Virus record (IMG/VR): IMGVR_UViG_3300035695_000009
Coordinates: 1 to 42,301 of that record
Source of the DNA: a virus
Strand: one strand, 5' to 3'
Length of the DNA: 42,301 nucleotides
Position numbers and translations under genes: made by a program. The notes beneath the pieces are model-generated. The model did no database searches, had not been told where the DNA came from, and worked only from the letters and a program-made list of their open reading frames with translations. This document shows, piece after piece, positions 1 through 42,301 of this stretch (the first letter of the stretch is position 1; every line of letters begins with the position of its first letter).

Positions 1-322
1 AGCCGATATGGATACACGGGTTATTCAAGCGTTTCGTTCCGGAAATACTGAATTAGTTGATCATCTCATAAATAAAGGTGATTTATCGGAAGAACAAGCG
101 GCTAAATTAAAAGAGGAATCCGAGAAACCTGACAATATTCGGCATTTAGAAAAGATGAAAATTGATCGTGCATTGCAGTATTATCAGCAATCTAAGCCGG
201 AAGATCGTCGCGGAATGGATGAAATTATTGGGGAAAAATATAATAGATTTCAGTCAAGTAATGCATCGCCGAATGAGAAAAAAAGAATAGAAAAACTTTA
301 TTCGAAAATTATTAATCAATGA
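1..322 (+). CDS. C-terminal end of the giant ejection/internal virion protein (continues from 42301)
   Basis: The reading frame is open from base 2 with no start of its own. It is the same frame as the large gene beginning at 38969, which enters the 127-base terminal repeat at 42175. Joined across the ends, the gene spans 3528 nt (1175 aa plus stop). The piece here is charged and helical (Glu/Lys-rich) and ends in a short basic tail before the TGA at 320-322. An internal ATG at 8 has no Shine-Dalgarno site and would give a meaningless 104-aa protein. The tail-fibre gene follows 24 bases later. Confidence 0.9.
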   Translation, partial: ADMDTRVIQAFRSGNTELVDHLINKGDLSEEQAAKLKEESEKPDNIRHLEKMKIDRALQYYQQSKPEDRRGMDEIIGEKYNRFQSSNASPNEKKRIEKLYSKIINQ

Positions 323-346
323 TAAAATTCTTGCAGGAGATTCAGT

Positions 347-1993
347 ATGACAGTCATTAATCAGAATAATAAAGTTTCAGAATTAGGAAATGGTTCGAAA
401 GTAACTTTTTCTTTTTCTTTTAAGATTTTTGATACTTCCGAATTAGTTATCTATAAAGTTGATGTTGCAACAGGAGTTGCAACAGGCCCATTAACTTTAG
501 ATTCAGATTACACAGCGACAGTTAATTCCACGTCGGAAGGAGGAACTGTTACTTACTCAGTTGCACCTACGTCCGATGAGTATTCTCTTATTAAAAGAAT
601 TGTACCCTATACTCAATCAGCAGATTTGCAGACTGAAGGTACATTGCCCGCGATTCAATTGGAAAATCAATTAGATTTAATGACGATGATGGTTGTTCAG
701 TTAAAAGAAATCACGGACCGCAGTATTACATTACCGGTCGGCGCAACAGAAAGTATTTCTTTCCCATCGGCACAGGCCAGTTATTTAATTGGATGGAACT
801 CAACAGGTGATGGCCTTACTAATTATGTGAATACGAGTTCGGGGATTGACGCAACTTTGGCAGCGCAAGTCGCGGCGGATGCTGCCCAAGTAACAACTGA
901 TGCAGCAGCGGCGGCGGCAAGTGCAGCAGCAGCGGCGGCAAGTGCGGCTAGTATTAGTTTACCGTCGATTGGCGGAAACGCATTAAAAATTCTAAGAGCT
1001 AATAGTGGCGCAACAGCTCTTGAATATAAGACGATCGAAGAACTTCTTCAGTCTGATACAGATCTTACGATGGGTGGGATTCTGCGTTTTAAAAAAGGCG
1101 CAAATGTCGCATCTGCAAATACGATTGCATTAGGTGCTGACGGAAATGTTTTTAATATTACAGGTACAACACAAATAAATACGATTACAATTCACGCCGC
1201 AGGAACGGTTGCTTTTCTTTATTTTGCAGGAGCGTTGACTCTCTCGACGAGTGGAAATTTAAAAATGCCCGGATCGGTGAATTATACGACAGCGGCAAAT
1301 GATTTAGCAATTTTAGTATCAGACGGAACCTATTGGCATGTTTCTATTGCATCAACCAGTACAACGCAAGGTAGACAATTATTCACTTCTAGCGGTACTT
1401 TTAATGTCCCATCCGGCGTAACTAAAGTTTATTTAACGATGGTTGCAGGGGGAGGCGGTGGTGCTGGCGGCGCTCAAACTCCGTCTAAAGGTGGCGGCGG
1501 CGGTGGCGGCGGTGCTTCATTACTAAAATATCCTTTAACTGTAACTCCGGGTGCAGCTTTAACTGTTACAATTGGTGCCGGTGGTGCAGGTGGAACACCC
1601 GCAAATATCGCCGGTGTTAATGGGACGGTAGGAGGAAATACTTCATTTGATTCTGTTACTGTCTCGGGCGGGGGTGCAGGACAAATGTCTGCCGGCGCTG
1701 GTTTATATGGTGCGGGAGGCGTTGGGGCAGGTGGTTTTGATGCTAGTGCGCAAACCGGAGGAACATCGGGACTTCAGGGCGGGAATGGGGCTGATGCAGA
1801 TACTAATGGGGGCGGCGGCGGTGGAGGCACACCATTCGGTGCTGGTGGGACAGGTGCTAATAACGCAAATAGTAATGAAGCCGGACATGCAGCGACAGCA
1901 AATACAGGAGCCGGCGGTGGAGCCGGAGGTACAGATACAGGTGGAACCGTCGGAGGTAATGGCGGTTCAGGATTTTGTTTAGTTGAATGGTAA
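347..1993 (+). CDS. Tail fibre / receptor-binding protein with T7-type N-terminus and glycine-rich tip
   Basis: The protein has 548 aa. Residues 1 to about 135 resemble the T7 gp17 tail-fibre N-terminal domain that docks fibres on a podovirus tail: a beta-rich opening with a YTATVNSTSEGGTVTYS-like segment, then a conserved helix with QLENQLDLM. An alanine-rich coil at about 178-205 probably trimerises the shaft. Residues from about 360 to the end form a glycine-rich domain with poly-Gly runs, starting after a GTFNVPSGV motif and ending in GGNGGSGFCLVEW. This is the layout of the phage glycine-rich tip/adhesin family, where loops between Gly helices contact the receptor. A good Shine-Dalgarno site (GCAGGAG) lies 6 bases before the ATG. 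The gene follows directly after the ejection-protein gene, as in T7-like virion operons. Confidence 0.9.
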   Translation: MTVINQNNKVSELGNGSKVTFSFSFKIFDTSELVIYKVDVATGVATGPLTLDSDYTATVNSTSEGGTVTYSVAPTSDEYSLIKRIVPYTQSADLQTEGTLPAIQLENQLDLMTMMVVQLKEITDRSITLPVGATESISFPSAQASYLIGWNSTGDGLTNYVNTSSGIDATLAAQVAADAAQVTTDAAAAAASAAAAAASAASISLPSIGGNALKILRANSGATALEYKTIEELLQSDTDLTMGGILRFKKGANVASANTIALGADGNVFNITGTTQINTITIHAAGTVAFLYFAGALTLSTSGNLKMPGSVNYTTAANDLAILVSDGTYWHVSIASTSTTQGRQLFTSSGTFNVPSGVTKVYLTMVAGGGGGAGGAQTPSKGGGGGGGGASLLKYPLTVTPGAALTVTIGAGGAGGTPANIAGVNGTVGGNTSFDSVTVSGGGAGQMSAGAGLYGAGGVGAGGFDASAQTGGTSGLQGGNGADADTNGGGGGGGTPFGAGGTGANNANSNEAGHAATANTGAGGGAGGTDTGGTVGGNGGSGFCLVEW

Positions 1994-2013
1994 TTTAAAA
2001 AGGAGATATTTTT

Positions 2014-2364
2014 ATGTCAATTTCACATGAATTTGAAAAAACAACAGGTACTCTATCATTAGTTCCCGGTGTTGGATTTACTATGACAGCAACACCATTG
2101 TATCAACGTGATACTTTTCTTCTCGGTGTTTTTCTTCACTCATCTGTAAATATCACGGAAACTGTAACTGTTACTCGTGTATCTGCTGATGGGTCAACCT
2201 ATGATGTTGTGTTGAATACATCTAATCTTACCTCAGCGTCAAATTATGTTTATGTACCGACATTTCCGGTTCCTATTCAGAGAGGGGACAGTATTAAAGT
2301 GACTTGTACCGCGGCTAATACTACAGGAGTTGTATACGCAACGGTTATTTTAGGGGGAAGATAA
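2014..2364 (+). CDS. Small beta-rich protein of the tail-fibre region, function unknown
   Basis: The protein has 116 aa and no cysteine pair, signal peptide or membrane segment. It is rich in Thr/Val/Ser with alternating hydrophobic residues, which suggests an all-beta fold. AAAAAGGAGA lies before the ATG. Its position between the tail fibre and a coiled-coil protein suggests an accessory structural protein (fibre-associated or capsid/tail decoration). I do not recognise a family, so the role is only inferred from position. Confidence 0.75.
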   Translation: MSISHEFEKTTGTLSLVPGVGFTMTATPLYQRDTFLLGVFLHSSVNITETVTVTRVSADGSTYDVVLNTSNLTSASNYVYVPTFPVPIQRGDSIKVTCTAANTTGVVYATVILGGR

Positions 2365-2365
2365 A

Positions 2366-3205
2366 ATGACTGACGAAGAAAAACTGAAACAGTTACAGGA
2401 CCAAATAGCTGATTTGAATGGAAAAATTTTTGATGCATCTCAAACTTTTATTTCATTAGGAAATAAAAATCAGGAACTCCAATCTGAAATAGATGGTTTA
2501 GAAAAAACGAAAACTGATTTATCCGTTCAGGTATCTGATCTTAAAAATCAGTTGGATGCAGCTTTACAAAGTCTATCTAATGTTTCAAATGAAAAAATAA
2601 AAGAGTTAGATGGAAAATTAAAAGAAGTTGATTCGAAACAGATTGAATTAGATAATTTAATTCAGAATAATTTGAATGAGAGTAAATTATTATCTGATCG
2701 AGAAAAAGAATTAGACCAGAAAGAACAGGATTTAAAAGATGAATTAAATAGTACTGAAACACACCAACAGGAAATTGAAATTCACGAAAATGAATTAACT
2801 AAGTCTGATAGTGAACTTAATGACGCCCGAGCTAAATTTAATGAGGAATTAAATGAGTTCGAAAAAAAATATGCTCAGTATGAAAGTGATTTAGCTAATT
2901 TTTCAACTCTTAGAGATCAATTGATTTCAGATCAAAATCAATTAAATACCGATCGTGCAGTTTTACTAACAGATCAAACTACACTCCAAACACAAACCGC
3001 ACAACTTAATGCTGATCAGGAAAACTTAAAAAAAGAGCAAGCTGATTTACTGATAAAGCAAAATGATTTATCACAGAAACAAACTGAATTGGAAAGTGCA
3101 AGTGAAGATTTAGCAGCGAGAATTAAAAGAATTGAAGTCCGTGAGTTACGGGTAACAAAAGCTATTCAGGAGAAGCAGCTTGATCAAGAACTTATTAATA
3201 AATAG
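2366..3205 (+). CDS. Long coiled-coil protein
   Basis: The protein has 279 aa and is almost entirely heptad-like coiled coil, with dense Glu/Lys/Gln/Asn/Asp and Leu/Ile at regular spacing (repeated segments such as LNADQENLKKEQADL and LNTDRAVLLTDQTTL). There is no signal peptide. AGGGGGAAGA precedes the ATG, one base after the previous stop. Its last 26 bases overlap the start of the exported repeat protein. Possible roles are a fibre shaft, an assembly scaffold or a chaperone for the neighbouring long repeat protein; the sequence alone does not decide. Confidence 0.8.
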   Translation: MTDEEKLKQLQDQIADLNGKIFDASQTFISLGNKNQELQSEIDGLEKTKTDLSVQVSDLKNQLDAALQSLSNVSNEKIKELDGKLKEVDSKQIELDNLIQNNLNESKLLSDREKELDQKEQDLKDELNSTETHQQEIEIHENELTKSDSELNDARAKFNEELNEFEKKYAQYESDLANFSTLRDQLISDQNQLNTDRAVLLTDQTTLQTQTAQLNADQENLKKEQADLLIKQNDLSQKQTELESASEDLAARIKRIEVRELRVTKAIQEKQLDQELINK

Positions 3206-6110
3206 TTTATGTTTTCTATTATTGATTTCAAATGCATGGGCTGATTGTGATGTCAGTATCGACGGATATTCTGTTTGTACTGACGATCTTCTTAATTTTA
3301 ATGGTATAAATCCCGCACCGTCAGTTTCTAATTCTGGACAAGCGAGAATGTATTTTGATCTTATGTCCGGAAAATTAAAATGTTCTGAAAATGGCGGAGC
3401 ATTTACCAATTGTGTAGGTAGTGGTGGATCATCTTCTTTAGGCGGGTTGACTGATGTGAGTGATGCAACCGCAACTGCCGGTCATTTATTGATTGCGAAT
3501 GGTGCCACATGGGCCAGTAAAGCTATGAGTGGAGATTGTTCGATCACGAGTGCCGGGGTTATGACTTGTGCGGGCAGTAATGCAACAGTTCCATATAATA
3601 CACTTAAAACACCGACGACAAATACAGGAATAAATTTTGGATCGTTTACGAATACATGGACTTCAGCAGCGGGTAATGCGACATTTTTTACAATTCATGG
3701 GTCGTCTGATTTTATAGTACAGGGAGATGGTGATGTTATTGCACCTTCGTTTACGGGGGCATTAATTGGTAATGCAACAACAGCAACGTCTTTAGCTGGA
3801 AATGGTACAAACTGCTCATCCGGAAATTATCCCCTTGGGGTAGATGCAAGCGGAAATTCAGAAAGTTGTACAGCAGCTCCGACAGAATGCTCATCATCGT
3901 CTTGTACGTTAAATAGTGGTGATACTGCTACAACACAAGCGGCATCAGATAACTCTACAAAAGTAGCGACGACAGCTTATGTAACGACGGCGATTTCTAA
4001 TATTACTCCAACTGTTGCTTACGACCATATTACTGCTCCGACGACAAATGCGGGTATAAATTTAAGTACATTTAATTCTATTTGGACCTCGACAACGGGA
4101 AGTAATACCTGGACTTCCACAACTGGAACGAACACTTGGACCAGTGGCGTTACTGCTGGTGATTATTTTACTATTAGTGATAGCGGCGCTTTTAATTCTA
4201 GTACTTCGGTATTAAAATTAAGTCGATCAAATGGTAATCCGACTGGTGGATCAATGTTAGGTATATTTAATTCTGATACGGATGTCGCGAGTATTCAAGC
4301 CCCGAATTTTATTGTTACACAGACGGGGGGAATAAAATCATCATCAAACACATCCGGATCTATTTTAGTTGCGGATGGCACCTCATTTAATCCTGTTGTG
4401 ATGAGTGGTGATGCAACAATTTCATCAACAGGATCATTAACTCTTGCTAATACAACTGTATCTGCAACTTCTTATACAAACACAAATTTAACAGTTGATT
4501 CTAAAGGTCGCATTACATCAGCTTCTAATGGAACAAGCGGGATTTCTTCAGTCGCCTACGATCAAATTACTGCACCAACGACTAATGCGGGTATCAGCTT
4601 AACTACATTTAACTCAATATGGACCTCAACGACAGGCAGTAACACCTGGACCTCAACCACAGGAACGAATACTTGGACGAGTGGGGTTACGGGAGGAGAC
4701 TATTTTACAATCTCAGACAGTGGGGCGTTTAATAATACAACGTCTATCTTAAAGTTAAGTCGTTCAAATGGAAATCCTACTGGCGGAGCTATGCTCGGGA
4801 TAGTCAACACAGATACAGATGTTAAGTCTATTGATGCGCCTAACTTTTCAGTTAATCAAGGCGGGAACGTTACGATGGCTGGTGATTTAACAGTTAGCGG
4901 TGATGATATATACATGGCGACTAACACGGCAGGTAATCTATTGATTGCAAACGGCACAAGCTATAAACCTATTGCCATGTCGGGGGCTTGCACAATTACA
5001 AGTGCAGGAGTGATGACTTGTAGTGGGAATACTGTTTCAACTCAATACGATCGCATTACTGCCCCGACGACAAATGCAGGTATAAATTTAAGTACATTTA
5101 ATTCTATTTGGACCTCAACAACGGGTAGCAACACCTGGACTTCGACGACGGGAACGAACACCTGGACAAGCGGCGTTACAGGAGGAGATTACTTCACGAT
5201 TAGCGACAGCGGAAGTTTTGATGCTAGTAGTTCAGTCTTAAAACTAAGTCGATCTGTTGGTAACCCGACGGGTGGCGCTATGCTTGCTATCGTCAACTCT
5301 GATACAGATGTTAATAGTATTCAAGCGCCAAATTTCACTGTTACTCAAACAGGCGGAATTAAATCATCTTCTAATACGTCAGGTTCAATCTTAGTTGCAA
5401 ACGGTACAACGTTTAATCCCGTCGTGATGTCAGGATCTTGTACTGTTTCATCGAGTGGTGTGATGAGCTGTACTGCAAGCTCAACTCCAACAGCTTTTGA
5501 TCAGATTACTGCGCCAACAACAAATGGCGGGATTAACTTAGCTTCGTTCAACTCAACGTGGACAAGTACAACAGGAAGTAATACTTGGACAGCCTCGACG
5601 GGTACGAATCTCTGGACAAACTCGGCTACAACAGGTGATGGGTTTACAATTTCGGATAGCGCCACAAGAACAAGTGGTTCAGTGTTAAAAGTTTCAATGC
5701 CGACTAACTCAACTGGCGGTTCAGCATTAATAGCTTTAAACAATGTTTACACCAGTACGTTATATGAGATAAACGGTGGGAATTTTACAGTTGATGGGTT
5801 AGCTAATGTTTCAGGAAAAACTTTAGCTTTATCGGGAACAGGAACCCCCGGATTATCAACTTGCGGGACTTCCCCGACGGTTGCGGGTACAAATGCAGCG
5901 TTTACAGTAACAACAGGAAGTGGAAGTGTCGGAAATTGTACAGCGACTTTTGCTCAACCGACGGGCTGGACAACAGTTCCGACTTGTATACCTGGATGGG
6001 AATCTGGTCAAGCATTGACTTCGACATGGACAAGTACGGCAACAAATATCATTTTTAATCAAAACGCAATGGGAAGTAAAAAAGTAGATATTTTATGTAT
6101 TGGGCATTAA
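3180..6110 (+). CDS. Exported repeat-rich fibre-like protein with Sec signal peptide
   Basis: The protein has 976 aa. It starts at a TTG with AGGAGA about 6 bases upstream, inside the end of the coiled-coil gene. Residues 1-22 are a clear Sec signal peptide ending ISNAWA, with likely cleavage before DCDV. The body is Ser/Thr/Asn/Gly-rich beta repeat of the type seen in phage fibres: motifs such as GDCSITSAGVMTC and NCSSGNYPLGVDASGN, then four long repeats from about residue 280 (see the repeat entry). Paired cysteines recur, which fits an oxidising compartment. The C-terminus (TWTSTATNIIF ... ILCIGH) resembles a small terminal beta domain. A signal peptide on a fibre-like phage protein is odd: it implies export to the periplasm or cell surface rather than assembly in the cytoplasm. 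Confidence 0.85.
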   Translation: MIKNLLINSLCFLLLISNAWADCDVSIDGYSVCTDDLLNFNGINPAPSVSNSGQARMYFDLMSGKLKCSENGGAFTNCVGSGGSSSLGGLTDVSDATATAGHLLIANGATWASKAMSGDCSITSAGVMTCAGSNATVPYNTLKTPTTNTGINFGSFTNTWTSAAGNATFFTIHGSSDFIVQGDGDVIAPSFTGALIGNATTATSLAGNGTNCSSGNYPLGVDASGNSESCTAAPTECSSSSCTLNSGDTATTQAASDNSTKVATTAYVTTAISNITPTVAYDHITAPTTNAGINLSTFNSIWTSTTGSNTWTSTTGTNTWTSGVTAGDYFTISDSGAFNSSTSVLKLSRSNGNPTGGSMLGIFNSDTDVASIQAPNFIVTQTGGIKSSSNTSGSILVADGTSFNPVVMSGDATISSTGSLTLANTTVSATSYTNTNLTVDSKGRITSASNGTSGISSVAYDQITAPTTNAGISLTTFNSIWTSTTGSNTWTSTTGTNTWTSGVTGGDYFTISDSGAFNNTTSILKLSRSNGNPTGGAMLGIVNTDTDVKSIDAPNFSVNQGGNVTMAGDLTVSGDDIYMATNTAGNLLIANGTSYKPIAMSGACTITSAGVMTCSGNTVSTQYDRITAPTTNAGINLSTFNSIWTSTTGSNTWTSTTGTNTWTSGVTGGDYFTISDSGSFDASSSVLKLSRSVGNPTGGAMLAIVNSDTDVNSIQAPNFTVTQTGGIKSSSNTSGSILVANGTTFNPVVMSGSCTVSSSGVMSCTASSTPTAFDQITAPTTNGGINLASFNSTWTSTTGSNTWTASTGTNLWTNSATTGDGFTISDSATRTSGSVLKVSMPTNSTGGSALIALNNVYTSTLYEINGGNFTVDGLANVSGKTLALSGTGTPGLSTCGTSPTVAGTNAAFTVTTGSGSVGNCTATFAQPTGWTTVPTCIPGWESGQALTSTWTSTATNIIFNQNAMGSKKVDILCIGH
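4017..5760 (+). repeat. Four long tandem repeats inside the exported fibre-like gene
   Basis: Units begin near 4017, 4554, 5043 and 5492 (about residues 280, 459, 622 and 772). Each opens with an ITAPTTNAGI-type motif, then SIWTSTTGSNTWTSTTGTN, then a DYFTISDSG block and an LSRS.GNPTGG block. The fourth unit is shorter and more diverged. Amino acids are far better kept than bases: the same words are written with different synonymous codons in each unit. Confidence 0.85.
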
Positions 6111-6478
6111 CAATATTATTTTTATTATTTACTAATATATCTTTTGCTCAGGATTATTATTTGGTAATTGCTCCTAATGGTCAGGCTGTACGAATTATCC
6201 CGACGAGTGAAGTTAATTTTACAGATAATGAGAAAAAACTTTTTAAAATCGTTGTGGTTACTTTAGACAATACAAATTTTTATCAATTTACAGACCCGTT
6301 ATTCCAACAGACGAATATTGATATTAAAGATAAAAACGGAAATACAATAGACTCTTATGTTACGAGAGCGAACAAAATTGATACGAGTACAATTTTAGGA
6401 AAGGAGGAGGCGGTTGCAACAACGGCTATTAGTCAAAAGATTTCTACTGTTTCTAGTGCTGATGTTACCAGCAAGTAA
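6095..6478 (+). CDS. Exported protein of unknown function
   Basis: The protein has 127 aa. An N-terminal hydrophobic stretch ends NISFA before QDYYLV, a typical Sec signal peptide with cleavage near residue 18. The mature part is a small mixed-fold domain without recognisable motifs. It overlaps the previous gene by 16 bases and the next by 65 bases; no strong Shine-Dalgarno site is seen, so translational coupling is likely. It belongs to the cassette of exported proteins at 3180-10214. Confidence 0.7.
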   Translation: MYWALTILFLLFTNISFAQDYYLVIAPNGQAVRIIPTSEVNFTDNEKKLFKIVVVTLDNTNFYQFTDPLFQQTNIDIKDKNGNTIDSYVTRANKIDTSTILGKEEAVATTAISQKISTVSSADVTSK

Positions 6479-7706
6479 AATTTTTGCTGTAACAGAATTT
6501 CAGACAACGTGGTGTACTTCTGGTTGTGATTATACTGCCGCGTCAACGGCAATTACAGCTTTAGCTTTAGCGGGAAATATTAAAGCGGCTTCTAATCTTG
6601 CAAAAACTGGAAATTGGACGAATAAAGTTGGGAGCAGTATTACTGATAATGCGGCGGTTACATGGGACGCGGGAGCGAGAACAGGCCATTTAATTCACAT
6701 GACAGGAACTCAATATTTAATTTCTTGCACGACGACAACTGATTGTACCAATTTGGGGGCGGGGGATACTGTTTCAGATGGAACAAATACTTTTGATATT
6801 AGTGGCGCGCCCGATAGTGCAATTGTCAGAATAAACTGCCATGAAAACGCAACGTTTAATGATAACTTTACTGTTTCGATGGGGGCCGCAACAAATTCAG
6901 ATGCAACAAATTATATGATTGTCGGAGTTGATTCAGGATTTAGACATAATGGAACTTCGTCTACCGGGTGTAAGGTTCAATCTAATGCGGCGGCAATTAC
7001 GGTAACTTTAGGCAGCCATAGCAGTACGGCGGAGTGGTTAAGAATAGGGTTAAATTTATCGAATGGTACTAATGCGTCATGTGCTTCTACTTCAGCAACG
7101 TTTGGGAACTGGAATTTAGGATTTAGAAATGTAATCGTCGAAAATTGTGTTAATTCAGGAGCCGGAAGTTTTAGAGGTGTTACATTAGGTCATTCAGCAA
7201 ATACAGGGAACCCGGTTAATTATATTCAAAACTCTATTGTTTATGGGTCAGAAAGCGATGGTATTCAATTTAGTGGGTCTGCGACGGGTGTCGATAACTC
7301 AATTTGGAATAATACTTCTTATGGTAACGGGGGATGGGGAATTACAGCAGGAGGTGGCGGAATAGAAGTTGTTAAAAATAATTTAGCTTGCCAAAATACA
7401 AGCGGAGATTATCAAGGCACATATGATACTTTTACGAGTAATGGGAGCTGTGATACATCAGGGACTTCGGGCTTAACGAGTTTAACTAATAGTGCAGAAT
7501 TTGTAAATACGGGAAGCAATGATTATCATTTAAAATTAAGTGCAGTTTCCATCGACAAAGGAACAAATTTAGGTTCGTCAAATAATATCAATATTGATAT
7601 AGATAACACAACCAGAATTGGTGCTTGGGATATAGGAGCTGATGAGGCTTATGATTACAAATTTATTGCAAACGGTGGTATTTATAATGGGGGCATCTAC
7701 CATTGA
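6414..7706 (+). CDS. Exported right-handed beta-helix protein
   Basis: The protein has 430 aa. It is read from a TTG with AAGGAGGAGG just upstream. A signal peptide covers residues 1 to about 25 (cleavage after SKIFA). The body shows the Asn/Gly/Ser-rich rhythm of a parallel beta-helix (segments such as VIVENCVNSGAG and NSIWNNTSYGNGGWGI). It ends with a DYHLKLSAVSIDKGTNLG and IGAWDIGADE block, which is typical of secreted pectate-lyase-like beta-helix proteins. Such proteins often bind or cut polysaccharide, but no catalytic residues can be assigned here. Several Cys pairs (CTSGC, CTTTTDC) suit an extracellular protein. The 65-base overlap with the upstream gene indicates coupled translation. 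Confidence 0.82.
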   Translation: MQQRLLVKRFLLFLVLMLPASKIFAVTEFQTTWCTSGCDYTAASTAITALALAGNIKAASNLAKTGNWTNKVGSSITDNAAVTWDAGARTGHLIHMTGTQYLISCTTTTDCTNLGAGDTVSDGTNTFDISGAPDSAIVRINCHENATFNDNFTVSMGAATNSDATNYMIVGVDSGFRHNGTSSTGCKVQSNAAAITVTLGSHSSTAEWLRIGLNLSNGTNASCASTSATFGNWNLGFRNVIVENCVNSGAGSFRGVTLGHSANTGNPVNYIQNSIVYGSESDGIQFSGSATGVDNSIWNNTSYGNGGWGITAGGGGIEVVKNNLACQNTSGDYQGTYDTFTSNGSCDTSGTSGLTSLTNSAEFVNTGSNDYHLKLSAVSIDKGTNLGSSNNINIDIDNTTRIGAWDIGADEAYDYKFIANGGIYNGGIYH

Positions 7707-7879
7707 GTGATATACCTATCACAGTTAATTATTTTGTTTCTTATCAACAACTAGAGGCTTTAAGATGGCTTATTAAAGAAAACAAAAAAGTTGCTTCATA
7801 TAAGCTAATTGATTTAATGGAGAATTATTTAGACAAACAACTCGATCCGGAGGTATTAAGGAGGATAAAAAATGCCTAA
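7703..7879 (+). CDS. Small charged helical protein (58 aa)
   Basis: The frame starts at a TTG that overlaps the preceding TGA stop and ends 8 bases inside the next gene. The product is helical and charged, with ALRWLIKENKK and LDPEVLRRIKNA. No other gene fits the 165-base gap. The start has only a G-run 10-12 bases upstream, so it probably depends on coupling. The function is unknown, possibly part of the lysis block that follows. Confidence 0.55.
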   Translation: MSDIPITVNYFVSYQQLEALRWLIKENKKVASYKLIDLMENYLDKQLDPEVLRRIKNA

Positions 7880-8174
7880 CCAAAACAACGGTGATGTACC
7901 CTCAGTAAAATCATATATCAGAGTACCTCAATCCATGTTAGGTATTTTTTTAGTAATGATCGCACAAACTTTCGGTGCCGGATGGTGGGCGAGTTCAATG
8001 TCAACTAAAGTTGATTTTGTTCAAACACAATTATCGACGGTCGTATCAGCTAACGCCAATAATTATACTCAAAAAGAAGCTGTCAGGGATTTAGGAGATA
8101 TTTCAAAACGATTGGATAAATTAGAGGATCTCACTAATGAATACACAAGAACAATTAAAAAAAATTTTCGATAA
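7872..8174 (+). CDS. Membrane-anchored coiled-coil protein, holin- or spanin-like
   Basis: The protein has 100 aa. A short polar N-terminus is followed by one hydrophobic segment at about residues 21-42 (MLGIFLVMIAQTFGAGWWAS), then a predicted coiled coil (LGDISKRLDKLEDLTNEYTRT). AAGGAGG precedes the ATG. The single N-terminal anchor plus coil fits an inner-membrane spanin subunit or a class of small phage membrane proteins, and its position directly before a holin-like gene supports a lysis role. The family was not recognised with certainty. Confidence 0.65.
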   Translation: MPNQNNGDVPSVKSYIRVPQSMLGIFLVMIAQTFGAGWWASSMSTKVDFVQTQLSTVVSANANNYTQKEAVRDLGDISKRLDKLEDLTNEYTRTIKKNFR

Positions 8175-8195
8175 CCAATAAAAAAGGAGAGTATC

Positions 8196-8399
8196 ATGGG
8201 ATTATTAACAAAAATCGAAACATTTTTAGATGGTAAAAAAACTTACATCATTGCTCTTTTAACCGGCGGATTAGGGATTTTTATGGCGACGGGCCATGTA
8301 GTACCAGAATGGGTCTGGACTATTTTAGGCGCTGCTGGATTGGGTGCCGTTCGATCGGCAATCGGAAACTCAACAAACACAACAACGCTGACGAAATGA
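8196..8399 (+). CDS. Probable holin
   Basis: The protein has 67 aa with two hydrophobic stretches, about residues 17-32 (YIIALLTGGLGIFMAT) and 37-53 (PEWVWTILGAAGLGAV), a lysine-containing N-terminus and a polar tail. This size and topology are typical of small holins that open the inner membrane at lysis. AAAGGAGA precedes the ATG. Its stop overlaps the next start (ATGA). No endolysin is adjacent; the only cell-wall hydrolase found is at 22824-23225. Confidence 0.65.
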   Translation: MGLLTKIETFLDGKKTYIIALLTGGLGIFMATGHVVPEWVWTILGAAGLGAVRSAIGNSTNTTTLTK

Positions 8400-8590
8400 G
8401 TCCCTACTTAACCATTATTGTTTTCATTATTAAGTTATTAGATAAACTTTCAGAAACGTTATCTAAAAAACATAAATTGGATGATATTAAAAATGTGGAA
8501 AAAATTGTTGACACTCATAACGATGTCGCTCTTGCTCAACAGTTGCGCGATATTGCCGATAAAGTCGAGCAGCGACAGAAAACCGCCTAA
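8396..8590 (+). CDS. Small membrane protein, candidate inner-membrane spanin (Rz-like)
   Basis: The protein has 64 aa, starting at the ATG that overlaps the holin stop (ATGA). An N-terminal hydrophobic helix (YLTIIVFIIKLL) is followed by a charged helical region (LAQQLRDIADKVEQRQ). A longer upstream reading has no ribosome site and would only shadow the holin gene. The next gene, a lipoprotein, starts inside it in another frame. This is the nested layout of Rz/Rz1 spanin pairs, although 64 aa is short for an i-spanin. Confidence 0.6.
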   Translation: MSPYLTIIVFIIKLLDKLSETLSKKHKLDDIKNVEKIVDTHNDVALAQQLRDIADKVEQRQKTA

Positions 8591-8690
8591 GAGTTTAAAG
8601 ACAGGAGATCTGGCACCGAATGATTGTGTCTGTGTTGATCCGTCAGATTTAAAAATGCTCTTAGAAGAAACTAAAAGATGTAATCCTTAA
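8481..8690 (+). CDS. Lipoprotein, candidate outer-membrane spanin (Rz1-like)
   Basis: The protein has 69 aa from the ATG at 8481, or 65 from the ATG at 8493. A signal sequence ends in a lipobox-like SLLLNSC with the lipidated Cys at about residue 22. The mature part is short (about 48 aa), with KPPKSL and three more Cys. It overlaps the upstream candidate i-spanin gene in a different frame and runs 100 bases past it, as o-spanin genes often do. Such lipoproteins link to the inner-membrane partner to fuse the envelope membranes of Gram-negative hosts. Confidence 0.68.
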   Translation: MILKMWKKLLTLITMSLLLNSCAILPIKSSSDRKPPKSLKTGDLAPNDCVCVDPSDLKMLLEETKRCNP

Positions 8691-9859
8691 TGCAATTTTT
8701 TCTATTAAGAATAAGTTTAATTCTGATTCCATTATGTTTGGCTGTTGGATTTTTTCCTATTTTACCGGAAACAGTCACTGAATATTTAAGAGCTAAAGAT
8801 TTTTTGGCTCTTTTCTTTGCAGGAATTATTTCTTTCTCATATTTACTTGAAGGTTCATTTAAAAAACAAAAACTTATTTGGATAAATATTTTACTTTTTT
8901 ATATTATCCTTAATCAGTTTTTGGTCCCGCCGCTTGAACTCTATTCCGACGATCCGATGAAACGGATCCTTTCTAAAGTCGTCGCAGATCTTTGGGGATA
9001 TAAACCATTAAGTTTTATATTAATCTATTATTTGTTTTTTTTAACAATTCAGGAAGTAGTCACTTCCGCATTGTCAAAAGAACTGATAATGAAAACTCTA
9101 ATGTGGATCGGATATATCTCCGCCGGGTATGTTATTTTTCAAGCATTAGGAATGGACCCATATCAGCAGATCAATAATATCCAGGGGTCAAGACTTACTA
9201 CATCGAATAATCTTACCTCATTTATGACCCATCCGAATTATTCTGGATCGTTTATTGCAATCTGTATTCCATTCGCAATTTATTTTAAAAAATATTGGAA
9301 AATGGTGACTATGATCGTTACTGTTTTCTTAACCAAATGTTGTTTTGCGATCGGCGCAATGACTGCTGGAATATTATTTTATATATGGGTGAAAAGTAAA
9401 AACTCGAAATATGAATTGGCGGTTAATGTTTTTATCTTATGCACATTAATATCGGGAATTTCAATTTGTCATATCCATCATTTTAATGACCATGGCCGAA
9501 CTGAAGTATGGTTTCAGATGTATGAAGATCTCAAGTCTCGACCTTTTTTTGGGTATGGGCTAGGATCTTTTCCAGTTTTGTTTCCGTTATGGCACCATAG
9601 AAATTGGTATCAAGCCCATAACGAAGTTCTTCAATTTTGTTTTGAAACCGGGTATGTCGGCGGGTTTATATTACTCTCAGCTATTTTTTCGTTTACAAAA
9701 TCAGCAATAGAAAAACACCAAAATAATGATATTTTACTTGCTTTGACAAGTAGTTTTATTATAATCTTGATGAGTAGTATAGGGCTTTTTGTATGGCAAA
9801 TTGAGCCTCATCGGTACATCTCGGTAGTTATTGCCGGGTTAATCATATCTTTTTTATAA
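8690..9859 (+). CDS. O-antigen polymerase/ligase-like membrane protein (Wzy/WaaL superfamily)
   Basis: The protein has 389 aa with about 10 hydrophobic segments. A large loop at about residues 265-315 contains RTEVWFQMYEDLKSRPFFG, then GYGLGSFPVLF and QAHNEVLQFCFETGYVGG. The arginine-rich start, GxGxGSF and AHNxxLQ...ETG motifs are the signature of the O-antigen ligase/polymerase superfamily, which acts on lipid-linked sugars on the periplasmic face of the inner membrane. The start overlaps the lipoprotein stop (TAATG). Phage copies of such genes are known to alter host surface sugars and block superinfection; that role here is inferred. Polymerase and ligase cannot be told apart from sequence. 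Confidence 0.85.
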   Translation: MQFFLLRISLILIPLCLAVGFFPILPETVTEYLRAKDFLALFFAGIISFSYLLEGSFKKQKLIWINILLFYIILNQFLVPPLELYSDDPMKRILSKVVADLWGYKPLSFILIYYLFFLTIQEVVTSALSKELIMKTLMWIGYISAGYVIFQALGMDPYQQINNIQGSRLTTSNNLTSFMTHPNYSGSFIAICIPFAIYFKKYWKMVTMIVTVFLTKCCFAIGAMTAGILFYIWVKSKNSKYELAVNVFILCTLISGISICHIHHFNDHGRTEVWFQMYEDLKSRPFFGYGLGSFPVLFPLWHHRNWYQAHNEVLQFCFETGYVGGFILLSAIFSFTKSAIEKHQNNDILLALTSSFIIILMSSIGLFVWQIEPHRYISVVIAGLIISFL

Positions 9860-9875
9860 TTAAAAGGAGAAGAAA

Positions 9876-10214
9876 ATGAAAAAGAAAATTGCAAGTATTT
9901 TAGTAATTGTAATGCTTTTATCCGTATCTGCTTGGGCGGGAAACATGTATCTAAACGGAACAACTAAAGGGGCAATTACTGATATTAATTTTGTTGGGCC
10001 GACTTCGATTACGGGGCAATCGAAAAAGACAATTGATATTACCCAAATTACCCCGGCGTCATCGACAACCGCAATTGCGGCTTATACTTGTACAGCCGGT
10101 GCATTAAATTCATGTTCGTGTTATACAACGACAAATGCGGCTAAAATAGGAGCCATAAAAATTACAGTTAATGGCTCAACTCAATGGTTACGCACATATC
10201 AAGATCCAAACTAA
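9876..10214 (+). CDS. Small exported protein
   Basis: The protein has 112 aa. AAAAGGAGA precedes the ATG. Residues 1-21 form a textbook signal peptide (MKKKIASILVIVML ... SAWA, cleavage before GN). The mature part (about 91 aa) is Thr/Ala/Gly-rich, with a Cys cluster (CTAGALNSCSC) and a beta-rich end (ITVNGSTQWLRTY). Its style is like the terminal domain of the exported fibre-like protein at 3180-6110. The function is unknown. Confidence 0.75.
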   Translation: MKKKIASILVIVMLLSVSAWAGNMYLNGTTKGAITDINFVGPTSITGQSKKTIDITQITPASSTTAIAAYTCTAGALNSCSCYTTTNAAKIGAIKITVNGSTQWLRTYQDPN

Positions 10215-10280
10215 AAAATGTTTGATATTCATTTTGAAAAAAATTTTGATAAACGTATTTTAAAGTTGGAGGAAAAAATC

Positions 10281-10508
10281 ATGTCTGCAATTCAAGATTT
10301 AATGGATTCAATTAGTGCTTTACAAGCTGAAGATCAAGCTGTTGTCGCCGCTGTATTATCTTTAACTCAAAAGGTAGCTGATTTACAATCAGCAATTGAT
10401 AACGCAGCTAACGTAGATCCGCAGATTGAAGCTGCTGCAACTGCAATTAATGCAGAAATTACTAAATTGCATAATGCAGTGACACCAGCAACACCGCCGG
10501 CTGCTTAA
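10281..10508 (+). CDS. Small coiled-coil protein
   Basis: The protein has 75 aa. The start was chosen at the ATG at 10281 because GGAGG sits 8-9 bases before it; an in-frame ATG at 10218 has no ribosome site. The product is Ala/Gln/Leu-rich with clean heptads (LMDSISALQAEDQAV), ending in a Pro/Ala tail. Similar small proteins in other phages are oligomerisation modules. It is the last plus-strand gene and overlaps the stop end of the minus-strand resolvase gene by 4 bases. Confidence 0.7.
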   Translation: MSAIQDLMDSISALQAEDQAVVAAVLSLTQKVADLQSAIDNAANVDPQIEAAATAINAEITKLHNAVTPATPPAA

Positions 10509-10957
10509 AAAATTATATTGTTTTGTGCATAATGTAATAAACAGAGTGCATCGGCATGGTTATCGTCGAGGATATTAATTGAAGGGTATAATCGGTTGGC
10601 CGCTTTAATCATTTCAGTTTTATCCGCGTTCCCTTTCCCGGTCGCGTACTTCTTAATCGTACCGACCGGGACGCCTTGATATTCAATTCCATTATCAATA
10701 CACCATGTTTGAAGAATAGCAACTAATCCACCGTAAACTTGCGCGGCTAAGACAGCGCGATGATTTCTCACTTCTTCAAAGACAACATAATTATTTGGAG
10801 TAAAATTAGAAAGATATTCTCTGAATTTTCTAAATCGTTCTCCGGCTGATTGGAAATTTGATGGTTTTAAATCCCAAACTCCACTTTCAGTTCTAGTATT
10901 TTGGTCTAATGCAGCCCATCCACATTTAGTTCCGAGATCAAGTGCAAGGATGTTCAT
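10505..10957 (-). CDS. RuvC-like Holliday junction resolvase
   Basis: The protein has 150 aa with an RNase H-like fold of the RuvC family: LALDLGTKCGWA with the first catalytic Asp at residue 7, a FEEV strand with Glu at 61-62, and a C-terminal DDNHADALCLL block (131-141) with the last acidic residues. It would cut branched DNA during recombination or before packaging. It is the last gene of the leftward arm and its start overlaps the upstream stop (ATGA). It meets the rightward arm tail to tail with a 4-base overlap, and no terminator was seen between them. Confidence 0.88.
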   Translation of the reverse strand: MNILALDLGTKCGWAALDQNTRTESGVWDLKPSNFQSAGERFRKFREYLSNFTPNNYVVFEEVRNHRAVLAAQVYGGLVAILQTWCIDNGIEYQGVPVGTIKKYATGKGNADKTEMIKAANRLYPSINILDDNHADALCLLHYAQNNIIF

Positions 10958-11136
10958 TCTTCAAACGGTCCTTTCTTTATTTCTAAAGGTGTGAATTTCT
11001 CATCAAATAAAATAAAAACTCCGTTTTCAGCTGCAACAAAGATACGCTCGTTATGTCTTATCATTGAGACAATTTTACCGGCTTTCTTTGCTATCGGAAC
11101 AAATTTAGTTCCTTTTCTCTTAAAGACATCTGTCAT
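10954..11136 (-). CDS. Small basic protein, function unknown
   Basis: The protein has 60 aa and looks like a small beta-strand domain (IVSMIRHNERIFVAAENGVFIL). It is coupled to both neighbours by 4-base ATGA overlaps. It lies between a DUF3310-like gene and the resolvase gene. Its family is not recognised. Confidence 0.65.
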   Translation of the reverse strand: MTDVFKRKGTKFVPIAKKAGKIVSMIRHNERIFVAAENGVFILFDEKFTPLEIKKGPFEE

Positions 11137-11522
11137 GGTTTCACTTCTCCGGTTTTTAATTCTTGAATTAAATAATCAATATAATTTTTAGCTTTTTCAA
11201 GATCTTCCAATCCATTTTTACTCTTATATCGACAAACGTATTTAATAACATTTCCCTGGTTGTAGCTCAAATTATTAGCGATGATGAAAGTAATCGGTTG
11301 AATTTTAAATTGAGTGTAGTGAGGTTGTTGTTTAACATCTTCCGAAAATAACTCTAATCTATCTTCCGGATGGACTTCTGTATGATCCCCATCCCCAATA
11401 GTATACATATAATAGGGTGTTGGATACTTTAATCCTTGATACCTTTCGATTTTTTTCACTACCCAACAGAACGGTGTTCCTTTAACGCGTACACAATCGT
11501 TAAGTTTAAATAGTGGTTCCAT
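11133..11522 (-). CDS. DUF3310-domain protein
   Basis: The protein has 129 aa. The C-terminal half (ITFIIANNLSYNQGNVIKYVCRY ... LEDLEKAKNYIDYLI, about residues 76-122) matches DUF3310, a small helical domain found in many phages and sometimes called a nucleotide-kinase-like protein. The N-terminal half is a small beta domain with LNDCVRVKGTPFCWVVKKI. The biochemical role is not established. It sits directly downstream of the DNA polymerase (9-base gap), in keeping with nucleotide or DNA metabolism. Confidence 0.8.
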   Translation of the reverse strand: MEPLFKLNDCVRVKGTPFCWVVKKIERYQGLKYPTPYYMYTIGDGDHTEVHPEDRLELFSEDVKQQPHYTQFKIQPITFIIANNLSYNQGNVIKYVCRYKSKNGLEDLEKAKNYIDYLIQELKTGEVKP

Positions 11523-11531
11523 TTTTATCTC

Positions 11532-13469
11532 CTATTTTTTATATCTTTTTCCGCGCCATCCTTCGGCGGTAATTGGACATCCATTGGCCCATGCTGGATT
11601 GTCACACAATATTCGTTCGTATTCTTTGACAGACCCAAAAGTTTCTTTAATCTCCGATACGATTTCATCATGGACGCTAAAGATAACTGGATAGCCTTTT
11701 TGTTCACAACGCAACATGGCTGCGGCGAGAATGTCTCTTGCAACTGCTTGTGTGATGTTTTCGACGAGTTTCCCGCCGTAGGTGTGTTGTTGATCCCATT
11801 TCGTCGTTGTTTTACCCTCAACTTTTGTGAGGCCGTAATAGTGGAGTGCATCTTTCTCCTCTCCCCATAGGGTTTTTATTTTTTTAACTGATGGTTGATT
11901 ATAAGTTAAACTTCTTCCCGACGGTAATCTGCATTGAAGGGATGTGTTATCAAGAAACCAAGTAACAATCCCTGGAATTTTATCTTTCGTTTTAACCGCA
12001 TTTAAAGCAGATAATTCCATTTGATACCAAAAAAGTGTTACTCTTTTGTACGTTTCACGGTAGGTACGAACCGCAACATCCGCGATTTCTTGTGAAATTT
12101 CAATACCCCAATTACAACAGGTTTGAAAGAATTTCTCCCGCCCCATCCCATAACCACAACCGAGGACCGCTGCTTTTCCGAGATTTCTTTCTGTTTTCGA
12201 GATTTCTTTTTTCCCGTAGATTTTTTGTGCCATTTGGACATACAGATCAACTCCGTTTTTAAATTGGATTAACCCTAATTCTTCACCGGCAAGCCACATT
12301 AAAACCCGTGCTTCAATTGCATTGTAATCTGCAACTATTAAATCGTTTCCGGGAGCAGCCACAATCATCCCCCGAATACAACTGGAAAGAGTTCCCATTA
12401 CATCCGGATAAAAAATCTGAAAATCTTCGAGCGATTCTTTTTCTAATAATCGAATGGCTTGATTGGTGTCTGAGATATTTCCTTTTGGGAGGTTCTGAAG
12501 CTGAATAAGTTTTCCAGCCCATCGTCCGGTTGATGCTCCGTGATAGATGAGGGTGTCCCGGATTCTTCCGTCGTCGGATTGACTGGCGGACATGGATTTA
12601 TATTTTTTAACGGAGGTTTTTCCGAGTTGGAGTTTGGTTTCCAATATTTGTTTAACCGAATCCGGTAAATTTGGCAATTTAAGTGTTCGTTGAACATCAA
12701 GTTTCGTATATCCGGAGATTGGGACACCTTGATTATGGCACCATTGCAAGACAGCGGTTCTTCTCGATACACCATCAAGGTGTCCGTCGGATATAATTTC
12801 CACATTATTGTTGAGAATTTTAGTGTAAGTCTCAATAAATTCAAGAGCCTTCCGAATAACCTCTGAATCGACATAAATCCCCCTTTGGTTAATGAGCTGA
12901 TCTAAAAACCATATAGTTTGTTCCTCTGGAATAAGATCCGGAAGCATTTGATCAATGGCCCTTTCAGCTTCCACATCTTGAACGCAATAAGCATAAAGTT
13001 TTTGAAAATCTTCTGGTGATTCATGCCAACCGCCTTTAGATGCGGGTTTTGACATTTTCATCATTACCCGGTGTCCTTCATCTGATTTTTTAATAGAGGC
13101 ATTAAGGGCTTCTCCACAATTGGCTAAACCCGCAGGTAACGCCCGCGCCCGCGCTTTAGCCATGGTACAACGCCATTGCTTAATTGGTATCCGCGGCCAT
13201 CCGTATTTTTTAACAAGAATATTTTGCCAAATACACTGTTCAAAAAATGCGTTATATGCAGAAAAAAGTGTTTCTTTTTTAGCTTCTGTTTGTAAAACGT
13301 TATTGAAAACATTTAACCTAAAACGATCATGTGAGAAAAGTTGAACTTCCTCATCGTCAATAGCATAAGCCATACATAAAATTTCCGTCGATGGATGGGT
13401 GCTATAAGCCCATGCACCTACATCATAAATATCAACTTTAGATCTAGTTTCAAAATCGAGATGTATCAT
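11532..13469 (-). CDS. Family A (Pol I-like) DNA polymerase with 3'-5' exonuclease
   Basis: The protein has 645 aa. The exonuclease domain is intact: Exo I D4/E6 (HLDFETRS), Exo II near N73 (YNAFFEQ) and Exo III Y161-D165 (YCVQD). In the polymerase domain, motif A is DYNAIEAR (D381), motif B is RNLGKAAVLGCGYG (about 428-440) and motif C is VHDEI (H600, D601, E602). This is the phage-type replicative polymerase without a 5'-3' nuclease domain. No Shine-Dalgarno site lies before the ATG; instead a stable hairpin ends 15 bases upstream (13485-13533), so start-site control by RNA structure is possible. It belongs to the leftward replication operon. Confidence 0.95.
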   Translation of the reverse strand: MIHLDFETRSKVDIYDVGAWAYSTHPSTEILCMAYAIDDEEVQLFSHDRFRLNVFNNVLQTEAKKETLFSAYNAFFEQCIWQNILVKKYGWPRIPIKQWRCTMAKARARALPAGLANCGEALNASIKKSDEGHRVMMKMSKPASKGGWHESPEDFQKLYAYCVQDVEAERAIDQMLPDLIPEEQTIWFLDQLINQRGIYVDSEVIRKALEFIETYTKILNNNVEIISDGHLDGVSRRTAVLQWCHNQGVPISGYTKLDVQRTLKLPNLPDSVKQILETKLQLGKTSVKKYKSMSASQSDDGRIRDTLIYHGASTGRWAGKLIQLQNLPKGNISDTNQAIRLLEKESLEDFQIFYPDVMGTLSSCIRGMIVAAPGNDLIVADYNAIEARVLMWLAGEELGLIQFKNGVDLYVQMAQKIYGKKEISKTERNLGKAAVLGCGYGMGREKFFQTCCNWGIEISQEIADVAVRTYRETYKRVTLFWYQMELSALNAVKTKDKIPGIVTWFLDNTSLQCRLPSGRSLTYNQPSVKKIKTLWGEEKDALHYYGLTKVEGKTTTKWDQQHTYGGKLVENITQAVARDILAAAMLRCEQKGYPVIFSVHDEIVSEIKETFGSVKEYERILCDNPAWANGCPITAEGWRGKRYKK

Positions 13470-13484
13470 AAATTTAAAAAGTCA

Positions 13485-13533
13485 GCGGTTGAGTTTGGAC
13501 ACTGTGAAACGCCCCCGTAACACAGGCAACCGC
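13485..13533 (-). promoter_or_regulatory. Extended RNA hairpin just upstream of the DNA polymerase start
   Basis: On the minus strand GCGGTTG pairs with CAACCGC (13533-13527 with 13491-13485). Inside it CTGTG pairs with CACAG (13525-13521 with 13506-13502), then a symmetric internal loop (TT/TT on the transcript), then ACG/CGT capped by GGGG. It lies between the stop of the 72-aa gene and the polymerase ATG, which lacks a Shine-Dalgarno site. This is seen by base pairing only. Autogenous control, as for the T4 polymerase operator hairpin, is an analogy and not shown. Confidence 0.6.
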
Positions 13534-13543
13534 CAACGATTGA

Positions 13544-13762
13544 TTATCTATTTGGCGGCGGGGGTGTTAAATTAAACGCCCGGGCAAAATCTGCATCTAA
13601 TTCTGGATACATTTTAACCACATCCAAAACTTTTTGTAAAGATGAGGCCATATCCAGATTAGTTTTAACTGCCCATGTTAATTTGTCTCGTGTAACAGTA
13701 GAAAACTCCGGAAGGGGAAGTAAAGGTTTCCCATTTTCATTTGTAATTTGTCCATCAACCAT
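13544..13762 (-). CDS. Small replication-operon protein, function unknown
   Basis: The protein has 72 aa. The start was set at the ATG at 13762 because AAAGGA lies before it; a longer reading from 13822 would run into the structured RNA and has no ribosome site. The product is acidic to neutral and partly helical (TWAVKTNLDMASSLQKVLDVV), with a Pro-rich end. It is flanked on both sides by RNA-structure candidates. The family is unknown. Confidence 0.65.
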   Translation of the reverse strand: MVDGQITNENGKPLLPLPEFSTVTRDKLTWAVKTNLDMASSLQKVLDVVKMYPELDADFARAFNLTPPPPNR

Positions 13763-13790
13763 TTTAAATTCCTTTCTTTTTTTAGGCGCC

Positions 13791-13916
13791 CTTCGGTTTT
13801 GGTTGAGCCTTTCACTCAACACTGATAAGTCTAATCACTTATCACGGAATTGAAGCCCTCTGCATTTCTGCATACTTGCCACCATCACCACTTACTAAGT
13901 GGTCACAAAACCGAAG
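13791..13916 (-). ncRNA. Candidate multibranched structured RNA closed by an 11-bp stem
   Basis: A perfect 11-bp stem (CTTCGGTTTTG at 13791-13801 with CAAAACCGAAG at 13906-13916) encloses separate hairpins: GTTGAG/CTCAAC (13802-13807, 13815-13820), TGATAAGT/ACTTATCA (13823-13830, 13837-13844), ACCACTT/AAGTGGT (13887-13893, 13897-13903), and a small TGCA/TGCA stem (13861-13872) that carries a GAAA tetraloop when read on the minus strand. No gene overlaps it. The neighbours are transcribed leftward, so the minus strand is the likely RNA: downstream of the DUF2815 gene and in the 5' leader of the 72-aa gene. Pairing is symmetric, so the plus strand cannot be ruled out. It could be a cis-regulator, a processed small RNA or a phage decoy RNA. 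Confidence 0.72.
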
Positions 13917-13927
13917 AACTATATTTT

Positions 13928-14530
13928 TTAATCGAACATTCCGCCAGCGACAGCGGGGGTTTCTTCTGCTAAAAATTCATCTGTTTCAATGGGTGAAAAT
14001 GCATCTTCCGGACGGGACCGATTACCGAACGGATCTCCGTCTTTGACTTTTTGAATATGCAAAAGCCCTAAATTAACACCATTATTTCCGGCTTGGGAAT
14101 ACGCGTACACATTCACTTGTGCGCGGGCATAGCAACCACCGTAAAATTCGTCCTGATTTATGATTGGTTCTCGTTTTTGATTAACCAATCCTGGCATAAA
14201 AGAAGATTTAGATTGAACATAAATCATTCCTTTATTTGATTCTTGCGGCTCTTTTCCTTCGGCAATTCTTTTTTGGTTCTCCTGATCGCCATCTTTAAAC
14301 GGATTGCGGAGGTTTGTCGGAAGTTTTGCTCCCCATTGAGCCAATGCGACTTCCTGACAAAGTTTTTTCAATTCAGCTAAATCATTCTTAGCTGTTTTTT
14401 TGTCGAATAACATTACAATTGAAAATTCTAGTTTTTTACTTAACTCATTCATCTTTGCTGTAAAAACATTCGGATAACTTACCCGAAAGACCGGGGTTAA
14501 AATTTTAGTATTCTTTTTTTGTTCATTCAT
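13928..14530 (-). CDS. DUF2815 family protein, probable ssDNA-binding protein
   Basis: The protein has 200 aa and matches the DUF2815 pattern: an early RVSYPNVFTAK segment, a central NLRNPFKDGDQE block, then GCYARAQVNVYAYS and GVNLGLLHIQKVKDGDPFG, with an acidic C-terminal tail. The family is widespread in phage replication modules and is thought to be single-stranded-DNA-binding-like; the acidic tail is in line with SSB proteins. It lies 24 bases downstream of the DUF2800 gene, the usual partner. Confidence 0.87.
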   Translation of the reverse strand: MNEQKKNTKILTPVFRVSYPNVFTAKMNELSKKLEFSIVMLFDKKTAKNDLAELKKLCQEVALAQWGAKLPTNLRNPFKDGDQENQKRIAEGKEPQESNKGMIYVQSKSSFMPGLVNQKREPIINQDEFYGGCYARAQVNVYAYSQAGNNGVNLGLLHIQKVKDGDPFGNRSRPEDAFSPIETDEFLAEETPAVAGGMFD

Positions 14531-14554
14531 TTCATTTCTCCGTTTGTATTTGGT

Positions 14555-15691
14555 TTAATTGATTTCATCGAATACAGTGTGTGCAAGTTGAGCAGACACT
14601 TCTTCTCTCGGATCATCGACGTGAACTAAAACAACGCCGGTGTCCGGAGTAATAGTTAATGGTTTGACTTCTTCTTTACCCGCGATCTTTTCTAACTTTG
14701 CAGGGGAAAGAAGTTTTTTCTCATAAATATTTAAGTGACCTAATTTTGCAATAACTTCAAGTTCATCTCTCCATTTTCTTATTGCGCGTTTTTTAACTAA
14801 TTTATAATCGGGGATATATTCCCCTTTCATGGCTAAAGCGAGTGCATGGGCTTCAACTGATTTAAGCCATGCGTCAATTAACGGCACCGCGTCCAACACC
14901 CGGCGTAATTGAAGGGGAGTTAATTTATCCGCCGGGATTGGTGATATTTCTTTTACATCATCAAAAACAACCGAAGCTGCGGTTTCAATATTCTTCCGGA
15001 CTTTTGGACAAACCGCAATTGCCGGACAGAAAGTTGAATGACACCACGGACCATCAATCAAAGGAGCTTTTGGATCTTTTGTTGCTTTGATTTTCTGTTT
15101 TAGTTCAACCGCAAATTCTTCGAGTTCTTGTCGAGAAATCACCCATCTACGAATTGGGCCATCTCTATGCTGCGCTCTGGGCTGAACAATGACAATTTCA
15201 ATTTCGTCATAATCCCCTTGAAGTAAAGCGCCAAGGGCATAGTAAAGCAGTTGTTTATTACCTTCAACTTCAACTGCTTTACCTTTTCCATATTTAAAAT
15301 CTTCGACAATTAAACGGCGTAAAAAAAATTGGATATTTACGTCATTAGTCCCAAAGGCATCGGGGTCGATTTCTCTTAAATGGAATTTCTTTTCAATTTC
15401 AACAAGGTCAGCACCTTCAGCTTGCTGACGAACTTCATCGATGTATACTTGAACGTGTTCGGCCATTTCATCGGTCCATTCAATGCCATTTTCAGCATTT
15501 TGACCAATAAAATCGGATGCATTACTATCTGTTTTTAAACATTTTTCAGCTAGTTCATGTGCAGCGGTGCCTTCCGCGGCATACTCCGACGGCGGTTGCG
15601 GCGGAATGGTAGCGACCAAACGGACGCTGCCGGGGCAATTCCACAAGCGTTCACACGTCGAAGCACCGATTTTTGAGTGTTTTTGTTCCAT
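14555..15691 (-). CDS. DUF2800 family protein, PD-(D/E)XK nuclease-like
   Basis: The protein has 378 aa. It opens with SKIGASTCERLWNCPGS and GTAAHELAEKCL (His about residue 45), then has IVEDFKYGKGKAVEV (Asp and Lys, about 130-145) and QLLYYALGALL. This is the Cas4/RecB-like nuclease layout. Cysteines near the N-terminus together with CHSTFCPAIAVC (about 217-228) could bind an iron-sulfur cluster, as in Cas4/AddB relatives. It probably processes DNA ends in replication or recombination with the DUF2815 protein. It starts exactly at the upstream stop (TAATG). Confidence 0.87.
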   Translation of the reverse strand: MEQKHSKIGASTCERLWNCPGSVRLVATIPPQPPSEYAAEGTAAHELAEKCLKTDSNASDFIGQNAENGIEWTDEMAEHVQVYIDEVRQQAEGADLVEIEKKFHLREIDPDAFGTNDVNIQFFLRRLIVEDFKYGKGKAVEVEGNKQLLYYALGALLQGDYDEIEIVIVQPRAQHRDGPIRRWVISRQELEEFAVELKQKIKATKDPKAPLIDGPWCHSTFCPAIAVCPKVRKNIETAASVVFDDVKEISPIPADKLTPLQLRRVLDAVPLIDAWLKSVEAHALALAMKGEYIPDYKLVKKRAIRKWRDELEVIAKLGHLNIYEKKLLSPAKLEKIAGKEEVKPLTITPDTGVVLVHVDDPREEVSAQLAHTVFDEIN

Positions 15692-16038
15692 TAAACTATC
15701 CCTGGATCCGCTTCTAATTGCGCAGTTACTTCAGCAATCAAAGCCGGATAATTTTTCACTGGAATTTCAACAATCTTTGGTGAAGTAGCCCCATATTTCT
15801 TCATCAACATTTTGCTTTTTTCCGCACCGAATTTTTCTGCATGTTTTCTTAAAACTACCATCAACTGATCAGAGGTATACACTGATTCAGTAACAGGTGC
15901 CGGTGCTGTTTGTTCAACTTCCGGTTTTTCTTTTTTAGGTTTCTTAACCGGATCAATTTGTGCTGCGGGTACTGTATTTTTTCCGACAATATTTTCTAAA
16001 GCATCTGCAATACGTTTTAATTCAACTTCAATTGACAT
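15691..16038 (-). CDS. Unknown protein with Lys/Pro-rich linker
   Basis: The protein has 115 aa. A short N-terminal helix (VELKRIADALENIV) is joined by a Pro/Lys/Glu-rich linker (about residues 27-50) to a C-terminal helical domain (LMVVLRKHAEKFGAEKSKML ... NYPALIAEVTAQLEA). Similar C-terminal domains occur in phage replication modules next to recombination proteins. GGAGA precedes the ATG. Partner of the DUF2800/DUF2815 pair by position; function unknown. Confidence 0.72.
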   Translation of the reverse strand: MSIEVELKRIADALENIVGKNTVPAAQIDPVKKPKKEKPEVEQTAPAPVTESVYTSDQLMVVLRKHAEKFGAEKSKMLMKKYGATSPKIVEIPVKNYPALIAEVTAQLEADPGIV

Positions 16039-16050
16039 TTTTCTCTCCTT

Positions 16051-16605
16051 TTATTTCCAGTAAAATGTGGTGTTACCTGAGTTAGTTTTTTGAGATAGTT
16101 TACCTTGAACCCAAATGTTTAAATCAGAATTGAAGGTTGATACTGATTCCTTATTTACCTTAAAACTTAAAATAATTTGCCATGACCAGTCACCAATATT
16201 AGTTGTTGTCATTGGATGTCCTAAATAAACTGATCTGGGAAAAACAACTCCTGAATCTTGAAATACATGAGAATCACCGACAATTACTGACGGATTAAGA
16301 TTATTTAAACTGGCTAATGCTGTTGTGTATGCAATTGGAGCCATGTTTTTTAAATACACTTGGACAGTTAAACCCCCATCTGAAGTTGAATACGTTGCCA
16401 ATTGATAAATATAATTAACATTACTCCCAATAACATTTGATCCTGCATTTATTGGAACACCGTTGTATTTAATTCCAGTCCAACTTGAATTATCCGGAAT
16501 TAATACATCGTTAATGACTGGTTTTGGCGGAAGAACTCGACTAAAAGCCTGTGCCATCGCTGTCGTCATAAAAACAGCAATTAAAACTAACATTATTTTT
16601 TTCAT
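16051..16605 (-). CDS. Exported protein inside the replication operon
   Basis: The protein has 184 aa. The start was set at the ATG at 16605 because AGGAGA lies just before it; it gives a clean signal peptide (MKKIMLVLIAVFMTTAMAQA, cleavage before FS). The mature part is beta-rich, without cysteine pairs, and shows YKFN-like extracellular strand patterns (VQVYLKNMAPIAY). No family is recognised. A secreted protein between helicase-linked genes and the DUF2800/DUF2815 set is unusual; it may act early in the envelope, for example in superinfection exclusion, but that is only an inference. Confidence 0.78.
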   Translation of the reverse strand: MKKIMLVLIAVFMTTAMAQAFSRVLPPKPVINDVLIPDNSSWTGIKYNGVPINAGSNVIGSNVNYIYQLATYSTSDGGLTVQVYLKNMAPIAYTTALASLNNLNPSVIVGDSHVFQDSGVVFPRSVYLGHPMTTTNIGDWSWQIILSFKVNKESVSTFNSDLNIWVQGKLSQKTNSGNTTFYWK

Positions 16606-16612
16606 ATTTCTC

Positions 16613-16831
16613 CTAGGGTTTGTAGTTTTGGACAAAATTCAGTCCTGACTTTTTTGTTTTTTTATATAAAACTCTTTTCGAGAGTTGAATTGGCCCTTGC
16701 GGTGAATTTAGTTTCACCAATTGGCCCCGATTAATTCTCACCCCATTTTCTAAAAAAACATAATGCCGAAAAAGAGGTGAATCATCTCCGTAAATAAATT
16801 TTCTGATTTTTCTAGCTTTTTTGCCGTTCAT
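16613..16831 (-). CDS. Small basic protein, function unknown
   Basis: The protein has 72 aa and is strongly basic (MNGKKARKIRKFIYG at the start, KRVLYKKTKKSG near the end), with a central strand-rich part. It could bind nucleic acid. Its start overlaps the SNF2-type helicase stop (ATGA). The basic charge and its position are the only clues. Confidence 0.65.
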   Translation of the reverse strand: MNGKKARKIRKFIYGDDSPLFRHYVFLENGVRINRGQLVKLNSPQGPIQLSKRVLYKKTKKSGLNFVQNYKP

Positions 16832-18135
16832 TTCATCACCTTTCTAATGACTTCAACTTTTTCTAAAGCAACTCTCATCATGTGTTCTTCAATAGAATTT
16901 TCCCAAACTAAAAATTGAATTAAGACCGGTTTCGTTTGTCCGATACGATGGACTCTTTTACACGCTTGTTCGATTTCGCCGGGTACCCAAGACCACTCAA
17001 TGAAAAGTACATTCGAACAGACTTGTTGTAATCCATCAATGCCTTGTCCAGCAGCTTGTATTTGTCCGATAAAGACCTTATCATTTTTCCCCTGTATAAA
17101 ATTATGAAGAACTTTTTGCCTTTGGATGCTAGTTTTAGTTCCGTCAAGTATGGTCGTACCATATTTCTCCAATTCTTTTTCTAAGCGTTTAATCACGCTA
17201 TGGTGATATGCAAAAATCACCAATTTTTCGTTTTGTTCAACACAATTAATAATATACTCCATAGCGGCGTCTAGTTTTTTTTCCGCAGTTTCTCGGCGAA
17301 GGGTGGCTAACTCACCCCCGCCGGTCCCAAGTCTTTGGTAACTAAAATCTCTTTTAACCGCGTTCTCAATAACATCCATTTTTATTTGCGTATCTTTATT
17401 CATTGATAAAAATATCATTTGGTATCTCTTGGATGGTAATTGAGGCGCAACTTCAGAAGTTGTACGGCGTATCATATAATTAGATTTTAACCTTTGATTT
17501 AATTCTTCAGTATGAGAAGCACCATTTACATTAAACGAGAAACCGTCCATAAAAGCATTGCAATAACGACGGCCAAACTTATAAAAATCATTGTAAGGAT
17601 CAATTGTAGCCGGGGAGAGTACCTTAAGAATGGGGTATAGCTCAATTGGTCTATTAAGAATAGGAGTACCAGTAACCATAACAGACCGAATACAATTACG
17701 TATAAGACCGTTTTTGGATAAGACAGCATAAGTTCGTTTCGCTTTCATGTTTTTTAGGTAATGTGCTTCATCGCACACCCCGAGATCAAATTGAATCTCT
17801 CTTATCTGATTAAAAATATTGCTGTGGGTGATTAAATCATAATTTACAATCACTATTTGAGTAAAAGGTTCTATAATATCAGTTCTTTTTTCAATGATCT
17901 GAATTGAAAGAGATTTATCCAACCAATTATTTAATTCCCGCAACCAGTTTCTCTTGACTGACGCCGGGCAAACAATTAAAACTCGATTTAGTTGGAGTTT
18001 ATTAATTAATCCAATCACCATAGCAGTTTTCCCAAGTCCCATTTCGTGAGCCAGTAACGTATGTCGATGGTTGATCATCCAGTCAATCGCCTCAATTTGA
18101 AATGGAAATAGTTTTTTATTCTTTTCGATAATCAT
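16828..18135 (-). CDS. SNF2-type superfamily 2 helicase/ATPase
   Basis: The protein has 435 aa. Walker A is HEMGLGKT (residues 30-37) and the DEAH box is at 122-125 (VCDEAHYLKN). Motif III is VTGTPILN. In the second RecA domain, AAGQGIDG is followed by NVLFIEWSWVPGEIEQACKR and VHRIGQTKPV, the hallmark of SNF2 proteins. It is a compact version with no added domains, as usual in phage replication modules, where it likely remodels or translocates on dsDNA during replication. It is linked to both neighbours by ATGA overlaps. Confidence 0.93.
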   Translation of the reverse strand: MIIEKNKKLFPFQIEAIDWMINHRHTLLAHEMGLGKTAMVIGLINKLQLNRVLIVCPASVKRNWLRELNNWLDKSLSIQIIEKRTDIIEPFTQIVIVNYDLITHSNIFNQIREIQFDLGVCDEAHYLKNMKAKRTYAVLSKNGLIRNCIRSVMVTGTPILNRPIELYPILKVLSPATIDPYNDFYKFGRRYCNAFMDGFSFNVNGASHTEELNQRLKSNYMIRRTTSEVAPQLPSKRYQMIFLSMNKDTQIKMDVIENAVKRDFSYQRLGTGGGELATLRRETAEKKLDAAMEYIINCVEQNEKLVIFAYHHSVIKRLEKELEKYGTTILDGTKTSIQRQKVLHNFIQGKNDKVFIGQIQAAGQGIDGLQQVCSNVLFIEWSWVPGEIEQACKRVHRIGQTKPVLIQFLVWENSIEEHMMRVALEKVEVIRKVMK

Positions 18136-18311
18136 TTCATTAATAAGGATATAAATTTAACAAACAGTTTTAATTTTTTAAAGCGCACGCCCTTTGGTAC
18201 AGTTAGAACATAAAAAGTGCCTAAATCTTCAGTAAATAAAATTTTTAAAGTTCGGCCTTCTAAGAAAAACTGCGCTTCATTAATTTTTTCTTGATGGATA
18301 ATACTGATCAT
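18132..18311 (-). CDS. Small unknown protein
   Basis: The protein has 59 aa. The start was chosen at the ATG at 18311, 7 bases after GGAGG; a TTG at 18317 would sit on the ribosome site. The product is a small strand-rich domain (LEGRTLKILFTEDLGTFYVLTV) with a basic end. It is coupled by ATGA overlaps on both sides. No family recognised. Confidence 0.65.
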   Translation of the reverse strand: MISIIHQEKINEAQFFLEGRTLKILFTEDLGTFYVLTVPKGVRFKKLKLFVKFISLLMK

Positions 18312-18403
18312 GAACAATCCTCCGTGCTAATCCAAATTATAAAAATAAAAAAAGTTCCGAATATTAAAAACATCTTCCCGAAAAAGGTCAGCTCATTCCA
18401 CAT
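18308..18403 (-). CDS. Tiny membrane protein (31 aa)
   Basis: An ATG at 18403 overlaps the zinc-ribbon stop (TAATG), and the TGA overlaps the next start (ATGA). The product is one transmembrane helix (MFLIFGTFFIFIIWI) with a polar start and end. The double coupling and exact fit in an otherwise empty gap support it as a real gene, although there is no strong ribosome site. Confidence 0.55.
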   Translation of the reverse strand: MWNELTFFGKMFLIFGTFFIFIIWISTEDCS

Positions 18404-18732
18404 TAAATAATTTCAATATCTTCCGGTCTTTTTTCCGGATTTAGTTTTTTATGTTTTTCCGGGTCGTGTGTCTCAATTGTAGTTTTACATTTAGGGCAAT
18501 ACCATTTGCAGTATTCATCTGATCGGCAGAAAAAATTCATCATATTGCTGCAGATTGTACATTTAACTTTTTCGAATTGGTCCCATAACCCAACCATCGG
18601 GTCGCGGACCCAAGTTGAAATTTCACACCATAGACAAACAAAAAATGCTTGCCCTGTTTTGCCGGATTCTTCAACAATTTTCCATTTACGTTTACATAAC
18701 GGACACAAATTAATTTTTTTTGGTTCCATCAT
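18403..18732 (-). CDS. Zinc-ribbon protein
   Basis: The protein has 109 aa from the ATG at 18732 (AGGGGAAAA upstream). Two zinc-binding modules are visible: CPLC ... CLWC in the first half, and CTIC ... CRSDEYC and CPKC in the second. The fold is that of paired zinc ribbons, probably for nucleic-acid or protein binding. Its N-terminal 23 bases overlap the small membrane protein gene upstream. The role in replication is inferred from the operon. Confidence 0.75.
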   Translation of the reverse strand: MMEPKKINLCPLCKRKWKIVEESGKTGQAFFVCLWCEISTWVRDPMVGLWDQFEKVKCTICSNMMNFFCRSDEYCKWYCPKCKTTIETHDPEKHKKLNPEKRPEDIEII

Positions 18733-18877
18733 TTTTCCCCTTATGTACAATTCTTCCTGTAAATACTAAAAACATCATCCATCCAGTAAATAAAGGTGCA
18801 ATAACAGATAATGTTATCCGAACACCACTTTGAAAACCTAAATCATATGCTAATCTTATTGTCGGATCATCAATCAT
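18710..18877 (-). CDS. Small membrane protein (55 aa)
   Basis: The frame starts at an ATG that overlaps the stop of the upstream gene (ATGA) and ends 23 bases inside the zinc-ribbon gene. It has one hydrophobic segment (ITLSVIAPLFTGWMMFLVF, about residues 22-40) between a polar start and a basic tail. Without it the gap of about 140 bases is empty. Function unknown. Confidence 0.6.
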   Translation of the reverse strand: MIDDPTIRLAYDLGFQSGVRITLSVIAPLFTGWMMFLVFTGRIVHKGKNDGTKKN

Positions 18878-19059
18878 CGCACAAACCTAAAATCACCGCC
18901 ATTAAGCTGTCTGCGGCGGCGTGATTCTATACTATCTCTTTTAATTTCATACGCATCAATATCAACTTGTGCGCGTTTTACTTTATTACACCCGATGTTA
19001 GACTCGTATTGACGCATAATTTTTTTGTATTGTTTAACTAAACCTCGGCAATAACTCAT
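18874..19059 (-). CDS. Small basic helical protein
   Basis: The protein has 61 aa. A strong ribosome site (AAAGGGGGTGACAA) lies before the ATG. The product is rich in Arg/Lys/Tyr/Gln (LVKQYKKIMRQYES, ESRRRRQLNGG), which could suit nucleic-acid binding. It is coupled on both sides by ATGA overlaps to tiny membrane-protein genes. Family unknown. Confidence 0.65.
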   Translation of the reverse strand: MSYCRGLVKQYKKIMRQYESNIGCNKVKRAQVDIDAYEIKRDSIESRRRRQLNGGDFRFVR

Positions 19060-19175
19060 TTGTCACCCCCTTTCATAGCTTCTTCTGCCTTTTTGATTTT
19101 ATTAGTCTGAACTTCTAACATGATGCCGATACAAATACCAAAAAATAAAATTATTAATCCAATTAAAATTTTCAT
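19056..19175 (-). CDS. Tiny membrane protein (39 aa)
   Basis: The start overlaps the primase-helicase stop (ATGA), and the stop overlaps the next start (ATGA). Residues 2-19 form a hydrophobic helix (KILIGLIILFFGICIGIM), followed by a charged tail (EVQTNKIKKAEEAMKGG). The layout is like a short phage membrane anchor. Its last codons carry the ribosome site of the next gene. Confidence 0.6.
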   Translation of the reverse strand: MKILIGLIILFFGICIGIMLEVQTNKIKKAEEAMKGGDK

Positions 19176-21283
19176 TCTATCATCGGCCTTTTATAGCCGC
19201 GGGTTGGTTCATTACGTTCAACGGAATAATGCACCCCGCGGGTCCATCCAATCCGTTCCATAATATCAGCAATTCTAGTTTGCGCCCGGCGATCATAAAA
19301 ATTTATTTTACCACTTAAACAATCAGTATAAATTTCATCACCTTTAATAACTAAACGATGTTTATAAACTTCATGCTGATTTACCCATTCTTTAATTTTC
19401 GAATGCCATGGGTCAAACCCTACCCGTTTTTCCTGTTCTTCGCGCGCCATTAATTCAATCTTAGCATCATCTAAATAAATCTTTGTTTTATTTTTATAAT
19501 GATGAACAGCCTCAGCCCATAACTGGTGTTTGACTTTATAAAGTACATCGCGGTCAATTGATTTACAATGTACCGGCCAGTACCGGCGGTTCCCGGTCAT
19601 ATCTTTCAAATACCCGATGTCCTCATCTTTTTTTGGATTAAACGTACCAATGAAAATACATTGCCGAGGATAATCTTTTGCAATTCTCATATATGGCAAC
19701 CGTACACGATCTTTCGCGCAACTTAAAAATGCTTTCATTTCCTCAACTTCAGCTTTTCGATGCGCTTCCATTTCAGCAATTTCAACAATCAACTGACCAA
19801 ACATCGTTGACACTACATCTTTATTGGCAATATGAATTTTCTGATTGGAATACCATGGAGAACTTAAAATTTCAACCGCGCGTGATTTACCGATACCTTG
19901 ATCACCTTCTAAAATTAGCATATTATCAAATTCACATCCGGGTTCATAAATCCGTTTAACCGCGGCTGTCAGCGTTTTTAACCCAACCGAGCGCGTATAA
20001 GTATTATCGTCAACACCCATATATTTAGAGAGCCAAGTTGCTAATCGCGGGAATTGGTCCCATTCTAACGAATTAAAGTAATCTTTAACCGGATGAAATG
20101 AATTATTATACGCAGAAACAACAATTGCTTCAAAAAGCGCTGATGTTTTTGGTTCAAACAGATATGTTTCGGCTAAATAATTTTTAAAAAGTAAAATCTG
20201 TTCATCATCTAATAAGAAAACTCGATCGGTCGATTTGTGCCACGGCGCCGGCTTTTTAAAAACAATGTCTTGAGAAAATAGATTTTTAGCAAATATACCT
20301 CTCATCGGACAATGTAACGCGCCATTTAAAAAATTAACTACATTTAACTGCGAGTCTTTTTTATATTGCCCCGCCGTCGTCCGGTCCCATTGAAAGGGGG
20401 TTTCTTGTATCTTAATATCACTGAATTGATGAGCCGGCGATGAAATTCCCAAGTTAGCAACAGCGTACCGATATGCATTATTAACTTTCGATTGTAATTG
20501 ATCGGCGGGCCATGGAGGTACACATTTCGGATTATAGTATTCTGATAATAATTCAAAAGTTTTTTCAGGTGATAAACCAAAATCGTGACCTCTTGCCGCA
20601 ACTGCATAAGTTGTATGATCCCCGGCTTCTCCTTCAACAGCACCAGGAGTTTTTTCGAGGTATTCCCGATAACGATTAATTGTTTGTCCATCATCTGAAA
20701 ATTTCTCATTTGGTATCCTTTCAGCCTGTGAAACGATCGTTTGAGCTTTTTGAATTAAATCTAATAACTTTGCCGGCGCGGGATTAATTAACATGGCCCG
20801 GTCGTGAATAAAGTATTCTTTTAAGGTGTCAGGATGATAACTTCCCGCGCCAACGACATAACATCCTTTTGAAAGGAAATCTAACCCCGGAAATGCCGGT
20901 AGATTCTTCATAATCGGCATTCCAACGGGTTTTTTATAATAAAGATGATAACCGCCCGAACCAGTTTGAATCGTTAAAGTATGAGATAATTCCGCCGGTT
21001 TAAGAGCGTCTTTTAATAAGGTAATTGAATTAACCCCATTTTTAAAATTCCGCGGGTCAATATCAATCACCAGATCATCTTCCTGCAAAACTACTCCGAA
21101 ATTGTGCTGTTTAAAATCTTTAACGGAAGGAAACGGCTCATACGCAGTAAATTGCCATTTTGGGCCGATAGGTATTTTTCCCTTTAAAGGAAATACCACA
21201 AACCCGAGGGAAGCATAATAATCTAAATAACCCTGTAATTCCAGGCTATTCGATTGAACTTGTTGTGTGTTTGTCGGGGGCAT
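19172..21283 (-). CDS. Primase-helicase: Prim-Pol domain plus VapE-type ATPase
   Basis: The protein has 703 aa. The N-terminal part is an archaeo-eukaryotic-type Prim-Pol domain: YASLGFVVFPLKGKIP, the metal-binding DID (D74, D76) and GSGGYHLYY (H113). The C-terminal part is a VapE/superfamily 3-like ATPase: Walker A EGDQGIGKS (about 460-470), Walker B LIVEIAEMEA, then FIGTFNP ... GNRRYWPV. Such fusions prime and unwind DNA at phage origins. It overlaps the HTH gene by 38 bases and probably shares its promoter at 21490-21517. Confidence 0.93.
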   Translation of the reverse strand: MPPTNTQQVQSNSLELQGYLDYYASLGFVVFPLKGKIPIGPKWQFTAYEPFPSVKDFKQHNFGVVLQEDDLVIDIDPRNFKNGVNSITLLKDALKPAELSHTLTIQTGSGGYHLYYKKPVGMPIMKNLPAFPGLDFLSKGCYVVGAGSYHPDTLKEYFIHDRAMLINPAPAKLLDLIQKAQTIVSQAERIPNEKFSDDGQTINRYREYLEKTPGAVEGEAGDHTTYAVAARGHDFGLSPEKTFELLSEYYNPKCVPPWPADQLQSKVNNAYRYAVANLGISSPAHQFSDIKIQETPFQWDRTTAGQYKKDSQLNVVNFLNGALHCPMRGIFAKNLFSQDIVFKKPAPWHKSTDRVFLLDDEQILLFKNYLAETYLFEPKTSALFEAIVVSAYNNSFHPVKDYFNSLEWDQFPRLATWLSKYMGVDDNTYTRSVGLKTLTAAVKRIYEPGCEFDNMLILEGDQGIGKSRAVEILSSPWYSNQKIHIANKDVVSTMFGQLIVEIAEMEAHRKAEVEEMKAFLSCAKDRVRLPYMRIAKDYPRQCIFIGTFNPKKDEDIGYLKDMTGNRRYWPVHCKSIDRDVLYKVKHQLWAEAVHHYKNKTKIYLDDAKIELMAREEQEKRVGFDPWHSKIKEWVNQHEVYKHRLVIKGDEIYTDCLSGKINFYDRRAQTRIADIMERIGWTRGVHYSVERNEPTRGYKRPMIE

Positions 21284-21449
21284 TTGTAAGCTGTAAAAAG
21301 GTTAAAATAGACTGTTCTTCAAATAAATAACACTTACCACGTTTAATCGACGGAAGTTTTCCCGAAATTGCCCATCTACGGATACTCTGAACATTTACCC
21401 GTAACATCCCGGCTACTTCCTCTGTAGTTAAAAGTTTACTTAAAAACAT
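21246..21449 (-). CDS. MerR/excisionase-like helix-turn-helix protein
   Basis: The protein has 67 aa. LLTTEEVAGMLRVNVQSIRRW followed by GKLPSIKRGKCYLF is the winged HTH_17 pattern of excisionases and small phage regulators. There is no integrase in the genome, so excision is unlikely; origin marking or transcription control fits better. It is the first gene behind a strong promoter with an overlapping palindrome and could act on that operator. GAAGGGCGG lies before the ATG. Confidence 0.85.
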   Translation of the reverse strand: MFLSKLLTTEEVAGMLRVNVQSIRRWAISGKLPSIKRGKCYLFEEQSILTFLQLTNAPDKHTTSSIE

Positions 21450-21486
21450 ATATAATCCGCCCTTCTGATTTATTAGTAATTATGAA

Positions 21487-21510
21487 CGCATTATAATAAA
21501 AAATAATGCG
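21487..21510. promoter_or_regulatory. Operator-like palindrome over the replication promoter
   Basis: CGCATTAT (21487-21494) and ATAATGCG (21503-21510) form a perfect 8-bp inverted repeat spaced by 8 bases. It covers the -10 hexamer and almost the whole spacer of the leftward promoter, so a bound dimer would block RNA polymerase. Confidence 0.65.
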
Positions 21511-21517
21511 TTGTCAA
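21490..21517 (-). promoter_or_regulatory. Sigma70-type promoter for the HTH/primase genes
   Basis: Read leftward: TTGACA (21517-21512), a 16-base spacer, TATAAT (21495-21490). Both hexamers are perfect. The start of transcription would be near 21483, about 34 bases before the ATG at 21449. The sequence before the -35 box is CAC, as in the other two promoters described. Confidence 0.8.
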
Positions 21518-21537
21518 GTGTTTTTATTAACAGATTT

Positions 21538-21693
21538 TTAAAGTTTATTTAATTTTTTCAATAATTTTTCATATAGCTTAATTTGTGCTTTTATTTCACT
21601 ATCGTGTTCAGGTTCTTGTTGGGCAAAATTAATTTCTTGCTCAATTAATTGCTCAATCATATAAATTTCAGTTTGTGTTAATTCGATTTTCAT
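21538..21693 (-). CDS. Small acidic helical protein (51 aa)
   Basis: The start overlaps the upstream stop (ATGA) and is preceded by GAGGTGAAAAA. The product is helical and Glu/Gln-rich (TEIYMIEQLIEQEINFAQQEP), ending in a basic helix (KLYEKLLKKLNKL). It resembles small phage antitoxin- or regulator-sized proteins, but no family was recognised. It ends just upstream of the promoter at 21490-21517. Confidence 0.65.
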   Translation of the reverse strand: MKIELTQTEIYMIEQLIEQEINFAQQEPEHDSEIKAQIKLYEKLLKKLNKL

Positions 21694-21923
21694 TTTTTCA
21701 CCTCAAATTGATAGTTATTAAATCTAATTCCGTCGTCGAGTAAATTATACCATTTAAGCAGCGCTTGTTCGTAATTATCGACGATTGCTTTTCCGATTAA
21801 CTTTCCATTTGTTTTTAGCTCAACGGTAAATCGGATAAAACGCCAGTCATAAACTTTAAAAATTGTTAATGTGGTTTTTCCGTCGGTAGTTGTACACGTT
21901 TTGATTAAGGTTTTTGACGACAT
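21690..21923 (-). CDS. Small unknown protein (77 aa)
   Basis: The start was set at the ATG at 21923, which has GGAAGGAAT before it; an upstream ATG would overlap the ribosome site. The product looks like one alpha/beta domain (TTLTIFKVYDWRFIRFTVEL, then YEQALLKWYNLL). ATGA overlap with the next gene. No family recognised. Confidence 0.68.
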   Translation of the reverse strand: MSSKTLIKTCTTTDGKTTLTIFKVYDWRFIRFTVELKTNGKLIGKAIVDNYEQALLKWYNLLDDGIRFNNYQFEVKK

Positions 21924-21924
21924 A

Positions 21925-22137
21925 TTATTCCTTCCCCATAGCAACTAAATAGCTATGATTTATTATAGATTGTAAAAATTCTTCCATCGAATCATATTCG
22001 GATGAATCCCAATGTAAACCATCCATTTCGACGAAAATAGAGCTATCAATTTTAAATTCTTCGGTTTTATCCTCATTTCCGTCATATATTTTAAACGTAT
22101 CCACTAAACATTTATTTCCTAGTTTTTTGTTTGGCAT
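21925..22137 (-). CDS. Small acidic protein (70 aa)
   Basis: The ATG at 22137 was chosen because GAGGAG lies 9 bases before it. The product is acidic (DGNEDKTEEFKIDSS, DSSEYDSMEEFLQS), with an alternating strand-helix pattern. Acidic small proteins of early phage operons are often inhibitors or DNA mimics, but nothing here shows that. One base separates it from the next gene. Confidence 0.65.
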   Translation of the reverse strand: MPNKKLGNKCLVDTFKIYDGNEDKTEEFKIDSSIFVEMDGLHWDSSEYDSMEEFLQSIINHSYLVAMGKE

Positions 22138-22150
22138 TTTATTCATCTCC

Positions 22151-22435
22151 TCAAATACATAAATTGCACAATAATAAAACATTATTTAATTGAGATTCAA
22201 ATTGTGTACCTGGTATTCTTTGTTTTTTATTCCCGCCGTCAATCCAGTTTAAATGCTTTCCCGTTGTCTGTTTCCAGTCATTTTCTCTAACAACAAGCGT
22301 TCCCCTAAATTTGTATGCAATAACCGTTTCATAGGAAATATAAAGCGTTAAATCTCCTATTTCAATAAAACGGGACGAACCATAATTTGACGATGAATAC
22401 TGACCATAATTTCCGATTCTTATTTTTGATTGCAT
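22151..22435 (-). CDS. Unknown early protein (94 aa)
   Basis: AAAGGGAATAAAAA lies before the ATG. The product has a Tyr/Ser/Gly-rich start (GNYGQYSSSNYGSS), then a beta-rich core (FIEIGDLTLYISYETVIAY, GTLVVREN) and a hydrophobic end. The core looks like a compact beta-barrel. No motif points to a function. Confidence 0.68.
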   Translation of the reverse strand: MQSKIRIGNYGQYSSSNYGSSRFIEIGDLTLYISYETVIAYKFRGTLVVRENDWKQTTGKHLNWIDGGNKKQRIPGTQFESQLNNVLLLCNLCI

Positions 22436-22438
22436 TTT

Positions 22439-22639
22439 TTATTCCCTTTCGTTTTTTGGTAGTTTAATTTCATTAACAAATTCTGCATCACCAGATAACC
22501 GATAAATTTCTTTTATCCGTTTTACTAAACTTGAACCAGCTTCACTTCGTTTCCAGTCACCAGAATCACGTAAACGAACTTTGTGTTTTTCTCTTAAATT
22601 TTCTTCCCAATTTGGAACTAATTTTAAAGTGTAATTCAT
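22439..22639 (-). CDS. Small basic protein (66 aa)
   Basis: GAGGTGACAAA lies before the ATG. The product is rich in Arg/Lys/Glu with helices (WEENLREKHKVRLRDSGDW, SLVKRIKEIYRLSG). It overlaps the upstream gene by 4 bases (ATGA). No family recognised. Confidence 0.65.
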   Translation of the reverse strand: MNYTLKLVPNWEENLREKHKVRLRDSGDWKRSEAGSSLVKRIKEIYRLSGDAEFVNEIKLPKNERE

Positions 22640-22827
22640 TTTGTCACCTCGTTTTGAATCGAAGATTGTAAGACTTCCTGAAATTTAAAACCCATTTGCT
22701 CTAATGCATGAATAGTTTTATTCGTTAGCGTCCGGCAATTAGTCAAAACGAAAATCTCTTTTGCATAATCAACCGGATAGAATAATACATTACCATAAAC
22801 GTTTTTTGCATAAAACCTGATTGTCAT
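22636..22827 (-). CDS. Small unknown protein (63 aa)
   Basis: The product is a small alpha/beta domain (TIRFYAKNVYGNVLFYPVDYAKEI, then a helix TNKTIHALEQMGFKF). It is coupled to both neighbours by ATGA overlaps, directly downstream of the cell-wall hydrolase. Function unknown. Confidence 0.65.
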   Translation of the reverse strand: MTIRFYAKNVYGNVLFYPVDYAKEIFVLTNCRTLTNKTIHALEQMGFKFQEVLQSSIQNEVTK

Positions 22828-23225
22828 TTTATCCCCTTTTCTATTGGTTTATAAAAGCGGTGATCCCCAATAATCACCGTCATTTTCATTGATTTAATCC
22901 AATACGGTTTACCAAAAGCATTGACATTTTCCCAATGTGTCGCGCCGTTTGTAACATCATAATCCTTTGAATTAGACCATGCAAGTTTTGCCTTGCGGAA
23001 TGTATTGGCTGAATATTTATGATTAACAACTCTTGGCGCTTTTAATCCATAAACACCTTCTAAAGTATGCCTATTTCTAATTGCGCACGCAATCGCTAAC
23101 ATTCCAGAATAATGCTGATTTTCAGCTTCACCAATAATAGATTTTATTGCTTCACCGTCGGAAAATGCATGAACTCTCGACGCTGATAATAGTATTAATC
23201 CACATAACACAATCGTTTTATTCAT
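22824..23225 (-). CDS. Exported SleB-type cell-wall hydrolase (probable endolysin)
   Basis: The protein has 133 aa. Residues 1-20 are a Sec signal peptide (cleavage after SRVHA). The rest matches the SleB/hydrolase-2 fold: EAIKSIIGEAEN with candidate catalytic Glu33, then AIACAIRNRH, and the C-terminal NGATHWEN ... IGDHRFYKP block. It would cut peptidoglycan from the periplasm. It is the first gene of the leftward arm, only 7 bases after a -10 box, far from the holin/spanin genes. AGGA lies too close to the ATG to be a good ribosome site, so a leaderless transcript is possible. Confidence 0.85.
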   Translation of the reverse strand: MNKTIVLCGLILLSASRVHAFSDGEAIKSIIGEAENQHYSGMLAIACAIRNRHTLEGVYGLKAPRVVNHKYSANTFRKAKLAWSNSKDYDVTNGATHWENVNAFGKPYWIKSMKMTVIIGDHRFYKPIEKGIK

Positions 23226-23231
23226 GTCCTA

Positions 23232-23260
23232 AGTATAATCGCAAAGTGAAGTATTGTCAA
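23232..23260 (-). promoter_or_regulatory. Strong sigma70-type promoter of the leftward arm
   Basis: Read leftward: TTGACA (23260-23255), 17-base spacer, TATACT (23237-23232), preceded by CAC. The expected start of transcription falls at about 23225, the first base of the hydrolase ATG. Two weaker look-alikes lie behind it: TTAACA-N16-TACAAT (23317-23290) and TTTACA-N16-TACATT (23387-23360); in such AT-rich repeats these could be chance. Confidence 0.75.
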
Positions 23261-23815
23261 GTGTTTATTTGTATTATTTAATTAAGTGTATTGTATTATG
23301 AAGTGAAGTGTTGTTAAGCATTTTTCTTACAGTTGAGATGTGTAATAAAGTGTAAGGTGAATGTAAAGAAGTGTAATGTGGTGTAAAGTAGTGTTATAAT
23401 ATTTAATATATCATGTTCGTATTATATCGTATTGTAATGTAACAATACACTTTATTTTTTGCCGAAGTGTTTTGCCCTATATTAGAGAAGCGAGCCCTAT
23501 ATTTCATATCAATTAACATATTACATATATATCCTTATAATAATAATAATGTATATATATATATAGTGTTGGTCATATGTATGTGTAATATGAGTGATTT
23601 TTTGTGATTTTTCGCCCAATTCCGGCCTTCCTTTGGTGGGTCGCCCCTTCAGTGCTTCCTCTTAAAAAACCTTACCCCGGGGCGTATCAAAAACATTTCT
23701 AAGCATACGGGTATATACCTCTTTTTTTTACTCGACTTATATATAAGAAACTTATTTTTATTTTTATGAGAGGTACTTTAAAAAACGGCAAAATAAAAAA
23801 TAAAATTTTTTTCAC

Positions 23816-23843
23816 TTGACTTTACGTTTATTTTAAATATATT
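23816..23843 (+). promoter_or_regulatory. Promoter of the rightward (late) arm
   Basis: TTGACT (23816-23821), 16-base spacer, TATATT (23838-23843), preceded by CAC like the two leftward promoters. Transcription would begin near 23850, 29 bases before the first late gene. Confidence 0.7.
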
Positions 23844-23878
23844 AAAAATTAAGCAACAATAAAAAACGGAGGTTATGA

Positions 23879-24505
23879 ATGGCAGAGAAAAAATATTTTA
23901 AATGTGTCGTCGAAGGTCAGTATCATGCGCTGCATGAAAATGCAGGAACCCCGACGTTAAGAAAATACAGCGCAGAATTTACGTTACCCTCTCAGGAAGC
24001 CGCTTTATCTGTCATTTGTAAACATTTATTAACTCCGTATCTCGAAAAAAAATATCCGGATTTTATCCGGTTCCGCACACATGAACTTAAATCCATTACT
24101 TTAGTTGGTTATACGCCGGATCCATCGGTACTTCAAATTGGAATTGATGAAATGAGTGTTAAAGAGTTAAGTGATTTTTGTATTCTTCGTCAGATTTTAA
24201 TTGATCCTTATAAGTATCCTGATCTTGAACGGACTAAAGAGATCGTCGCTGAAATGTGGAGAACGAAAAGACAGGAAAAAACTGATGAAAAAGTAACCGA
24301 GGCAGAGGACGCCATTAATGATCTTTTAAGTTTAAATGAACTTGATATACCGACGAAGGAATTAAAAGTAAATTTGAATGAGCAGAAAGCTAGTTTACCA
24401 AAAATGCCCGCCGCCCCTGGTAAACGTAAGCCCGAATTTGTTGATCCGCTGGATGAAATTTTACCGGGGATAGTCGATGATAATGCCGACGCTGCGATTA
24501 GATAA
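23879..24505 (+). CDS. First late-operon protein, function unknown
   Basis: The protein has 208 aa. GGAGG sits 6 bases before the ATG at 23879. The N-terminal part is an alpha/beta domain (FKCVVEGQYHALH, EFTLPSQEAALSVICKHLL). The middle is helical and charged, and the C-terminus is a Pro/Lys-rich tail. Proteins of this kind open the packaging genes of several podovirus-like genomes, but no family could be named. It overlaps the next gene by 29 bases. Confidence 0.78.
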   Translation: MAEKKYFKCVVEGQYHALHENAGTPTLRKYSAEFTLPSQEAALSVICKHLLTPYLEKKYPDFIRFRTHELKSITLVGYTPDPSVLQIGIDEMSVKELSDFCILRQILIDPYKYPDLERTKEIVAEMWRTKRQEKTDEKVTEAEDAINDLLSLNELDIPTKELKVNLNEQKASLPKMPAAPGKRKPEFVDPLDEILPGIVDDNADAAIR

Positions 24506-24851
24506 TTTTCATCCTCTTGAATATTTGAGTAAAGCAAGGTCGCTGCCTATTGCAAAGACAATTATGGCAGCACTCAATATGCCGTACCCCGCGGATCCTT
24601 TTGTTGAACCCGAATTTGTTGGTTTGACGTGCGGGGAAGTTGCGATTATCCGTCAAACGTTATACGCCGCGAATGGTTCTCAGGATTCTTTAAATTTTCT
24701 TTTGGATCGGGCGATTGGAAAAGCGCAGCAGACTAATTTGAATTTAAACGCGACGATGACTTATCAGGATTTTTTAGATAAAACCGCTGCGGAATTGGAA
24801 AAAGAAAATGTCATTAACGTCACTCACCGAGAGTCAGACGAAATTACATAA
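24477..24851 (+). CDS. Putative small terminase subunit
   Basis: The protein has 124 aa (122 if the ATG at 24483 is used). The GLTCGEVAIIRQTLYAANGS helix, the LDRAIGKAQQTNLNLN motif and a C-terminal helix resemble small proteins that precede large terminase genes and recognise phage DNA for packaging. It lies directly before the large terminase, overlapping it by 44 bases. The assignment rests on position and a weak motif. Confidence 0.62.
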   Translation: MIMPTLRLDNFHPLEYLSKARSLPIAKTIMAALNMPYPADPFVEPEFVGLTCGEVAIIRQTLYAANGSQDSLNFLLDRAIGKAQQTNLNLNATMTYQDFLDKTAAELEKENVINVTHRESDEIT

Positions 24852-26406
24852 CCGGTTTCAGAATGAATACCGGTTTTTTGCTAAATTTGCTTTAAAGATC
24901 CGCACGAAAGACGGTCAGATTTTACCGCTTATTTTCAATGATGCGCAAGAATATCTCCATCAAAGACTCGAATTTCAACTCCAAGCGACGGGGAAGATCC
25001 GGGCGCTCATTCTTAAAGGCCGGCAGCAGGGATGCTCTACTTATGTGGGTGGAAGATTTTATTGGAAAACCACTCGCCTCGCGGGAAAAGCAACGTTTAT
25101 TCTTTCACATGAAGCAGATACAACGGAGAAACTTTTCCAAATGGTTGAAAGGTACCACGCCAACTGTCCGGACCCAGTTAAAGCAACAACTGATGTTGCT
25201 AACCGTCGCCGTATGGTATTTTCAGGGATTAACTCCGAATACTTTGTTGGAACTGCTGGAAACGAAAACGTCGGACGCGGGGGGACCGTGCAGTATCTGC
25301 ACGCAAGTGAGGCGGCGTTTTACCCGGACGGGGATGCATTCAGTAAAGGGTTGCTTCAATCAGTCCCCGATTTAGACGGCACGGAAGTTATTATTGAATC
25401 GACTGCGAATGGAATGGACGCGCTCTTTTACAAAATGTGTATGGATGCACTCGAAGGTAAAGGTGATTACCAATTAATTTTTATCCCATGGTTTTGGCAG
25501 AAGGAATACCGGAAAAAACTTCCGTCGGATTTTCAGATTACGGTTGAAGAAGAAAAATTAATTGAACTTTTTAAATTAGATTCTGAACAAATCTATTGGC
25601 GCCGGAATAAAATATATGAATTAAAGTCAGTTCAAGCGTTCATGCAGGAATATCCATGTACGGTTGAGGAGGCTTTTGTTACGTCGGGGGTTAGCCTTAT
25701 CCCGTCGTTAAAAGTAATGGAAGCTCGAAAGAGTTTGATTCGGGATCCGAATGCACCTTTGGTGATGGGGGTTGATCCGGCACCGCTTGGTACATCGGCA
25801 ATTGCATTTAGACGCGGGCGGGAAATGATGAAAAGTTTTAAATATGTAGGCCGCAGTCCGATGGAGCTTGCAGGTATTATTGCAAATTTTATTGATACGC
25901 ATAATCCGATTAAGTGTTTCATCGACGTAGGAAATGGATATGGGGTTGTAGATAGATTAGTTGAATTGGGATACGGGGGGATTGTGACCGGTGTTCATTT
26001 TGCAGAAGCGGCACTTGAAGATACTATTTATTTAAACAAACGGGCTGAAATGTGGTGTGGTATGAGGGATTGGTTTAATGGGGGCGGCGTGTCATGCCCC
26101 GACGAGGAATCACTTCATAAACAGTTCTGTTGTGTCCCCATAGAAAAAAAGACAAGTTCGGGTTTGACGAAACTTGAATCTAAAGATAAGATTAAAGAAG
26201 ATACAGGAATTGATCCGCATGAGGGAGATGCGTTCGCGCTCACTTTTGCGTATCCAGTTAAACGTGATTTACCGGGGAAAAGACAGATGATTCGAAAAAC
26301 CGACGGGGGCCGTTCGAAATTAAAATCCATACAGCGCCGTGAATCTATTGGAGCTGCGACGAGTGGTGCGTCGAAAACTTTGCCGTATTTTATGGGGGGA
26401 AATTAA
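24808..26406 (+). CDS. terL: Large terminase subunit (packaging ATPase/nuclease)
   Basis: The protein has 532 aa. ATPase: Walker A GRQQGCST (71-78) and Walker B VQYLHASEAAF (161-171), with coupling motif IIESTAN. Nuclease (RNase H-like): VMGVDPAPLGTSAIAF (D323), CFIDVGNGYGVVDRL (D374) and the GIDPHEGDAFALTFA block (about 465-480). It pumps DNA into the procapsid and cuts it. The length is normal for the family. The start overlaps the small-subunit gene; the stop overlaps the next ATG. Confidence 0.95.
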   Translation: MSLTSLTESQTKLHNRFQNEYRFFAKFALKIRTKDGQILPLIFNDAQEYLHQRLEFQLQATGKIRALILKGRQQGCSTYVGGRFYWKTTRLAGKATFILSHEADTTEKLFQMVERYHANCPDPVKATTDVANRRRMVFSGINSEYFVGTAGNENVGRGGTVQYLHASEAAFYPDGDAFSKGLLQSVPDLDGTEVIIESTANGMDALFYKMCMDALEGKGDYQLIFIPWFWQKEYRKKLPSDFQITVEEEKLIELFKLDSEQIYWRRNKIYELKSVQAFMQEYPCTVEEAFVTSGVSLIPSLKVMEARKSLIRDPNAPLVMGVDPAPLGTSAIAFRRGREMMKSFKYVGRSPMELAGIIANFIDTHNPIKCFIDVGNGYGVVDRLVELGYGGIVTGVHFAEAALEDTIYLNKRAEMWCGMRDWFNGGGVSCPDEESLHKQFCCVPIEKKTSSGLTKLESKDKIKEDTGIDPHEGDAFALTFAYPVKRDLPGKRQMIRKTDGGRSKLKSIQRRESIGAATSGASKTLPYFMGGN

Positions 26407-26690
26407 TGATTCATTTACCGCATGAAAGAATTAATCGGTTTCCGCTTGCGCTGGCCGCACTTTTAGGGGCGGGTGGTGCGTTCGCCGCAAATAAGATTAT
26501 GAGTGGGAAACAACAGCAGGCGCAGACTATTCCAACTCCGACGGCGAATGCAAGTCAGCAAGTTCAGAATGATGTTAATAAAACTTCTCAAGCACAAAAC
26601 GCAGGCCGTGCTGCGCTTATTATGACTAGTCCGCAGGGTGTTCAAGGGACGAACCCCGTCGGGCGGTATAAACTTTTAGGGAATGATTAA
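26406..26690 (+). CDS. Small podovirus virion protein
   Basis: The protein has 94 aa. An Ala/Gly hydrophobic stretch lies near the N-terminus (LALAALLGAGGAFAANKIM). The C-terminus carries GRAALIMTSPQGVQG ... YKLLGND, a pattern common in short proteins encoded between terminase and portal in podovirus genomes. The role is not known; it may be a minor virion or ejection factor. TAATG overlaps link it to both neighbours. Confidence 0.75.
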   Translation: MIHLPHERINRFPLALAALLGAGGAFAANKIMSGKQQQAQTIPTPTANASQQVQNDVNKTSQAQNAGRAALIMTSPQGVQGTNPVGRYKLLGND

Positions 26691-28441
26691 TGAAAGCCAA
26701 CGCTAAAGAAATTACCCGCCGTTACGATAATCTCAAAAAAGAAAAGTATGTTTGGAATATTCATTATCAAGTTATTGCTGAATATTTTTTAACTCGGAAA
26801 GCTGATTTTGTTATTAACTTTACGCCGGGGATGTTCTTAAACAGGGATTTATTTGATGCGACCGGGCCGAAGGCGATGAAGGTTATGGCGGGCGCATTAC
26901 TCGGGATGCTTTGGCCGGATGGCGGAATTAATTTTCAATTTAAGTCACCGAGACAGATTGTTGATAATGAAGAACATAAAAAATATTATGATTGGGCATC
27001 TTATAAACTGCATTGCGCAATGAATGAACCCGCGTGCGGATTATCTTTAACTTTAAACGAATATATGTCGGATGATGTGGGTTTTGGTACGTCCGGAATT
27101 GCTGCGTTTGAGCCGACTAATCCGACGGAAGATGAATTGTTTTTGTTTCAGCCATGGGATGTAAAACGAATGGTTATTGAAGAAGGCCCGAACGGGATGG
27201 TGAATCGGGTATTTTATGAACGGGAAGAAACGATTGAACAAACTATTTTGGAATTTGGAATTGAAAATGTTTCAGAACAAACCCGGCGGGCGTATGAAAA
27301 TAAAACTTATGACATAAAAATTAAAATTCTACACGCGATTGAACCGCGATATAACCGTGATCCGGATGGATTGAGTGTATTTGATATGCCAGTTTCATCG
27401 GTTTACATTGAATTGGGTCAAGATCATATTTTAAAAGAGAGTGGTTTCCCAAGGATGCCGGTCTTTGTAAATCGGTTTTATAAAAATATTCGGGAGAGAT
27501 ATGGAAGGTCGCCCGCGATGGATGCCCTTCCAGATGTTTTAGAATTAAATGCACTCCGGGAAGCGGAAATTGTTGCAACGGAAAAAATGTTGGATCCGCC
27601 ATTAGGGATTTTAGATGATGGCCGTTTAGGCGCGGGGACCGTTGATACGAGTGCAGGAGCTATAAATGTTTTTAATGTAACTGGCAGGGTTGGTAATGCA
27701 CCGCCGGTCTTTCCAATTGTAACAGTTCAGGATTTAAAATCGACTAAAGAACGGATTGAAGAATTAAAGCAATCGGTTGCAGATCATTTTTTTATTGATC
27801 GGCTTTTAGATTTGAATAACGAAACTGAAATGACATTGGGTGAAGCGCAGATGAGAAATAAATTACGCGCGATGGTTCTCGGCGGGTTATTCAGTCGTCA
27901 GACAAAAGAAGTTTTTGCACCATTGGTCGAATATTGTTTTTCTAGTATGTTAGCACGGGGAAAATTGGGATTGATGCCGGGAAGTCGTGAACATTTAGAT
28001 CAACTTCTTTTCGGTGGGGATGAAATGGTTATTCCGGATGATATTGCAAAGGCAATGATTAACGGGGATGAGGTTTATGAGATTGAGTTTTTGACGCCCG
28101 CGGCGCGGATGCTTAATTCTGAATTGGCTGAAGGCATTATCAATACATGGAAATTTTGTAATGATGTCGCGCAGACACAACCAGAAGTTTATGATAATGT
28201 GGATGAAGATTTATCGGTTCAGTTAGTGGCAAAGTTTATGGGGGCGCCGAGAGAAATTTTAAGAGATGCGAGGACAATGGGGACTATCCGTAATACGCGT
28301 GCGCAACAGCAGCAGGCGGATAAAAAATTTCAACAGGGAATTGAAACGGCGAAGGCAATGGGACATTTAAAAGGGTTAGCTCCGCAGCAACCCGCGCCGG
28401 GTGTTGTCAATGAACAATTAGCACAGCCGATTAATGCATGA
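26690..28441 (+). CDS. Portal (head-tail connector) protein
   Basis: The protein has 583 aa, of the podovirus head-tail connector family (T7 gp8-like): a helical N-terminus (ITRRYDNLKKEKYVWNIHYQ), LFDATGPKAMKVMAGALLGML, a central RMVIEEGPNG segment and YKNIRERYGRSPAMDALPDV, then TEMTLGEAQMRNKLRAMVLG and a Gln-rich C-terminus. A dodecamer of this protein forms the DNA channel of the head and the binding site for terminase and tail. Length and order after the terminase are as expected. Confidence 0.93.
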   Translation: MKANAKEITRRYDNLKKEKYVWNIHYQVIAEYFLTRKADFVINFTPGMFLNRDLFDATGPKAMKVMAGALLGMLWPDGGINFQFKSPRQIVDNEEHKKYYDWASYKLHCAMNEPACGLSLTLNEYMSDDVGFGTSGIAAFEPTNPTEDELFLFQPWDVKRMVIEEGPNGMVNRVFYEREETIEQTILEFGIENVSEQTRRAYENKTYDIKIKILHAIEPRYNRDPDGLSVFDMPVSSVYIELGQDHILKESGFPRMPVFVNRFYKNIRERYGRSPAMDALPDVLELNALREAEIVATEKMLDPPLGILDDGRLGAGTVDTSAGAINVFNVTGRVGNAPPVFPIVTVQDLKSTKERIEELKQSVADHFFIDRLLDLNNETEMTLGEAQMRNKLRAMVLGGLFSRQTKEVFAPLVEYCFSSMLARGKLGLMPGSREHLDQLLFGGDEMVIPDDIAKAMINGDEVYEIEFLTPAARMLNSELAEGIINTWKFCNDVAQTQPEVYDNVDEDLSVQLVAKFMGAPREILRDARTMGTIRNTRAQQQQADKKFQQGIETAKAMGHLKGLAPQQPAPGVVNEQLAQPINA

Positions 28442-28791
28442 GCAATGAAGAATCAAATGATATACTCGCACACCGCGAACGGATTTCGGTGGCTGATAAA
28501 GAAGCGCAGAGAAAAGCGTATCAAGCGAAAGAAAGACAGCTTAAAGAAGATTTAGCTGTTACCTTTGGAACTCCGGCGGGAAGAAGGACTCTTGCATACA
28601 TCCGGGATATTTGCGGCTTTTCAAAATCTTGCGTCGGGGGGAATCCCCAGTTGGGGATGGACATCAAAGACGGGACTCTTTATAACGCTGCGCGACAATC
28701 TATTTATTTGGAATTACGGCAATTAATTCCAGTAAGAATTTTAAAACCAGTTGAATTTAATGATAAAGAAGTTATTGAAGAAATTAATTAA
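28438..28791 (+). CDS. Bbp19-like virion-associated protein
   Basis: The protein has 117 aa. A basic coil (EAQRKAYQAKERQLKEDL) is followed by FGTPAGRRTLAYIRDICGF and a C-terminal GTLYNAARQSIYLELRQLI. This matches the Bbp19-like family of podoviruses (named from Bordetella phage BPP-1), encoded between portal and scaffold genes. Its exact role is not established. ATGA overlap with the portal gene. Confidence 0.8.
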   Translation: MSNEESNDILAHRERISVADKEAQRKAYQAKERQLKEDLAVTFGTPAGRRTLAYIRDICGFSKSCVGGNPQLGMDIKDGTLYNAARQSIYLELRQLIPVRILKPVEFNDKEVIEEIN

Positions 28792-28806
28792 AGGAGATTA
28801 AAAAGT

Positions 28807-29667
28807 ATGCCCGCTGAAGCCCCTGTTATAGAACCTGTTGTTGTACCGCAATCCGGTGGGGAACCCGGAAGCGCTCAAGCTAAGGTTGTGATTCCAGATC
28901 CGGCGAATGCCCCAAGAAAGGCTCCGGCGGCCTCTACATTCAATCTTCCTGATGGATACAAAGATAAACCCTATTTGAAGGGTGTTGATTCAATGGATAA
29001 GGTTTTTGCGATGCTGGATGGGGCGCAGACATTGATTGGTAAACGTCCCGCGGGAATCCCGGCACCGGATGCACCGGCTGAAGAATGGGCTAAATTTTAT
29101 GATGCTGCGGGCCGGCCAAAATCTGCAACAGAATATCAGTTCGAAGGACAAGATAAAGCCGATCCGAAATTTTTACCGAAAGTTCAAGAAGTATTTTATA
29201 AACACGGTTTAAATGCGGCTCAAGCAAAAGGGGTTTTTTCTGATATTAATTTAGCATTATCTGAATTTGCGAAACAACAGGGTGTTGATATTCAGCAACA
29301 AAATACTGATTTTGATGCGTTAGGGACAAAAGTTTTCGGTGCGCAGCGGGATCAAATTTTATCTTCAATGAAAGATTTAATCGGAAAACATGTTCCGGTT
29401 GAAATGAAAGATGCGTTAGGAAAACTTCCGAATGAGAGTTTGATGATTCTCGCCGGAGTTTTAAATAATGTTAGTAAAGCATATATAAAGCCCGACGGAC
29501 CGCCGTCAAGTTCTCCGGCGGGTACAGCATTAACACCCGCGGATATTAGTGCGAAAGGCCGTGAGTTAATGGCGTCGGAGCCGTATCTAAATGTTAGACA
29601 TCCTCAACATGATGCGACAGTTAAAGCTGTTCGGGAATTATATGCACAATTATCACCAAAAAAATAA
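28807..29667 (+). CDS. Scaffold-like capsid assembly protein
   Basis: The protein has 286 aa. A Pro/Ala-rich N-terminus leads to PDGYKDKPYLKGVDSMDKVFAM, then a conserved EEWAKFYDAAGRPKSATEYQF block, a long helical middle and an ISAKGRELMASEPYLN C-terminus. Position directly before the capsid gene, composition and helicity all fit the internal scaffold that shapes the procapsid. AAAGGAGA lies before the ATG. Confidence 0.82.
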   Translation: MPAEAPVIEPVVVPQSGGEPGSAQAKVVIPDPANAPRKAPAASTFNLPDGYKDKPYLKGVDSMDKVFAMLDGAQTLIGKRPAGIPAPDAPAEEWAKFYDAAGRPKSATEYQFEGQDKADPKFLPKVQEVFYKHGLNAAQAKGVFSDINLALSEFAKQQGVDIQQQNTDFDALGTKVFGAQRDQILSSMKDLIGKHVPVEMKDALGKLPNESLMILAGVLNNVSKAYIKPDGPPSSSPAGTALTPADISAKGRELMASEPYLNVRHPQHDATVKAVRELYAQLSPKK

Positions 29668-29669
29668 TT

Positions 29670-29692
29670 AAAATTTATATTGCATAAATTTT
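29670..29692 (+). terminator. AU-rich hairpin with T-run after the scaffold gene
   Basis: AAAATTTAT (29670-29678) and ATAAATTTT (29684-29692) form a 9-bp stem with a 5-base loop, followed by a T-rich run. The stem has no G-C pairs, so it would terminate weakly at best; it may serve as an RNA-end stabiliser or processing site before the capsid gene. Confidence 0.4.
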
Positions 29693-29730
29693 TTATTGTT
29701 TTAGTATTTTGTTGTAAGACAGATTCAGGT

Positions 29731-29830
29731 AGACCGCGAGGTTCTGATAGTTGATGACACTCTCATCCGATTGGTCTGCGATAAAAGACCATGATAGCGT
29801 CCGTTGCAATTAAGACGGGGATCGTTGATC
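29731..29830 (+). promoter_or_regulatory. Hairpin-rich leader of the capsid gene
   Basis: Five short hairpins follow each other in a 220-base gene-free gap: AGACC/GG(T)TCT with a GCGA tetraloop (29731-29745), GATGA/TCATC (29753-29767), TGGTCT/AGACCA (29772-29791), CCGTT/GACGG (29801-29818) and GATC/GATC (29820-29830). AGACC near 29731 could also pair with GGTCT near 29773, giving an alternative fold. The capsid start lies 59 bases downstream, with AAAGGGGG in front. Possible roles are processing, stability or translational control of the capsid message. Confidence 0.5.
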
Positions 29831-29888
29831 GACTAAGGTTTTAAAACTTAATCATTAACTTTTTCTATTTTGCAAAGGGGGCCTAGTC

Positions 29889-30779
29889 ATGGCTAATGAA
29901 ATTGATGCAGCACTTATCACGCAGTTTTCAGATATGGTTCATATTAAAGCGCAGCAGATGAAATCTCGTTTGAGACCATATTTTAATATTCGTAAAATGA
30001 CGGGCGATATTTGGGCGTATGATGGTATCGGGATTGTTGAAGCTAGTGAACAGAATGCTCGTATTTCACCGGTTGTTTTTAATTCAATTGATCACTTAAG
30101 ACGTAAAATTACGCGTCGTCGTTTCGTTGTTACATTACCCCTCGATTCTTCTGATGTCCGCGCAGTTTTAACAAATCCTCAAAATGATTATGCTGGTGCT
30201 TGTACTCGTGCGATTGAACGTGTGTTTGATCGTGTTGGTATTGAATGTGCATTTGCTTCTGTATCCACTGGAAGGGATTTCTCCACGTCAGTGTCAGCGT
30301 CAACAGATGGGGTTTTAACCATCAATGCGACAGCAGGTTTAACTTATGAAAAACTGATTGAAGTTAAACGTAAGTTCTATAATGCTGAAGTCGGAAATGA
30401 TATGCAGGAAAGATTTGTTTTTATCTGCACCGGCGATGAAGAATCAGCTATGATGCAGGAAACAGCGTTGATCAACAGTTTGTATTCTCAGCAATATGTT
30501 GTTGATCGTGGGGAATTAACCCGCGCTGTCGGTATTGATGTAGTTCGTTATGGTGGAAGTGTAACGAATCCTTTGTTGTCAGTTACAAGCGGTGTGCGTG
30601 ATTGTATTGCCGCTAGTGAACGCGGGATTGTTTATGGGATGAGTTTGGATCTGTCTTTAAAGATTCAAGAACGTCCTGATTATGTCGAGACAACTCAGGT
30701 TCAGGCTATCATTCAATTAGGTGCTGTTCGTACTGAAGGTGTTTTAGTTCAGAAAGTTCAGACGACGGTGCTTACTTAA
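29889..30779 (+). CDS. Major capsid protein
   Basis: The protein has 296 aa: an N-terminal helix (LITQFSDMVHIKAQQMKSRL), then IDHLRRKITRRRFVVTLPLDSSDV, YEKLIEVKRKFYNAEVG, and a C-terminal beta-rich part ending TEGVLVQKVQTT. Length, position after the scaffold and the LPLD-DV segment fit the capsid family of BPP-1-like and related podoviruses with an HK97-type fold. A strong ribosome site (AAAGGGGG) fits high expression. Confidence 0.87.
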   Translation: MANEIDAALITQFSDMVHIKAQQMKSRLRPYFNIRKMTGDIWAYDGIGIVEASEQNARISPVVFNSIDHLRRKITRRRFVVTLPLDSSDVRAVLTNPQNDYAGACTRAIERVFDRVGIECAFASVSTGRDFSTSVSASTDGVLTINATAGLTYEKLIEVKRKFYNAEVGNDMQERFVFICTGDEESAMMQETALINSLYSQQYVVDRGELTRAVGIDVVRYGGSVTNPLLSVTSGVRDCIAASERGIVYGMSLDLSLKIQERPDYVETTQVQAIIQLGAVRTEGVLVQKVQTTVLT

Positions 30780-30824
30780 ATTTAATATTCTTTAATGATA
30801 TTGAATAAAACTTAGGAGGTAGGA

Positions 30825-31331
30825 ATGTCAACTAATGCTTATGTGGAAACAAATATTGTCGCAGGAAAAATAACTGCGGCAGCTCAAGGTTTAGGTTCTA
30901 AAGAAAGAAAGATTCTGGTTACTTATGAAAAAACAGCCAGTGATACTTCAGCTTCTATTTTAAGATTCGTTAAAGGTCTTTCTCCGGATGATATTATTAG
31001 TAATGTTCTTATTGCTAATGACGCCCTCGCCGGATGTACTTCTGTCGCGGTTGGTTTTTATGGAGTTCTGGATTATGATAACGTCGGGGCAATTGTTGGT
31101 AGCGGAAATCAATTAGCTGCGGCTCTTGATTTATCTTCTGCTCACGCCTCTGGTTCAGAATTAAGTGCCATAAGTTCAGTTGACCAAGCGGATCGTGTTA
31201 AAAGAATTTATGAATTATGCGGCCATACTCAAGCTACAAAATTACCGGCGTATGATTTGTGTTTAACTTTAACGACCGGAGGATCGGCTACCGGTACGAT
31301 TACTTTACTTATTACAATTGCTCAAGGCTAA
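30825..31331 (+). CDS. Cement/decoration-like head protein (Bbp16-like)
   Basis: The protein has 168 aa, beta-rich, with a start typical of small head proteins (TNAYVETNIVAGKITAAAQG) and an SSVDQADRVKRIYELCGH helix. In BPP-1-like phages the gene next to the capsid encodes a cement protein that clamps capsomers; this gene has the same place and size. TTAGGAGGTAGGA before the ATG is one of the strongest ribosome sites in the window. A terminator follows. Confidence 0.7.
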   Translation: MSTNAYVETNIVAGKITAAAQGLGSKERKILVTYEKTASDTSASILRFVKGLSPDDIISNVLIANDALAGCTSVAVGFYGVLDYDNVGAIVGSGNQLAAALDLSSAHASGSELSAISSVDQADRVKRIYELCGHTQATKLPAYDLCLTLTTGGSATGTITLLITIAQG

Positions 31332-31351
31332 TTTTAATAAGTAGAAAATCT

Positions 31352-31387
31352 AAACGCCGGGTATCTTAGTTGATACTCGGCGTTTTT
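31352..31387 (+). terminator. Intrinsic terminator between head and tail genes
   Basis: A 14-bp stem with one G-U pair (AAACGCCG G GTATC at 31352-31365 with GATAC T CGGCGTTT at 31372-31385), a TTAGTT loop and then T's up to 31387. It is the best-formed terminator in the window. It sits after the capsid/cement genes and probably lowers tail-gene expression, like the terminator after gene 10 in T7. Confidence 0.85.
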
Positions 31388-31404
31388 GGTTTAGGAGATA
31401 TTTT

Positions 31405-32061
31405 ATGGCTCGACCAACAGCGCCTATTCACATTTGTAATTTAGCTTTAGATGAATTAAAACAAAACCCCATTAATAGTTTAACGACTCCGGTTACTAAT
31501 GCTGAATTTGCGTGTTTGCGTTGGTATGATGCTACTCGTCTTGAATGTCTCGCCCAACACCCGTGGAAATTTGCGACTAAACGGGATATTTTGACTCCGG
31601 ATCCGACGGCAACACCGCCCTTTGGATACACTTATGCTTATAATCTCCCTTCTGATTGGGTACGATTGGTTACAATTGGTGATGATTATTTAAATGATTT
31701 GAAAAGAGAATTTGAGATTGAAAATAATCAGATTCTTACTCCTACTGGCACCTCTGCAACAGATACGCTTTCTTTACAAATTCGATATATTTTTGATCAG
31801 GATGATGTAACGACTTTTTCTCCGTTATTTATAAAATATTTTTATTTACAGTTGGCATTAAATATGGCAACAAAATTTTCGACATCGAGTACAATTAGGG
31901 CTTCGATTCGAGATGAATTTAAAGATATTGAAATGCAGGCAAAAGCGGTGAATGGTCAAGATCGTCGGCCAAAACGTATTCAATTTAGTCGGACATTAAC
32001 AAAACGTCGAGGACTCCCCGGCGGGGTTTGGGCGTCTAAATACACAATTTTTGATTCCTAA
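31405..32061 (+). CDS. Tail tube protein A / head-tail adaptor (T7 gp11-like)
   Basis: The protein has 218 aa. APIHICNLALDELKQNPINSL, then NAEFACLRWYDATRLECLAQHPWKFATKR is the signature start of podovirus adaptor proteins. The middle has LPSDWVRLVTIGDD and the end DIEMQAKAVNGQDRRPKRI. It forms the ring that joins the portal to the tail nozzle. TTTAGGAGA precedes the ATG. The stop overlaps the next start (TAATG). Confidence 0.9.
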   Translation: MARPTAPIHICNLALDELKQNPINSLTTPVTNAEFACLRWYDATRLECLAQHPWKFATKRDILTPDPTATPPFGYTYAYNLPSDWVRLVTIGDDYLNDLKREFEIENNQILTPTGTSATDTLSLQIRYIFDQDDVTTFSPLFIKYFYLQLALNMATKFSTSSTIRASIRDEFKDIEMQAKAVNGQDRRPKRIQFSRTLTKRRGLPGGVWASKYTIFDS

Positions 32062-33839
32062 TGCAAGTAAATATTACACAAGAAAATTGGGCGGGCGGTG
32101 AGTTATCTCCAAAGATGAGGGGGAGATATTCTTTACCTATTTACGGAACTGGATCAGAACGACTAGTTAATTTTATTTCAGAAATTAGTGGTCCGGCGAG
32201 GTATCGGTCCGGCACTACTTTTGTAATGAATACTCGTCGGAATAATAAAGCAGTTTTATTACCATTTAATTTTAATGATTCACAGGTTTATCTCCTGGAA
32301 TTTACCGACGGATATATTAGATTTTTTACTGATAATGGGATATTAATTTCTTCGACAAAAACGATTGATGCGGTTACGCAAGCGAATCCGGGAGTTATTA
32401 CGAGTGCAGCTCACGGTTTTTCTGATGGGGATGAAATTCTCATTTCCGGTGTTGTCGGAATGACTGAATTAAATAACCGGAGTTTTATAGTAACTAATTC
32501 GTCGGTTAATAATTTTCAGATTTATGATAATGATGGATTGGGAATTGACACGACCGCATATACTGCGTATGTATCCGGCGGTACAATGGAAAAAGTTTTA
32601 GAGATTACGAGTCCTTACGTTGAAGCAGATTTATATGCTTTGAAATTTGCGCAGAATGCAGATGTTATGTATATTGTGCATCGGAGTTATGAACCACGGA
32701 AATTGACTCGGGTTGCAGCGACAAATTGGACTTTATCTACTTTTACTCGGACGGGGGATCCTTTTACTGGTACAGATTTATGGCCGGGAGCCATTTGTTT
32801 TTATCAGGGTAGACTTATTTATGGTGGGTCAAATAATTTTCCGGAAAGTTTTTGGGGTAGTAAACCTTTAGATACAAGCGGCAATCCGCAGTATGATGAT
32901 TTAACAGTTGGGGCAACAGCGACGGACGCTTTTAAATTTACTCTTTCTCCGATTACTGGAAAAGTAGATAAAATTTTATCACTAGTTCCGACGTTGAATT
33001 TTTTGGCGATTTGTACATTTGAAGGAATTTCAAAAGCTGACGGTGGGAATAATGGTGATCCGATTACGCCGTCAAATATTAATGTCGTGCCGGTTGTGAC
33101 GCAAGGAGTTTTGCAGGAAGTAACACCGATTCTTCTTGGAATTAACTTAGTTTTTTTTCATCGCAGCGGCCGGATTATGTATAGTTTGGAATATGATATT
33201 TTTTATAATTCTTATAATGCCGCTGATAAAACTTTTACGAATGATCATATGACGGAGAGCGGTATTGTTCAAATGGTGTATCAGGTTGGCCGCCCGACGG
33301 CGTTTTGGATGGTTCGTAATGACGGAGTTTTAGTTGGTGCGACATATATGGCAAAGGAGAATGTTAATGGGTGGCATCGACATCCTTTAGGTGGAAATAA
33401 ATCAAAAACATTGAGTGTCGGCATTATGCCGCGGGCAAGTAAATTTGACCAATTATGGGTTGTTGCTGAACGGATTTTAGATTGTAAAATCCGCCGGTCG
33501 GTTGAGTATTTTAATGATGATCCAATTATTCCGGAAAAAACAGATTATTATACGAGTGATGCGAATGCCGCGGATGATGATGATACTTGGCGACGAGCAA
33601 TGCTTAAAGCACAGCGTGATTACATTCATGTGGATTCAGCGTTGACGTACGATAATCCACTTGATATTACGGGGGTATCAGCGACAACACCAGTTGTAAT
33701 TACGTCACCGGCTCATGGATTATCAAACGGAGATTTAATTAAGCTCGATGATATTGTAGAGATCCCGGAATTAAATGGTCGTATTTTTCAAGTCGGTGAT
33801 GTGACGACGGATACTTTTACTTTGAATGAGGAGGATTAA
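32061..33839 (+). CDS. Tail tube protein B (T7 gp12-like), N-terminal portion of a split gene
   Basis: The protein has 592 aa. QENWAGGELSPKMRGRYSL and RLVNFISEISGPARYRSGT open the protein as in podovirus nozzle proteins. An FCCH-like module (ITSAAHGFSDGDEILISG ... DGLGIDTTAYTAYVSGG) lies at about 102-180, and a second begins at about 545 (ITSPAHGLSNGDLIKLDD) but the gene stops at TFTLNEED, where the first copy continues with DGLGIDTTAYTAYVSGG. The missing continuation (YSSGG, GLWHLEGQEV) is found 2 kb downstream in the gene at 35766. I infer that a cassette has split one gene of about 800 codons. Confidence 0.88.
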   Translation: MQVNITQENWAGGELSPKMRGRYSLPIYGTGSERLVNFISEISGPARYRSGTTFVMNTRRNNKAVLLPFNFNDSQVYLLEFTDGYIRFFTDNGILISSTKTIDAVTQANPGVITSAAHGFSDGDEILISGVVGMTELNNRSFIVTNSSVNNFQIYDNDGLGIDTTAYTAYVSGGTMEKVLEITSPYVEADLYALKFAQNADVMYIVHRSYEPRKLTRVAATNWTLSTFTRTGDPFTGTDLWPGAICFYQGRLIYGGSNNFPESFWGSKPLDTSGNPQYDDLTVGATATDAFKFTLSPITGKVDKILSLVPTLNFLAICTFEGISKADGGNNGDPITPSNINVVPVVTQGVLQEVTPILLGINLVFFHRSGRIMYSLEYDIFYNSYNAADKTFTNDHMTESGIVQMVYQVGRPTAFWMVRNDGVLVGATYMAKENVNGWHRHPLGGNKSKTLSVGIMPRASKFDQLWVVAERILDCKIRRSVEYFNDDPIIPEKTDYYTSDANAADDDDTWRRAMLKAQRDYIHVDSALTYDNPLDITGVSATTPVVITSPAHGLSNGDLIKLDDIVEIPELNGRIFQVGDVTTDTFTLNEED

Positions 33840-33842
33840 AAG

Positions 33843-34028
33843 ATGGATGAAAAAGAGCTAGACCAAAACATCGAAAGACTTCAACAAAGAGTAGACCGCT
33901 TCACAGCTCAACGAGATAGAATCGTGGCTCGGTGGGATGAGAGGATTGCGAGATTTAGTCGGCCTTTGGAGGAGATGAAGGCGGCAAAGGCTAGTTTGAG
34001 TGTAGCAAAAGTGGATGAGATAAAATAA
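33843..34028 (+). CDS. Small coiled-coil protein in the inserted cassette
   Basis: The protein has 61 aa with a clear basic/acidic coiled coil (QNIERLQQRVDRFTAQRDRIV, ARFSRPLEEMKAAKASL). The ribosome site GAGGAGG lies inside the last codons of the tail tube B fragment. Its stop overlaps the next ATG (TAATG). It may trimerise with or assist folding of the GLUG protein. No nuclease motif (LAGLIDADG, HNH, GIY-YIG) is present. Confidence 0.72.
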   Translation: MDEKELDQNIERLQQRVDRFTAQRDRIVARWDERIARFSRPLEEMKAAKASLSVAKVDEIK

Positions 34029-35764
34029 TGGCGACACACATTACAAATGCTACTCAACTTCAAGCAATGAAAGATGCTCCAACGCTTGATTATATTCTTG
34101 ATAACGACATTGATTTAACAGGGGTTGTGTGGGAGCCAATTGGTCATGGGGGAGCGGAGTTTTCGGGAAGTTTTGACGGACAGAATTTCACAATTAGGAA
34201 TTTAACTTGTACAGATAATGCAGTTGGAGCAGCGGGGTTGTTTGGCTATGTTGGAGATGATTCTGGAATGGGGAAGAATGGCGTTATATCTAATTTAAAC
34301 ATTGAGAATGTTGTTTTGACGGGAAACTATGCTATGGGAGGGTTAGTTGGGTTTATTATAGGAGCAACAATTTCAAATGTTCACATAACTAATATAACAA
34401 TAAACTGGGACACTCTTTTTGACTTAGAAAGCGCAGGAGGTCTGGGTGGAGATTGCTATAACATTTCTGGGCTAATAACAGAAATATCTAATTGTTCTGT
34501 CGATGGCATAAATTGTAATGTTGCAAATAATTTAGTAGGAGGGTTGCTTGGGGACTGTTTTGGATTTAATGTTGTAACCGATTTCGTTATAAGTAATTGT
34601 TCCGTAATAAATGGTAATTTGGCTGGTGTAAGTCAAAGTGGGAATCATCCGATGAGTCTTGCCGGATTTATTGGAGATTGCGAAATATGTACGATTATAG
34701 ATTCTTATAGTGAAGTAAATATTTCTATTTCAACTATAGATAGCGTAAACTTTATTAGTGGATTTATCGGATATGGAGATACGATAAATATTTCTGGATG
34801 TCATTCAACTGGAAGCATTATTATAACTTCCGATGGAAATTGTCTTAGCGTTGCGGGTATTATTGGAGAAATGTATTCTTCAACTGTTACAAATTGTTAT
34901 TCCATAGGTTCTATAAACATTACAACTAGTGCAGGGAGTATTTATTCCGTCGGAGGTGGAATAGGATATTCAGAAAGCTCGACTATTACAAATTGTTATT
35001 CCGAAATAGGTATTACTTGTTCTATGTCGGGTAGTACAAATTATTATGGCATTGCTGGATTCATAGGGCAATCGTTTGCTTCAAATATTATCAGCCTTTG
35101 CCATGCTACAGGAAATGTAAATTGTAGCGGAGGATTAGCAAATTACGGAATTGGAGGATTCTCTGGACAGTTTGCGGATAGCTCATCTTGTTATCACTCA
35201 TACTGTACTGGAAATGTAGAATTTAATAGTCCTTCAGGAGGTAACGCTGGTCTAGGTGGTTTCACCGGCCAATTTTTTAATGCAGGAACAATCATACACG
35301 ATTGTTATGCTCACGGAAATGTTTTAGGGATATTTGCAGGAACCGGAGCTACTGGTGGTTTCGTTGGGCAATTCGCTGATGGAATAATAAGAAATTGTTA
35401 TTGTAAAGGAACGGTAGATGGACCAGGGGAGATTGGCGGTTTTTGTGGAGAATTTTTAGATAACTTAGGATTAGTTAATTGCTATTCGGTTGGAGTTGTC
35501 ACCAAAACAAGTGGAACAGATCCAATCGGAGGATTTATTGGAAGCCTTGATTGTTCATTCGCACCAATAATTACAAATTGTTCTTGGTGGACAGGAGCAC
35601 ATTCTCACGCCGTTGGTAGAAATGAATTTATTTTTAGTGTTCCAGTAGACCAAGATTTAGCTCCTAATGGATGGGGAACCGACGAACCCGACAACACTAA
35701 ATTCTACACCGCAGACCACGCAGTATATACAGGAGTGACTCCGTGGGATATAACACAACTTTAA
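34028..35764 (+). CDS. GLUG-repeat beta-solenoid protein, probable tail appendage
   Basis: The protein has 578 aa. The start (ITNATQLQAMKDAPTLDYIL ... NDIDLTG, then GSFDGQNFTIRNL) is the common lead-in of GLUG-motif proteins. At least ten GLUG-like repeats follow, of the type GGFIG ... I.NCYS.G, with Asn-Cys-Tyr recurring. The C-terminus is a WTGAHSHAVGRNEF and WGTDEPDNTKFYT cap. The fold is probably a beta-solenoid that binds sugars or surfaces. Ile is often written ATA here, unlike the flanking tail genes where ATT dominates, a sign of separate origin. It lies between the two parts of the tail tube B gene. Confidence 0.82.
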   Translation: MATHITNATQLQAMKDAPTLDYILDNDIDLTGVVWEPIGHGGAEFSGSFDGQNFTIRNLTCTDNAVGAAGLFGYVGDDSGMGKNGVISNLNIENVVLTGNYAMGGLVGFIIGATISNVHITNITINWDTLFDLESAGGLGGDCYNISGLITEISNCSVDGINCNVANNLVGGLLGDCFGFNVVTDFVISNCSVINGNLAGVSQSGNHPMSLAGFIGDCEICTIIDSYSEVNISISTIDSVNFISGFIGYGDTINISGCHSTGSIIITSDGNCLSVAGIIGEMYSSTVTNCYSIGSINITTSAGSIYSVGGGIGYSESSTITNCYSEIGITCSMSGSTNYYGIAGFIGQSFASNIISLCHATGNVNCSGGLANYGIGGFSGQFADSSSCYHSYCTGNVEFNSPSGGNAGLGGFTGQFFNAGTIIHDCYAHGNVLGIFAGTGATGGFVGQFADGIIRNCYCKGTVDGPGEIGGFCGEFLDNLGLVNCYSVGVVTKTSGTDPIGGFIGSLDCSFAPIITNCSWWTGAHSHAVGRNEFIFSVPVDQDLAPNGWGTDEPDNTKFYTADHAVYTGVTPWDITQL

Positions 35765-35765
35765 T

Positions 35766-36377
35766 ATGACAATATGGAATACAAACTGTGAAGATTATCC
35801 TGATTTTGTTGGGAGTGCATGTGCAGAGGAGGTTACTTTGACACCGATTGCAGGTTGTACAGATTGTTGTGCCTATTCGTCGGGTGGGAAAATTCGTAAA
35901 CTTATCACTGAGGTAACGGGCCTTTGGCATTTAGAAGGTCAGGAAGTCGGAGTTGTGACTGATGGAGGGGAACATCCAGCTCAAACTGTTTCTCAAGGAA
36001 AAATATCTTTACAATATGGCGCGACAATTGTTCACGTTGGATTTTTATACACGGGTCTTTTTAAGACGATGAATTTAGAAGGGGGTGGTATTCAAGGTCC
36101 GGCTCAAAGTAAACCTAAAAATATTAATCGTTTAGGTATACGATTTTTGAATACTCTTGGCGCGCGCGTGGGAACTGATTTGTATAATATGCAAGAAATT
36201 TATTTTCGGGATGTTAATGATAATACTGATCGCCCGCCGCCTCTTTTTACCGGCGATAAAAGAGTTGTTATTGAGGATGATACCTCTTTAGAAAAACATA
36301 TTTATGTGCAGCAGACACATCCGTTGCCTTGTAATGTTTTATTGTTGTCACCTTATGTAGAGACTGATAACGAATGA
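35766..36377 (+). CDS. C-terminal portion of tail tube protein B as a separate gene
   Basis: The protein has 203 aa. After about 40 residues with several Cys (NTNCEDYPDF, CTDCC) it runs AYSSGGKIRKLITEVTG, LWHLEGQEVGVVTDGG, TVSQGKISLQYGATIVHVGF and YTGLFKTMNLEG. This is the usual C-terminal nozzle domain of tail tube B proteins, where HLEG and V..DG motifs follow the FCCH module. No ribosome site lies before the ATG, one base after the GLUG stop, so it relies on coupled translation. It probably assembles with the 592-aa protein. Confidence 0.8.
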   Translation: MTIWNTNCEDYPDFVGSACAEEVTLTPIAGCTDCCAYSSGGKIRKLITEVTGLWHLEGQEVGVVTDGGEHPAQTVSQGKISLQYGATIVHVGFLYTGLFKTMNLEGGGIQGPAQSKPKNINRLGIRFLNTLGARVGTDLYNMQEIYFRDVNDNTDRPPPLFTGDKRVVIEDDTSLEKHIYVQQTHPLPCNVLLLSPYVETDNE

Positions 36378-36826
36378 TTCGACGAGTATCGTTTCACGTG
36401 GAACATATTAATGTGATGGATGTTCGTCCTTTAGATCGGGACACAGTTCTTGTTTTAAAAGATGTTAGGTTTGTTTTAGAACATCTTCCAGAAAAAGCAG
36501 AAGCGCTGACTTTATTGTGGGATGGTCGGATTTTTGCTTGTATGGGTTTTTGGTCGCCGTTGCCAGGGATGGCTGAAGTATGGCTGATTCCATCGATATA
36601 CGTTAAGTATAATGCTCTCGGGTTTGTAAGGACAGTGGATCATTATTTGAAAATTGCGGCTGAAACTTTTTTATGGGGAAGGGTTCAAACAGTTACAAGA
36701 ATGGATATGTTTCACCGTCGATGGATGGAAAGTTTAGGTTTTGTTGAAGAAGGTGTTATGAAAAATTATTATCAAGGGCAAGATTATATTTTATCTGCTC
36801 GATATTTTAATTGGGGGAAAACATGA
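36374..36826 (+). CDS. GNAT-like virion protein
   Basis: The protein has 150 aa with an acetyltransferase-like pattern: LWDGRIFACMGFWSPLPGMAEVWLIPS in the core and RRWMESLGFVEEGVMKNYY ... YFNW at the end. Podovirus genomes often carry such a gene between nozzle and internal virion proteins, in the place of T7 gp13. It is uncertain whether it binds acetyl-CoA; the P-loop-like RxxGxG of active enzymes is not evident. ATGA overlaps on both sides. Confidence 0.72.
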   Translation: MIRRVSFHVEHINVMDVRPLDRDTVLVLKDVRFVLEHLPEKAEALTLLWDGRIFACMGFWSPLPGMAEVWLIPSIYVKYNALGFVRTVDHYLKIAAETFLWGRVQTVTRMDMFHRRWMESLGFVEEGVMKNYYQGQDYILSARYFNWGKT

Positions 36827-37365
36827 ATTGGGATCAATGTGGAAATCGTTGTTATGACCCGGCGACTCTAGGTTTTATGGCTATTGCCGCTTCCGGTTTT
36901 CAAGCAGTATCATCCATTACAGGTGGAATATCTCAGAATAAAGCATCAAAAGCTGAAGCTGATCTTCAGGCCCAACAAGGTAAAATTGCGTTAGATGAGG
37001 CTCAAACAAATGCAACAAATGAAGCATATAATCAGAATCAGCAAATAGGGCAGCAACGGTTAGCTTACTTAGCAAATGGTGTTTCTTTAGAAGGATCACC
37101 GTCCTTGGTTTTAGCAGAATCTAAAAAATACGGACAGTCTCAAGTCGATTCGATTTTAAAATCTGGTGCGGCTAAATATAATTTAGCACAACAGGAAGCA
37201 GCAATAACGAGAAATAAAGGTCGAGCCGCATTGATTGCAGGAATTACAGAGGGTGTTGGAACGATTGGGACAGCGGCGGGGTCTGCGTATAAATCGGGGA
37301 TGTTTGATCCAACAAAAAAGATTAATCAACAATCGGTTAATAAAAATGAAGGGATTATGGGTTAA
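36823..37365 (+). CDS. Internal virion protein (T7 gp14-like)
   Basis: The protein has 180 aa from the ATG at 36823 (GGGGGAAAAC upstream). A hydrophobic N-terminal part (TLGFMAIAASGFQAVSSITGG) is followed by an Ala/Gln-rich coil (ADLQAQQGKIALDEAQTNAT), then LAYLANGVSLEGSPSLVLAES and a Gly/Ala-rich helix (GRAALIAGITEGVGTIGTAAG). This is the standard pattern of the small ejection protein that inserts in the host outer membrane to start the DNA-delivery channel. ATGA overlap with the GNAT-like gene, TAATG with the next. Confidence 0.85.
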   Translation: MNWDQCGNRCYDPATLGFMAIAASGFQAVSSITGGISQNKASKAEADLQAQQGKIALDEAQTNATNEAYNQNQQIGQQRLAYLANGVSLEGSPSLVLAESKKYGQSQVDSILKSGAAKYNLAQQEAAITRNKGRAALIAGITEGVGTIGTAAGSAYKSGMFDPTKKINQQSVNKNEGIMG

Positions 37366-38969
37366 TGGTTCAGATACCTCAAATATATCGTCGATCTTTA
37401 GCATCTTCGGTTGTCGGAACTCCGGGTGTTGATACTTCTGGATTACAGGAAGCTCAGGCCGGTGAGAAGTTAGGTGGACAGGCTGCGGGAACTTTATTTA
37501 ATGCTGCTATTGAAAAAAGAAATTTAATGGATCAGGCTGAAAAAAATACTTTATCAGCTCAGGCTGAAATGAATACATTTAAAACTCTTGAGCAGATGAA
37601 AGTTCAGTATGCTGATCAACCGGAAAAGGTAACTGAAATGTTGTTACCAATGATGAAAGAAAATTTGGAGGCAGTTCAGAATCAAGCATCTAATCCGCGA
37701 GTTAAATTAGCTTTAGGGGTTTCGGATCCGTATTTTAATCGGGCGATGATTCTTAATCAGCAACGGTGGGAGTTTTCTCAACGAGAGGCGTTGGATAAAA
37801 ATAAATTAATTAATGGTCCCGGCGGGTTGAATGATACTTTTAATACAGCAGAACAAATCGGATCATCTGATAAGCCTTATATAGAAAAACTTCAGGATCT
37901 CACTACTCTCCATAGTATCGGGGGAAAATTGGTTGCAGGTGCTTTTGCCGCGGCACATCCGGAATCTGCTGCTGAGTTAGAAACACGTTTTTCTCCTACA
38001 GTAATGACTCGGGCTTTTTATGGTATGCTCCGTAATAATCCAGCGCAAGCTAATCAATTTTTACAAGAGCCAACTGTTCAAGAGGCATTTCGAACTAATC
38101 CAAAAGAGCTGGACGGTTTACAGGAAATTGCGACAAAAAGATTAGAAGGGGCTGCGAAACAGGCTCAATGGAATCAAATATCAAAACCATTAATAGATAG
38201 TCCACAAGTTTTTGACATGATTGCGAAAAGAGATGTGGACTGGAATATGATTGATAAGTTTCCAGACGGACAGCTTAAAACTGAACTTCAAAAAATGGCA
38301 TTGCAATTATATCCTCAAGAAAACGGTGAGCAGCGTGATCAAGCAATGGCAAAATTTTTTGCTGATGCAGCGGATATGCATATTAAATCCGGATTTATAC
38401 CGAAAGAAAAAACTGTTTCGGATTTAGTAAATTTTAATACTGAAATCACGAAAGCATTTAATGATGGATTTATTTCTCCGGCGGATCATCGAATGATGTT
38501 GACTAAATTAGCGATACCTTTACGAGATGCGGTTTTACGAGCGCATGATCCGGAACAAGCAGAAGCGGTTAAAAAACAAGGCGGATTTTTTGGTTTGTTT
38601 GGGTCAAAAGAGGCTCCTAAAGAAGCAATGGATAAATATGTTGGTGGGTATAATGTTATTAATAATTGGATGAAATCACAAGGAAAAGATCAAGACTGGC
38701 AAGCGAAAACTGACGCGATTGAAAAATATATTCAGCTATCCGATCAAACAAAAGCAGAAGATCGGGATTCACAAGGTCGGCCATTTACTCCGTCTGCAAT
38801 TGCTCAAAAAGCATTGGGGATTGCGATTGGAGATTCTATTTCTACGAAATACGGTTTAAAGAAAATTACCGGACATGATAAAAACGGAATGCCTATTGTT
38901 GAAATTTCAAAAGAAGAACAAGACGATCTTGATAGACAAAAAGTTTTAAAAGCCATGAAAGGTAAATGA
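37365..38969 (+). CDS. Internal virion / ejection protein (T7 gp15-like)
   Basis: The protein has 534 aa and is mostly helical. An N-terminal low-complexity part (GVDTSGLQEAQAGEKLGGQAAG) is followed by long Ala/Gln/Glu-rich helices and FYGMLRNNPAQANQFL, then a C-terminal KKITGHDKNGMPIVEISKEEQ. Its size and place between the gp14-like and the very large virion gene fit the middle ejection protein of podoviruses, part of the periplasmic tunnel. The assignment rests mostly on gene order. Confidence 0.78.
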   Translation: MVQIPQIYRRSLASSVVGTPGVDTSGLQEAQAGEKLGGQAAGTLFNAAIEKRNLMDQAEKNTLSAQAEMNTFKTLEQMKVQYADQPEKVTEMLLPMMKENLEAVQNQASNPRVKLALGVSDPYFNRAMILNQQRWEFSQREALDKNKLINGPGGLNDTFNTAEQIGSSDKPYIEKLQDLTTLHSIGGKLVAGAFAAAHPESAAELETRFSPTVMTRAFYGMLRNNPAQANQFLQEPTVQEAFRTNPKELDGLQEIATKRLEGAAKQAQWNQISKPLIDSPQVFDMIAKRDVDWNMIDKFPDGQLKTELQKMALQLYPQENGEQRDQAMAKFFADAADMHIKSGFIPKEKTVSDLVNFNTEITKAFNDGFISPADHRMMLTKLAIPLRDAVLRAHDPEQAEAVKKQGGFFGLFGSKEAPKEAMDKYVGGYNVINNWMKSQGKDQDWQAKTDAIEKYIQLSDQTKAEDRDSQGRPFTPSAIAQKALGIAIGDSISTKYGLKKITGHDKNGMPIVEISKEEQDDLDRQKVLKAMKGK

Positions 38970-41900
38970 TGCCTGAAGTTGCATACAATGAAATTCAAGA
39001 TATGTTTTCTAATACGCCGGCGGCGCCAGGGGTTCCCTCGTCTATGTCTGTTCAGGATATAGATAAATTAGGAAGATCAAATCCTATTCAGTATAAAGAA
39101 CCTAAACCCCCAGTTTCTCTTTTGGAGCGCGGAAAAGAAGATATTGAAAAACCTTTTGTGCAATTACAACATACGATCGGGGCAACAACGTCGTGGCTAG
39201 GTGATAATATAAAGGATCAAACCCCCTTCGGTGATCTTGGAAGTCGGGTTACTCGGGCGGGGATGATTCTTCAGGAACGTAGTGAAAAGAGTTTAAGAGA
39301 AAAATTTTCGAATTTTACGCCGAATATGTTAGATGATTTAATCGGTGCGGCTCCTACTATTGCAGGATATATGGGATTAGCGGCACTTTCTTCATCAGCT
39401 ATTGCGACCGGTGCAATTGCGGGTGCTGCGGGATTAGGAATTGCAGCAGAGGAATTTGGTAAGTTTAAATCACAAGGTCGGACAACGCCGGAAGCAAATG
39501 CGTTAGCAACTGCAATTGGTGCGCCCGCAGGTGGTGTTATGGCTTTAGGATTTGGAAAAGTTGGGGAATTAGTTGAACCTTGGTTTACAAAGATGTTAGG
39601 GGCAACAATTAGTAAAATTGCGCAAACGGCGACGGCGGGGGGAGTGGGATTGGCGGCACAGGCGGGTACTGTTGACACAGCAGAATTTGCGACGGGGGCA
39701 GAACCATTTAAAGGAAAAGAATCAGTCGTTAAAACATTAACTGATATTGCACATAATGCTATTTTTGGAACTATTCTCGGCGGGGGTATGGGTCTGCATT
39801 ATGGGTTAGCTCAACATGGAGAATTTATCAAAGGATTAAAAGATTTGGGTTTAAATGATAAACAGGCACAAGAAACTGCGTCGGATGTTTTGGGACAAGG
39901 CTCTCATGCGTTAATGGATGCTCTTGAAAAGAATTTAGAATATTCGAAAGATGAAACTTCTCGGATTCAAGCACCGCCGGCTAAAGGTGAAGTTCGTCCA
40001 AATGTTTTAAATAAAAGTGGAAGTGGGATTCCTGATGAATTAAATTATCCGTCAATTGAACCATTGCCGCAAGATGCTGAGAGTGTCACGGATTTATCAA
40101 AAGATTTTAAATATGTGAAACTAGAACCATTAAATTTGACATTAAGTTTGAGTGCAAAAGTTACTGCTGATGATATTCGTAGTAAATTTGCAGGAGGTCG
40201 AGATAAGCAATGGGCGCGGGGGGTTTATTTGAATCAAGATATTAAGACATCGGTTGTGGATGGAGTTGAGCGTCAAGGGATGTTTTGGATGGTGAGATCA
40301 AAAGAATTTTTGAATAAAGCCTTAACTGATCCTCAGAGTGCTGCAAAAGAGATATTAACTGAATTGAATGAATTAAAAGGTAAAAAAGACGCGGCCATTA
40401 GTGAAGATGATATATCAGATTTATCAAAAAAACTAATTCAATTAACACCTGAATTAGAAAAGGCTATTTCTCCGTCGAAGGAAATGTTGGCTGCTTTAGC
40501 TGAAGGGAAACAATATTATGAGGAAGCGGGGATTGTTTCTAAGGCATTTGGGACAATTGATGAGATTCGAGAGAATTATCATTCTTCTCGTCTTTATAAA
40601 CCGGAACCTCTTTCTGACCATGTGAAACAATTGACTTCGGTTACGAAAAGATTTTCAGCACACGGATTACAGCGATATTATCCAGATCCATTTTTGGCAA
40701 TTGCTGATGGAAAAGAGTTTCATACAACTGATTATGCGGATAATTTATTAACTCATAATCAAGAAGTGACTGCAGTTAATTATGCGCGACAGATGATGGA
40801 TGCGATGAGTAATTTAAAACCTATTCCATTGGGTTTATGGATTCGTGAAGGTGCTTTACCTCAAGGATGGCAACAAATCGGGACGATGAAAAAACTATCA
40901 CTTTTACATGATCCTCAGACGGGGGAACCTTTATTAGATGAGAATAAAAATCAACTTCGGTATAATCGAATTTTTGCTGCACCCAAAGGGATTGCTGATG
41001 GATTACGGCCATTGACTGATCCAAATTATATGAAATTAATTCCTGGATGGAAAACCGCGAATACGGTTCAAGGTATCGCAAAAACCGGAATTTTAAGTTT
41101 TTCTTTTTTTCATCATTATACTTTTGCGGCGCAGACAATGGCTTCTCTTGATGGATGGAGAACTTTATCTGATATTCCAAATGTTTTGAAAAATAATTTA
41201 ATGAATGATCCTGTTTTTAGGCAACAAGAATTACGTTTTTTAGGTGCTAATGGTTCGACGACGGTTACTCACGCGGTACAAGATGTTCTTCGTGATATTA
41301 ATAAAGGGGATGATATTTTTTCAAAAGTTTTAAAAGCACCGGTTGCAAAAGAATTAAATCAGATTTCAGAAGCAAATACTAAATTACTTTTTGATGGAAT
41401 GCAGCGGTATATTAAGGTGACAACTTTTTCAAAGAATATGGCTTTATGGGAAGGGAAAAATCCGCGAGCAACAGCAGACGAATTGAGAGAAGCCGAACTC
41501 GGTTATGCAAAAGCGACCAATGCGGAATTTGGAGGGTTAAATTGGGAAGCGTTAGGGGTAAATAGAACATCACAAGCGTTAATGCGTTTTTTTCTTTTAG
41601 CACCGGATTGGGTTGTTTCGAATTTATTAGCAACGAAATATGCGTTTAGTGATTTAGGTCCGGCAGGATCTCAGGCGCGTTGGACATTGGGTTCCGCAGT
41701 TCTCGGAGGATTGGTTTTAAATAATGCTCTTAATTATATGCGTACCGGACATTCAACTTTTGAAAATAAAAAGGGACATGAATTAGAGGCGGAAGTGTCT
41801 CCTGATGTTTATGTAAATTCTATCCGTGGCGCACCAGGAGAATTAATGAAACTTGGGACTGATATGATAGAATCTGAAGGTGCGCCGGGTTTTGCTCGTT

Positions 41901-42301
41901 ATGCAGAAGGAAAACTATCGCCCATGGTTTCTGCCGGAATAACGGCGACTAGTGGGGTAAATTATTTTGGCGGAAATATATGGAAAGGTGACTCCGCATT
42001 AGAGAAAAATGTGAATGGTTTTTGGAATATTTTAACTCATATTACTCCGGCTCCAATCGGTTTAACAGGAGCAGTTAATTATGGACAAAGAGAAGATGAT
42101 AAATCACCTTTAGGATGGGGGCTTATATCGACGGGGTTAGGCCGTTTTTCTAAGTCGTCTGATAATATGAATAAAGCCGATATGGATACACGGGTTATTC
42201 AAGCGTTTCGTTCCGGAAATACTGAATTAGTTGATCATCTCATAAATAAAGGTGATTTATCGGAAGAACAAGCGGCTAAATTAAAAGAGGAATCCGAGAA
42301 A
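38969..42301 (+). CDS. Giant ejection/internal virion protein (continues at base 128)
   Basis: The frame starts at an ATG overlapping the previous stop (TGATG) and stays open to the end of the window; after circular closure it ends at 322, giving 1175 aa. A hydrophobic, Ala/Gly-rich stretch lies at about residues 127-160 (GYMGLAALSSSAIATGAIAG). The middle has WARGVYLNQDIKTSVVDG and long helices. A C-terminal zone (LMRFFLLAPDWVVSNLL, about 871-888, then RWTLGSAVLGGLVLNNAL) is typical of large polyvalent phage virion proteins. It fits the place and size of T7 gp16, the largest ejection protein. No lytic transglycosylase motif was found. Confidence 0.85.
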   Translation, partial: MPEVAYNEIQDMFSNTPAAPGVPSSMSVQDIDKLGRSNPIQYKEPKPPVSLLERGKEDIEKPFVQLQHTIGATTSWLGDNIKDQTPFGDLGSRVTRAGMILQERSEKSLREKFSNFTPNMLDDLIGAAPTIAGYMGLAALSSSAIATGAIAGAAGLGIAAEEFGKFKSQGRTTPEANALATAIGAPAGGVMALGFGKVGELVEPWFTKMLGATISKIAQTATAGGVGLAAQAGTVDTAEFATGAEPFKGKESVVKTLTDIAHNAIFGTILGGGMGLHYGLAQHGEFIKGLKDLGLNDKQAQETASDVLGQGSHALMDALEKNLEYSKDETSRIQAPPAKGEVRPNVLNKSGSGIPDELNYPSIEPLPQDAESVTDLSKDFKYVKLEPLNLTLSLSAKVTADDIRSKFAGGRDKQWARGVYLNQDIKTSVVDGVERQGMFWMVRSKEFLNKALTDPQSAAKEILTELNELKGKKDAAISEDDISDLSKKLIQLTPELEKAISPSKEMLAALAEGKQYYEEAGIVSKAFGTIDEIRENYHSSRLYKPEPLSDHVKQLTSVTKRFSAHGLQRYYPDPFLAIADGKEFHTTDYADNLLTHNQEVTAVNYARQMMDAMSNLKPIPLGLWIREGALPQGWQQIGTMKKLSLLHDPQTGEPLLDENKNQLRYNRIFAAPKGIADGLRPLTDPNYMKLIPGWKTANTVQGIAKTGILSFSFFHHYTFAAQTMASLDGWRTLSDIPNVLKNNLMNDPVFRQQELRFLGANGSTTVTHAVQDVLRDINKGDDIFSKVLKAPVAKELNQISEANTKLLFDGMQRYIKVTTFSKNMALWEGKNPRATADELREAELGYAKATNAEFGGLNWEALGVNRTSQALMRFFLLAPDWVVSNLLATKYAFSDLGPAGSQARWTLGSAVLGGLVLNNALNYMRTGHSTFENKKGHELEAEVSPDVYVNSIRGAPGELMKLGTDMIESEGAPGFARYAEGKLSPMVSAGITATSGVNYFGGNIWKGDSALEKNVNGFWNILTHITPAPIGLTGAVNYGQREDDKSPLGWGLISTGLGRFSKSSDNMNKADMDTRVIQAFRSGNTELVDHLINKGDLSEEQAAKLKEESEK
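42175..42301 (+). repeat. 127-base direct terminal repeat (identical to 1-127)
   Basis: Bases 42175-42301 are identical to bases 1-127. The shared length equals a commonly used assembler k-mer (127), so this is most likely the overlap of a circular assembly path rather than a packaged terminal repeat. The unit genome is then 42,174 bp, circular or circularly permuted. Confidence 0.92.

Follow-up and report, generated by a model that had tools for sequence, protein, structure and literature searches.

A conserved twin-bulge RNA leader, predicted by comparison, in front of the capsid gene of aquatic phages

The gene-free stretch that precedes the major capsid gene in the virus record IMGVR_UViG_3300035695_000009 (IMG/VR; 42,301 nt, hereafter "the window", meaning the whole stretch of DNA analysed) is a structured RNA that many distantly related aquatic phages also carry in front of the same gene. 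Two of its hairpins, A and C, hold the same irregular module in inverted orientation, and the letters of both modules change together, which suggests a single trans-acting reader. No Rfam 15 family matched any of the leaders tested, either at gathering threshold or in permissive searches, where only sub-threshold chance matches or none appeared, and no published description was found in the literature searched, from which most subscription papers were absent. Regulatory leader RNAs are a known kind, but this one, with twin inverted and co-evolving modules on capsid mRNA, appears to be a new cis-regulatory RNA family. Its function and its reader are inferred from sequence comparison alone, and it probably works as a switch on how much capsid protein is made.

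The capsid leader and its conserved hairpins

The window contains a T7-like podovirus structural block, with terminase, head-tail adaptor, a gene in the scaffold position, a phrog_3437 major capsid and tail genes, whereas two ORFs (279 and 976 aa; 2366-6107) next to a tail-fibre-like protein have no PHROG match at E 0.001. The 221 nt between the scaffold-position gene and the capsid gene contain no ORF of 50 aa or more, and neither a tRNA nor a tmRNA was found. The preliminary description had listed in this leader a 9-bp A/U hairpin, five short hairpins in a row (one of them with a GCGA tetraloop) and AGACC/GGTCT words allowing a second fold, and all of these features are present (Table 1). 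Nevertheless, the thermodynamic stability of the single leader is not beyond chance (MFE -49 kcal/mol, z = -1.1, with 28 of 200 shuffles as low), so the single sequence proves nothing and the evidence has to be comparative.

Searches with the capsid protein gave three relatives at 78-83% identity and then 47 loci, while a search of a bacterial genome collection with the capsid profile gave none. A gene-free leader of 124-285 nt sits at the same place in the IMG/VR relatives. In the branch of the window, formed by the window and the loci L001, L002, L003 and L007, the helix of hairpin A and the helices of hairpins 2, 3 and C recur with different letters that still pair. Hairpin A carries a GNRA loop in the window, L001, L002 and L003 (GCGA, GCGA, GAAA and GAGA, respectively), whereas hairpin 2 was not found in L007. 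The stems are conserved with compensatory changes in close and distant relatives, and there is no coding remnant. An RNAalifold analysis of a broad MAFFT alignment recovered only hairpin C, because loop lengths differ. The A/U repeat is the one listed feature without support, since its sequence is not kept in relatives, although some other leaders also have inverted repeats over promoter elements. Long inverted repeats flank the -10 box of the capsid promoter in Vibrio podophages (L074:1006-1057 and the L073 promoter region; TGTTCTCTCTATG / CATAGGGAGAACA), as a possible operator.

Table 1. Features of the capsid leader and its flanking genes (window coordinates; L001 and L002 are relatives from the window's branch)
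Position	Strand	Feature	Details
28807-29667	+	Scaffold/capsid-assembly gene	phrog_3742, no function given; position as in annotated relatives
29668-29888	+	Gene-free capsid leader	Holds the whole element
29670-29692	+	9-bp A/U inverted repeat	29670-29678 with 29684-29692; over the -35 region; sequence not conserved
29680-29707	+	Sigma-70-like promoter, weak in the window	TTGCAT (29680-29685), 16-nt spacer, TAGTAT (29702-29707); aligned with TTGCGT-n17-TAGCAT in L001 and TTGACA-n17-TAATAT in L002
29725-29747	+	Hairpin A	TCAG-GTAG-ACC[GCGA]GGT-T-CTGA; wobble G29729.U29743 plus bulge UAG (29730-29732); GNRA loop; AGACC in its 5' strand
29753-29767	+	Hairpin 2	GATGA-CACTC-TCATC; replaced by CATCG/CGATG, GACGT/ACGTC, CCCTG/CAGGG in relatives
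29772-29791	+	Hairpin 3	TGGTCT-GCGATAAA-AGACCA; 3' arm is part of the strand complementary to the translation start
29787-29809	+	Anti-initiation strand	Pairs with 29870-29894 (TTGCAA/TTGCAA, CC/GG, CATGA/TCATG)
29795-29827	+	Hairpin C	TAGCG-T-CCGTTGCAATTAAGACGG-GGAT-CGTTG; same module turned round (wobble U29800.G29819, bulge GAU 29820-29822)
29824-29859	+	Hairpin D	GTTGAT/ATTAAC, A/U-rich; kept as GTTAAA/TTTAAC in L002
29874-29881	+	Shine-Dalgarno of the capsid gene	AAAGGGGG; 7 nt before ATG; mostly paired in the unconstrained fold
29889-30779	+	Major capsid gene	phrog_3437, E 2e-35

A twin inverted module and its distribution

Hairpins A and C contain the same module in opposite orientation (5'-GG-[G.U or A.C wobble]-3-nt bulge-C/G-CC), so that in A the chain enters from the GG/CC side and in C it leaves from it. 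Although it can be read as a 4x1 internal loop (GUAG|U, AUAC|C, GGAG|U, GUAU|U, GGAU|U and others), it is better described as a wobble pair followed by a 3-nt bulge, usually N-A-N, and then a C-G pair. The first loop letter and the opposing letter are G.U or A.C, which are isosteric wobbles (with A protonated in the latter), in 15 of 15 leaders found by protein search, in both hairpins and with all four loop letters identical between hairpins, and in 25 of 32 and 36 of 41 cases when nothing was imposed at these positions.

SIGNIFICANCE. A strict A-then-C pair was found in 27 of 57 leaders, in contrast to 0 of 1140 dinucleotide shuffles and 0 of 1088 windows of the same size elsewhere in the loci. 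On 17 leaders from outside the window's branch, 92% of the cells of the structure are paired, with 48 double-change cells, compared to 18 in shuffles and 3-19 in slid controls. Hairpin A and another hairpin, B, compete for the same letters, and both alternatives covary, whereas a closing helix GACG/CGTC around them was rejected, being absent in the ATAC and GGAG groups. A covariance model of these 17 leaders hits the window only once, at the capsid leader, which is the correct place but with a weak score (E = 0.72), and hits the close relative L002 at E 0.009; its 22 hits in 258 kb of other loci all lie at capsid leaders. The module pair occurs once in the window and once in the complete genome of phiVC8, where the capsid leader is also the only hit of the model.

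The pair is present in Vibrio phages K300, phiVC8 and VP2 and, as an ATAC-type pair, in Vibrio phage 1.182.O, while the Alteromonas phage ZP6 has two bulged hairpins of the A type and Yersinia phage YeP5 has C-type modules only. Pattern scans of IMG/VR, in which many matches are due to chance, gave some 60 further contigs with hairpin C as GAG-U-CC[GNRA or small loop]GG-GUAG-CUC, hairpin A upstream and a capsid-like ORF downstream, mostly 38-61 nt away. Six representative downstream proteins, five of them from the GAGTCC-type set, are all phrog_3437. However, Pelagibacter phages of the HTVC010P type and vB_EcoM_APEC have the capsid but lack the module, under the same scan or by inspection, so it is not essential for this capsid; the Pelagibacter phage leaders (L063, L069, L071, L072, L076 and L080) hold other short hairpins and may be degenerate or different elements. 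In public annotations the RNA element has been covered by other features: the hairpin C region of phiVC8 (AGAGTCCGGA-AACGGGTA-GCTCAAATCG...; L441:5551-5601) was listed as a predicted promoter of the capsid ORF (PMC4802629), and a 90-bp ORF, encoding a 30-codon hypothetical protein, is annotated over the element in MW202485 (L443:20138-20227). Both look like annotation artefacts.

Leaving aside three mis-assigned rows, G.U-type and A.C-type modules never mix within a leader, although the type changes several times on the capsid tree. The sharpest case is that of the loci L005 and L037, whose capsids are 96% identical and whose leader flanks are nearly identical, and yet both modules are switched, with six module substitutions. 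The structural genes of these two phages are mostly 80-96% identical up to the tail region, while most early-region and several tail genes do not match. This favours a reader encoded in the early region or by the host over the capsid or scaffold protein, although it does not prove it. In a comparison of L447/L448 with L443, two phages share structural genes (capsid 96%) but have largely non-matching early-region genes and divergent tail genes, which points to module swapping between hosts or replication cassettes.

Promoter, translation start and possible mechanism

Promoter scores in the 76 nt before hairpin A average 9.7 in 42 non-redundant leaders, against 7.4 in control windows, and the -10 box usually ends 4-15 nt before hairpin A. 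In the window itself the aligned match is weak, and the best hit of the scan was another weak site. A terminator-like hairpin lies 4-22 nt after the capsid stop in 12 of 43 leaders examined, most of them strong, but not in the window. In the group with a GNRA-loop hairpin C, an inverted repeat (GGGCTA...TAGCCC plus T6; L328:3479-3512 and similar in L331, L343 and L356) spans the -10 box and hairpin A: in readthrough RNA from upstream it would be an intrinsic terminator, whereas in RNA started at the promoter only hairpin A can form, as a compact insulator between scaffold and capsid transcription. An intrinsic-terminator attenuator between promoter and gene was not found in the window, hairpin D being A/U-rich with a broken U run.

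The inner part of hairpin C is more complementary to its own initiation region than to those of other leaders (own -9.9, swapped -6.5 kcal/mol, z = -8.2). When the 14 nt upstream of hairpin C and the start codon are included, z is -10 over 35 leaders, while a reversed control gives -1.9. In the window the unconstrained fold pairs 29790-29809 with 29870-29891, burying the Shine-Dalgarno and the AUG; forcing hairpin C opens most of the AUG, but only partly the Shine-Dalgarno, and costs about 7 kcal/mol. A second fold does exist, as the preliminary description had suggested, but the best-supported one is this pairing and not that of AGACC with GGTCT. The complementarity is found in the window's branch and the related hairpin-B group, but it is absent from the GNRA-loop leaders, which mostly lack a Shine-Dalgarno, and no strong match was found in phiVC8/VP2, so it cannot be the function of the whole family and would be a branch-specific use of a wider element. 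Both guesses of the preliminary description, an RNA controlling the processing, stability or translation of the capsid or else a hidden promoter, look right, in the sense that there is a conserved regulatory RNA with a sigma-70-like promoter in front of it, but the twin inverted bulge module and its wide distribution had been missed.

Taken together, the leader is best explained, with moderate confidence, as a conserved cis-acting RNA at the 5' end of capsid mRNAs started from a dedicated host-type promoter, for which a two-state switch is inferred. With hairpins 3 and C formed, the initiation region would be free, and with the long-range pairing it would be closed, although the swap test does not say which way the switch works. 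A trans-acting factor, more likely an early phage protein or a host protein than a virion protein, might read the twin modules and hold hairpin C (capsid ON), even though no reader protein was identified, or the mRNA might shift from the open fold made during transcription to the closed one. More tentatively, this could be a widespread and undescribed RNA-protein control system, in which a reader with evolving specificity times capsid synthesis and the two modules must change together when the reader changes. The RNA family would be attached to one gene in a large group of aquatic podophages (relatives infect Vibrio, Alteromonas and perhaps Yersinia, besides many uncultured hosts) and would make testable how phages without a recognised RNA polymerase set the level and timing of their most abundant protein, the co-evolving modules offering a handle for finding the RNA-binding factor.

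Other explanations seem less likely. Autoregulation by the capsid or scaffold protein, which would bind its own leader and shut translation when in excess, is in agreement with the location in front of the capsid gene only, with the precedent of T4 gene 32 (PMC3014915) and with the complementarity to the initiation region, but it is doubtful given that the module letters of both hairpins switched between phages whose capsids are 96% and scaffolds 84% identical, while their early genes do not match. A plain 5' stabiliser or processing site protecting the most abundant mRNA from decay, with no switch, is similarly improbable: the closeness of hairpin A to the -10 box and the discrete capsid transcript with a terminator in some relatives would fit it, but simple stabilisers need no conserved bulge letters, no wobble covariation and no concerted change in two hairpins. 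Slightly less likely still is a put-like antiterminator, that is, promoter-proximal bulged hairpins that bind host RNA polymerase and let it read through terminators in the late genes. There are indeed two promoter-proximal stem-loops with internal bulges, as in the HK022 put RNA, of about 70 nt and next to PL (PMC9378689), and no phage RNA polymerase was recognised among the window ORFs searched. Nonetheless, an antiterminator would defeat the terminator-like hairpins that follow the capsid gene in relatives, and the element sits close to the start codon, covaries with it and is found once per genome, only at the capsid gene. Finally, it is very unlikely that the conservation reflects DNA, such as an operator or promoter region with an incidental RNA fold. 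Although the promoter and inverted repeats lie just upstream, the conserved hairpins are downstream of the promoter and keep G.U and A.C pairs, GNRA loops and unequal bulges on one strand, which are RNA hallmarks.

Comparison with known leader RNAs

The T4 gene 32 leader (PMC3014915) is also a phage mRNA leader structure some tens of nucleotides upstream of the start codon, thought to govern the translation of one abundant protein, but there a pseudoknot nucleates repressor binding, while here twin bulged hairpins and a strand complementary to the initiation region are found, in front of a capsid gene and in unrelated podophages. The HK022 putL/putR antiterminator RNA (PMC9378689) shares the promoter-proximal pair of bulged stem-loops in a phage transcript, but appears to have another sequence and other internal features, its triplex and G35-A9 pair not having been seen here, as judged only by reading its description. 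Moreover, the present element is located only at the capsid gene, is tied to the start codon and, in several relatives, has a terminator right after that gene. Ribosomal-protein leader RNAs such as S15/rpsO (mentioned in PMC3014915) would likewise form mutually exclusive folds around a ribosome-binding site, selected by a protein that reads an irregular helix, although the gene regulated here would be a phage capsid gene and its reader is unknown.
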